Origin: Arabidopsis thaliana
Taxonomy: Eukaryota > Streptophyta > Magnoliopsida > Brassicales > Brassicaceae
Assembly (NCBI RefSeq): GCF_000001735.4
Contig: NC_003074.8
Coordinates: 19,661,261 to 19,725,260, forward strand
DNA: 64,000 nt
Direction of reading: 5' to 3'
The translations under genes were made by a program, and so were the position numbers. The notes under the pieces were generated by a model. It did not search any database. It was not told where the DNA came from and saw only the letters and a program-made list of their open reading frames with translations. Of the stretch, positions 1 to 64,000 are shown in pieces. Numbering within the stretch: the first letter of the stretch is position 1; every line of letters starts with the position of its first letter.

Positions 1-3102
<3,102 letters not shown>

Positions 3103-3536
3103 CTCCTGAGATATGTCTGTTCGATATCTGAGATCTGTGTACCACTCAAGCTGTTTAATAGAAAGAACATTTTCATATACGCAGAGTGGTATCTTGTTTG
3201 TGTACTTCTACGAATCCAATACCAATTATTCACATTTACCATATATTTGATTTTTAGTAATATGATCTTATAAAACCACCGACTCTGTTTCCGACTCCTG
3301 ACTGCTTCTTTGTTCCTAAATCTGTGTGCAAGTCCAGTTTCCGGTTTAGTGCTAGTGTTATAACGCCATTAAGTAGAATTATTATTCACAACAACGAAAA
3401 TCAAAATCGAATATGCAAACCAGAAGTAGTTTTATTACAAGTCAAGATTGAACAAAGACATAACATAACAGAGAGAAACGAAAAACTTGTTATCATCGTT
3501 TTACAGAAAACCACAAAACGTATAGTTCTAATTTTA
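3103..3536. other. Convergent intergenic region, SRPK4 3' side / LEA 3' side
   Basis: AT-rich 3' flanks of two converging genes, with no gene seen. A plus-strand open frame starting at 3324 runs into the antisense of the LEA last exon and is not taken as a gene. Confidence 0.5.
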
Positions 3537-5145
3537 CTACAGCTTTTTCTCTCCCACGACGATTCTCACTTTCTCCTCGTCATCGATCTCTCCAACGTCA
3601 TTGAAAGTTTGACCGGTCATCTGATCCGCCTCTTTCAGTACCGTCGCCACGTATCCAGGCCTAGTATCTTTCACGTCAACCGCCACAACTGTCTTCCCTG
3701 TGCTCTCGTCTCCATGGGCCGACGCGCGCGTCTCCTCATCAGAGGGCGTCGTAGCACCAGTCAGCTTGCTCTTTATAGCTCCAGTCATGTTCCCCAACGC
3801 ACCCATTATACTTCCCTTCCCTTCTTCACCTCTGCAAACAATAATTCCAACAACTATTATCAACACATCCACTAATTCCGACCATTGGGTTAAATCGCTT
3901 TCAGGACATCATGTCATATACCTTTGGGCTACGGAATCTTTAGTCTCGTGAGCTTTGTCAGCAGCAGATTCGGTACTCTGTTGTGTCTTTCTAGAAGCAT
4001 CCTCGTCAAGTTTTTTGCCCTCAAGTCTCATCTCTTCCATCTTCCGCCTTGCTTCTTCTCCCGCCTCGTCCATCTTTTCCTATTAATTAAGGACGAACAT
4101 CATATAATAGCCAACAAAGCATATATAAACACATTGAATACTCTGCTAGTTATATTACCTTGGCCGTGTCTTTGGTCTCAACGGCTTTTTGTTTGGTTTC
4201 CTCTGTCTTGCCCGACAAGAAACCCATAGCTCTTTTAGCAGTGTCCACTGCACTATCCTTCAGTTCTCCGATCTTACTCACACCTGCATCTTTCGTTTCT
4301 GTCGCCTTCTCTGCCGTGTAGTCTCTATATTCTCCCACTTTCTCAGCTGTCTTATCTTTTGCTTCCCTCGCCTTATCCGCAGTTTCCTTTGCTTTCTCCG
4401 CCGTGTAGTCTTTATATTCGCCCACTTTCTCAGCTGTCTTATCTTTTGTTTCCCTCGCCTTATCCGAGGTGTATTCCGCGGTTTCCTTTGCTTTCTCTGC
4501 CGTCTTATCCTTAGCTTCTTTCGCCTTATCCACCGTGTAGTCTTTGTACTCACCCAGCTTCTCCGCCGTCGTGTCTTTGGCTTCCTTTGCCTTCTCTGCC
4601 GTGTAATCTTTATATTCACCCAACTTATCCGCCGTTTTATCTTTAGCTTCTCTTGCCTTCTCCGCCGTGTATTCTGCCGTTTCCTTAGTCTTGTCTGCCG
4701 TTCTATCTTTAGCTTCTCTTGCCTTCTCTGCCGCGTAATCTGCGGTTTCCTTAGTCTTGTCCGCAGTCTTATCTTTAGCTTCTCTTGCCTTATCGGCCGT
4801 GTAATCTGCAGTTTCCTTAGTCTTCTGCGCAGTACTGTCTCTAACCTCTCCGGTGGTGTCTCTCATCCCCGCTGCCTTCTCCGATGCAATATCGGCTCCC
4901 TCCCTCGTTGACTCAGCCGTATCATGACTTTTACCGATGACTGCGTCTTTAGTTCCTTGCACCGCCTTCATCACCGAGCCTATCAGGCCAGGCCTCTCAG
5001 GCTCGGTCGTCGTTGTCCTCTCCGTTAATTTGTACGTCACATCACCTTTGTTGATATCTTTCAAATCTTCAGCCGCTAGACTCGCTGCAGCCTCAGCTCT
5101 CTCGGCCTTGGCGGACCTCTCTGCCTCCCGTTGTCCTGATGCCAT
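3537..5145 (-). CDS. Late embryogenesis abundant protein, LEA_4 (group 3)
   Basis: Very hydrophilic desiccation-protection protein, a paralogue of the ECP63 type (known locus At3g53040). Exons on the minus strand 4159-5145, 3922-4079 and 3537-3831 give 479 residues. The N-terminus ([20 protein letters not shown]) has a short SMP-like segment. Residues about 85-310 are repeated 11-mers of the pattern [11 protein letters not shown], expected to fold as amphipathic helix on drying. Two repeat types alternate: [11 protein letters not shown]-like units and [19 protein letters not shown] units. No signal peptide or membrane segment is seen. The start is the first ATG, at 5145, and the upstream ABRE/RY region fits seed expression. 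The repeats generate long spurious antisense frames. Confidence 0.93.
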
Positions 5146-5224
5146 GATTTGTTTCTTGTTTGCTTGGCTTCCAAGTAAAGATTTAAGATGGATTCTTTAA
5201 ACTTTGCCGAATACTCGTCGTGTT

Positions 5225-5440
5225 AATGAAGCATTTAGAGCTGCTTGTTGTTTTTATAGCAAGTTTTTGGTTCCAATGAGATGCCACGTCATGACTTTGA
5301 TAAAGCAAAACCTGCCACGTGTGTTCTGGTACGCATTTTTCTTATTTTCCAACTTATCTTCCAAATATCATTTCGCCCGACACGTATCTAAGAAGATCGT
5401 TCTATTGAGGAACCATGCCACGTGGGATTTTCATGCATCG
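5225..5440 (-). promoter_or_regulatory. Seed/ABA-type promoter of the LEA gene
   Basis: A TATAAAAA box reads on the minus strand at 5251-5258, about 105 bases before the start codon. G-box/ABRE cores CACGTG lie at 5316-5321 and 5419-5424. ACGT-core relatives lie at 5283-5290 (GCCACGTC) and 5381-5386 (CACGTA). An RY element CATGCA lies at 5432-5437. ABREs bound by ABI5-type bZIPs together with RY boxes bound by ABI3-type B3 factors are the known arrangement of LEA promoters. Their use here is inferred. Confidence 0.7.
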
Positions 5441-6672
5441 AGAGAGCTTGGACTTAACGTGTAAGGAAGCAATTGTGGTCGGCTCCCTTACTTCTAAATT
5501 GTGTAGTACGAGTATTAAAAATTGGGCGTTTCTTGTTTCTTTCTTTCTTGTTTTTGGTCGAAGGCTATGGAAGAGACCATTATTGTCTCCAATTTATTGG
5601 AAAAAAGTAAGAAAATAAACTGCAGTCCAACATCTCCTGGATAAGTAGCTTCATCGGTATTTAAGAACAAAATCAAATGAACAAGTTCGGAAATAGACTC
5701 AAACGAATAAAAATCCAACATATATAAATGAAAACACATAGTTATCGATTTAACTTTTTATACACATGAGTTATGTGCATTATCTAATCTTTTGATATAA
5801 AATTATCGCAAAAACGTATCAAAGATGACAGTGGATGAAAATTAATGATCGCTATCTTATAAACCAGTCACTATTTTTGAATCCACTTCAATTTCCAGTC
5901 TCGTAACCTTTCCAAAACAACACGATAAATTGTCGACGAAGCATTTTTTCTTCTCATTAATTGCCATAACTTCATTTTGAAATTATAGTTTCTTTCTTAC
6001 TCGTATTTATTCATTAACGTATTGTTCACACTACTCACATCTTATATATTTATGATCTTTAGAGATTCTTTAAGCATCTTAATTTTCGCTTTCTGTTGAC
6101 GAGTCTCATCTTTAGCTTCTAATAAGCTTAGCTTCTGCTACCCATATGGTCCATATCGTTTATCTTCATCTGTCCAATCGAAAAAGTCATGAGCTACAGA
6201 TTTGTTTTTTTTTTTTTTTTAGATTACCGTTTGTCCATGATTTAACAAACTGTCGTTTTTCTACCACCATTTGCTAACTAAATAGTTAATGTTGTTTTTA
6301 AATATTTGTGTAATCTTTGTAAATATTTGTAAACCCGATTTCTGATCCATGACGTGCGAGTTTAGTTAGTGGAATAATTTTGTTATATTATTAAGTTTTT
6401 AAATGGCATCCTAATGATATTTGTTATACTTTCAAAATTATAACTTACGATGTACTCCCCAAATAAATAGTATAAGATTAACCAAATTAGTATTGTCTAT
6501 CAGTAAAGCTCAGCGCTTAATACCATTCATGCATCTTTTGTTTTTCAAAATCTACTCGCAACTAAACCTAGAAAAAGGAAGCCTTAAGTTATTTAGCAAA
6601 CATATAGAAGAGAGAGTCTCAATATCAAACCAACAGCTGAATGATTTTGAGAAACATAGATTGTTTGTTGTT
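5441..6672. other. AT-rich intergenic stretch
   Basis: No gene is supported. Contains a T-run near 6206-6222. Short open frames (5415-5618, 6421-6792) show no recognisable protein. Confidence 0.5.
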
Positions 6673-7345
6673 TCACTGGCTGGACTTCCTTATAATTTTG
6701 CCAAAACCGTTATGCCCATATTTTGTACCCCAAGAATTCTGAATTTTCCAGTAGTTGACACCTTCCAGAGTTGTGTCGAAACCAGTCATTAAGACTACAT
6801 GGCCACATGTGCTTGTGTTTTTTCGATTTGTTTGACCATGATAGATTTTGTCATATTCAAAATTTACAAGATATGAAATCAGTTGTAATATGTTTAAAAA
6901 TGAATTATACCAACTACAAATACCACTTACATCTTTACATTCCTTTAAGCTTTCATAAGTATCTATCACAACAAGTAGAGGGCCGTCGTTGACAAGTTAG
7001 ATAAACTCTTCTTCTCTCACTTGTTTGTCTCTCTTATATACCAAATCCTTGATTTTGAATGCAGGTATATCCTATAAGAATTCGTTTATAAGTATGATTA
7101 GTTAAAAATAAATGAAATTTGTAAGAAGACAAGATTTAAAAATGACACTTACATAGTTTTCGGAACTTTTGAGACAGATTTGTTTGAGTTTTCATGAGTA
7201 TGGACAAGTTTTTCTAGAACAAGAACTTGTTTTGTCAAAAACTTTTTGATACTTGCCATAGTTACAGATTTTTCATACATGTTCCTAATATTGTTTATCA
7301 AATGTTGCGGTGATAGTTCAACAACTAGACCTATAAGAGCAAGTC
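6673..7345 (-). pseudogene. Papain-like (C1A) cysteine protease relic
   Basis: Minus-strand remains of a cathepsin-like protease. The 3' part (ORF 6673-6969) contains CGHVVLMTGF, matching the catalytic His block, and YWKIQNSWGTKYGHNGFGKI, matching the catalytic Asn block NSWG and the following GxxGYG/KI motif. Just upstream, LVNDGPLLVVIDTYESLKECKDVSGI matches the segment before the His, but an in-frame TAA interrupts it near 6998. Further upstream, LIGLVVELSPQHLIN resembles the ELSEQxLVDC segment after the active-site Cys. The Cys block itself is not found. A consensus GTAAGT donor near 7153 suggests a former intron. The call rests on visible motifs only; parent gene unknown. Confidence 0.7.
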
Positions 7346-7621
7346 ATGCTTCGATGTGGCACCAACCTAGAGTTTATAAACCCCTAAGCAAAATGAAAAA
7401 ATGTAATTTATAGGAATGAAATAAATTTTCAAATAATAACTTATATCTAAAATATAAAAAGTTATGCAAAATAATTTATAAAATAGTTAGTCACAAAAAT
7501 TGTACAAAACTAAAAAAGTCTTATGTGATTAACTATAACCTATAACCTATTATTTAGGAAACAATTTAAAAATCAATGATATTTACTTATTTTTGCTACT
7601 GAAAATGCAAACCTGTTATTA

Positions 7622-7735
7622 AGTAATCGTAGAAAAGTCAAAAGGATTGTTATTCATTAACTCCCCCAAAAGCCAAGAAGAAGGAGAGTGAGAAATGGAG
7701 AGAAAACTTCACGACCACATTCACATTATAACTCA
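7622..7735 (+). promoter_or_regulatory. Conserved lectin promoter blocks, copy 1
   Basis: Block 1 (7622-7680) begins AGTAATCGTAGAAAAGTCAA and ends GCCAAGAAG. Block 2 (about 7706-7735) reads CTTCACGACCACATTCACAT. A TATA-like TATATAAAAAT follows at 7739-7749. Both blocks recur upstream of other copies in the array. GTCAA in block 1 is a W-box core on the minus strand. Confidence 0.55.
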
Positions 7736-7823
7736 AATGTATATAAAAATTATCCATAAATAGCCTAGTCCTCATTCTCATATTCCTTTTGATTATTAGT
7801 GAGAACACAACACCAACAACAAA

Positions 7824-8328
7824 ATGGGAGACTCACATTGCCGTTGTCTTCATGGCTTTATTTTGCTTGTTGTTCTGTTTCTTTCCTTCGTGTTTAGTTT
7901 CGCTTCAAAGATAGACGTTTCTTTTCACGGAGACGAGAAACGTAGTCTCTCTAGCTCCATTAATTCCTCTCTTAGTGAGTCAGCGGAATACACAATGTGC
8001 GCGACTCATAAAGAGGCTAAGGATGGTAAACCAATCGCATTGGATTTCGATTGCGAACAAGGATATGTTATTTCAAAGATCACTTACGCCGACTATGGCC
8101 AATCCACTGGTAGTTGTGGGAAATTTAAACGCGGTAATTGCGGTGCAAGCAATACCTTAAATATCGTCAACAAGGTATACAAAATCAATCAAAAATACAA
8201 ATTTTCTTTCAAATAGTGTTCTTATTAATTATTATCGTTTGTTTGTGCAGAAATGTCTTAGGAAAGAGAAGTGTAAGTTGTTTGTTCCAGACAAGATTTT
8301 TGGTCCGAGCCACTGCAAGGGAGCTTAA
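7824..8328 (+). CDS. SUEL-type lectin, copy 1, C-terminally truncated
   Basis: Small secreted lectin with a galactose/rhamnose-binding SUEL domain, the module found at the C-terminus of many plant beta-galactosidases. Exons 7824-8174 and 8251-8328 give 142 residues, with a phase-0 intron (76 bases). Residues about 1-28 are a signal peptide. The domain reads YVISKITYADYGQSTGSCGKFKR, then GNCG, then after the junction KCLRKEKCKLFVPDKIFGPSHCKGA and a stop. Intact sisters continue for 12 more residues ending in the eighth cysteine. Here a base lost near 8325 creates the stop, and a second base is missing further on, so Cys8 and its disulphide are lost. The usual NC at the exon junction is KC. May be non-functional. 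Confidence 0.75.
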
Positions 8329-8871
8329 GTCTCGTTATTGACGCTACTTGTAGAAAACTTAGTTTTTTTCTTGTTTTCCAAGTTAAAGTTTCTTTATGTA
8401 ATCGACCTAGTCAAGCTTTTGTTTCCTACTTTACACGTTTGTTACATTTTTTCTCTTTGTTGCAAACCCCAAATGTGTATGTGCCATACAATATCAATCA
8501 TCTTTGCCATATTTTATCGAACTGTTTATAGGTTACTCAATATTTTTCTCCTCAAAAAATGTGAAGACTGACACGTACCAAATCTTTTAAGTGAGAATCA
8601 CAACAAATCACATAAAACACCAACCAATTCCATTCTTTTTCCTCTTTTGACACACTTTAATCCAAATCTGATCAAGTTTTGGGGCCACATTGCAAAATTG
8701 GGGCCCGTTGTAAGTTTTGGTCCCAATCTGAAAATGCATATCCCACCGACTCTGACAATTAGGGCTTATAAATAAACGAGCACATAAGTTCATAACTTGG
8801 TTACTTCATTATTCTTCCATCTTTTTCATCAAATTGCTAAGAGAGTAAAATCGCCCCATAACGAAGTAACC

Positions 8872-9278
8872 ATGTCGAAGAAGATAATCGTGTTGACAAG
8901 CTCCGATGATGATAAAGGGTATGGCAGAAGACGATTGTGCCGATAATGGAATCCCTCTTCCAAACGTGACAAGCAAGATACTCTTATTGGTGATCGAGTA
9001 TTGCAAGAAGCACGTCGTTGAGAGCAAAGAAGAAGATCTAAAGAAGTGGGACGCTGAATTCATGAAGAAGATGGAACAATCGATTCTCTTTGATGTTATG
9101 ATGGCTGCGAATTATCTCAATATCCAAAGCCTTCTTGATCTCACATTTTCAAACTGTCGCTGATTTGCTCTCAGGCAAAACTCCAGGCGAGATTCGCTCA
9201 TACTTCAATATCGAGAACGATTTCACAGCAGAGGGAGAAGCTGAGATCCGCAAGGTGAATCAATGGGCTTTTGAATGA
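8872..9278 (+). pseudogene. ASK6: Broken SKP1-like gene
   Basis: Remnant of an SCF ubiquitin-ligase adaptor related to ASK1. It starts [15 protein letters not shown] at 8872. About 15-18 residues of the BTB/POZ part are then deleted with a frame change near 8912. It continues from 8906 as [21 protein letters not shown], through VIEYCKKHV and [14 protein letters not shown]. One extra T in the run near 9150 shifts the frame. Beyond it the correct C-terminus is still readable: [20 protein letters not shown], then [20 protein letters not shown] and TGA at 9276. The family is normally about 160 residues and intronless. The longest surviving frame (8906-9163) is 85 codons and matches what I recall being annotated as ASK6. 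Without the C-terminal helices it should not bind F-box proteins. Confidence 0.85.
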
Positions 9279-9941
9279 AAGTGGATCTTCAAAGTTCTTT
9301 CTTCTTTAGTGTTTTCGGTTTTCTTGATGCGATGTTAGATGATTACTTCGTCTATTTCTTGTTTGTTCTGTTGTTTCTTTTCTTTTGGTTTCTTGATGCA
9401 TAAGTAAACCAATGTTTGTTGTATCTTTACCCTAGAGACGATCTATTGTTGGATTTTAGTATATGCTAACCAAATCTGAAGATTGATGTTTTTGTTTTTG
9501 AAGCAATTCTTGAATATATGTGAAGTCAAATCCTTCCTTTTTTTTTTCTTATGGTAATTGAAGTTTACTAATCCGAAACTAATTATATGACACTTGAATT
9601 TTGATATTCTATACTTGTATCATAATTAATAATCAAGCAATAAATGCAAATTGTCAAGATTGAACATTCTAAAATAGATAGTGTGAAAATTTGTTGTTCT
9701 CTTTGCGAAATAAAAACAGTTGTTTTAATATTCTCGTAGGAATATGATAAACCTAATTATAGAAAACTTCGCAGCCACATCCGCACACAAATTCGCATCT
9801 CTAAGAAACTTTAATTACTAATATTATCATATATATCAATATCAAAACATTACATATTTATACTTAACTACACGTACTAAACCATCTTAGCATTTTTCAA
9901 CACCCTTCTGATTTAGAAGGGAACGAAAAACTAGAATAAAA
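9279..9941. other. Intergenic, AT-rich
   Basis: No gene is seen. The 3' part is the promoter of lectin copy 2; promoter block 2 is at 9769-9805, but block 1 is not recognisable. Confidence 0.5.
9769..9805 (+). promoter_or_regulatory. Conserved lectin promoter block 2, copy 2
   Basis: Reads CTTCGCAGCCACATCCGCAC followed by ACAAATTCGCATCTC. Clearly shared with copies 3-6. Block 1 (TAATCG...AAAGTCA) is absent or diverged beyond recognition upstream of this copy, which is also the copy with a nonsense codon. Confidence 0.5.
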
Positions 9942-10485
9942 ATGGAAACTACACATTCTCTTCATCGTCATGGCTTCATCGTTTTGCTTCTTCTTTTATC
10001 CGTTTCTTATGTGTCTTGTTTTTATACAAGGAATATCATCAACGGTTCTTATCGTTTAAATCCAAGAGAATATCGACCGAATCAACTGCCAATATGCATT
10101 GATCATCCGGCGCCTAGCGTCGATCTATCGCCCATCTTTTGTGGTGAAGGATATGTTATCTCTGAGATAAAATTCGCCGACTATGGCCAACCCACTGGTG
10201 ACTGTAAGAATAACACGCTTAAACGTGGAAACTGCGGCGCACCCGCTACTTTGAGGCTCGTCAAAAAGGTTTAACTAAACGTATATATATGAATTATCTG
10301 TTTGAAATGAGTACTAATACATCATATCTTATTATTGTTATCTATTGTTATTACTTACGCAGAATTGACTTGGAAAAGAAGAATGTTGGTTTCCAGTGAC
10401 AGACGAGATGTTTGGTCCAACCCATTGTAAAGGACCGGCACTTAGATTCGTTGTTTCCGGTACTTGTAAGAAAAAAGTTACTTAA
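9942..10485 (+). pseudogene. SUEL-type lectin, copy 2, nonsense codon at a core cysteine
   Basis: Exon 1 (9942-10268) encodes a signal peptide and the first half of the SUEL domain (YVISEIKFADYGQPTGDC, then KRGNCGAPATLRLVKK). The intron is 10269-10362. Exon 2 (10363-10485) should open AAT-TGT-CTT-GGA (NCLG), as in the other copies, but reads AAT-TGA-CTT-GGA. The fifth conserved cysteine is therefore a stop at 10366. The rest of exon 2 is otherwise intact and in frame (KEECWFPVTDEMFGPTHCKG, then the final Cys and TAA at 10483). A product stopping there has 110 residues and half a domain. Either a recent pseudogene or a truncated secreted peptide. Confidence 0.75.
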
Positions 10486-11612
10486 AGAATTAGTGATTCT
10501 TGTAACAAATTTTGTCTTCTTCTTCTTTTTTTTTTGTTTATCAAGTAGTTGTTGATCATATTTATGATATATTTTTTTCTTAGTAAAACCTTTTATAGAG
10601 CGCATCATTATGTGTGCTAATTAGGCAATCCACTGAATCAGGCTCTTGTTTCCTATTTGCGTATTTGATTGAACTCTTTTTCTTACCGATTATATATGCA
10701 TAAGAAAGAGTGTTATAATAAAATATGCTATTACCAATTCATCTATGAGAAGATATACCAGCCGACAAAGAGGAACTCCTCGTCTCCGATAGAGGTTCTT
10801 TGCAAATGAAGTTCATGCGAGTAGCTTAAAAGGCTTAAGAAAATTAACAATTCATTAATGCATACCATCGCCATACTTATGTTTTTGAATGCTAACCTAA
10901 TTCAAATGACAATACAATGTCCTTAGTGAAAAAATAAAGCTCCAATAGTACGACTTTGCTTAAAGAAGTAGAGATTGTGAAAAAGCGGTCGATCTAAAGA
11001 ATCCATAACCTGCCAACTTGGTAAGAATCCACTTCAGAAGAAAAAGTTATGTTTCATATAAGAAGAAAATGAGATTAACAAATCTCTAAAAAATATAAAT
11101 CAAACTTTTGTTGGTATTCAAAACCTTAAGAAGAAGATCAATCTTCATGTTCACACCAAACCCACCCTAACAATAAAGCTTATGTATAAGAAGACATATG
11201 ACTTGTCTAATTAAAAACATATTCAAAGTATAATAATACAATCAACTAGGGGAGACAAAAGCCTGAAGATCTATGGGATGTGAAAGCCAATTAGACTATC
11301 TTTTTTAGGAACCAATTAAAATATCTTCTGAAAATGCAAATATGTTTTTTAGTAATCGCGAAAAAGTCAGAATGAATGTCCTTCACCAACATCTCCGAAA
11401 GACAAGAAGTATGGAAAGTGAATAAAGAATAAAAATAAATTAGAACATAGCTAAAAGGAAAAATTGATAGTAAACTTCGTAGCTACATCCGCACACAATT
11501 CGTCTCTATACTAATTTAATCTAACAAGCATATATTTTGAAAACACACCTATATATCTAAGTTGCTTAGAAATTTTCATTATCCTTCTGATTTGTAAGAG
11601 AACAAAAACAAA
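10486..11612. other. Intergenic between lectin copies 2 and 3
   Basis: AT-rich with no recognisable gene or repeat. Ends in the promoter of copy 3. Confidence 0.5.
11351..11512 (+). promoter_or_regulatory. Conserved lectin promoter blocks, copy 3
   Basis: Block 1 at 11351-11409 (AGTAATCGCGAAAAAGTCAG, then CTTCACCAACATCTCCGAAA) and block 2 at about 11475-11512 (CTTCGTAGCTACATCCGCAC). A TATATAT box follows near 11548. Confidence 0.55.
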
Positions 11613-12179
11613 ATGGAAACTTCACATTATTTTCGTCGTCATTGCTTCATCATTTTGCTTCTTGTTATGTTTCTTTCATCGGTTTCTAATCTTGCTTCAA
11701 AAATCAACAACAGTTCTTTTGATGCAAGAGGCACTAAAATCAATAGTGATCCGAAACATATCTCCAATTCAAAGTCCGGAGGATCTCCTCAACGGGACAA
11801 AGAATATCCTCTGTGCGGGTCGAATAACCCGTCAGAGGATGGTATCATATATGCACCTTTTTGCGACAAAGGATATGTTTTTTCTCGAATCAAATTCGCT
11901 GACTATGGTCAGCCCGGTGGTTCATCATGTGAAACGCTTAAACGTGGAAACTGCGGTGCGCCGGCTACTTTGAGACTCGTCAAAGAGGTTAACAAAGTTA
12001 CTCAACATTAGTAATCTTGTTTGACGATAAATCTTCTTATCGATTACTATTTTTTGTTTATGCAGAATTGTCTTGGAAAAGAACGGTGTAGGATTTATAT
12101 TACAGACGAGATGTTTGGGCCGACGCATTGTAAAGGACCTGTTAGCTTCGTTTTTTCTGCTATTTGTAAAAAAACTTGA
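11613..12179 (+). CDS. SUEL-type secreted lectin, copy 3
   Basis: Exons 11613-11987 and 12066-12179 give 162 residues with a phase-0 intron of 78 bases. Residues about 1-29 are a hydrophobic signal peptide (FIILLLVMFLSSVSNLAS). A linker (about 30-65) carries the family motif DARGTKIN. The domain has eight cysteines: PLC, FCDKGYVF, YGQPGGSSC, RGNCGAPATLRLVKE, NCLGKERC, THCKG and a Cys five residues before the stop. The order and spacing match SUEL/rhamnose-binding lectins, where they form four disulphides. No enzyme domain is attached, so it is a stand-alone apoplastic lectin by inference. It looks intact; substrate unknown. Confidence 0.85.
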
Positions 12180-12800
12180 GCTTTCTTATTTCATACGTTA
12201 AGGGAAAGTAATTCTTATAACCTTTTTTTCTTCCCTTTAATGTTTTGATGGATCGCATCATTTTTGTTGTTAATTTACGTAATCCACGGAATTTAATTAT
12301 GATTTTGTTTCCTATATCAACTTTTTTTTTTCTGAATTTATTTTATGAGAAAGAGTATATAGTTTGGAGACTAACTAAATAGCTGACGATATGTTTTACC
12401 GCATATCTGTTCAACTACACAGATTTATGTTTCAAGGAGTGAACTTGTACTCGCCTAAAGATAACAAACTCAACAACGTATTTTCTCTTTCAATATTTCG
12501 GCCAACCCTAGCGGAAATTCAATTTCTTGTACACTGATCCCACTTTTCCTTGAAGATCACTAGCAAATTTCAAAAATTACATAAGGATAACGTATTCACT
12601 TTTTTTTTTTAATTCAAAAGAGTTTCTCCATATTTATCATAACATGTTAACAAAGTGGTTTTAACATATAAATGACCCTTTAACTAGTTATACAACGGAT
12701 TATTTTTATAACTCAGAAAAAGTGACAAACTGATGAATACTTTGAAGTTTGAATAGATACCAGCGGAATAATTTAACGTTAATTAACGTCAAAGTGATAT

Positions 12801-12844
12801 AACACATGCATCATTTCTATTTAACACATGCATCATTTCTATTT
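12801..12844. repeat. 22-base perfect tandem duplication
   Basis: Unit AACACATGCATCATTTCTATTT occurs twice head to tail, at 12801-12822 and 12823-12844. Each unit contains an RY-type CATGCA. Lies about 430 bases upstream of lectin copy 4. Confidence 0.85.
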
Positions 12845-13049
12845 TACCTTTATAGCGAGCATTGATGATTTAATTTGTCGGGAACAAGAGCAAAAAATTA
12901 AGCTTTTTATAACATAATAAACTCTATTAGCAGAGGGCCAGAGACAAAACTGTAATAAGATTGACGAATAATTGTGAAACCAATTAATTAAACTCTCTTT
13001 TGGAAGATTTTTTGTTTTTTTCCCACTGAAAATGGAAAATCTATTAATA

Positions 13050-13172
13050 AGTAATCGTAGAAAAGTCAGAATGATGTCCTTCACCAACACCTCCGAATTC
13101 CAAGAATTAAAAAGAAAAATCGACAGAAAATTTTGCGGACACATTCGCACTCGAATTCACCTCTCCAACAAA
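13050..13172 (+). promoter_or_regulatory. Conserved lectin promoter blocks, copy 4
   Basis: Block 1 at 13050-13106 (AGTAATCGTAGAAAAGTCAG, then CTTCACCAACACCTCCGAA) and block 2 at 13133-13172 (TTGCGGACACATTCGCACTC). A TATATATAA box lies at 13213-13221. The promoter is intact although the coding region is damaged. Confidence 0.55.
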
Positions 13173-13272
13173 CTTTTAATTCTTTAAGTTTCATAGCTTT
13201 TTATTTTTAACCTATATATAACTACATCCGTATACTAGTATGATAATAGCATTTTCACTACCAAAAAAAAAA

Positions 13273-14098
13273 ATGGGAACTACCGATTGTCGTCGTCATG
13301 GCTTCATATTAGTTCTTGTTCTGTTTCTTACCTCTATCTCTTGTTTAGCTTCAAAAATGGACGTTAATTATGATGCCAGAGGCATCAAAATCGAAGTTGG
13401 TCGAAAACATAATCTCTCTGATTCCGTTCCTAACCCTCGTAGTGAGTTTGGGAGTTCTCTTCTAAGTTGGGCAATCAGATTCCAGTTTGTCGTCATCAAA
13501 ACAGGTCTAGGGCCCCTGTATTGATGTTTGATTGCAAAGAGAAAGGATATGTTTTCTCAAAGATCAATTTCGCCGACTATGGCCATTCAAGTGGTGATTG
13601 TGGTAACTTTAGACGCGGCACTTGTGGTGCACCCGATACCTTGAGGCTTGTCAAAAAGGTTCGAAAAATCAACCAACATTAATAGTATGTTAACCTTAGC
13701 ATTTATTGTTTTGTTTGTACCACACAACCACACTAGTTCATTGAGATTTGGTCCTACGTTTTATACGAAATAAGTTTGCGAAAAAACTGATCATGTTCAT
13801 CCATGATTAGTTGGGGTATGGCAAATCCAGACATTAGGTGCCAATTAGAAAACATATTTATAATATATGCACGGAACACCAAACTAAACATATATATGTT
13901 CATTATCTTTGGTTCACCTTTATTCGATAGTGTGATATATAATTATTTCAGTAAATCTTATAAGTATTGTTTGGTGCAGAATTGTCTTGGAAAATGGCAG
14001 TGTATACTTCTTTTGGGAGAAGGGACGAGATGTTTGGTCCGACTCATTGCAAGAGTCCTCCTTGGTTCGTTGTTGAAGCTACTTGTACAAAAACTTAG
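13273..14098 (+). pseudogene. SUEL-type lectin, copy 4, frameshifted
   Basis: Starts MGTTDCRRHGFILVLVLFLT at 13273 with signal peptide and linker (DARGIKIEVGRK). A frame change of one base near 13445-13465 moves the rest of exon 1 into another frame, where it reads CKEKGYVFSKINFADYGHSS, then RRGTCGAPDTLRLVKK, ending at 13658. The intron (13659-13979) is 321 bases against 76-98 in the other copies. Exon 2 from 13980 opens NCLGKWQC, then shifts frame again near 14015-14025 before the MFGPTHCK region, and ends in the family position (TAG at 14096). At least two independent frame breaks make it a pseudogene. Confidence 0.8.
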
Positions 14099-15263
14099 GT
14101 TTCTACTGCTTAAGCGATTCTTTATCGTTTCACTCTTTCCTCGCTTTGATCAAAGTTTGTTGTTAATCATACTAGGGCTCGTAGTTTCTGCAAAATCGTG
14201 GAAAATTTTGTCGTATAATTATGATTCGTTAGATCAACTTTATACATTTTTGATTCATATTTGTCACCAGTAATGTCATATATCCTAATATTTTTGATAT
14301 TTCTTATGTACAACAGATTTGTATCATTATATAGTTGGGAAATAAGTTTACTAAAACAAAAATCCCACAAAAAATAATGAATTAGTTATTTCAATAGAAA
14401 TACAAGAACTAATCACACTTTAAAAAAAATACACAAAAAAAGAAAATTTTCTATATTTTTTTTTTTTATCACCATCGTTGCATTCATTTTACCATTAACA
14501 TACAACACATAATTGTCCTATGATGTTAATTTTCTCCTTAAAACTTAACTATGAGTTAATATTTAACCCACATCCATTAGCTCAAGCTTAAAATTGGAGA
14601 AATGTCTGAAATCAAGAATCCAAAATTTTGTTATTGTTGAAGCTCGAAAAAAAAACATAAAGAGAAAGAATTAAGCTTGAAGAAATCAAGCTCATTGCGA
14701 AGAGTGTATTTTGAGTGTGAGGAAAATATGAATCGTATCAAAATCGTTTTATTTATTTATTGAAAGCTCATGTACAAGGAGAATGAGAACATGCTTCTAC
14801 AGTTTTTGTCAGTATAAATTGGTAATTATTTGAGTACTTTGTGTATTTTTATGGAATAGCTAAATACTTTATATGTTTTTATATTTTTTTTTGACATGAC
14901 ATAAGTAAATATCTAACAAAAATAAATTCTCAAATTTGAGTCTCTATATAAAAATAAAACCAATAAGCAAAAAATATTAAAATCTAAAAACCAATGGAGA
15001 ATTAAACTGTCTTCTACTAACAAACCCTTATTTCTTTTTCTTCTTCACTTAATTAAAAATAGTAAATGTATTATTAGATAATCGTGGAAAAGTCAGAAGG
15101 AATGTCTCTCCCCTACACCTCCGAAAACCAAGAAATACGAGATTTGAAAAATAGAAATACAAATTGATAGAAAATGTTAGGGCCACATCTACTCACGAAT
15201 ACGCATCTCCAAAGTAGCATACTTAACAATTTCCTTATCCTTGATTATGAGAATAGAAAAATA
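14099..15263. other. Intergenic between lectin copies 4 and 5
   Basis: Very AT-rich with homopolymer runs (for example T-run 14457-14467). No gene or clear transposon seen. The copy 5 promoter blocks start at 15076. Confidence 0.5.
15076..15213 (+). promoter_or_regulatory. Conserved lectin promoter blocks, copy 5
   Basis: Block 1 at 15076-15134 (AGATAATCGTGGAAAAGTCA, then ACACCTCCGAAAACCAAGAA) and block 2 at about 15178-15213 (GGGCCACATCTACTCACGAA, then TACGCATCTCCAAAG). Block 2 ends only about 50 bases before the start codon. Confidence 0.55.
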
Positions 15264-15844
15264 ATGAAAACTTCACATACTTTTCGTCGTCGTAATGGCT
15301 TCGTTTTGCTTCTTGTTCTGATTCATTTTTCTGTGTTTGGTTTCTCTTCAAATATCGATGTTTCTTATAGAGCAAGAGGCATCAAAATCAACGGTGACCA
15401 AAAACGTGTTCTCTCGAATTCCAATCACCCTCGCAGCGATTTTCGGAAATCTCTTCAACATGGAAAGGAACATTCAGCATGTACGAATCATAAATCTGTT
15501 CGAGGTCCAATAACGCGTATTTTTTGCCAAGACGGATATGTTATCACCAATATCAATTTTGCCGACTATGGAAATCCCACTGGTACATGTGAACACTTTA
15601 GACACGGCAAATGCGGCGCACCAGCTACTTTGAGGCTTGTCAAAAAGGTTAGCAGAATTAACTAGCGTTAATATGTTATGTTGGTTTTCTTGTCAATGAA
15701 TCTTATCGTACGTTGGCATTGTTTATGCAGAATTGCCTTGGAAAACCGAAGTGTGTATTTTTAGTGACGGATGAGATGTTTGGTCCGAGCCATTGCAAGG
15801 GACCTCCTACACTCGCGGTTGACGCCACTTGTACAAAAACCTAG
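15264..15844 (+). CDS. SUEL-type secreted lectin, copy 5
   Basis: Exons 15264-15647 and 15731-15844 give 165 residues, with an 83-base phase-0 intron at the family position (LVKK / NCLGK). Signal peptide about 1-32 (GFVLLLVLIHFSVFGFSS). The linker contains ARGIKINGDQKR, closely matched in copies 4 and 6. The SUEL domain from about residue 75 has eight cysteines: SACTN, FCQDGYVI, GTC, GKCGAPATLRLVKK, NCLGKPKC, SHCKG and the final ATC. It ends VDATCTKT. The ATG at 15264 is preferred over an upstream in-frame TTG because it sits where the sister proteins start. Appears intact. Confidence 0.85.
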
Positions 15845-16752
15845 GTTTCTTATTCCTACTTAAGATTTTTGTTATAGAGATTGTTTTTTTTTTCTCTTTC
15901 TCTCGTTTCAATCAAGTTGGTGTTGGTCATTGTATTTTTCAAATTTCAAAACATAAGCAAAGTTAGCAAACCAAGCTTTTGCGTTACATGTACAATCCTA
16001 TACAAACTCGATTGACGCTTACGTAACGTTTGTGCATGTATACACCATAATCGTCAATGGGACAAATGTTTTGGAAAATGTTAGTTTTACCAACACAAGC
16101 TAGAAAAGTTAGCCTGACACATTCCCTAGCTAACATTAGAACAACTAGATAGACTAATAATAAAACTAAGGAAATAATTCAAAATAATGAATATAATTGT
16201 GAAATCTAGTTATAGAGGTAACTGGATTTCAATCCCAATTTTGAAATCATTTATTTCGTATATATAGTACATTATAATTATCATTAGTTGGGTGGGAATG
16301 TAAGAACACAAATGAGCTGTCATGAGATACATAAATTAATGGATAATATTCTGACATTTATACAACAATAAAACACTTAGCAGAGGCATAATTCTCTAAA
16401 ATTTAACTAACAGCTAGAGATAACTGTGAAACAAATTAAACTCATCACGTCTATGAAAATAGAAAATGTTACTAATTCCTTCTCTTTCACTGGAGAATTA
16501 AAACTATTAATAAATAATCGTGGAAAAGTCAACAGGAATGCCTTTCACCAAACTCCTCCGAAAACCAAGAGAATGGAAAAATATAGAACTACATTGAGAG
16601 GAAATTTCGTGGCCACATTTACAAACGAATTCGCCTCTCCAAAGTTTGATTAATCTAAGTTTAACGAAAGCAAAAGTGTAACTACATCCATAAGAAGTCT
16701 ACTTAAACAAATGTCAATACCTTGATTTTGATAACATAAAACAAAAACAAAA
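15845..16752. other. Intergenic between lectin copies 5 and 6
   Basis: AT-rich, no gene seen. Contains the copy 6 promoter blocks (16513-16643). Confidence 0.5.
16513..16643 (+). promoter_or_regulatory. Conserved lectin promoter blocks, copy 6
   Basis: Block 1 at 16513-16570 (AATAATCGTGGAAAAGTCAA, then CTCCTCCGAAAACCAAGAG) and block 2 at about 16606-16643 (CGTGGCCACATTTACAAACG, then AATTCGCCTCTCCAAAG). Closest to copy 5. Confidence 0.55.
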
Positions 16753-17318
16753 ATGGAAACTTTACAATGTCGTCATCAGCATGTCTTCATTTTGCTTCTT
16801 GTCCTATTTCATTCCTCTCTGTTTGGTTTAGCTTCAAAGATCGATGTTTCTGACGATGCACGAGGCATCAGAATCGACGGTGGCCAGAAACGTTTTCTAA
16901 CTAATTCTCCTCAACATGGCAAGGAACATGCAGCGTGTACGAACGAAGAACCTGATCTCGGTCCGCTGACGCGTATTTCTTGCAATGAACCTGGATATGT
17001 TATTACAAAGATCAATTTCGCTGATTATGGCAATCCCACTGGTACATGTGGACACTTTAGACGTGGCAATTGCGGTGCACGAGCTACCATGAGGATCGTC
17101 AAAAAGGTTAAAAAAATAAGCTAACAAAAATCAACATTAACGTGTGTATAGTTAATACTAATAGATATTTTTATGAGTCTTATAGTTAGTAATGATTTGT
17201 GCAGAATTGTCTTGGAAAAGAGAAGTGTCACCTTTTGGTTACGGATGAGATGTTTGGTCCGAGCAAGTGCAAAGGAGCTCCTATGCTCGCTGTTGAAACC
17301 ACTTGTACAATAGCTTAG
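16753..17318 (+). CDS. SUEL-type secreted lectin, copy 6
   Basis: Exons 16753-17106 and 17205-17318 give 155 residues, with a 98-base phase-0 intron. Signal peptide about 1-27 (VFILLLVLFHSSLFGLAS). The linker holds DDARGIRIDGGQKR. The SUEL domain has eight cysteines: AACTN, ISCNEPGYVI, GTC, RGNCGARATMRIVKK, NCLGKEKC, SKCKG and ETTC near the C-terminus, which ends TIA. Like copies 3 and 5 it has no catalytic partner domain. Reading into the intron would give a short truncated tail (VKKIS and stop). Appears intact. Confidence 0.85.
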
Positions 17319-18012
17319 GTTTCATCATATATTGCCTGCCCCTATATAGAGAGATTTCTTCAAGTGTATTGTTTTTGTTCATCTTTTCTCGTTTTGGTCA
17401 AGCTGTTGTTTAGAGTTTCTTTGATGCATGGATCTATATGTTGTCGTCTTGTCGATTATGTTTCAAGTGCTTTAATTTTACATAATCAATGTAGTCATGT
17501 TTTTGTTTCAACGCAGACATTAATGGTTTACTATCACTTTTTTAAATATGGAAGTATATCCATGGTGAATTTTACGAATCAAACTCAAGATTGATTATAA
17601 GAGTCAGTACTTCACTCTATTTTATACTCAACGTTAGCACTTGGCAGTGCATAGATCCCACATTTATTAAGTCAATTTTCTTATTACTAATCTAGATGGG
17701 TTAACATGCAATTATGGAAATTGTCAAAAAAAATTATCCTTAGATTGGTTTGGGAAAAAAGAAAAAAAAAACAATTATGGTAAAGTAAAAAATGAAGAAG
17801 ATATTAATGACTTATTAAGTTCAATTATGACTTAAAAGCTGACGTCATAAAGAACTGGTTGGAGTTCTACGAAGAAGTAGTTTCGAATCCTTGACGTCAA
17901 CCTAAAGCCAATACGAAGAAGAAGAAGAAGAAGAAGAAGAAGAAGAAGAAGAAGAAGAAGAAGAAGATCGTGAGCCACTATATTCGCTTCCTTCCTCTAA
18001 TTTCCGATTCCA
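17319..18012. other. Intergenic and UPL7 leader
   Basis: AT-rich region downstream of the lectin array. Two TGACGTCA-like motifs (TGACGTCA at 17839-17846, TTGACGTCAA at 17891-17900) lie just upstream of the GAA repeat. No gene seen. Confidence 0.5.
17915..17967 (+). repeat. (GAA)n microsatellite, about 17 units
   Basis: Uninterrupted GAA triplets for about 53 bases, ending 45 bases before the UPL7 start codon, so probably in its 5' untranslated leader. GAA repeats are common in Arabidopsis leaders and are length-variable between accessions. Confidence 0.9.
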
Positions 18013-21000
18013 ATGGACCTGAATCGCAAACACAAGGTATATCTCCTCCTTCTTCTCTCGCTACTGTTGAACTTGAACCATTTCGATGCTGTTTCTGATC
18101 ATCGCTTTCGAATTCGATGTAAAATCTCTTCGTTGCATTGAATTTTGTTTTCTTTTTTTCTCTCTCAAAATTGGTGGTTCTAAAGGAACGTAATCGTTTT
18201 GATACCTTGTTCGTTGTTAAATTATAACACTTAGGGTTCTTAATTCTTATAGCACTCAGATTTGTTGGGATTTGAAGCTCCTCGTAGTGAAGAAGAAGCT
18301 TGACATGCCTCAATTTGAATCCTAGACTAATAAATTTTTCCTGAAAAATCAATTCGAAATTAGGATTGGGAATCGGAAATTATGTTTCGGTTTGCTTCAC
18401 AAAAGTTGATCTAAGGTTGATTACATGTCTTTTAAATTGGTGCATGACGATGCATCTGTGATTGTTAAATGAACTCTTATCAGGTGTCTCTTAGAGGTGC
18501 CAGCAGTGGGGAGATTTCAAGGGATGCTTTGCTTGCTAAAGTGTCTCAAGAAAGGGAGCTACGCAGTTATGCAAGACGCGCTAATGCTGCATCACTTTTT
18601 ATTCAAGTACTTCTTCTTTCTGCTAACTTTGGCTGACTTGGAATCTCTCGATGTTGTTTTTGGTTTTACGGGACTTTTATCTAAGCTACATAGAAGAAGG
18701 CATAAACTTAAAAGTAAATTTTTCCATTACTTGTAGAGAGTTTGGAGGTCTTACATTGTGAGAAAGAAGGCAGCTATAGAGATCCAAGAGGAGTGGGAGA
18801 ATTTACTGAGTTGCCATTCTGTTACACTGACCAAAAGTTGGGTATCAAGCAGAGTATTGAGACCGTTTCTCTTCTTTGTCAGATCTTTGTCTGTCCAACA
18901 TCAAAAGATACAGGCAAGAGAAATACACTGCATGCAAACTTGCTTTAAGATTCTATTGGAAAGCATCAACTCTAATGGTATGATTCTTTCTTTTTTTTGT
19001 CTTGCTTTAATTTGAATTGTTTGTCTTGCAAATAAGGAGGGAATAAATCTTGTTGTCTTTTGCAGATCAGGGGTACAATTTTTGTTCACTAGCAGTTGGT
19101 ACATCTGAAGATAGTAAAACATGGGCCTGTCAAACACGAAGGATGGTTTCTCTCTGCTCTTTCCTTCTCACGGAGTGTAATTATTCGCAGGAAAGGATAA
19201 AAGATGTTATTGGTGTCAATGCCCTTCTATTACGTATTCTTATTGTTTTAACTGATCCCAAAAGCTGGAAGATTATTACAAATGAAAACTTTGAAGATGC
19301 AGAAACAGCTAAAAAGATAATTATTCAGTTTATAGGGAGCTGTAAAAGTGGATATTACTCAGCAGTTCGGAGATATATCAAGACATTAACCAAACATACA
19401 GACGAGAGACTAGTGATTACTACAAGTGCAGTAACTTTGGCTCTACGACCATTCCACGTGAAACAGCCTGCTTTTGTTGATGACAACCAACCGGACACGA
19501 ATTTGGCTGTTGAAGAATATGTTTCTCTAATACTGACGATTCCTCGGCTTGTTTGCTACCTGCCAAGCGCTCTCATACGTGCACTGAAGCACAAGAGCAT
19601 ACTAATGCCAAGCTTTCACACCATATTGGTAAAACTCATATCATATTTTCTTAGACCAATTAATTTCTTCTTAAAGTCTCAAATAGGATGTAGAGAGAAT
19701 TGGCTGACTAGTTTTAAATCTCTGTTACTTTTTTCGACGAACTAGTTACTTATTTTTTTCAAAAAATCGAAGTGCTTATTAAAGTGTGGCAGGTGACACC
19801 AGCTTTTGAAGGACAAAATCTTGAACATAATATCGGAAATGGAGAATTCAGAGAAGCAAAGTTGTACCATGGAGATACCTTCTGTTGGATGGGTTATCGG
19901 GAACATCATATCCCTCGCAACAGTTAGTGAAACCGATTTTATGGATCCACAAGAATCAAATCCAGAGATGTTTTATGTCTTGTATGTTCATGTTATTGTG
20001 ACTCTCGCCGAGAATCTATTGTCTCAGGTTGAAAGTGTTGGAATTCAGGATATTCATCTTGATATTGAGGCCACATCGAATGAGACAGAGAAAGGAAATT
20101 CAGTTAAGATTTCTTTTGTGGAAATGCTTCGACCAGTATGTCAACAGTGGCATCTCGCAAAACTGTTGGCAGCTTCTGGGAAAGAAATTCGTGTTATAGC
20201 AGATAAAGATGCATCAACGAGTAGTAAGAAAGGATCAGAAACACTAGGACTGCTTGATATAGCACGATTATATTCATGCATGTTGAGAATCTTCTGCGTG
20301 ATGAATCCTGTTCTAGGACCTTTGCCTGTCCTTAACATGTTATCCTTCTGTCCTGGATACATTGTCTCTTTGTGGAATTCTCTAGAGAGTGTCCTACTCC
20401 CTGAAAATGGTTGCACTGCTGACGATGCATCTCATGGATCTGCTAAAACTTCATGGAATACAAGAAGTCCTTCTGAGAAGAAATTGAAACATCTCAAGAA
20501 TGACAGTGTCAACAAGTGGGTGAATGTGCTAAACAAGTTTTCTGGTAAATCACCGGGACCACGTGAACATGTGGAGTGTACTAGTGATCAACCAGGATCA
20601 GGCCAGGTTAATGAGTCAACTAATGATGTATGGGATGTGGAAACTCTGAGGGGTGGTCCTGTAGGTATCTCCAAAGAAGTGTCATGCCTGCTTCATCTAT
20701 TTTGTGCAACCTATGCACATTTACTCGTTGTTCTTGATGACATACAGTTTTATGAAAAGCAGGTAAATATGCTATATGGTTTCCTGCAGCTTATATGTCA
20801 TTAGTCTGATATTTACTAAAGGTTTGTTATGTCATATAGGTCCCCTTTATGCTAGAGAAGCAACAGAGAATTGCATCAATGCTTAATACACTCGTGTACT
20901 ATGGATTGTTGCGAGGCACAGGTCCTGAGAGTAGACAACTGATGGATTCTGCTATCAGATGTTTGCATTTATTGTATGAAAGAGATTGCAGGCACCCTTT

Positions 21001-23193
21001 TTGTGCTTCTGCCCTGTGGCTCTCACCTGGTAGAACTAGTAGACCTCCAATTGCATTTGCTGCCAGGACTCATGAGGTTTTACCAACCAGTGATGTTCTT
21101 ACAACTCCAAGCATGGGTTCTGTTATAACAATTACTCCGCATGTCTTTCCATTTGAGGAGAGGTAATCTTACGTTGATTACCCTTCATAGCCTTTCCATG
21201 TCTTTTATCTTTGTGCTACAATAACTTCTAACTAACTTTATCTGTTGAATGATGTTCATGTTGTGCTATCCCTGCAGGGTCCATGTGTTTAGAGAGTTTA
21301 TAAGCAAGGATAAAGCTTCAAGGAAAATGGCTGGTGAAGTGGATGCACCTGGTGCGAGGTCAATAGAGATAGTTGTTCGTCGAGGTCATGTGGTTGAAGA
21401 TGGATTTCAACAACTGAATTCAATTGGTAGCAGGCTAAAATCATCCATCCATGTCTCGTTTGTGAATGAATCTGGCCTTCCTGAGGCTGGCCTAGACTAT
21501 GGTGGGCTTTCAAAAGAGTTTTTGACTGACATAACAAAAGCAGCTTTTGCTACTGAGTAAGCTCTTCTGTATGTATGCATACTTTATTCTAGTCTTTGTT
21601 GTTACTTGTTCCAGTGGATTAAGTTTTATTTATTTATTGGTATGTCCATTATTTTTCTTTTCCAAAAGGTATGGGTTATTCTCGCAAACCCCTACTTCAG
21701 ATAGGTTGCTTGTTCCTAGCCCATCTGCACGGCACCTTGAGAATGGGATTCAGATGATTGAGTTTCTTGGAAGAATTGTTGGAAAAGCTCTATATGAGGG
21801 AATACTGCTGGATTACTCTTTTTCACACGTTTTCATCCAGAAGCTTTTGGGGCGTTATAGCTTTATTGATGAACTATCAGGGCTTGATCCAGAGCTCTAC
21901 AGGAACCTCATGTATGTCAAGGTAAAAACCGTTGCAGGTGATATATCTGTCGCCTCATATGTCAAAATTCAATCTTGTAATAAGTATCACAGGAAAGGGT
22001 TTCTGAGATCAAGACTTTGTTTATATGCAGCATTATGATGGTGATTTGAAGGAACTCTGTCTGGATTTCACAGTCACTGAAGAGTTTTGTGGAAAAATGA
22101 GCATAATTGAACTCAAACCCGGTGGGAAGGATACTTCAGTCACGAATGAGAACAAAATGCAATATATTCATGCAATGGCTGACTATAAACTTAACCGGCA
22201 GGTATCGTCTTTTTAACGTTTTATAAATAATCTTAAGGTCAATCATCCTGCAAAACAAAAGTTACTTCATAATTAATGAGGTAAACATGTTGTCCTATGT
22301 CTTGTCTCCAATGCAGATTGTGCCCTTTTCAAATGCATTTTACAGAGGATTGACTGACCTTATATCTCCTGCTTGGTTGAAACTATTTAATGCCCATGAA
22401 TTTAATCAGGTGTGCGGCTCTAATGTAATGATTTCTAGATTTTTTTCTTTTGTACAAAGCTATTGTCTCACAAAGATTCCTTTACAGTTACTCTCAGGAG
22501 GAAACCATGATATTGATGTTGATGACTTAAGGAGGAATACAAAATACACTGGTGGTTACAGTGATAGCAGTCGAACAATCAAAATCTTCTGGGAGGTAAT
22601 AACTCTTAATCAGAAGTCCTGATCTCTACGTTTTCTTTCTATTCTGTTTGCCAATTTATGACATATGCTGAGAGTTTGAGTGCGGCTTGTATAATTTCTC
22701 TCTGGGCATCCTGTCTCAGGTCATGAAAGGCTTTGAACCGAGTGAACGTTGCTTGCTCCTCAAATTTGTGACTAGTTGTTCTCGGGCACCACTCCTTGGT
22801 TTCAAATACTTGCAGCCAACCTTCATCATCCATAAAGTTTGTTTTTGAACTTAAGCTTAGAAATGTATGTTTGATATTCTGTTTGGTAATTTTGTTTTCT
22901 TACTTTTGTGCTTTTTCATCTTCTGCAGGTCTCTTGTGATACCTCTCTTTGGGCTGCTATTGGAGGACAAGATGTAGAAAGACTTCCATCTGCTTCTACG
23001 TGCTACAATACTCTTAAGGTGAAGTTTCAATAGTCCAATTATCTTTGTAGTCTACATGTGAATATTCCTATATCTTTTTTGTTCAGTCTTTCTTTTTGGA
23101 TTTCTTCAGCTTCCAACGTATAAACGAGCAAGCACTATGAGGGAAAAACTATTGTATGCGATTACTTCAAATGCAGGATTTGAACTCTCGTAG
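18013..23193 (+). CDS. UPL7: HECT-type E3 ubiquitin ligase
   Basis: Transfers ubiquitin to substrates through a thioester on its catalytic cysteine. Exons 18013-18036, 18484-18606, 18737-18977, 19066-19628, 19803-20762, 20840-21162, 21278-21556, 21669-21921, 22031-22201, 22317-22409, 22488-22595, 22720-22836, 22929-23018 and 23110-23193 give 1142 residues. An IQ-like segment ([20 protein letters not shown]) lies near residues 43-62, as in the UBE3B/UPL6-7 group. The HECT domain fills about residues 780-1142, with [34 protein letters not shown], and the catalytic Cys at about residue 1110 in [12 protein letters not shown]. All expected HECT landmarks are present. The first exon encodes only eight residues. 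Confidence 0.95.
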
Positions 23194-23728
23194 AGACCTC
23201 TAACCAGGTATTCATCTTGTTATGCACCTAGACCTTTTATCCTTTATTCTATTCAATGTATATGGCTTCTGTCAAGTTAAACTAGTAAGGCTGGTGTAAA
23301 CAGTGTGTTTGGTTTATCTTAAGATTATGGGAACTTGTTTCTTCTTGGTAGTTGTATATGAATATATGATAATCAACTAAGCTGAAAAAATCTTCTTAAG
23401 CTTTACCAAAATTCTTGCTGTAATCAACCTTAGAAATGTTAAAGAGGTAGATTCGGAACAAAAATAAAATACCAAAGATTGTGATCTTCTCAAACAAATC
23501 TTGGACCTATAGACCCATCAGGCCATCACACAGTGACACAGACCAGATTGGTAGTTTCTACATTCAGTCACACACACGCACACACAATCTGTCTCTTATT
23601 TGTGAGTTACATATATAGAGAGAGAAAGAGAAAGAGAGAAGAGAGAGAGATAGAGAGAGAGAGACAAACTTTGGTAGCTATTTGTAGGTATACAGTTTGA
23701 ATTCAATCCAACTGGAATGAAGCTCAAT
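23194..23728. other. Convergent 3' region UPL7 / GDSL lipase
   Basis: No gene. Contains a GA-rich microsatellite at about 23617-23666 and a short CA run (ACACACACGCACACACA) near 23571-23587. Confidence 0.6.
23617..23666. repeat. GA-rich microsatellite
   Basis: Imperfect (GA)n tract with AAAGAG and TAGAGA interruptions, in the 3' flank shared by UPL7 and the GDSL lipase. Confidence 0.8.
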
Positions 23729-25282
23729 TCAATTGATTAGAGAAATCCCTTGACCCAGTAGTTGACCAGCCAACAGCTCGTTTACAGCCTCTGTGGGATG
23801 AAATCCATCCCAAAACACATATCCTGTGGCATTTACACACGTTCCGAAGGATAGAGAATTGCAAAGGAACGATGTTTCTATTGTCCCTGTTCCGCAGCAT
23901 GCCCTTTTTGTTTCAAAGAATCCTAGAATACATGTAGTTTAGACATTTAATAAGATGTTAATGGTATCTTGTTAGTTGCTAACTAGATTAAATATCTGAG
24001 TTCTTCTTCCTGTGAATAGCTCACTCTATCATGGTCTAAAGTTGAATGAGGATTTAGATTTTGCAGGTGTGTACCATTGTCAGTTGGGTTGGTGATGATG
24101 TCCAGGAAAGGTTGGTAGACATTAAAGGCGACGAGTCTGAGGCCTGAGTGTCTATTCATCAGTAACCGGGTTGTGTTCTCAAGTTTAGTATTGAACATGA
24201 TAGCATCATTGTTCAGTCTCTCAACACAACTTTTGTTTCCTGCACCGAAAAGAGTGATAGCTGCAGGCAGGCAACCCATCGGCGGTAGCGATATCACTCC
24301 GATTCTCCTTGCTCCTAGTTCATACAGATTCTGTTACAAGTGACAGTATGATTCTTGTTCACACAAAAAAGGGTAAATAACTGATACGATTTTTTTGTGT
24401 TTCTTGTAAATTTGCACATTCATATGGTTGCCTTATTATGAATATCGAGTTCTACAAGTTCGTTACTAAACTTAGAAGTACCTGGATGAATTCTGAGAAG
24501 GATCTCAGGAGAATGTCAGCGAACTGATCAGGTGTATTTAGGATGTTGAGTAGAGGATTGATGTAATAATTCTGAAGAAAGTCGCTAGATCCCGCACTCA
24601 AAATGTGGATACCTCTAGAGAACAGTATGCGCGCGTTCCCCCTCCCGATCATTCTCGTTACTCTATTTTGATACGCCCTGTAATAGCTCAGCTGTCGTGT
24701 TAAGGAGATCGAGCCCTGCAAAAGGAAGAGTAAAACCTTATGGATCATTTCTTGGGTATGTGTGTAATGATGTTTGACTGTGTTGTCTCCTTTACAAATG
24801 GAACAGATGTGGCATCATAGTATCCTGAAGAAGCTGATGCAAAGTTGGCACCGATCAGGATATTCTCGTTGCTTGCTTCCCGGCTTAGGAATGCAGGTGG
24901 GTATGAAGAGAAACCAAGGTACTCGGCTAGACACAAGTAGGCAGATTAAAAAACCAATTAGATTAGGAAGAGAGAAAAAGTATTTGAAGGTAATACTTGA
25001 TGGAGAGATAGATATATGTGGTTTTGTGAGAAAGACTTTACCTGAGAAATCTACAGCGAGTTTTCCGTTGCAGAATCTTCCGGTGGGTCTTTGGTCGATG
25101 AAGTCTCTACCGTAAGGAAGAAAGTTGGATTTGACAATGCTGAGTAAGTTATTGTTGTTGCCAACGTCAACAATGGAGTCGCCAAACATGATGAGTGCAG
25201 GAACAACAGCTCCTTTGGATTTGCAGAAGAAACAAGAAACCAAGAGAAGAACTCTAAACCCCGAAACTCTCATCTTTTGCAT
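23729..25282 (-). CDS. GDSL esterase/lipase
   Basis: Secreted SGNH-type hydrolase (known locus At3g53100). Minus-strand exons 25042-25282, 24796-24926, 24482-24715, 24075-24330 and 23729-23922 give 351 residues. A second ATG at 25273 would give 348. Signal peptide about 1-25 (FRVLLLVSCFFCKSKGA). Block I is MFGDSIVDVGNNN with the catalytic Ser. Block II has ASASSGYYD. Block III reads SAGSSDFLQNYY, with Ser where many relatives have the oxyanion-hole Asn (GxND). Block V is FWDGFHPTEA with the catalytic Asp-x-x-His. The substrate is unknown. Confidence 0.92.
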
Positions 25283-26707
25283 TCCTTTTCGTTCCTGTCT
25301 AATGCAATCAGGTCGTTAGGACAAATAGAGAAGAGAGAGAAGCAGAGAGAAAGAAATAGAGAGTAGTGGTGAGAAAATGGAGACTTAAGAAGATGATGCA
25401 TGTTATACAAAATATAATCATTCTCCCCATGCTTATGTTTAAGATAAAGAAAACGCATTTGCTAGTGCAATAGAGTAGGTGGAAATTGTTTATGAGGTCA
25501 GTCTCTTTGGTCATTGATCATGGGACCATGATCAGTAATATCTTTGCATCCTCGAACATAAACTTCCGTCATATCGCGAAATTTCAATTCGGGCCACGCG
25601 TGGAGGCTTTGGTTTGAAGGGTAGCTCTATCAATAAAAATATGGGTATTGGGGAAATCATCTAATCTTGATTGATTGATTGCTCAATACTTCAATAATCT
25701 AATTTTGGTTTCTGTTGAACCGTTGGAGGCATGAATATAAAATTCTGATAGGATACAGTTTTCTTGATAAGAGATGATATGTTTGAGGAAATCAAAGTGT
25801 GAGCTCCACCAACTTTTAGTTGTTGTTCTTGTAATAATGTATTGGGTAATGTGGCATCCACCTCAAAGATTGTGGTTAAACCATCATGGTTTTTTCTTTT
25901 CCTTTCTTCTTTCTTCTATTGTGCTTAAGCCATCATGGTTTATTTCCTTTCTTGTACATAGAAAAGTCATAAGCTTTTTAAAAAAACTTATGAAGAATAT
26001 TACAAGGAAAAAACAAGAGTTTGGGCCATATCACCACCATGGAAGTAAAAATCTCTACTTGGTACAAGACCCAAATTAGTAGAAAATGGCTTCTTTTGTA
26101 ACAAATTTGGACTGTTGGGCCATATTGTTTTGTTTATACATAAATTAAAGCCCAAAATGATTTAGTTGGGTCGTCTAGAATAAACCGAACTATTAAAAAA
26201 TCATTGGTAGAGTCGGTTATGTTATTTCAATTGTGGCTAGCATGAAATTAAGTTCAATTATTTTACATTTTTACTATTAAGCTTCATATTCTTACGTCGA
26301 ACCGAATTGAAATTAGAGAAAACAGAAAGATAAACCGAATTATAAACAAAAACAACATAGACTAGAGTCGGTTTAATCACGTGTAGCTTATAAATTAACA
26401 TCAGTAAATTTCCATTTTTACTAGCAGCTTGAAATTAACGTCAGTGATTTTTACAATCCTTGACTAGTAGCTTCAAAGTAAAGCAGCAACTCTTATTTAT
26501 TTGGGGTTTTCACTTTTTCCCCAAAATTGTCTCCGACTTCAAACATAACACAAATCGTTCATCGTCTTCCTTCTCTCTCTCTGATTCTCTCATTCGCGAA
26601 TTTCAAAGGTTCTACTTCTCTCAGAATCTCAGCTCTTTCACGAATCAATGGAGAAGTTAAGATGAATTTGGGTTTCTAATTTGATTGGTTTTTTGTTGGC
26701 TACAGCT
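25283..26707. other. Divergent intergenic region GDSL lipase / LOS4
   Basis: About 1.4 kb with no gene. TGGGCC site II motifs at 26022-26027 and 26116-26121 and AGCCCA at 26149-26154 fit a housekeeping promoter for LOS4. A CT-rich leader lies at about 26560-26600. A short direct repeat (CCATCATGGTTT plus T/C-rich tail) occurs at about 25880-25910 and 25930-25955. Confidence 0.55.
26648..26679 (+). promoter_or_regulatory. Two tiny overlapping upstream ORFs before LOS4
   Basis: ATG at 26648 encodes MEKLR and stops at TGA 26663-26665. The overlapping ATG at 26662 encodes MNLGF and stops at 26677-26679. They matter only if this segment stays in the mature leader. A 5' UTR intron ending at the CAG at 26703-26705 could remove part of it. 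Confidence 0.35.
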
Positions 26708-29163
26708 ATGGCGGATACGGTAGAGAAAGTTCCCACCGTTGTTGAGTCATCTTCATCATCCACCGTTGAAGCATCTAATAGCGCCGAGAAGACTGAGCCC
26801 ACGACGGAGAAGAAAAAGTGGGGCGATGTTGAAGATGATGATGATGAAGAAGAAGCTGTATCGGAGCTTAATTCATTGAGCATTAAGGAAGAAGAGAAAC
26901 CTGATTCTATTCTTGAGGAACCTGAAGATTCTAACATCAAAGCTGTATTACTTCAATTCCCTCTCTCTCTTTGATCCTAATTACAGTCTAGGGTTATTAG
27001 ATTTTCCAGATTCGTTTGGTTGATTTTGAAATCTGGTGTTTTTTGAAGGTTACTTCTGGTGACACACCATATACATCAGCAAGTAGATTTGAAGACTTGA
27101 ACTTGTCACCTGAATTGATGAAAGGCTTGTACGTTGAGATGAAATTCGAAAAGCCTAGCAAGATCCAAGCTATTAGTTTGCCTATGATAATGACGCCGCC
27201 ACACAAGCATCTGATTGCCCAGGCTCATAACGGATCTGGAAAGACGACTTGTTTCGTTCTTGGAATGTTGAGTCGTGTTGATCCCACATTGAGAGAGCCT
27301 CAAGCTCTCTGTATTTGTCCCACTAGAGAATTAGCTAATCAGGTTTGTTTAGTTACTCTGATTTTGGTTATGATCTGAGAGTAATCTGATTGTTGACTTC
27401 TTTTAATGGTTGAATGACAGAATATGGAAGTTCTTCAGAAGATGGGGAAGTTTACTGGGATCACTGCTGAGTTGGCTGTGCCTGACTCAACGAGAGGTGC
27501 ACCGGCGGCAACAAGAGGAGCTCCTGTTTCTGCTCATGTTGTGATTGGCACCCCTGGAACGCTTAAGAAATGGATGGCATTTAAGAGACTAGGTCTAAAT
27601 CATTTGAAGATTCTGGTTTTTGATGAGGCTGACCATATGCTTGCTACGGTATGCTCTTTCTTCTGTTTTACTTGGTCTTGTTATTTTCTCAACTGTAATG
27701 ATTTAACTTCTGTATAATGTGATTATATTTTCCCTTCATATGTTGTTGATAATTGTTAATTCATTGCTGTTGCAGGATGGGTTTAGGGATGATTCCTTGA
27801 AGATAATGAAAGACATTGGGAGAGTTAATCCCAATTTCCAGGTCTGTTTAACTAGTGTCTGATTTGGTCATGCTTCTTGAATTATAAGTAGGATGACAGT
27901 TGATATCTAGTGGCATATCTATCGTGATATCTAGGGGGCACAAGATAGTCTACTGAGCTTATAGTTATACTTGTTTCAATGTTCAGAAGCTCTTAGTAAA
28001 TAGAAGCACCTCAGCTGTGTTTTTTTCTGTTGTTTAGAGCCGTCATATCTTAAGATGACATATATGTCTGTGCTAAAATGATTATGAATATCTTCACTGC
28101 AGAAAGCTGTACTAATGACTGCTTGTGTTTCACTATATTTATGGCTGTTAATCTCAATTCAAAGGAAACTCTTTTTCTTTCTTTCTCGTGCTAGATTTGA
28201 TTGTGTGCTTGTGTTCTTGACCTATTTTCAACAGGTTCTTCTTTTCTCGGCAACTTTTAACGAAACTGTCAAAGATTTTGTTGCGCGGACAGTCAAAGAT
28301 CCCAACCAATTGTTTGTCAAAAGAGAGGATCTGGCTTTGGACTCGGTGAAGCAGTATAAAGTTGTTTGCCCGAAGGAGCAAAACAAGATCGAAGTCATCA
28401 AGGATCAGATTATGGAGCTTGGGGATATTGGGCAAACCATTATCTTTGTGAAAACAAAAGCGTCTGCTCAAAAGGTGCACAAAGCCCTTGCGGAAATGGG
28501 ATATGACGTTACCAGTGTCCATGGTAATCTGACTGAATCGGACAGGGATAAGATAGTTAAAGAGTTTAAAGAATGCCTTACTCAAGTGCTCATTGCTACC
28601 GATGTCATTGCAAGAGGTTTTGACCAACAGCGGGTAAATATTGTCCTTTGAGCCTTTTCCTTTCTTCTCGTTTTACCTCAAAGATGCTTCGTAGTTAATA
28701 CCTCTTGTTGGTTATATACAATACTTGCAGGTGAATTTGGTTGTCAATTATAATCTTCCCACTAAATATGAAACTGGAGAGCCAGATTATGAGGTGTACC
28801 TTCACAGGGTTGGGAGAGCTGGCCGGTTTGGTCGCAAAGGTGAGTTTTGATTCTTCTTTTTTTCTTTCTCAAGTGTTTCCATAAGTTCTTATCAGTTTCT
28901 GAACTATGTATTTGTATTGTAGGAGCGGTTTTCAACTTGCTGCTTGATGATGGCTGGGATAAAGAGGTGATGGAGAAGATCGAGAAGTATTTTGAAGCAA
29001 ATGTTAAGGAGGTATTATAAGATTTCTGAAAACTGCTATATATCTTTCAAGTGTTTGTTAAAACAGTATCCAACGATTTTAAACTTTGCTGCAGATCAAG
29101 TCGTGGAACTCAGAGGAAGAGTATAAGAGTGCATTAAAGGAAGCTGGCCTGCTGGACGAGTGA
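26708..29163 (+). CDS. LOS4: DEAD-box RNA helicase (mRNA export, Dbp5/DDX19 type)
   Basis: ATP-dependent RNA helicase of the Dbp5 class, needed for mRNA export and temperature responses in Arabidopsis. Exons 26708-26944, 27049-27342, 27421-27648, 27776-27841, 28235-28633, 28731-28839, 28923-29011 and 29095-29163 give 496 residues. The N-terminal 80 residues are acidic and Ser/Glu-rich. Motifs in order: Q motif (KIQAISLP), Walker A variant [27 protein letters not shown] (FDEADHML), SAT (LLFSATF), then domain 2 with [21 protein letters not shown] and [10 protein letters not shown]. All catalytic motifs are intact. Confidence 0.95.
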
Positions 29164-29468
29164 GGAAGAGAGACAGCATGTGTTCAAACCATCTTAAAAG
29201 ACTATGTCGTCTGTTTTCTTGAGATTGTTTTAAGAAAGAAACTTGTATACCTCTTTGAGGTTTTCTTGTAATCTTTTTATCTGATTGCTGAGAGTTTCAG
29301 ACTTTGTAGATTTTTTGTTAAGGGAAAAGGAAAACATTTTTTATGTCAATGTCAATCACTTTAGTATGAACCTAAACAGTAAACAGCAAAGCATTTTTTT
29401 TACAACAATGGGTAAGAGTCATAATACACAACCAAAGTCTCGAATTCAATGTGTAAAGCTTTTTAATC
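29164..29468. other. Convergent 3' region LOS4 / VPS37-1
   Basis: 305 bases of shared 3' flank; nothing beyond likely 3' UTRs is seen. Confidence 0.5.
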
Positions 29469-31230
29469 TCAAATGTTTGACGTTTTAGCGGCAAGATGGA
29501 TCAATGCTCGTCGATGATAGGTAGTACGAAGCTTCTTGTATTTCTGCACAAATGCTGCTGTATCAATCTCCTTCTCTAGGAACTTTTCTTGCAGGGCTTC
29601 GGATTCTTCATCCACCTGATTCATAGCCTCTGCAAAACAAGTAAAAGGTGTTTAGAACAGTAGAGAAAATGAGACGAGGGGAGAATCCATTGCAATGGTA
29701 AATTGTTACCTTGAAGTTTATGAAGAAGAGAACCAGGGGAGTAGAATTTGAGGATCTCTTCTTTTTGCCTCTCAAGCTCATTAAGCTTTTCTTGCGCAGT
29801 TGCGAGCTCAGTTGTACGGATAATTCTGCACTGTAAAATAAGTAAAGACTGGTAAATCAGAGATATCGAAAAGGTATAACATGGTAAAACTGAACAAGAA
29901 AAGTTGGTTCTTGATACACACTTGGTTTCTGAGCTCCATTATCTGTGGCTCCTTCTCCAAGTTGTCTCCTGTTACATTTGATCAAATGGAAAGTTCTAGA
30001 TTTCTGGATTGAACTAAAGTTTCCTGTAGAATTACATGAACCATAGAGTACTTACTAGCTAGCTGCAATGTTTCTCTACGGAGCTCATCTTTGATCTGAC
30101 GGACAGAAACAAATCACGAAAAAATTAACGTCCAGAGACTATAACAAGGAACCAGAAAGCTGATGACATGATACAGGCTTTATCAAACAATATCAATGTA
30201 TAGACTTGAAAGAGCACTAATGAATTATATCAACACAGAACTAAAGAAGCTACATATTCTTAGAGCTACAGATAAGACCCTCGGTTATCCAGAAACAACC
30301 GACTGTTTTAGAGACTATAACAAAGAACCAGAAAGCTCTAATTACTGGCAACATGTAGAAGATGACGCCATGATAAAGGCTTCCTCAAACAATATCAATG
30401 TATATACTTGAAAGAGCACCAATGAATAATATCAACACATAACTAACGAAGCTCCATTCTTAGGACTACAATTAATAGTAATACTCTTAGCTATCCAGAA
30501 ACAACTGACTGTTTTAGAGACTTACATTATTCTGGACTTTGACCTGGTCAAGAGAGAGCAGAAATTGCTGATACGCATCTTTGTCAGAGAGAAGCTTCCT
30601 GAGTTCATCCACGCTACAGAAAAGTATACACTATTCAAAAAGAAGACATACAAAAAAAACGCACACTCGAGAGAAGGATAACAAACAAACAAACAAAAAG
30701 AGCAAACCTTTTGTCTTTCAAGAAGACGATAATGCCAGCTGCTTCACCCGGTGATACTTGTGCTGAAATCTGACCTGAACTTTGAGGCCGGGATGAGCTT
30801 GGCGAGCTAACTAAAGAAGGCGAGTACCATGGCGACTGTGAAGAAGCTTCCTGAGGACGAGATTGCCCTTGTTGTTGGTCTTTTGATCCCCTTCACGTAC
30901 ACAACAAAAAAAAGAAACATCATCAACTAACTATCTCAGCTTCCAAGTTAATATAATACATCACCTCATAAACTTGAAAGGTGCATTTATACAGCACATC
31001 ATTGTAAACCTAATATCAGTAACTATGAACCCTAAATCAGTAGCTGAGCAAAATCTACACTTGTCAATTCACCTCAAAAACCTCAAATATATCATTATAG
31101 CTCAACAAACTACACAACAACAAGATTTCCTTAATCGCTAACAGACCTAATGTCTGGATCACGCAATTTCATCAATAACATATGAATCAGATGGCAAAAA
31201 ATTCGCAAAATCATACCAGAAATTGAACAT
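29469..31230 (-). CDS. VPS37-1: ESCRT-I subunit VPS37 homologue
   Basis: Component of ESCRT-I, which sorts ubiquitinated membrane proteins into multivesicular bodies with VPS23 and VPS28. Minus-strand exons 31217-31230, 30708-30890, 30526-30613, 30056-30095, 29922-29968, 29710-29830 and 29469-29629 give 217 residues. The N-terminus (MFNFWGSKDQQQGQSRPQ) is followed by a Ser/Pro-rich stretch to about residue 50. The Mod(r)/VPS37 domain follows, a helical coiled-coil region with LRKLLSDKDAYQQFL, EKLNELERQKEEILK and FVQKYKKLRTTYHRR near the C-terminus. The first coding exon has only 14 bases. The third intron (30096-30525) carries a tandem duplication. Confidence 0.92.
30134..30525. repeat. Tandem duplication of about 180-210 bases inside a VPS37-1 intron
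   Basis: Copy one (about 30134-30309) and copy two (about 30310-30525) both run from AGAGACTATAACAA(G/A)GAACC through ACAATATCAATGTAT, ACTTGAAAGAGCAC, TATCAACACA and TATCCAGAAACAAC to GACTGTTTTAGAGACT. Copy two ends at the functional minus-strand splice donor (GTAAGTC, plus strand GACTTAC at 30519-30525). The matching place in copy one reads GACTATAAC, which is no longer a donor. Confidence 0.85.
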
Positions 31231-31551
31231 CGTTTCTAGAATTCGCCGACTAACGAAAGGAATTGACTTTTTCTTGTTCTCTTGTACTTCTTCTTCCTAC
31301 CAGATCGACAAAATTTAACAACTTTACAGAAACAGAGTTTACAGAGTTTCAAAGAAAATTCGATCTTCTCTGTTTCGTTTCAGATTTTGCTACTTGCTTT
31401 TAAAAGGCCCAAATACGAGGAGGCCCATATTAAGTTTTGATTAACAAAACGTAGTCGTTTTATGCATCGTCGTCCTTATCCACGCGTAACGGTTCGCGTT
31501 TCTACACAGAGTCAAATATTTCTGCACGGAAGCTTCGAAAAGAGGTCATCA
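31231..31551. promoter_or_regulatory. Compact bidirectional promoter VPS37-1 / LUT1
   Basis: Only 321 bases separate the divergent start codons. Site II motifs GGCCCA lie at 31406-31411 and 31422-31427. No TATA box is obvious for either gene. An in-frame ATG at 31462 could extend LUT1 by 30 residues, but the ATG at 31552 matches the known protein. Confidence 0.6.
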
Positions 31552-34018
31552 ATGGAGTCTTCACTCTTTTCTCCATCTTCCTCTTCTTACTCTTCTCTCT
31601 TCACTGCAAAACCTACGCGTCTTTTATCACCAAAACCCAAATTCACATTCTCCATCAGATCCTCCATTGAGAAACCCAAACCCAAACTCGAGACCAATTC
31701 ATCGAAATCCCAATCATGGGTCAGTCCCGATTGGCTCACAACACTCACTCGTACCCTTTCCTCAGGAAAAAACGACGAGTCAGGTATACCAATCGCGAAC
31801 GCGAAGCTCGACGATGTCGCTGATCTCCTCGGAGGTGCTCTCTTCTTACCTCTCTACAAATGGATGAATGAGTACGGACCCATTTACCGTCTCGCTGCTG
31901 GTCCTCGTAATTTCGTAATTGTGAGCGACCCAGCGATAGCTAAACATGTTTTGAGGAATTATCCAAAGTACGCTAAAGGCTTAGTCGCTGAAGTCTCTGA
32001 ATTTCTATTTGGTTCGGGTTTCGCTATCGCTGAAGGACCTCTTTGGACAGTAATTTCATCTCCTCCTATCTCAATTTTGAAGTTTTTGGAATTGTGGAAG
32101 TAATGTGTGACTGTCTTGTATGATAAGTAACTCTAATTTTAGGGTTTAGATTCCAATCTTCTCTATTGGGCTTAGCTGAAGTCTGATTTTTTACATAGGC
32201 GAGGCGTAGAGCGGTGGTTCCATCGCTTCACAGGAGGTATTTGTCTGTGATTGTGGAGAGAGTATTCTGCAAATGTGCAGAGAGGCTTGTTGAGAAGTTG
32301 CAGCCTTATGCAGAAGACGGAAGTGCTGTGAATATGGAAGCGAAGTTCTCTCAGATGACACTTGATGTCATTGGGTTGTCTCTTTTTAACTACAATTTCG
32401 ATTCTTTGACTACTGATAGTCCTGTCATTGAAGCTGTTTACACTGCTCTTAAAGAAGCTGAGCTTCGTTCTACTGATCTTCTGCCATATTGGAAGGCAAG
32501 TTTCCTGTGTTTTTTCTGTGGTTTGTTGATTGTGTGGAACAATTGGATTCTTGTTAATTGAGAGGGTTTGGTTGTTTTTTTCAGATCGATGCATTGTGTA
32601 AGATAGTCCCGAGACAGGTGAAAGCTGAAAAGGCTGTAACTTTGATAAGGGAAACTGTTGAAGACCTTATTGCTAAGTGTAAAGAAATTGTCGAAAGAGA
32701 AGGCGAAAGAATCAATGATGAGGAGTATGTAAATGATGCTGACCCAAGTATCCTGCGTTTCTTGCTTGCAAGCAGAGAAGAGGTTTAAACTTTTTTCCTT
32801 AAGTTTATAAGCAAATTTGGCCTTTCATTATCGCATAATCGAAGCTGATGTTGCATTGTGAGGGTTTTCAGGTATCAAGTGTGCAGTTACGGGATGATCT
32901 TCTCTCAATGCTCGTAGCGGGTCATGAAACCACTGGATCTGTCCTCACTTGGACACTTTATCTCCTAAGTAAGGTACCTTAATGTATCTTCTACTTTGCT
33001 ATGCTAGAGAATTTACTTGGATGGGAGCTTCTCTGTTCTCATTTACCTCTTCAAATTCTCTATGTTCATAGAACTCATCTGCATTAAGGAAAGCACAAGA
33101 AGAAGTAGACAGAGTGTTAGAAGGAAGAAACCCGGCTTTCGAGGATATAAAGGAGTTGAAGTACATCACTCGTTGTATAAACGAGTCAATGCGTCTCTAT
33201 CCTCATCCTCCTGTAAGCAATCAAGCTCATCTCTCTAATTATTCATGAACTAAATTTTCTGATTGATTTGTTTCCTGGTAGGTCTTGATAAGAAGAGCTC
33301 AAGTTCCTGACATTCTTCCTGGGAACTATAAGGTCAATACCGGACAAGACATTATGATTTCAGTCTATAACATCCATCGTTCTTCCGAGGTACAGTTCTC
33401 TTCCTTCTCTCGTCCATAGTATAACATAGGGGAGCCTAATCCTTCTCTTCAATGATCTTTGTGTGGTTCGGATATCTAACCGGAGTGGACATTCCTAGTA
33501 TTACATTCATGCCCACATTTCTTATGTGTTTGTTGTTTGTTATTCCAAAGGTATGGGAAAAAGCTGAGGAATTTCTGCCTGAACGATTCGACATAGATGG
33601 CGCAATCCCTAACGAAACAAACACTGATTTCAAGTAAACTCAGTAGAACACATCTTTTGACACAAACTACTGAATCAAGATTAGTGGTTTTGATTAGGGA
33701 ATTTAAAAGATGATTTTCTTTTTTCACCAGATTCATCCCATTCAGTGGAGGGCCTAGAAAATGTGTAGGCGATCAGTTTGCATTGATGGAGGCAATTGTG
33801 GCACTCGCGGTGTTTCTTCAGCGGTTAAACGTTGAGCTGGTTCCTGATCAGACCATTAGCATGACCACAGGAGCAACCATACACACCACCAATGTATGCC
33901 AATGTTCTCACACTCGAGAGATTAATGAGAGTGTCTGTTTTGTTTAGAATGATTCCAATTTCTCTAATGCTGATATTTTCAATTTCAGGGATTGTATATG
34001 AAGGTGAGCCAAAGGTAA
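31552..34018 (+). CDS. LUT1: Carotenoid epsilon-ring hydroxylase, cytochrome P450 CYP97C1
   Basis: Plastid P450 that hydroxylates the epsilon ring in lutein synthesis. Exons 31552-32049, 32199-32495, 32585-32782, 32872-32973, 33072-33212, 33282-33389, 33551-33633, 33731-33893 and 33989-34018 give 539 residues, the known length. The N-terminus is Ser-rich and basic ([20 protein letters not shown]), a chloroplast transit peptide. P450 motifs: AGHETT in the I helix, ESMR in the K helix, and heme-binding [10 protein letters not shown] near residue 490. The second coding intron (32496-32584) starts with GC instead of GT, and the protein sequence confirms the AAG/ATC junction. The last exon holds only nine codons. 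Confidence 0.95.
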
Positions 34019-34431
34019 AAACCAGAATTTATGTTTTCATGATAATTGATTGGTGTGAATGGACTTGTTTCATAGTACTCTTGAGAAATAACCACAAAAA
34101 AATGAATTATGGAAAATAGTTGTACCATCGGAAATGTGAATTTTGAACAGTGAGATGCTAGTACCATTAAAGTTTGGTAATTGTGTTATCATTTCAAATC
34201 AAACTTTCATACAGCTTGTGTTTGTTCTCCATTTTTCAGTAATTACGAAAATCAAAATTTTATTTTTTTTTGAATTTCTAAATAATAGACTAAGGTCTAA
34301 AACCATCCCATTCCATATGGACCACACGTAACATTAACCTTAAAAACCATATAAAACCATATAAAACCAATACTAGTGGGTTCTATAGCGATGTGTAGTT
34401 TCACTTTCACGTACGAGGAAGATTAAAAAAA
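34019..34431. other. Intergenic LUT1 / O-methyltransferase
   Basis: 413 AT-rich bases holding the LUT1 3' flank and the promoter of the next gene; no other feature seen. Confidence 0.5.
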
Positions 34432-36095
34432 ATGGAGAACGAAAGCTCAGAGAGTAGAAACAGAGCTCGTCTTGCCATTATGGAGCTTGCTAACATGATT
34501 AGCGTTCCCATGTCTCTCAATGCCGCCGTGCGACTAGGCATTGCCGACGCCATTTGGAACGGCGGAGCCAATTCTCCTCTCTCTGCCGCCGAGATCCTCC
34601 CTCGCCTCCACCTACCATCTCACACTACCATTGGTGGCGACCCCGAGAATCTTCAGCGTATACTTCGGATGCTCACCAGCTACGGTGTCTTCTCCGAACA
34701 CCTTGTTGGATCCATTGAGAGGAAATACTCTCTTACGGACGTCGGAAAAACTCTTGTAACCGACTCCGGCGGCCTCTCTTACGCTGCCTACGTCCTCCAA
34801 CATCACCAGGTTTATGACTCATTTTCATTTTCCAAAATTGGAGTGATATATTAAAGGACTAATGATGGTATAATAAACTAATGTCTAAAACTTGTTGTGA
34901 AAATGATATATATTACAGGAGGCGTTGATGCGAGCATGGCCACTAGTTCACACGGCAGTGGTGGAGCCGGAGACAGAGCCGTACGTGAAAGCAAACGGCG
35001 AGGCGGCATACGCTCAGTATGGGAAAAGTGAGGAGATGAATGGTCTAATGCAAAAGGCAATGTCTGGCGTATCTGTACCGTTCATGAAAGCTATATTAGA
35101 CGGCTACGATGGGTTTAAATCAGTGGATATTTTGGTTGACGTAGGAGGTAGTGCAGGGGATTGTCTGCGTATGATCCTTCAACAATTTCCTAACGTCCGT
35201 GAAGGGATTAATTTCGATTTACCTGAAGTTGTTGCCAAAGCCCCCAATATTCCTGGTGAGATTTTGTATTTATGATATATTGTACGTACGTTATTTTCTG
35301 AAAGTAAAAAGCTATTTTTAGTAATGTACGGAGTAATAATGGATGATATATTGTATGGTTTAGGAGTGACTCACGTGGGTGGGGATATGTTCCAATCAGT
35401 TCCTAGCGCTGACGCTATCTTCATGAAGGTTTGTTGTAACATTATTGTCTGTCACGAGAATACACCTACTAACATTTTTGCTAATAGGACGAATTCTAGT
35501 TTCTGTATATAGTTTTAATGTTTAGTGATATAGGTATAAATTTATAAGTCGCTTCGGACAATATGTTTGGTAGTATATAGTCTTAGTTATCGTTAGATCA
35601 TGCGACTGGTCACTTTCATTTATTTATGATCATTTAAATATTGATTATACATTTCTCAAACCAAAAACTTGTGATCTGTTAGACCATGGATAGGGATCTC
35701 ATGTTTGTTGAAAGAACAACACAAACAAATACACACATTTTTTGCTTCTCTGGTCCCAAATTAATATCTTGTAATATTGTTGTTTGAGTGTAAAGTGGGT
35801 GTTAACGACATGGACGGATGAAGAATGCAAGCAGATAATGAAGAATTGCTACAACGCGTTACCAGTTGGAGGAAAGCTGATTGCGTGTGAGCCGGTCTTG
35901 CCTAAGGAAACCGATGAAAGTCACCGGACTCGTGCCTTGTTAGAAGGTGACATCTTTGTCATGACCATCTATAGAACCAAAGGTAAGCATAGAACCGAAG
36001 AAGAGTTTATAGAGCTTGGTCTCTCCGCGGGATTCCCTACTTTTCGACCTTTCTACATTGATTACTTCTACACCATCTTAGAGTTTCAGAAGTAA
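34432..36095 (+). CDS. COMT-family O-methyltransferase-like protein lacking the catalytic histidine
   Basis: Member of the plant class II O-methyltransferases (known locus At3g53140). Exons 34432-34809, 34919-35255, 35364-35428 and 35796-36095 give 359 residues. The N-terminal dimerisation domain is about residues 1-130. The SAM-binding glycine motif reads LVDVGGSAG, followed by VGGDMF. Usual class II enzymes have a catalytic-base His in a W-x-x-H-D-W-(S/T)-D motif. Here the same place reads WVLTTWTDEEC, so His and Asp are both Thr. The two later conserved acids (ACEPVLP, TEEEFIELG) remain. The gene is otherwise intact, so it may use a substrate needing no general base, or may have lost methylation activity. 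Confidence 0.85.
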
Positions 36096-36475
36096 TATTC
36101 AAGCATTTTTCTTCTCATATTTCTAAAAGCTTCAAAATAATGAATCAAAAGACCTCTTTGTTAATTGAGTTGAGATATCTAGTGAAGACATTAATATTTT
36201 CATCAAGATGTAATAATCTAAAGTCTATATTCTAAGTGCATCCTTAAAAGGCATTTTCCATATATATAAGTTTCATCTTTCGAGAAAAAGGAAAAAAGAC
36301 TCTTTAAGTGATGATTTCAAGAGTATTTCTAAATCACTCATTAGGCTAAGAGAAGAGTTCGAAAGTATACATATTATGCACATTATATCTATATGAATTT
36401 TTCTTCTTTGGCAAAAAGAAAAATCGTTTGGTGTTATTCTTATAAATCTTATGTCAACTTCTACATTCGATTTTT
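36096..36475. other. Convergent 3' region O-methyltransferase / UGT73D1
   Basis: 380 AT-rich bases of shared 3' flank with no gene visible. Confidence 0.5.
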
Positions 36476-37999
36476 CTACACGAGACTCAATTGCTCCAAA
36501 ACATCTTGGATTAAAATTGAAACGTTAATACTCGAAGATCCCTTTTCTTCCACAGCCTTTTTCGCCATTACTGCAAGTTCTTGAATACGTCTCCTTCGTC
36601 TCACGAATTCATTATCATCATCATTTTCGTCTACACGTTGACAATCTTGGTCCATCAAAAGCTTTATAGCTTTCACAACACTCGGTTTCTTGACCAACAC
36701 TCCAAGTCTCTCCTCGTCTCCCCATCTCACCGGAATCTCCACCCCAACCCTAACCCCGATGTTCAAAACCTCCACGATGAGTTTCTCATTGAGAAATTGT
36801 TCAGCGAACAACGGCCATGTGATCATTGGTACACCAAAACATATCGCTTCTATTGTAGAATTCCAACCGCAATGAGTCAAGAACCCGCCGGTTGAACCAT
36901 GTGAGAGTATCATAGCCTGAGGACTCCAACCCTTTATTACTATCCCTCTTCCTCTAACTCGCTCTTCAAAATTTTCGCGTTTTAGCCATTCGTCTAGCTC
37001 AATCATGTGTTTTTCCTCGGTCTTTATCACCCAAATAAAGGGTTTTCCCGATTCTTCTAACCCTAAACCTAGTTCTATCAATTGATTAGGTATTAGTCGA
37101 CAGAGGCTACCAAGAGAAACATATAAGACTGACCTTGGTCTCATCGAGTCAAGAAACTGCAAGCATTCGGTCTCGCTTATTGCGATGTTACCATTACTTC
37201 CTCTATCGAATAGGTCAGCCATACGGTCGTTGCATAAAGAAACGGGTCCAACGAACCATACCTTCTTATTGATGGCCTCAGCGTAGGCCTCTGCATAGCC
37301 AGGCTCCAATTCCTGGAAGCTATTAACAATAACCCCAAAGGCTTCTGATTCAGATTCACGCATCTTCTCGCGAACGTCATCCATATTTGCTAACTTCTCA
37401 AAAGCACCAGGTAACTGAGCTCTAGCTATCTCAATCCTATGTGGCATTCCTGGTATAGGGAATGGCTCTACGGCCGAAGAAACCGAGAGGTGCGGGCTAT
37501 GAAGATGGATATTGTGCGAACTCAAAAGAGAGAAGCAACACATTCCATGGAACACGATCCTCGGGATTTTGAACCTCTTTGCGGTTCTTGACGTCCAAAA
37601 AAGGCATTTATCGGAGATTATGCAACTTGGAGGGATATCTTGTTGCTCAAGAAACCGTTCCATGGGCTCTTGGAGTTTATCCACAGCGTCATAGAATCTT
37701 CGTAGGAGGTCTTTGGAGGGCAAAGTGTCCAGAGTCTCACAATCTTTGGGAAGACCGAATTCTTTGTAAGGAATTGGAAATTTAACGACATTGATTTCGA
37801 GACCCGACTCTAATCTTGCTCGGTCAACTGTCTTCGCAAACCTAGAAGCATTTTGAGGGGTTGTAACTATGGTAACGATGTTGCCTTGTCGTGCAAGAAT
37901 CTTGGAGATGTCGACCATGGGGATCAGATGCCCTTGAGCCATGAGAGGGATCAAAACAAAGTGAAGTCTTTTGGCTTTTGAAACTATTTTTGATTCCAT
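36476..37999 (-). CDS. UGT73D1: UDP-glycosyltransferase family 73
   Basis: Cytosolic enzyme transferring a sugar from a UDP-sugar to a small acceptor; the acceptor is unknown. Single exon, 507 residues from the ATG at 37999. An upstream in-frame ATG at 38032 would add 11 residues, but the sequence from 37999 is the known protein. The catalytic His is H24 in MAQGHLIP. The acceptor-side Asp lies in CIISDKCLFW. The PSPG box begins WSPQAMILSHGSTGG and continues HCGWNSTIEAICFGVPM to WPLFAEQ, with the final Gln typical of UDP-glucose use. Only about 38% of the gap to UGT73C7 would be needed for a normal promoter, so the pair is loosely spaced. Confidence 0.93.
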   Translation of the reverse strand: MESKIVSKAKRLHFVLIPLMAQGHLIPMVDISKILARQGNIVTIVTTPQNASRFAKTVDRARLESGLEINVVKFPIPYKEFGLPKDCETLDTLPSKDLLRRFYDAVDKLQEPMERFLEQQDIPPSCIISDKCLFWTSRTAKRFKIPRIVFHGMCCFSLLSSHNIHLHSPHLSVSSAVEPFPIPGMPHRIEIARAQLPGAFEKLANMDDVREKMRESESEAFGVIVNSFQELEPGYAEAYAEAINKKVWFVGPVSLCNDRMADLFDRGSNGNIAISETECLQFLDSMRPRSVLYVSLGSLCRLIPNQLIELGLGLEESGKPFIWVIKTEEKHMIELDEWLKRENFEERVRGRGIVIKGWSPQAMILSHGSTGGFLTHCGWNSTIEAICFGVPMITWPLFAEQFLNEKLIVEVLNIGVRVGVEIPVRWGDEERLGVLVKKPSVVKAIKLLMDQDCQRVDENDDDNEFVRRRRRIQELAVMAKKAVEEKGSSSINVSILIQDVLEQLSLV

Positions 38000-40900
38000 T
38001 TTTGGGTTTAGCAAATGTTTATGCATATACAAAATTCGACAATGTGTATATACGTGTGTGAATGCATCTGGTGAGAGACCTTTAATTAATTGGGAAAGTC
38101 ATCAAAAGCTGTATATATATACTGACTTTGAACAAGTCACCAAAAAAGAACTATTGTTTAGAGAACCAATCATGTACCCTCATTCTTATAAAAAAAAATC
38201 GCTGACGGTGATGAGTTACGTCATTCATGACACTTAATGAGTTACATAAGATAAAACTTCAAGGAAAATATATATGTGAGGAAAACTTCAAGGAAAATTC
38301 ACAAATGAAACAAAAAAAAAAATGTTGAGTTATCCAGTGAGATATGTAAATTTAAGTTAAAAGAATCTTATCTTAAATATTTATTAGTAAAACAAGTTAA
38401 ATATTCACTGACACTTACGAAAAGACAACTATATATATAAAAATATCGTTATCTTAATTTGGTTTATTTTGTATTACGACTTCTGTATAAAGAAGTACCA
38501 AGTAGGTCAAGCTTGGCCGATGGGGCTGTTAGAGTTCCATTGATTATGGTTTTGTCTCCACCTAAAGATAGATTATTTGTTTGGTTATCACATGATCGAT
38601 CACATCGTTAATCTACATGAGTTTCATTTAATTTCTTTCCGGTGTGTTCAAAGAGATCGATTTGTTAATGCAAATGAAATCAATTTAAAATTAGCACTCG
38701 ATAGAATTTCAACACATTTGTACAAGAGTTCACGTTGAGCTTTAAATTGAACAAAAGAAGAAGAATTAGGACTTCTAATTTTATACAAAATGTGATTTTA
38801 TTTTCCTCATAATAAAGAGTCTTTTTTGCGTAGGTTTAGGTTCACGGAGTTCCTGTTTTTCTTTGTTCCAAACATTGGTTCCAAGATCGCATGAAAGAAA
38901 GAGAGAAGGAAAACAAAATCAAAGGCGCTATCTCAAAGTCAAGATAGATTGAACAAGATATGATATTCGATATGTAATTTTTTAATTTATATTTTTGGAA
39001 TCAAATTCATCTGGTTGTAATGAACGAATCTATAACTTTTTTATTTTTTTTGGGCAAACGAATCTATACTTTTGATGCGAAATGATTGAGATATTCTATA
39101 AAGTTATTGTCTATCAGAATATGTATACTAAAAAGATTATTTTGATGACTAATTAAGAACAAGATAATGTATGGAAAGAAAAAAAGATAATGAATGACAA
39201 CTTGGATATATTTTTATATATTAATGTATGATCTCAACCCTCGGTTATGTAGGTTGCCCATCGAAATATATTGGAGATTAAGCCTTTAAAAAAAAAAAAT
39301 ATATACATATATTGGAGATTGGGAAAAAATACTTCCCAAGTTTAATTTTTTATCATCAAAAGTTCATAAAATATTTTAAGTCAAGGCATTTCTACAAACT
39401 AATTAGGAAACTATATACCTAGCTAGCTAGCTTTTAGCCCAAGAAAATCATATAGTTGTGATAGTTAATTTAAGCATTCGTTTTGAATAAACAAACACCA
39501 AACACCACGGCATATTTTCCTTATCTTTTTAGAGTTCCGTCTGAAAAGGACATATTTTTTTGTCTGCATGAAAAAGGACTCTTTGAAACGTTCAAATTGT
39601 GCGTATGTGGCGAACAAACCAACGTAAGACCAGTTCAACTTTTGGAATATTGGAGCATTGACGTGTATCACTCATACCTTTTGGGTAATCTTAATTTGTC
39701 TCTATATTGATGGGATTTTAAATATGAGTCCTTGTCATATATTTTTTTTTTTTTGATAAGCAGGAGGTTCGGGGCCTAGACCCTTAATCCATGCAGGGTC
39801 CGGAGAAAACCAGGTGAAAGTCTCTGGCCAAATAAAAATAACTAGCAATTTCACGCCTGAGGGGAATCGATCCCTGGCCTGGACCAACCGGGCAATTCCT
39901 GCTCAAGTGGAAACCAGTAGACTACCACCACTTGGTTTCCTTGTCATATTTACAACATGAATGGTATACATAGTATTGCTTTTCACAAGTCGTCTTCTAC
40001 TGATAACAAGTTTCATTATTTTTTTTGTAATCAAATATTATTTGAACATTTATCTTCAAATGTTCTCTTTTCCGTTCTTGTTTTATGTCTTTGTTTACAA
40101 CTTGTAAATAAAAATTCTAATAAACACACTATCATGTATATTTCATAGTTTCATTTAGAGCAAAACATAATATTTTAACACAAATGAATAAAAAAGAATC
40201 CGCTCTAGTTGAATTGTTTAAAAGTATATGACATAGTTTCACTTTGCAACTGTGTCTACGTATATATATTCATTTTGTTTGATGGAGCACGCCTATTTTT
40301 GCATAAGAAAAATACTGAAATCTCTTACTCATGTAATGTGTATCTGTCTTCAATTACCAATCATTGGTATTAGAAGACAACCATGGCTTTCACTAACTGC
40401 TCTGCGATCAGCTATGTACAAGATCTTCATATTTGACTAATTATATTGAGACGAATCAATCAATAAACTTAGACTTTTAATCAATAAAACTATATGAGAA
40501 AAGCAAAGCCACGTCCAAATGTCAAAAATGAATCAAATAAAACAACTTGCAAAAGAAGATTCACCGAAATTTTGAAAACAATTCTGCAATCTTACCCGGC
40601 CCTTAAAGGACTGACTAGTATGAGTATCATATATTAATCTAATCAAAATCGATGACTGGAAATATCTTCTTACGCAACACATTAACATGAAGATGATCCA
40701 AAGTTCCAAACTACCGTGCCAAAAAACTTGATTTTTCAAATATTTTTTAGCAGAAAACTGAATAGACTAATATTAAACGAAGAAAAAACGATTCAATATA
40801 AGTCATTTGCCGATGATCCTCTCTTGGTCGTCTTTGAAATACTAATATAACTTATTTTCTTCATTTAATGTGACAGCAACAGCAACCTCTTTATGCTTTT

Positions 40901-41224
40901 TAAATTTTATATGTTTAACTCATTGTATATAATTTGATGTTTTTGAATCAAAATATTAAATGGAGATGAGTTTTTGGTAAACTCTAGAGAAGATATGTTA
41001 CCCAGGCCCACTAGACTTATATATGGGCTCTAAGTTTAATAACAAAAACCTATATTTTAATACATATGGGTCCAAAAGTATGAAACAAATTCTGTCTGGA
41101 TATTGTGGATATATACAGCACAAAAGCACCTTTGACACATGAAACATTGTTAATCTAACATGGAAAATAAAACACTATTTTATAAGCATATATTTTGTTT
41201 TTCTCTGGTGCCAAATACCAAAAT
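38000..41224. other. 3.2-kb intergenic region between the two UGT73 genes
   Basis: AT-rich with no gene recognised. The only clear feature is a SINE at 39741-39937. Short open frames (39465-39710, 40533-40739) have no recognisable protein. Confidence 0.5.
39729..39949 (-). mobile_element. tRNA-derived SINE with target-site duplication
   Basis: Non-autonomous retroposon copied by LINE machinery. The body (39741-39937, 197 bases) lies on the minus strand. Its 5' end carries a pol III A box TGGTAGTCTACTGG (plus-strand 39914-39927) and a B box GATCGATTCC (39863-39872), about 40 bases apart as in tRNA genes. Its 3' end is an A-rich tail (T-run at 39741-39754). Perfect 12-base duplications TCCTTGTCATAT flank it at 39729-39740 and 39938-39949. 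The length and layout suit Brassicaceae SINEs; I do not assign a subfamily. Identical duplications suggest a fairly young insertion. Confidence 0.9.
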
Positions 41225-42697
41225 TTAAAATTGATTTTGTGATTGCTCCATAATATCTTGAATGAGCAATGTGATATTAGAATCTGAAGATCCTCCTTTT
41301 TCCAAAGCCTTATTTGCCAAGTCACTAAGTTCTGTAACTTTTCTTCTTCTCTCTTCTGCTTCTTCACTATCACCCATTAGCTCATCCACAGCTTTTCTCA
41401 CACATTCTCTGCTCACCATCGCTCCTATCTCCTCTTCTTTTCCATATTTCATCAATTTCTCTACTCCTATCTTTAACCCTGCTTTTAGTATCTGCACAAC
41501 TAACTTCTCATTCAAGAATTGTTCAGCAAACAAAGGCCATGTCAATAATGGAACTCCTGCAGTAATTCCTTCTAGTGTCGAGTTCCATCCACAGTGAGTC
41601 AAAAACCCTCCAATGGATGCGTGTGAGAGGATGAAAACTTGCGGCGCCCAACCTTTGATCACCAGTCCTCTATCTTTGATCCGCTCTTCAAATCCGCTTT
41701 GTTGCATCCAATTTGCTAAATCTCCATATTTTCCCCATTCTCTTATAACCCATATGAAAGGTTTATTAGATGCCTCAAGGCCTAGTCCCAGCTCTTTGAG
41801 CTGAGCCAAGGGAAGATTACATAGACTTCCAAGGCAAACGTAGAGCACTGAACCAGTTTCTTGAGAGTCAAGCCATTGAAGACATTGGTCTTGACCAATA
41901 GAAGCCTTATCTCCTCTTTTAGCTTTGTCTAACCCTAACCTATTGCACAAGGAAACAGGTCCAACGCACCAAACTTTTCCAGCCCTTGCTTTCCTATATT
42001 CTCTTGCATAATCAACCTCTAACTCTTCAAAAGTGTTCACAATAACACCATAAGAGTCATTATCAGCTTCAATAATCTTGGCCGTACTCTCTTTCATATT
42101 TCCTTCAACAGGTTGCAACACAGAGACCTGAGGTTTCGTGAACTCAACTTTGTCAGGCAAGCCGGGCAAATCAAAATACTCGTCGTTTGATTCTATCATT
42201 TTCAAGATCCCGCTTTCTCGAACCACTTGTATAGACATGAGGCTGAAACAAGAAAACCCATGGAAGATAAGTTTGGGGATCTTGAATTTCTTGGCAAGTC
42301 TTGAAGTGAAAGGAAGGCTCATGTCTCCAATGATGCAGCTTGGCCGCGGCTGAACCATCTCTTCCATAGCTTTCTCAACTTGCTCCTCAAGTGAGTTGGC
42401 AGCATCAAAGAACTTCACCATATCGCCCATTGAAGCCAACATATCTAAACTCTCGCACCCTTCTGGCAAACCCGTTTGTTGAGACAGAAACTTAACTTCA
42501 ACGATGTTGATAGTCGCAAACAAAGAGGAAAATGAGAGTGAAGTCTTGATCTTGGCTACATTTTGAGTAGTTGTGATGATGCAGACAGTCACGCCTTGGC
42601 GCTGGGACAAGAGCCTAGAGATGTCGACCAATGGGATCATATGGCCTTGGGCCATAAAGGGTATTACGACGAAGTGAAGAGGATCATGAGAACACAT
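41225..42697 (-). CDS. UGT73C7: UDP-glycosyltransferase family 73, group C
   Basis: Single-exon glycosyltransferase of 490 residues from the ATG at 42697. An in-frame ATG at 42757 would add 20 hydrophobic residues but is outside the conserved protein. The catalytic His is H19 in MAQGHMIP. The PSPG box starts WAPQVFILSHASIGG and continues HCGWNSTLEGITAGVPLL to WPLFAEQ. The protein matches UGT73C7, reported to glucosylate hydroxycinnamic acids and to affect immunity. Related UGT73C genes form a cluster on chromosome 2 (recalled), so this is the dispersed member. It lies 3.2 kb from UGT73D1 in the same orientation, an old tandem pair. Confidence 0.93.
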   Translation of the reverse strand: MCSHDPLHFVVIPFMAQGHMIPLVDISRLLSQRQGVTVCIITTTQNVAKIKTSLSFSSLFATINIVEVKFLSQQTGLPEGCESLDMLASMGDMVKFFDAANSLEEQVEKAMEEMVQPRPSCIIGDMSLPFTSRLAKKFKIPKLIFHGFSCFSLMSIQVVRESGILKMIESNDEYFDLPGLPDKVEFTKPQVSVLQPVEGNMKESTAKIIEADNDSYGVIVNTFEELEVDYAREYRKARAGKVWCVGPVSLCNRLGLDKAKRGDKASIGQDQCLQWLDSQETGSVLYVCLGSLCNLPLAQLKELGLGLEASNKPFIWVIREWGKYGDLANWMQQSGFEERIKDRGLVIKGWAPQVFILSHASIGGFLTHCGWNSTLEGITAGVPLLTWPLFAEQFLNEKLVVQILKAGLKIGVEKLMKYGKEEEIGAMVSRECVRKAVDELMGDSEEAEERRRKVTELSDLANKALEKGGSSDSNITLLIQDIMEQSQNQF

Positions 42698-43468
42698 TGT
42701 AGAAGATCTTACAAGGAAAAAAAAAAAAGATCTTTTAAGGCTTGAAAAGCAGGCCACTCTTTACAAATGATATATATAATACGATGTTGGAAAATAATTT
42801 ATGTGTATATAGCTACGATAAAGTTTTAGATCACAGTTTGTTTTGACCCGTCTAAAGAGCCTGCGTAAGAAAATTATATTTTACTTTACCAAGAAAACTT
42901 TGAATTGAGTTTTGGTTCTAGACAGCTGTCCCAACCTATACGATGAAAACAAATCCAAAATATACAGACACAATATGTGATAATATTTTCTAATACATGT
43001 GAAAAATAGACCATAACATTTAGACTAGTGATGGCTTTTATTACTTACATTGACTGGAATCATTACGTTTTCTCCCCAATGCTGATTTGGTTATTTCAGA
43101 ACCGACCCAAATTCTCATTAGTAATGGCCATGCCTCTCTTGGGATCTTGCTAACCAACGCTCCAAACACCTGAACAAACACTTAAACTTACAAGCATGTG
43201 TCTCCATTTTATCTTGAAGTTTAGAGTAAAAATAACAGTTTATAACAAAAAGGTTACCTCAAGTGATTCTCTTAGTTGGAACAATTCACAACTTCTAAAT
43301 TCCTTCTGCATTAGATTTGCTCATTCACAAACTAAAGCATCACTCCGTAAGCCTCTTCTTGCCTATATCTTAAAACCCAGTAAAGGAAGAATAGTTCAGA
43401 AACAAATTCAACCACCAAATAGAGCTGCAATACTCAAGATATATCTCTTATCTCAGTTATTATATTTC
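42698..43468. other. Intergenic upstream of UGT73C7 / downstream of the PPR gene
   Basis: 771 bases. The UGT73C7 promoter occupies the left part. No gene seen; the open frame at 43196-43483 runs antisense into the PPR 3' end. Confidence 0.5.
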
Positions 43469-45157
43469 TTAGAGGATATCTAAATTCTCACCAGAGGAAA
43501 TCATTTGTTTCTCGAGTTCCTGGACTGCATCGAATATCCCATGAGCAGTATAGGTTTTGATCATAGTAGCAAAAGTGATTTTATCAGGCTTACATTTTCT
43601 CTCTTCCATTTGTATGTATAATTCTTTCATTGTAGCCAAATCACCAGCCTGACCATATGCATTGATTATGCAATTGAAGAACGGTGTATCCAGTACCACA
43701 TCTGAATTCACAATTTGCCTCAAAACCGAATCTATCTTAACGACAAGACCTGCTTTGCTATACGCGTTAACAAGCGAACAATAAGTGATTGAGTTTGGTT
43801 TCACTCCTTGATACTTCATTTTCCTGAATACATCATCCATTTTCTCAATTCTTCCAGCTTTTCCAAACGTCTCAATCACTATATTGTAAGTGACAGTCGT
43901 CAGGGAGAAGAACCTTTTCTCCATAAAATCCATAACAGAGCACATCTTCTTATACATACCAGCTTTTCCAAATGACAGGATCAGTATGTTAAATGTAGTG
44001 ATATCCGGTTGCACCCCCATCAGCTGGAACCGACTATACCAGCTCTCCATCTTCCTCATGTTGCGACCATTTCCATATGACCCAATGATCGAGTTAAGCG
44101 TACAAACATCCGGAAGAGAATCTCCGTCCTCGATCATATCAGCCAGAACACTTTCCATTTCCTCAAACATTCCAGCCTTTCCATACCCATCAATAATAGT
44201 ATTGTAAGTAACCGTGCTGCATCCAACTCCAAGATACGACATCTCAAGAACGATACTTTTAACCAGATCAAACCGACCCAGTTTGCAGCAACAACTGATG
44301 AGAACAGTAAAGGTGAACACATCTGGCTTGCAGTCACTAACAGATTTCATATACTCAAGTGTAGAAAACGCCTTGTCTAGAAGCTCGCTTTTGCCATAAA
44401 CAGAGATAAGAGAGGTATACACATCAATGGTTGGTTTCAATCCTTCAGATAACATAACTTCGAAAAGCAAGCTGGCTTGATCAGGCTGTTTACAATTCCC
44501 AAGCACTTTAAACAGCTTTGTATAAGTTTTGCATCTTGGTTCATACCAATGCTGCTTCCTAAGAAGATTGAAAATCTATAAAGTAGAGAAACAGGAAAGT
44601 GAATTCTATCGAATCTATGTCCAAGTATCTGTAAGAATGAAGAAGGATTAAAGAGCTGTACCTTGAGAGCAGACTGCCATCGATTCTCTTTGATAGCTTC
44701 GTCAAGAGCTTCTAGAACAGCTTTTGGCCATAAAGTTAAGTACTTTTCGGAATTGGCTTTCCTCTCAATGCCCTTCACAGCAGCATCTGTTCTCAGAATC
44801 CGAGACAATTCTTTCTTAGGATCTACTTGGTGTCTTGTTGAGATCAAACCAGAATTCATTTTCTCTGTACGTTCGTTGGGGACCTTTGTCGAACACATTG
44901 TGGGCGTTATTGAAATAGTTGGTATACACCGAAAATAAACAGGGGAAGATATATGTTGCTGAACCACGCTTCTGCAAGAATGAGAAACAGAGAAAGATAG
45001 ATTTAATATAAACACAACTGAAGAATTAAAGAAACGTAAAATTCAAAACAGTATGATTGTATGAAATATGAGAATGTTACCGAGAAAAACCAAGTTGTGC
45101 GATCTCATTGGCGTACGCGGAAGTAGTTCCTTGAACAGGATTTTGTATCAATGCCAT
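43469..45157 (-). CDS. P-class pentatricopeptide repeat protein
   Basis: RNA-binding PPR protein (known locus At3g53170). Minus-strand exons 45081-45157, 44662-44971 and 43469-44575 give 497 residues. The first 130 residues are not repeats. Roughly ten 35-residue P-type PPR motifs follow, for example PTIDVYTSLISVYGKSELLD, PDVFTFTVLISCCCKLGR, STVTYNTIIDGYGKAGMFE, PDITTFNILILSFGKAGMYK, PNSITYCSLVNAYSKAGL and PDKITFATMIKTYTAHG. No E, DYW or SMR domain is present. Most P-class PPR proteins act on plastid or mitochondrial RNA; the N-terminus (MALIQNPVQGTTSAYANEIA) could be a targeting peptide but is not decisive. It shares a divergent promoter with NodGS. Confidence 0.9.
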
Positions 45158-45807
45158 CGAAGAAAAATGGTAGAAAGATAAGGTGGAGAAAAAGAAACTG
45201 CAAATTTTCTGGGTAGAAAGCAGAGCTAGAAGACGACGACGATACCGTTGTTTTTCCTTCGTTTTTTTCTTCTTCTCCGGTTTGGTGTAGCTTCTCTTCG
45301 GTTTGTAAAATATAATGAAATGGTTTTAGTTTTGATTTGGATGCCGGTTTAATTTGGATTTACAAAATTAAAAATTTAGCATTAATCAGTTTTTTCTTGT
45401 CCGGTTTAAAGGATTGGATTGATGAAGGAAGAACCAAATGGAGCTTTTTCCAATTTAATTTTGAATTCGAATTTGTTAAAACGAGATTGTCCTTGGCAAG
45501 GAACCGGAATTTGGAAAATGAAAAACCAAGAACACAGTTGAAAGTTATCCACACTAGTTAGGACACGTGGAGGCTAATGTATTTCACGTGGACACGTGCT
45601 CATCACTCTCCTCTAAACGCCGTCGTGAAGTTTAAAGGTCAGAGACATCGGCCACCGACCAAATCAGACAAGGAAAAGTCAACGATTTGATTGGATCTTC
45701 TTCACTTATGCTTTAAAACCGTTCCTGTAATAAACTGTGAAGATTGTAAGAAGATTAACACGAATCAAGAACATCGAACTGTTGACTTTAGACAGAGAGA
45801 GACGGAG
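45158..45807. promoter_or_regulatory. Divergent promoter PPR / NodGS with three G-boxes
   Basis: 650 bases between divergent starts. Three perfect CACGTG G-boxes lie within 35 bases at 45564-45569, 45585-45590 and 45593-45598. The last two are only two bases apart. G-boxes are bound by bZIP and bHLH (PIF-type) factors in light and ABA responses. The cluster is 210-245 bases from the NodGS ATG. Confidence 0.7.
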
Positions 45808-48800
45808 ATGGAGTTTAGTGAGTTAAAGGAAGCAATAGAGAAGATAGAGCTCGTTGATGCTCACGCACACAACATTGTCTCTCTTGACTCATCTTTTCCG
45901 TTCATCGGAACTTTCTCCGAGGCTGCCGGCGACGCTTTAACCTTCGCTCCTCATTCTCTCTCCTTCAAGGTACACGACGATACCAAGTGTTTTTGCTCTA
46001 GTTAGTTTTCGTTTGAATCAGATTCTAATTAATGAAAACGTTAGCTTAAAGTTTCCTAATTAGTCTCAAAAGTATTAGTTAACTAAAGTTTCGAGTGTTA
46101 CTCAAAAGATGTTGACTTGTTTAGGAATCTCGTGAAGTTGGTATGAATGTTTTTGGTTGTATGAATGAAACAGAGGAACTTGAGGGAGATTGCTCAACTT
46201 TATGGCACTGAAGTATCTTTAGAAGCGGTTGAGGAACATCGTAAAACCTCGGGTTTGGATTCTTTTACTTCCAAGTGTTTTAAAGAAGCTCGAATCTCTG
46301 CTCTCCTCATTGATGATGGATTAAAGCTAGACAAGAAACATGATATTGAATGGCATAGAAACTTTGTTCCATTCGTTGGTAGAGTGTTGCGTATCGAAAC
46401 TCTTGCCGAGCAAATCCTCGAAGAGGAGTGTCCTGGTGGTTATTTCTATGGTTCTGAGAGTACTGAACCGCCTGTTTGGGATTTAGATTCTTTCACCAAA
46501 ACCTTTGTTGAAAGATTAAATTCATATCCTTTTATCTTTGCTTTTTTAATACACGCTTAATGATTGTGACTATACTCACTAGTATTGGTTAACCTTGACT
46601 ACTTCGGTCACGCTTGTTCCAGAGATTGTTGCTTTGAAAACTATTGCTGCATATCGTAGCGGTTTGGATATTGATACTTATGTGAGTAAAGAAGTTGCTG
46701 AGAATGGCCTTGTTGAAGTCTTGCGAGGTAAGATGGTTGTGCTTGGTCTATCAAGAAGTAACATAGTTGTTGTCTGATCACCTTAAAATCTAATATTGCT
46801 GCAGCTGGAAAGCCTGTCCGCATAGGAAACAAGGGCTTGATTGACTACATCCTTACCATTAGTTTGGAGGTCGCTGTGCGTCGCGACTTGCCCTTGCAGA
46901 TTCACACCGGGTATGCAAGATTTGATCAACTATATGATTGATGTTAGTAAAGTCTGATCTTTTTATCAAACAAACCTTACACAGAAACAGAAACTCATGC
47001 TCAGAGGTTTGTAGTAATGAAAATTCTCCTTTTCTTTTGTTGTTTGAGCCAGTTTTGGTGACAAGGATTTGGATTTGAGGTTGTCGAATCCTCTTCACCT
47101 TAGAACCCTTCTTGAAGACAAAAGATTTGGAAAGTGTCGTATAGTTCTTCTTCATGCAGCTTATCCATTCTCAAAGGAAGCATCCTTTCTGTCTTCAGTT
47201 TATCCTCAGGTTTTTCGTCATCCCATTTCAATTATCTGTAAAATCATGCCTAGTCATTAACTTATTTTCTTGTTCCTTAAGGTTTACCTTGATTTCGGCT
47301 TGGCGGTTCCAAAGCTTAGTGTCCATGGTATGGTTTCTTCAGTTAAAGAGCTCCTTGACTTAGCATCAATAAAGAAGGTAAAATTTATTTTACTTGCATT
47401 ATCTTTGTTATTGTTCATGAGTAACCATAAGATATTATTGCAGGTTATGTTCAGCACTGATGGGTATGCATCTCCTGAGACCTACTATTTAGGTTAGCTC
47501 AAGTTTCTACCTCTTTTCTATAGTTTGTAACATACTTATATATGTTCCAATCCTGTTTCTAAGCTTTGGCACTTGAAATCGTCTTGCTTCAGTCTTGAAC
47601 ATAGCTCGCTGTTTTTTGCAGGTGCAAAGAAAGCACGTGAGGTTATCTTCTTAGTTCTGAGTGATGCTTGTGCCAGTGGTGATCTCTCACTCATGGAAGC
47701 TATTGATGCAGCTAAAGACATATTCTCACGAAATTCTATTGGATTTTATAAGCTTAATATAGACACAGATTCTTCTAGTCCACAAAATATAATATCTCCC
47801 AAATTGAAGATAAAGGAGCCTGATGTTCAAGAAGATAGTAGTTCTTTTGTACGCATTATTTGGGTTGATACATCTGGACAACAAAGATGCCGTGTGAGTT
47901 TTTTTTTTTTGGTTTCTTCTAAAGAAAAAACCTCTGTTTCCCACCTCAACGATTTTTCCTTAGAAGCACAAAAACTTAACTAGAATTCTGTTTATTGTAT
48001 TGTTTCAGGCTGTTCAAGCGCAGCGTTTTAACAGAAGTGTGAAGAAGAACGGCGTTGGTCTGACCTTTGCATCAATGGGGATGACTTCATTTACTGATGG
48101 ACCAGCAGAAGAGTCTAAATTGACAGGTGTGGGTGAGATTAGACTTGTTCCAGATCTATCAACCAAGCAGACAATACCTTGGTACTTTACTCGTGTTCAT
48201 TCTCTTTGGAGTTAATTTTACAGATGTTTCTTTCTTAATTGTTTCCGTATCATATTTTATCATTAGGACGAAGCAAGAGAGCATGGTTTTAGCTGATATG
48301 CAATTGAAGCCTGGTGAAGCATGGGGGTACTGTCCACGAGAGACCTTAAGAAGGGTCGCAAAAGTTCTCAAAGATGAATTTGACTTGGTAAGAAATCTCC
48401 ATATAGCCATTCTACGAAAACTTTTATTTGCTTTTTGGTTGCTTAAGCTCAAATCTTCCTTGGCTTTTAGGTAATGAACGCTGGTTTTGAGAATGAGTTT
48501 TATCTCCTCAAGAACGTTGTGCGGTATGCGACTATATATTTCTTGAATACCGGTTTCTTTGTTCAATCCAATCATTTTCACAATCTTAACACTTGTTCTG
48601 TCCATTTTTTAAAAGGGAAGGGAAAGAAGAGTATATGCCTTTTGACTTTGGTCCTTACTGTGCCACATCCTCATTCGATGCTGCATCTCCGATCTTCCAT
48701 GATATTGTACCCGCACTCGAGTCCTTGAACATCGAAGTTGAACAGGTTACAAATAATTCAAAAATCCCTCATAATGATCAGTCTGCAACATGCTTCTTGA

Positions 48801-49928
48801 CATGTATGAAATTTTTTCATAGTTTCATGCTGAATCCGGGAAAGGTCAGTTTGAAGTATCTCTCGGTCACACCATTGCATCCCATGCTGCCGACAACTTG
48901 GTCTACACACGTGAAGTTATAAGATCGGTTGCAAGGAAACAGGGATTGCTCGCAACCTTTGTTCCAAAGTATGTCAGTCTCTCCCACCAAATTATTCGTT
49001 GTAACTGCAAATTTTTAACATATGTGTTTTTTCTTCAGGTATGATTATTGTGACATTGGTTCTGGATCACATGTGCATCTAAGTCTTTGGAAAAACGGCG
49101 AAAATGTCTTCCCGGCATCTAATAACTCATCTTCTCATGGAATCTCTTCCGTTGGAGAAGAGTTCATGGCCGGAGTTCTATTTCATCTTCCATCAATCTT
49201 AGCTATTATAGCTCCACTCCCAAACAGGTAACTCGAAAACCGTACTTTTCGAGTAATTTCCTCAATTGTTATTAAAAGTTGTGTGTGTCACTTAAATTTC
49301 CAGCTACGACCGAATCCAACCTAATACATGGAGTGGAGCATTCCAATGTTGGGGCAAAGAAAACCGCGAAGCAGCGTTAAGAGCAGCTTCTCCACCAGGA
49401 ACTCCTGATGGTTTAGTTACTAACTTTGAGATAAAGTCTTTTGATGGCTCTGCAAATCCTCACCTTGGTTTGGCTGTTATAATGGCTGCTGGTATTGATG
49501 GTCTCCGGCGACATCTTCAACTTCCTACTCCAATAGGTAACTAAAAACTTATGTTATTCATTCTCATGTATATGTAGTGTTAATATGAAGCTTGATCTTG
49601 AGTTGTTCGGATGGAACAGATATAAATCCGGCGGATGTGGCTGCTACATTGAACAGACTTCCGGAAACGCTCTCAGAAGCTGTTGAAGCTCTGGACAAAG
49701 ACAAAGTTCTCCACGATTTGCTCGGACAAAAGCTTTTAGTTGCCATAAAAGGAGTCCGTAAGGTAACACTATAGTCTTTTAGTTTCCCATTAGATTCTCA
49801 GTGGTAACAAAGTACATTAGCACTAATCTATTGTTTTTGTCTTTTTAAATTTTTTTGTGTAACAGGCTGAGGTCGAGTATTATTCGAAGAATCCGGATGC
49901 ATATAAGCAACTCATTCACCGATACTAA
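45808..49928 (+). CDS. NodGS: Nodulin/glutamine synthetase-like fusion protein
   Basis: Fusion of an N-terminal amidohydrolase-like domain (nodulin 6/FluG type) and a C-terminal bacterial-type (GSI-like) glutamine synthetase domain. Exons: 45808-45969, 46174-46523, 46612-46727, 46805-46910, 47053-47209, 47282-47377, 47444-47492, 47622-47893, 48009-48181, 48267-48387, 48471-48523, 48616-48745, 48823-48968, 49039-49227, 49304-49536, 49620-49762 and 49866-49928; total 852 residues. Amidohydrolase metal motifs: VDAHAHN near residue 16, LQIHTG, LLHAAYP and FSTDGYASPE. The GS part starts near residue 430, with MNAGFENEFYLL, GSGSHVHLS and RIQPNTWSGAF. The second coding intron is AT-AC. Confidence 0.95.
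46524..46611 (+). other. U12-type AT-AC intron in NodGS
   Basis: This 88-base intron begins ATATCCTTT, the U12 donor consensus, and ends CAC. A branch-site-like ACCTTGAC at 46592-46599 puts the branch A about 13 bases before the end, as U12 introns require. Splicing gives codons AAT-TC/G-CTT-GTT-CCA (NSLVPE), the known protein. No GT-AG solution keeps the frame here. Confidence 0.9.
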
Positions 49929-52910
49929 TCCTTTGAGCATCTCTATGATGATTGTTGGATCATTTGGTTTTATTGTGGACTTTGTGTCACATGAAGGGTC
50001 GTATTTGCAAAATACTTGACATAAAGATGTGGTTCAGAAAATTAATAAACTAAATTTCATATTTCGAGACGCATGCTCATGCTGGAGTACTATTTGTATT
50101 TCTTACTTTTTCGTCCCATGCTTTCAAAAGCCTCAAGAATATACAGAGTATTTTCAATAATACGGAGTAGTTCTTAATCATTTACATTTGTCTATGAATT
50201 GAATTTGACTACTAATACTCGGAAACAAAAAAATGATTGTAGTATTAGGAGCGCAAATACCCTTTAACCATTGTTCTTTCCATGTTCTTAGTCCGGCTAT
50301 TGTTATCTAGGTAGGTGCCTGATCCCTTTTTTTCAAATCTTTCTTATTCATTACTTTGACTAATTAACCTATTTAATCATATTTAATCTCCCTTTAATCT
50401 GCAAACTAAAGCACATGTTTTTTTTTATGAAAGAAAAGGTTAGTATGACATTCTTTTGGTAAATCTCATCATATTATTTATTTAATTTTAAGAAATTGGA
50501 GTTTAAAGTGTAATTAAGTTATGCTACCTAGCTAATTTCCTTAAAATATGAACGATAAGTATAGAAATTAAAGTAAAGATTAGGTTTATACGGTACGCTT
50601 ATTATGCTCAAACAAGTGGACGAACAAAATCCATCTCCATGTGACTATGGAAGAGAACTTATTAATAAGTCCAAATTTTTTTCTTGCAAACTTTATGATT
50701 TCATTCACACTAGACAAATTAATTGTTCGTAAGAAGGTATACGTACAACATAATGAGCTTTTACTGCTTCCCTTTGCAAACGAATCAGCTAAAACTTTAC
50801 AGATTTATATGTTCAAGGGAAACTATAACTAAGATTTGAAGGAAAAATCTAACCTTTCTACTACAACAATAAAAGTCAATGCAAGGTCCTTTGAAAAGAA
50901 TCTTGTTGTCGCATGCATGTACGTAATTTTGTAGTCAAATGTACGAATGATAGATATATGGGGTCAAAACGTTAAAATCCAGCCTAAGAAAGACAGAGAT
51001 TTACTCTAAATCTTCCAAACCAACGTTATCAATTTTGTTGTTAACATTCAATTGACTTTGCTGTTAATTTTGGATTGTAGAATCGAATTAAAATGAAAAT
51101 ACAAGGTGAAAACGAGACAATAGCGTGAAACTGCTTTGCGTATATATCAAGTATCAACAGTTTTGTTTCGTTTTTGTTGGTTTGCGTTGGGATAAGAAAC
51201 CGGCATTTTGTACATGGTTCAATTTTGTAATACCTAAACCAATTTCCGGTTTAAGTGGTTTATTAATATGATAAAATAAAATAAATATTTTTTACAAAAA
51301 TACATAGATAGGACCATGGGTCCATGACGCTTTGACAAGAGCCAATAAAGGATTTACTGTAAAATCAGTAACTTTATTGACAAACAAAAAATGCAGCTAT
51401 AAGTTGTCCCCACCGTATATTACAAAGATTCGAATACTTTAATAATACAAGCTAAAGAATAAAGAGCAAGAGCCTTTGACTATTTCCACTTATAAGTTTT
51501 CCTCCGAGACCGAGAGAGATCAGAGATGGAGCAGATTATTTCACCACGCTCCGGTCAAATATATATTTCTTCTGTTTTAGGCCTCAGCAAAAACCACCTC
51601 CATAGTTGTTATGTTGGATACTACGACAATTTAGTGAAGAAGTGGTCTCAATCTAAATTATCATTCTGGATAATGACAAATTGATAAAAGATGCATACTA
51701 TTACAAAAGTTGAGAAAAGAAGATTACTTTACGTAATGTAGGCGTTTTAATGAACTCCTTAATTTCATCGTTCGTGGAAAATAATAACACAAGCAAAGCA
51801 ATGACTTTTATGGACACTATGATTGGTTACAATGATCTTATTGAACATGTGAGGAGGCAAAGTGTATATCCTTATATCTATAATGTTTTTTTTTCTTTCT
51901 TCTCCAAAGATGTCGCCTAACATCACGTTATTTAACACTACATTTAGCTTACATTAGTAATCTAAAAACAACTTTAATAATAATCCAACAATCACGCCTT
52001 ATTTAACCAATCCTAATTTATGAAAACATACTCATGTATGATTGTTTGTGCGCATGTGTATATGAGTATATGGACACAGTAGGTTTCTTTCCTTGGTTGG
52101 ATAGATATGGTTACAAACTTGCAATAGTGGCAGGTAGTTAGACCTGCGGTTCCTAAACTCCGAATAAATACGTGCGGTTCAACTGCAATGCAGTTCTAAT
52201 AATAACGAATATATATATATATATAGATAATTTTGTTACTATTGGAACATGTGGTTAGGTTACAATTTCAAACCCTAATTATTGATTTTGGTAATTTGGA
52301 TGTATTCATATTCCTGTTGGTTTTGGTCTACTCAAAATGTTAGTAAATCTCTTATGGGATGTATCGAATTAACTTAAAACTCTTTTTTCTGGTCCAGAAA
52401 CCCATTAATACTAGCATTCATATTGTATAGCACTATAGCTCGTGGGGTTATTATAACGTCACATCACTTTTTTGTAATAAAAGTTGAAAAACCTGACAAG
52501 AATTCAAATATTAAAGCCTATCCTTAGTTAAAATCTGTTAAGGCTTATGAATATCCTTATCTTATGTGAGTAATTAGGTTAATTAGATATTAGTACAATA
52601 AAAGAAAAAAGGAAAAATTGAAGACCGTTTCCTCGAGACAAGCAGATTCTCAATCCTCGAGACTGTCAGTGGAAAACAACTTCACTCTCTCTCTTCAAAA
52701 AGAAAAACAAAAATACAAAAGCCAAGGAAAGCCATTATTACAAAAGCAATAACACACTGTAAAAAAGCCACTCACGAACACTCCTCAGTAACCAGAGAGA
52801 GAAGAAGAAGAACAACAAGCCATGTCTTAACTCTTAACTAATCTCTTCTTCTCCCTCCATTTCACCAACCAAAAACCCTAAAATCCTTAAAATCACAAGT
52901 TTCTTCAGCA
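49929..52910. other. 3-kb intergenic region NodGS / pectate lyase
   Basis: AT-rich with no gene found. A (TA)n run lies near 52209-52225. A short GCGGTTC repeat (52145-52151, 52174-52180) lies beside a small inverted repeat (AACTGCAATGCAGTT, 52180-52194). A CT-rich pectate lyase leader runs from about 52680. Confidence 0.5.
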
Positions 52911-55900
52911 ATGATGCTTCAAAGAAGCTGCATTGTACTTTTCTTCTCTCTTTTTCTGTTGGTTCCACAAATGGTTTTCTCGATGCTCAACAGAACTCTT
53001 CTTCTCATACCACATCCTGACCCGGAACTAGTCGCTTATCAAGTTCAGTGGTACACTTACTACATTGCCTCTTCTGGATCTACATTTACTCTCTTTTTTC
53101 AACTTCTTTAATGTAATTTTTCCATCTGGTTATTACATTTGACAAGCTATTTTCATGTCTTCTTGTGAATCTGAGGTTTTTCTGTTTTCCTCTGTTTTGT
53201 TCTGTTCTCTTAAACCGGAAAGACTTTAATAATACGGTTTGTAACTGTTTTGCAGGAAAGTAAATGCATCTATAACAAGGCGTCAAGCTCTAGACACGAC
53301 GGACCAGGCCGGTTCGACCCCGTGTATCACCGGTAACCCAATCGATGACTGTTGGAAATGTGACCCAAACTGGCCCAATAACAGACAAGGTCTAGCAGAT
53401 TGTGGTATCGGGTTCGGACAGTACGCGTTGGGAGGCAAAGGTGGTCAGTTTTACTTTGTCACTGATTCTTCCGACGATGATGCCGTCAACCCTAAACCGG
53501 GCACTCTCAGGTACCTTTCTGTTAACCGACTCAACCGGCTTTCTTGTAAGAAAGTCTTGTATAACATCTTGACAAATAGACAAATATGTGTTGTCTTTTA
53601 TTAGTTCTAGACAATTATATGATCTTTAATTATCGTGTTTTGACCGTAGCTAGATTTTTTTTATGTTGTTTAGTTAACAACACTAACACTATATACTATA
53701 CTTGAACATTACATGTCATTATTGTTATTAGCTCTAAACCCTACCTACATACACACTTTCATAATTTAAATCCTATAAGAAAATAAGATTCTGTAAGCTA
53801 TAAGTTAATCTATTCCAAATTTACTTTTCTCTCTCTCTTTTGTCATCTCATATTCACATGTCCCACACCAATCTATTATGTACGACTTTTTCAATACCAC
53901 TTGTTTATATTTCTAAATAAACCCTCCGTTTTGTGGAATATTTCCCAACAACCCTGATTTAGTGATTTTTCTTTAAATTCTTCAAAACCTCCTCAAAACC
54001 CTCTTTAAACATTTAGAGCTGTATAATTTTGATAAACTAAATCCGTTTTAAAACATAGAAACGTAACGTTTACGATGTTTACACTTGATGTCCCTACATT
54101 TTAATTTTAACACTGTACCTGAGAAGCGAATCATATAATAAATCTAAAGAAAAGACAACTATAATAAAACAAGTGTATCAGTCTCTTGGGACATGGGACC
54201 TCGAATAATTTTGGGGGAATCTTTATCAATGTCAAAGGAAACGGGTTTACAATGTGAAAATTCTTAAAATTTTGGTGACAGATATGGGGTGATACAAGAA
54301 GAGCCATTGTGGATAGTGTTCCCAAGCAACATGATGATTAAACTAAAGCAAGAGCTAATATTCAATAGTTACAAGACACTTGATGGGAGAGGAGCTAATG
54401 TTCACATTGTTGGTGGTGGCTGCATCACTCTTCAATATGTCTCCAATATCATCATTCACAACATCCATATCCACCATTGTTACCAATCCGGTAATTAGTT
54501 TTAGCTCTTTTCACACTTTCTCTTATCTCAAATTATGTATACTCCAAAAATCAATTATCTTTTCTTTTTTACGGCCAATAATTGTTAGTCTTTTAACTTT
54601 TTAACCTTTTTTTTTTCTTGCCCTAATAATTTAGTAGGTCCCTTTTGTTGGTGTACATATTTTCCTTCTCATTGATTGGTGTTTTCACACGCAAACAAAG
54701 AAAACATGTTTTGTTTGAATTTATATGCATTTATTGATTTATTCATAAAAGTATGGTAAGCAAGAAAAACAAAGTAAAAACTAAATCTTTCGTCCTTCCT
54801 GAAATAGCATTGATTGATTATTCATAAAAGTATTCTGAAAATATGTTTGTTCACGCTTTCGTTAGGGAATACTAACGTGCGGTCAAGTCCAACGCACTAT
54901 GGGTTCAGAACGAAATCGGACGGTGATGGTATCTCTATATTCGGATCAAAGGACATTTGGATCGACCATTGTTCTCTATCGAGATGCAAGGACGGTCTGA
55001 TAGATGCGGTAATGGGTTCCACAGGAATAACTATATCGAACAACTTCTTCTCTCACCATAATGAAGTCATGCTTCTTGGTCACAGCGACCACTATGAACC
55101 AGACAGTGGCATGCAGGTCAAACACACACTAATCCGTAATATACATTTTCTTAGTGACTACTTTATTTTAAATGAGCGTAATATTTGAATGTTAGTGTGA
55201 TTTTTCAGGTAACAATTGCGTTTAATCACTTTGGAGAGAAATTGATACAAAGGATGCCGAGGTGTCGACGTGGATATATCCATGTGGTTAATAACGATTT
55301 TACTCAATGGGAAATGTATGCCATTGGCGGTAGCGGTAACCCGACTATTAACAGTCAGGGTAACCGCTACACCGCCCCAACCAACCCGTTTGCCAAGGAG
55401 GTAACTAAACCCTCCGCATGTTTTCTATAGTCTTGGTTCGTTAGTCCATTCTTAGACTTTGCTTTTGGTTTCATGATGTTTTGAGCTATACCAACTTTAT
55501 TAGGGATAAATATCCAGCTTGTGAAACTTTCATTAATAAGTGTAATCTTTAAAACATTCATCTTACTAATGGAGAGTGTCATTGTGTAGGTGACAAAGAG
55601 AGTGGAAACACCGGATGGTGATTGGAAAGGGTGGAATTGGAGATCGGAGGGGGACATTTTGGTGAATGGAGCCTTCTTCGTGGCATCCGGGGAAGGTGCG
55701 GAAATGAGGTATGAGAAGGCATATAGCGTCGAGCCTAAATCCGCCTCATTCATCACCCAAATCACATTTCACTCTGGTGTTCTTGGCGTTGGTGGCAGGT
55801 TTGGATTCTACATTTTGTCAATAAATGATTCACTCTTTGCCAAATTTTTCCCTTTGAAAAAGAACATTTCATTTTTTAACAAATCAATACTTTGAAACTT

Positions 55901-56277
55901 TTATTTTACCAACACAAACCATATTAAAAAATGGTATGTCTACATACCCTTTTGTTTTCTTCTACTTTTGGCTTTAACTTTATTCTTTTTCTTTTGTCTA
56001 ACTTCTTTTTACCCCACTATTTTCATAATTAACCTCAAAAAGTCAAAATGGAGCTAATTTAGGGTGTTTGATTTGGTACAGGAATAACAATCTGGGGATG
56101 TGGACTACTACTGGATCGGAAGGTACTAGCGGTTTAGATTCTTATAATGACTATACCGATGAAATGTCTGGCGCTGGTTCAACCAACCGGTTATCTTTTT
56201 CAGTTCTTGTTTTCTTGCTAAGTTCGATATCATATTTGGTCGTGTTCACTTCTTCAACCCAAATGTTTATGTTGTAA
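52911..56277 (+). CDS. Pectate lyase-like protein, probably GPI-anchored
   Basis: Polysaccharide lyase family 1 enzyme cleaving de-esterified pectin in the cell wall (known locus At3g53190). Exons 52911-53050, 53256-53510, 54282-54490, 54866-55116, 55209-55400, 55590-55798 and 56082-56277 give 483 residues. Signal peptide about 1-25 ([18 protein letters not shown]). CWKCDPNW is the family start motif. Calcium and fold motifs are [17 protein letters not shown] and [10 protein letters not shown]. The catalytic Arg region is [16 protein letters not shown]. The tail has small residues (MSGAGSTNR) followed by about 25 hydrophobic residues to the stop, the pattern of a GPI-anchor signal. ATG 52911 is followed at once by another ATG at 52914. 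Confidence 0.93.
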
Positions 56278-57165
56278 CATGAATTGAATTTACCTATTTT
56301 ATCAAGGAACAAGCAAAAAGTTGTTTCCATACTCATTCTTGTGCATTCTTTTCTTCTATGATCTTTATGTAGTTTTAATGGACCTCATAATTTGTAGTTT
56401 TACAAAATGTTATAGTTCTTAATAATAATACCACGTGTGTGTTTATTGTATACGTATATGCAATCGTGACGTTGTAATAGTCCTATCCTATCTTTAATTA
56501 ATTACATAACTAATAGTCTAATAGAGATTAGATATTAATCTTTAGCATTATATTATCTTCTTCCTTGTCTTTTCTAATATACAAGAGGGCGTTCCATACA
56601 TGCATCTACACTTCATTCGGATCATACCAATATAATCTACTTTAGGATATTGTAATTTAGTATATTGAACATTAAATACTTTTCCCTTGAAAAAATAAAA
56701 TATAAAACATTTTTAACAAATCATTTGGCACAAAAGTACACTAAAACAATTAAAATTAATTCATATTAAAGGTGAAGCCCATCAACCAATAATGTTAACA
56801 TAAAAAAACTTATAATTTTTCATCATTGGAGCATGGACTTCTCATGTTTTTGTTGCTGTATATAACAAGACTATACACATCAATGCTATATTTTTACTTA
56901 ATTTGTTATTATGGATATGTACCTTTATTTTTATTTTATTTTATTTTGTTTAGGAAATTGTTTATTGTGTGAAGATTAACAACTTTATCTTTGACCTTGA
57001 CTAAACTTGCGATTCAAATTTCATATTGATAACCGATTCAAATTGAGTTCAAATTTTACATATTTGTGTACATTAAGGTTGAATATTGGAACACTTGTTA
57101 CTTTAATATAGCACTTTCGAATTCAATTATCCATCAGTTAAAAAGTAAATAAACCAACTTTAGAA
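56278..57165. other. Convergent intergenic region pectate lyase / MYB27
   Basis: About 890 AT-rich bases with no gene visible. Confidence 0.5.
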
Positions 57166-58134
57166 TTATGACCATAGAGAACATGAAAACTCCTCAAAGT
57201 CCCTAGTCTCTTGAAACCACCAAGTACCAATGTTAATATTGTTCTCACTGCAGCTATTGCTGCTGTGATCTTCTGAAAGATTTGCTTCACTCTGGTCAGT
57301 AGAAATCTCTGATATCCAATCCGAAATCCGATTTTCATACGGTGATTTCATAACACCGAAGCTTTCTCTTCCACCAACACCACCGTTGGCTTCTTTACCA
57401 CTTTCCATGCTCACAACTTCAACAAAACCATGTTCTTGAGACGTCGTCTTTGTCCTAGTGATCTCTGTTTCCTTATACTTGTGCAACAATTCTTCTCCTG
57501 TATTTCCTCTCCACTCAAAGAGCTTTCCTGCAGAAAAACACATCATTTTTTTCAATGAATGCTTATCTAAAACTAACATACATATGCAACAATGAAAGAA
57601 TATCTACCATAGTTTTGAGCTTCCTGTTTCTTTCTATAATGAGTTCTCCAATAGTTCTTTATCTCGTTATCAGTCCTACCGGGTAATCTTCTCGCAATCT
57701 TCGACCACCTATTGATATACAATATTTGATTAATCAAACCGCAAAAAACAATCATGTAAGTACAAGATTCAAGGGTTTTTTTTGTCTCTCACTTGTTACC
57801 CCATAGAGCATGGAGCTGAAAGATGATTCTCTCTTCTTCTTGACTCATCGGTCCACGCTTCAGAGTCGGATTCAGATAGTTCATCCACCTTAGCCTGCAA
57901 CTCTTACCACTCCTCTTCAAACCTATACGTATGAACACAACAAACATATATTTCGGACATGTAAATTTCTATTTTTGGAAAGTGACACAAAATAAGGTTT
58001 CAAAGTGTACCGGAAACTATTGCTAAAGAATCCCAACGACGTTCTCCCAAAAGACTAATGACCTTCACTAGCCGTTCGTCTTCTTCTTCGAGCCATGGCC
58101 CTCTACGAAGTGTTTCTTCCTTCTTAAAATCCAT
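57166..58134 (-). CDS. MYB27: R2R3-MYB transcription factor
   Basis: DNA-binding regulator. Minus-strand exons 58011-58134, 57793-57922, 57608-57708 and 57166-57527 give 238 residues. R2 is about residues 11-60 ([20 protein letters not shown] with RRW and [10 protein letters not shown]). R3 is about 64-113 ([40 protein letters not shown]); its first Trp position is Met, as is common in plant R3 repeats. The C-terminal half is Ser/Glu-rich without a known motif and ends [10 protein letters not shown]. The target genes are not known from the sequence. Confidence 0.93.
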
Positions 58135-58921
58135 TTTTCTTTCTTTTACTCTGTTTCTTTGTGTTATTATACTTAATTAAATCCTTTCTAAAATTGTGCT
58201 TTGAACTTGTAAGCATGCTTTGGCTTTGCTTAAATAGTAAAGTCATGAGTTTACCCAAATTGGGAAAAATGTCCAAAAAGCTGACGAACACAAATAGTTT
58301 AGTGGATAATAACATCATGCATCAGTTAGTTAGGTTCTTGTTTTTCCTTGATCTAGGTCATCTTTTAAGTTATAGATTATAGATTTGGATTAGGTTCCAA
58401 GTATCTTTCCTTTTGAATCATCATCAACTTGTGATTTTTTATTATCATTGTCTTCAGGGATTATGGCTTTCATCATCTTAAAATTTAATTAACTAATCTA
58501 AGTATCCAATCGGGTTTGGATTTTGGAATTTCAATATCTTAGGGACTTAAAAAAGAAGATAGAAAGAGATGAAACCAGATCTTTTTTCCACTCACTTAAA
58601 AGTTTAAGCCAACGAAGCACTCTTAAGTATGATTAGTTAAGTAAATCCCAGTGTTAAGCCTAATCTCATTTTTGCAACAAAGAGAGTTTAAAATCGACGC
58701 ATCTAATTGAGCCGGTTAATGAAATCTATCAATGTTGAAAATGGCTTTGGTTAAAATCGGTTTAGACTATTCACATTTCACGTGAGACTCAGACAACCTG
58801 CACATGACAGTCTTATCTCTGTTTTTGTCGTTTTCAAGAAAGTCGCCACAAGAGATCATTCGAACTAAAAAAAGCAAAACAGATCTCTCCTGCCGTCTTT
58901 GGTTACTTCCGGCGGAGAACG
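58135..58921. other. Divergent intergenic region MYB27 / UMAMIT6
   Basis: 787 bases. A G-box CACGTG lies at 58779-58784, about 140 bases upstream of the UMAMIT6 ATG. Otherwise no feature seen. Confidence 0.5.
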
Positions 58922-60504
58922 ATGTCTCCGATACCGGAAAGGGCAAAGCTTCACATAGCTATGGTGGTGTTTCAGACAGGCTACGCTGGTAATCACGTGA
59001 TCATGAGATATGCTCTAAACTTAGGAGTAAGCAAGCTCGTCTTCCCACTTTACCGCACCATCGTCGCTTTCTCTGTTCTTGCTCCCTCTGCTTACTTCCT
59101 TGAAAAGTATAATTACACTTCTTTAAACCAAACTAAATCTTATATCTTCAATTCTTTAATTCTTGATATTATTTGTATATTTCTAACAGAAAAGAAAGAC
59201 CGGCGATGAAAATCAGTTTTCTGATTCAATTCTTCCTTCTTGGACTCGTTGGGTATGATCTTGTCTTTATATCTTGGAGTCAAGATCAATGACAAAAAAC
59301 TTTTGATTACAATACTCATTTTTGGTTATAGAATAACGTTAAACCAAGGATTTTACATCTTTGGATTGGACAATACCTCACCAACATTCGCATCAGCAAC
59401 TGAAAATGTTGTTCCTGCTGTTTCATTCCTCATGGCAGCGTTGCTCGGGTATGTTCTTGATTCTTTATTGGAGATAACTTGGGAAACAAGATGTGTATCT
59501 TGCGGACCAATTATTGTGGACCCTCAAAGTGGGCTCTGATACCACTCATATCTCATTTTTATTATGACACACCAACAATTGTAGAATAGAGAAGGTGGAA
59601 TGGAAGAGGAAAGATGGTATAGCCAAAGTGGTGGGGACAATTGTATCTGTCGCAGGCTCTTTGGTTATAACACTCTATAAAGGACCAACCATTTACCAAC
59701 CGAGTCTGAATATAGTGAACCAAACTATTAAACCTGAAGAAGCAGAGGAAGAAAACAAGAACTGGACGTTGGGATGTCTCTGTTTGATGGGTCACTGTTT
59801 ATGTTGGTCAAGTTGGATTGTGTTACAATCACCATTGCTTAAAAAGTACCCAGCTCGCTTCTCCTTCGTCTCCTATTCTTGCTTTTTCGCAGTGATACAG
59901 TTCTTTGGAATTTCGGCTTATTTCGAGAGAGATCTAGAGAGGTGGAAGATAATATCAGGAGGCGAATTATACGCGTTACTCTACACTGTAAGTGTTTGTT
60001 TATTTTCTTAGATTAAGACTCTTTTGAATGGTGTGATTGATTTTGGTGTGAGTTTGAATATATTTCAGGGTTTAGTTGGTTCAGCAATGGTGTTTGCAAT
60101 ACAAATATATGTAGTGGAAAGAGGAGGACCTCTGTTTGTATCAGCGTATTTGCCTCTTCAAACTTTGATTGCTGCTGTTTTAGCTACTTTAGCTCTTGGT
60201 GAACACTTTTACCTTGGAGGGTATGTTATCTATATGTTTTGACTCATTATGCGTTTTATTTTCATATCTTATAGTTAAGTTTCTTACACATTTTTTAATG
60301 TTTGTTTTGGTCAGATTGATAGGTGCAATACTAATCATGAGTGGACTATACTTAGTTGTGATGGGAAAGAGTTGGGAGAATCAAGCTCTTTGCCAACAAC
60401 AACAACACATGATTTCTTCAGCAGCATCAGATTTTGGTGATGAAGAAGACTACCATAATAATAAACCAAGATCTCCTATTAGTCAACCATTAATTTCTTC
60501 CTAA
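58922..60504 (+). CDS. UMAMIT6: UMAMIT/MtN21-type amino-acid transporter
   Basis: Drug/metabolite-superfamily transporter of the EamA type; UMAMITs export amino acids and related compounds. Exons 58922-59106, 59190-59252, 59332-59448, 59585-59987, 60069-60220 and 60315-60504 give 369 residues. About ten membrane helices in two EamA repeats are visible: HIAMVVFQTGYAGNHVIMRY opens the first, and LGCLCLMGHCLCWSSWIVLQ opens the second near residue 185. LPLQTLIAAVLATLALGE closes the second repeat, followed by LIGAILIMSGLYLVVMGKSW. The hydrophilic C-terminus carries a DFGDEEDYHNN acidic stretch and ends QPLISS. Confidence 0.93.
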
Positions 60505-60639
60505 ATTTTGTTAGATCCTATTTATGTCTTAAATTCCTAGTTCCTACTCTCTTCCTCATTAAAATCGAAATGGACCCGGTTGACGAAATAGAGATAAAAA
60601 TAAATTTGGTTAAAATCGGTTTAGAATTAAATCGATTGG

Positions 60640-60735
60640 TTTGGGTTTAGTGCCACAGTGGTTAGGTGAGTAGAGTTGTGGTTCGGTTCAGGTTATGATA
60701 TTATAACCTGGAGGGATCAAAATTGGCGCTTTTAA
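60640..60735 (+). mobile_element. Possible tRNA-like / SINE head fragment
   Basis: GTGCCACAGTGGTTAGGTGA resembles a pol III A box (the AGTGGTTAGG of tRNA D arms). TGTGGTTCGGTTCAGG about 30 bases later resembles a B box (GGTTCGAnTCC). No tail or target duplication is visible, and the segment lies just upstream of the thioredoxin-like gene. Weak call. Confidence 0.3.
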
Positions 60736-60771
60736 AAACCAAACAAACAAAAACAGAGAGGAAACAAAAAA

Positions 60772-61355
60772 ATGAGAAAGCAAGAATCAGAGGGAGCGAA
60801 TCTTGAATTCGAATCCAAATCAAATGACAATGGAAATGTGAAAATCGCACCAAACGACCAAAGTTTCCTCACAATTCTTGACGACATAAAGTCTTCCAAA
60901 TCTCCGGTTCTTACACACGACAACTTATACATTTGTACACGTTTTTAAGACCGAAGCTGGTTTTTTTTCGTAATCTGACTGTTCTTCTTGTTTTTGCTTT
61001 GTTATATTCAGGCTGTTATTAACTATGGAGCTTCTTGGTACACCTTATTCTCTGTTTTTACGATTACGCTTTTCATGCTTATAAAGTGTTCGATGAAATG
61101 CCTCAATGAGAACGGTTTTGTTTTGAAACTTTCAGGTGTGGAGTTTGTAGCCAGATTCTTCCTGCATTCCGAAAGCTCAGCAACAGTTTCTCGAAGCTCA
61201 AGTTTGTTTATGCAGATATCGACGAGTGCCCTGAAACCACTCGTCACATCCGTTACACACCCACGTTTCAGTTTTACAGAGACGGCGAGAAAGTCGATGA
61301 GATGTTTGGAGCTGGTGAACAGAGGCTCCATGATCGTCTTTGGCTTCACTCTTGA
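60772..61355 (+). CDS. Small thioredoxin-like protein
   Basis: Thiol-disulphide oxidoreductase-like protein (known locus At3g53220). Exons 60772-60906, 61012-61037 (only 26 bases) and 61136-61355 give 126 residues. The N-terminal 45 residues are hydrophilic and Asn/Ser/Glu-rich. The thioredoxin fold begins AVINYGASW, with active site WCGVC (standard is WCGPC) across the second junction. It continues FVYADIDECPETT and RYTPTFQFYRDGEKVDEMFG, including the cis-Pro of TPT. The short exons mean no single long frame marks this gene. Both redox cysteines are present. Partner proteins are unknown. Confidence 0.9.
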
Positions 61356-62155
61356 ATATGTTCATCAAATATTAACTATGAAAATCTGCATTCCTTTTGT
61401 GATACTTTAAATGCCAACACAAAAAATACTTGGCTCTTCGACAATAATCCCCTGAATAAGTTTGGACTTTGGTAGATTAATGTTAGGGATAAACTTACAG
61501 AAACATCAAAGGTTAAACAGAGGATGGAGCTAACATTCATGATACAACTCTTGACAAATAAATATGAACACCGAGCTCCTCACGGCGGCTCTTTCCCTCT
61601 CAAATAATTTGGTTTAACCGGGTATAATGACCTTGAGAAACATTGAAGTCTCTAAATCACACTCTTGCCAATCTCAAAAGCACCAAGCTTCACCTCTAAA
61701 CGGTTTTGTTTTCCAGGAATGAATTGGGTTAATGTAACTTTCTAATTTGGGTCAGGTTTGAGATTGGACGGTCTTCCACCACAAAAAATATCAACCATTA
61801 AAACTTTTATTGTTGCCCATTAAGACCGACCTTCTTTTCGTAATTTTTTTTTTAAAACGTAACTTTGTTGAATTTGTAAAAAAAATCTCTTGTGAAATTA
61901 TCACAATGTTTATTCAAAACTAAATAAGAACATACTAGAAGCTTTTCTAAATTGGAAGATGTATAAAAAAAAAATAGAAGAAAAGAATAATAATAATGGA
62001 AAACAAATACTATAAAATAAACGTTTCTTTGATAACAAGAAACGGATTTGTCTTCTATATAAATAAAACACACACCTGTCTATTTATTTACACTTCTCGA
62101 ATCTTCTTTTTCTTCTCTGCGAAGCTCTCTCTCTCTCTCTACTCGATTATCAAAC
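61356..62155. other. Intergenic thioredoxin-like / CDC48B
   Basis: 800 bases with no gene. A CT-rich leader ((CT)n at about 62126-62140) precedes the CDC48B start. Confidence 0.5.

Positions 62156-64000
<1,845 letters not shown>

Follow-up and report, generated by a model that had tools for sequence, protein, structure and literature searches.

Six head-to-tail genes of Arabidopsis thaliana, found in a window of 64,000 nucleotides (the whole stretch of DNA that was analysed), are likely, though by no means certain, to descend from a beta-galactosidase gene from which the enzyme was deleted, and to form an old tandem family of pollen-coat proteins without the usual sugar pocket.

The first-pass annotation had placed six copies at 7824-17318 of the forward strand, and all six ATGs were found where it had put them. 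Three copies are intact: copy 3 (exon 1 11613-11987, intron 11988-12065, exon 2 12066-12179; 162 aa), copy 5 (exon 1 15264-15647, intron 15648-15730, exon 2 15731-15844; 165 aa) and copy 6 (exon 1 16753-17106, intron 17107-17204, exon 2 17205-17318; 155 aa). Their spliced frames are open and encode eight cysteines downstream of a hydrophobic leader. The leader was observed directly, and from it we infer that the array proteins are secreted, as had been claimed. The other three copies are broken, by the lesions described earlier. In copy 1 (exon 1 7824-8174, intron 8175-8250, exon 2 8251-8328) a premature TAA at 8326-8328 removes the eighth and last cysteine of the domain. Copy 2 (exon 1 9942-10268, intron 10269-10362, exon 2 10363-10485) carries a TGA at 10366-10368 in place of the fifth domain cysteine of the other copies, and copy 4 (exon 1 13273-13658, a long intron 13659-13979, exon 2 13980-14098) has its reading frame broken once in exon 1 and once in exon 2. 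Whether an alternative splice acceptor could restore copy 2 was considered and rejected: only two of the nine AGs in its exon 2 are in frame, and splicing at them would cost the protein either domain cysteines 5 and 6 or almost all of the exon.

Copies 1, 2, 3, 5 and 6 were tested against the Pfam profile SUEL_Lectin (PF02140; curated cut-off 31.4 bits). Copies 1, 3, 5 and 6 scored 53.0, 54.2, 59.9 and 63.0 bits, respectively, and copy 2, read up to its stop, scored 27.1 bits, under the cut-off. When copy 5 was used as the query against the whole genome, the other five copies were recovered (the best match being exon 1 of copy 6, E 4.6e-40); hence, chance resemblance among the copies is excluded. 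Whole-genome searches found no dispersed relatives of the array and no other stand-alone SUEL locus. The ten other SUEL genes found in the genome all have GH35 matches upstream. In a tree of SUEL domains the array copies were monophyletic, with a support of 100/100. The copies also have a promoter block in common, which includes the proximal 250 bp 5' of copy 1 (7574..7823, forward strand) and of copy 5 (15014..15263, forward strand). That this block might be an element of other genes was rejected, as two upstream queries matched places in the array only.

All six copies contain a GT-AG intron at an equivalent codon, as the first-pass annotation had stated. It is not a special mark of the array. 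The same ancestral SUEL intron, by its GT boundary, lies at this codon in eight of the ten SUEL galactosidases of the genome; its acceptor and exon 2 were found by script in six of these genes and read by eye from the frames in two.

Between the leader and the SUEL domain, copies 4 and 5 have a stretch of about 27 residues that resembles the N-terminus of GH35 beta-galactosidases and is probably a vestige of it (copy 5: 15360..15437, residues 33-58; copy 4: 13363..13443, residues 31-57; both on the forward strand). For either copy, none of 3000 shuffles scored as high. In copy 6 the stretch is shortened and weaker (16846..16890, forward strand, residues 32-46; 18 of 3000 shuffles as high), and for copies 1, 2 and 3, taken singly, the resemblance was no better than that of shuffles (812, 212 and 546 of 3000 as high). 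A Pfam search of the linkers of copies 4, 5 and 6 gave no GH35 call; a real galactosidase N-terminus was also below the threshold.

Such a resemblance might have arisen by chance or by convergence behind a signal peptide, a signal-peptide exon having simply been joined to a SUEL exon. The stretch is short, and it is significant singly in copies 4 and 5 only. When all six frames of the window were scanned, copy 5 ranked first among 1178 ORFs, yet with an E of only 0.073; copy 4 ranked fourth (E 0.22), and two other ORFs reached 8.5 and 7.6 bits. Against this, an hhalign comparison of the linker of copies 3-6 with 15 galactosidase N-termini gave a probability of 91.8% and a P of 7.5e-7 over 28 columns. 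When scored with the array profile, 10 of the 15 N-termini beat all of their 1000 shuffles, and the remaining five were matched by 1, 2, 2, 5 and 11 of 1000. Pairwise, copy 5 beat 2000 shuffles with 11 of the 15 N-termini, and copy 4 with 13. The resemblance is moreover in the same location, directly behind the leader. Chance or convergence is thus unlikely. It may be noted that the hhalign match stops within a few codons of the apparent end of galactosidase exon 1.

The earlier statement that the genes have no attached beta-galactosidase holds for the GH35 catalytic domain, which was absent from the three intact proteins (Pfam, E up to 1; SUEL only). Some beta-galactosidase sequence nevertheless probably remains in the genes, as the N-terminal vestige seems to persist. 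Given the GH35-like stretch together with the galactosidase intron codon, they look like galactosidases from which the enzyme has been deleted, and the sequences point to derivation of the array from a SUEL-type galactosidase via internal deletion. In this reading the parent was a GH35 beta-galactosidase gene that ended in a SUEL domain; its catalytic and middle parts would have been lost, and the signal peptide, about 27 GH35 N-terminal residues, the SUEL domain and the ancestral intron within that domain would have been kept. The reduced gene would then have been tandemly duplicated long ago, together with a promoter of about 250 bp. Like the array, the plant SUEL galactosidases (rice OsBGal1, 5iaz, and the ten considered here) have a SUEL domain, a leader and a GH35-like N-terminus; the array differs from them in lacking the catalytic and middle domains and the lysine at C7+5, and in its shorter loop 2 (copies 3-6).

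The SUEL tree was also tried as a means of finding the parent galactosidase, and was rejected for this purpose, as the neighbour of the array shifted and support was low. With ten galactosidases the neighbour was the gene that we take, from its map position, to be BGAL9 (support 44); with seven of the ten it was BGAL7/15, named on the same assumption (support 36).

Ks between the copies was 0.39-1.05. The tandem duplications are old, and a recent burst of duplication is ruled out. Of the birth-and-death evolution proposed earlier, some deaths do look recent, but the births do not. The loss of copy 2 looks recent because omega on its branch is still 0.12 for the SUEL domain, which otherwise looks constrained. 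Estimated jointly, omega for copies 3, 5 and 6 was 0.386 (2dlnL 27.98 against omega = 1), and for their SUEL domain alone 0.33. Over the whole length omega = 1 was also rejected singly for copy 3 (2dlnL 18.07), copy 5 (4.86) and copy 6 (5.29). The Ka/Ks check suggested for these copies thus indicates purifying selection. It might still be argued that the array is in decay as a whole, with the family disappearing from a selfing plant and the intact copies surviving by chance; half of the six copies are broken, and the terminal omegas of copies 1 and 4 (0.64 and 0.74) are not distinguishable from 1. The rejection of omega = 1 by every intact copy, and the presence of three SUEL proteins in the Col-0 pollen coat according to the published counts (PMC9856046), make this very unlikely.

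The description of the family as carbohydrate-binding found no support in the sequence. Glu42 and Lys120 are described as essential for sugar binding by latrophilin-1 RBL, and the changes reported for them, even conservative ones, reduced binding dramatically or abolished it. The loop 2 lysine (latrophilin Lys120, C7+5) was present in all ten galactosidase SUEL domains of the genome and in none of the five readable array copies (copy 1 ends before C7+5 and was left out). The glutamate next to the first cysteine (+1; latrophilin Glu42) was absent from all six copies, which have A, I, G, R, T and T, in order, at this position. Loop 2 is shorter by one residue in copies 3-6, and the arginine after the YG motif is replaced by Q, N or H. 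With the lysine and glutamate missing and loop 2 shortened in copies 3-6, the array proteins probably do not use the usual pocket to bind galactose or rhamnose. Loss of the canonical pocket is compatible with another glycan site.

The proteins might still act in the pollen coat or apoplast as true lectins, in which a reshaped loop 2 binds a different sugar and serves pollen adhesion or antimicrobial defence. The intact copies retain the SUEL profile and all eight cysteines, the tyrosine of the YG motif is kept in six of six copies, and among solved structures the best match is to an L-rhamnose-binding lectin from an animal (5h4s, E 1.4e-18). The residues of the known site tell against this, as does the SUEL domain of the rice galactosidase, for which binding to none of the five sugars tried is reported; we consider true lectins rather unlikely. 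The rice domain retains the loop 2 lysine, which limits the weight of the lysine contrast. The array resembles the animal rhamnose-binding lectins (5h4s, CSL3 2zx0, latrophilin-1 RBL) in its domain profile and eight-cysteine pattern. It differs from them in the absence of the glutamate after the first cysteine and of the loop 2 lysine; it also has a single domain, compared with three matched stretches in 5h4s and two in CSL3.

Of the two roles suggested in the first-pass annotation, pollination is favoured over defence by a pollen-coat proteome (PMC9856046). In its Table 1, SUEL proteins number three for A. thaliana (Col-0), three for A. lyrata and five for B. oleracea, with one galactosidase among them, in A. 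lyrata. The three Col-0 proteins may be set beside the array, the only stand-alone SUEL locus found. The table and the passages used give counts without locus names, and we infer that the Col-0 trio corresponds to copies 3, 5 and 6. According to the same passages the pollen-coat SUEL proteins, like those of the array, combine the SUEL domain with a signal peptide. The passages describe neither an origin nor a binding site, and the array residues tell against the protein-carbohydrate recognition proposed in them.

Secretion to the pollen coat, and not a role as defence lectins, is the best reading for the array proteins. They would most likely be secreted onto the pollen coat from the anther tapetum, a source that we propose. 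Their more likely role would be that of disulfide-stabilised coat proteins or pollen-stigma ligands, and the partner may be a protein or a different glycan. A narrower version is possible but doubtful: a family of pollen-coat recognition proteins would have arisen from a galactosidase gene that had lost its enzyme and retained the leader and the SUEL domain; the fold would subsequently have lost the sugar pocket and been put to new use as a protein ligand, stabilised by its cysteines, that meets a partner on the stigma, and copies would be gained and lost from one species to the next. As described in the passages used (PMC9856046, PMC2829037), the pollen-coat proteins PCP-B, SCR/SP11 and LCR are likewise secreted, cysteine-rich and duplicated, the pollen-coat site being presumed for the array; the array differs in retaining a recognisable SUEL domain.

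The array would thus show, in a specific instance, how removal of the catalytic body from an enzyme gene can give rise to a new family of secreted proteins, with a scar that apparently can still be read. The label 'galactoside/rhamnose-binding lectin', on which one pollen-coat study based its proposal of protein-carbohydrate recognition on the stigma, has no backing from the binding residues here. Both the origin by enzyme deletion and the lectin label are open to testing in Arabidopsis Col-0.

Six copies make up the array, starting at positions 7824, 9942, 11613, 13273, 15264 and 16753 (copies 1–6) of the window (C3:19661261–19725260), in a region that we take to be At3g53050–At3g53080. A single intron interrupts each copy, bounded by GT and AG at the equivalent codon throughout. 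In five copies exon 1 stops at a codon boundary; in copy 4 a frame break shifts its length. Splicing yields open proteins of 162, 165 and 155 amino acids for copies 3, 5 and 6, each with eight cysteines past residue 30. An early TAA terminates the frame of copy 1, a TGA replaces the fifth domain cysteine in copy 2, and copy 4 contains frame breaks, one per exon. The starts, the intron and the lesions in copies 1, 2 and 4 had all been reported in the first-pass annotation and were borne out. A strongly hydrophobic stretch was present near the N terminus of all six copies (best 12-residue mean hydropathy 2.41–3.32), and no comparable stretch was found past residue 30 in any of them (12-residue mean at most 1.30). 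The introns are 76–98 bases long in five copies; that of copy 4 (13659–13979; 321 bases) is three to four times longer, possibly owing to an insertion. A papain-family protease fragment lies just upstream of the array (6673–6996, minus strand; PF00112, 40.9 bits, profile positions 155–206 of 220), and copy 6 is followed downstream by a run of GAA trinucleotides (17915–17966). Between copies 1 and 2 lies an SKP1-like gene (8873–9278, plus strand), presumably ASK6, that seems broken: its frame lacks the first 28 Skp1_POZ positions, and the Skp1 dimerisation domain is in a different frame. ASK6 is argued to be functional in a passage of PMC3511428.

Copies 1, 2 (up to its stop), 3, 5 and 6 were scored against PF02140 (cut-off 31.4 bits), copy 4 being left out. 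Copies 1, 3, 5 and 6 gave 53.0, 54.2, 59.9 and 63.0 bits, and copy 2 fell under the cut-off with 27.1. The best solved relative was an L-rhamnose-binding lectin (5h4s, E 1.4e-18), followed by rice beta-galactosidase 1 (5iaz, E 2.4e-14). In the genome (119.66 Mb, seven contigs) there were at least 15 PF02140 matches, 2 inside the window and 13 across at least 10 other genes; these counts are lower bounds, only the best candidates having been scored. Each of 10 other PF02140 genes had GH35 matches no more than about 6 kb away on its own strand. Since this search reads exon by exon and picked up only two exon pieces of the array, it could overlook a divergent stand-alone gene. Protein searches of the genome with copies 5 and 3 returned, among the matches listed, nothing beyond the array and the SUEL galactosidases.

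The linker between the hydrophobic leader and the SUEL domain was compared with galactosidase N-termini. The genome has at least 18 GH35 loci, 17 of which were retrieved; a profile was built from the 15 with an H[YF]PR motif in the first-exon reading, the motif being absent there from the GH35 loci L054 and L055. Copies 5 and 4 scored 10.8 and 8.1 bits, each higher than all 3000 shuffles. Copy 6 scored 2.9 bits (equalled by 18 of 3000), and the scores of copies 2, 3 and 1 were equalled by 212, 546 and 812. In a scan of 1178 window ORFs, copy 5 came first (E 0.073) and copy 4 fourth (E 0.22); the two ORFs ranked between them (8.5 and 7.6 bits) include one antisense inside copy 4. In the reverse test, with a profile of copies 3–6, 10 of the 15 galactosidase N-termini exceeded all 1000 of their own shuffles, and the other five were equalled by 1, 2, 2, 5 and 11. 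Pairwise, copy 5 stood above 2000 shuffles for 11 of the 15 N-termini and copy 4 for 13; at worst, 45 of 2000 shuffles scored as high. Alignment of the two profiles by hhalign gave a probability of 91.8% (P 7.5e-7, 28 columns). Pfam made no GH35 call in the linkers; a real galactosidase N-terminus also reached only 21.8 bits (cut-off 27).

Counted from where the ADYG motif begins, the array intron lies at 29 codons in copies 1, 4, 5 and 6 and at 30 and 31 in copies 3 and 2, which have small insertions. A GT occurs at codon 29 past ASFG/ASYG in 8 of 10 SUEL galactosidases. The remaining two, L046 and L053, which we take to be BGAL7 and BGAL15, have no intron at this position; their first-to-second cysteine spacing is short, as in the array. 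In the SUEL tree the array is monophyletic (support 100/100) on a long stem, and no galactosidase was placed as its sister with good support. The short vestige and the intron position suggest that a SUEL galactosidase lost whatever had separated its first exon from the SUEL portion. If a signal-peptide exon had instead been joined to a SUEL exon, the GH35 likeness would be due to chance or convergence. The hhalign match runs to PRS, a few codons before galactosidase exon 1 seems to end; this shortfall slightly favours such a coincidence, which, set against the hhalign and shuffle results, we regard as improbable. Descent from a SUEL-type GH35 galactosidase, with products probably in the pollen coat and canonical sugar binding unlikely, is as a whole a fairly likely account.

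Nei–Gojobori Ks between copies ranged from 0.39 (copies 5 and 6) to 1.05, with Ka/Ks of 0.41–0.76 over the whole length. The tree used for the codon model had low support (70, 96, 37). With all six copies, ω was 0.45 over the whole length (2ΔlnL 44.4 against ω = 1); leader plus linker gave 0.58 (10.3) and SUEL gave 0.35 (35.2). The Ka/Ks check proposed earlier for the intact copies gave a value not near 1: copies 3, 5 and 6 had ω 0.386 (27.98), with 0.446 for leader plus linker (9.91) and 0.331 for SUEL (18.2). Taken singly, ω = 1 was not rejected for copy 6 SUEL (1.41) or copy 5 leader plus linker (0.3). Giving the three broken copies their own rate (0.58 vs 0.37 for the rest) did not improve the fit significantly (3.19); their branches jointly reject ω = 1 (8.09), and copies 1 and 4 singly (0.64 and 0.74) were indistinguishable from 1. 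The copy 2 branch had ω 0.40 overall and 0.12 in SUEL, both rejecting 1 (7.8 and 11.5), and 0.87 in leader plus linker, where 1 was not rejected (0.11). Judged by Ks, the copies are old; the ω of its branch makes a recent loss of copy 2 probable.

Over the 250 bp preceding each ATG, mean identity was 64% (shuffle mean 42%). Values close to shuffles were obtained at 250–500 bp (45% vs 43%) and 500–750 bp (40% vs 41%). Introns of five copies, copy 4 excluded, gave 61% vs 44%, single shuffled pairs reaching 66%, and the 200 bp downstream gave 49% vs 42%. As the likeness is concentrated in the proximal 250 bp, each copy carries a short promoter common to all. Upstream blocks of copies 4 and 6, used as genome queries, matched at array places only.

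In the latrophilin-1 RBL domain, a Glu after the first cysteine and a loop 2 Lys are both required, and the substitutions tried, even conservative ones, strongly cut or abolished binding, according to passages of PMC2430599. The Lys position, five residues past the seventh cysteine, is occupied by Lys in all 10 galactosidase SUEL domains of the genome but in none of the five array copies that can be read there (copies 2–6 have L, S, W, T and M; copy 1 is cut off). By alignment, loop 2 is one residue shorter in copies 3–6. Directly behind the first domain cysteine, copies 1–6 have A, I, G, R, T and T; the Glu, read by eye, is also missing from all 10 galactosidases. According to a passage of the flax paper PMC8121149, NMR revealed no binding of the rice domain to rhamnose, galactose, glucose, galactobiose or raffinose, and one in the rice paper PMC13070324 restates that binding was not found. 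By alignment the rice domain retains the loop 2 Lys; the pocket may therefore already have been idle when the array originated, and loss of the Lys could be a consequence, not a cause. Because of this retained Lys and the vestige ending short of the exon, our confidence in the galactosidase account was lowered slightly and chance resemblance was given slightly more weight. The carbohydrate-binding role suggested in the first-pass annotation is thus weakened by the missing Lys and Glu and by the rice result; either way, "lectin" names a fold and not a demonstrated activity. A limited check of titles, abstracts and passages found no published mention of the GH35 vestige, of the pocket Lys being lost specifically in the array, or of copy 2 having been lost late.

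The gene table of a MaRAP2-4 study includes AT3G53080 with a value of 3.14 (PMC5785340). In passages and Table 1 of PMC9856046, which used Col-0 plants, three A. thaliana SUEL proteins were counted in the pollen coat; across three species there were ten SUEL proteins with a signal peptide and one SUEL galactosidase (A. lyrata). No locus name starting AT3G530 occurs in its main text. The three pollen-coat proteins would fit the three intact array genes. Of the two roles suggested at first, defence is weakened, and a part in pollination is strengthened by this putative match.
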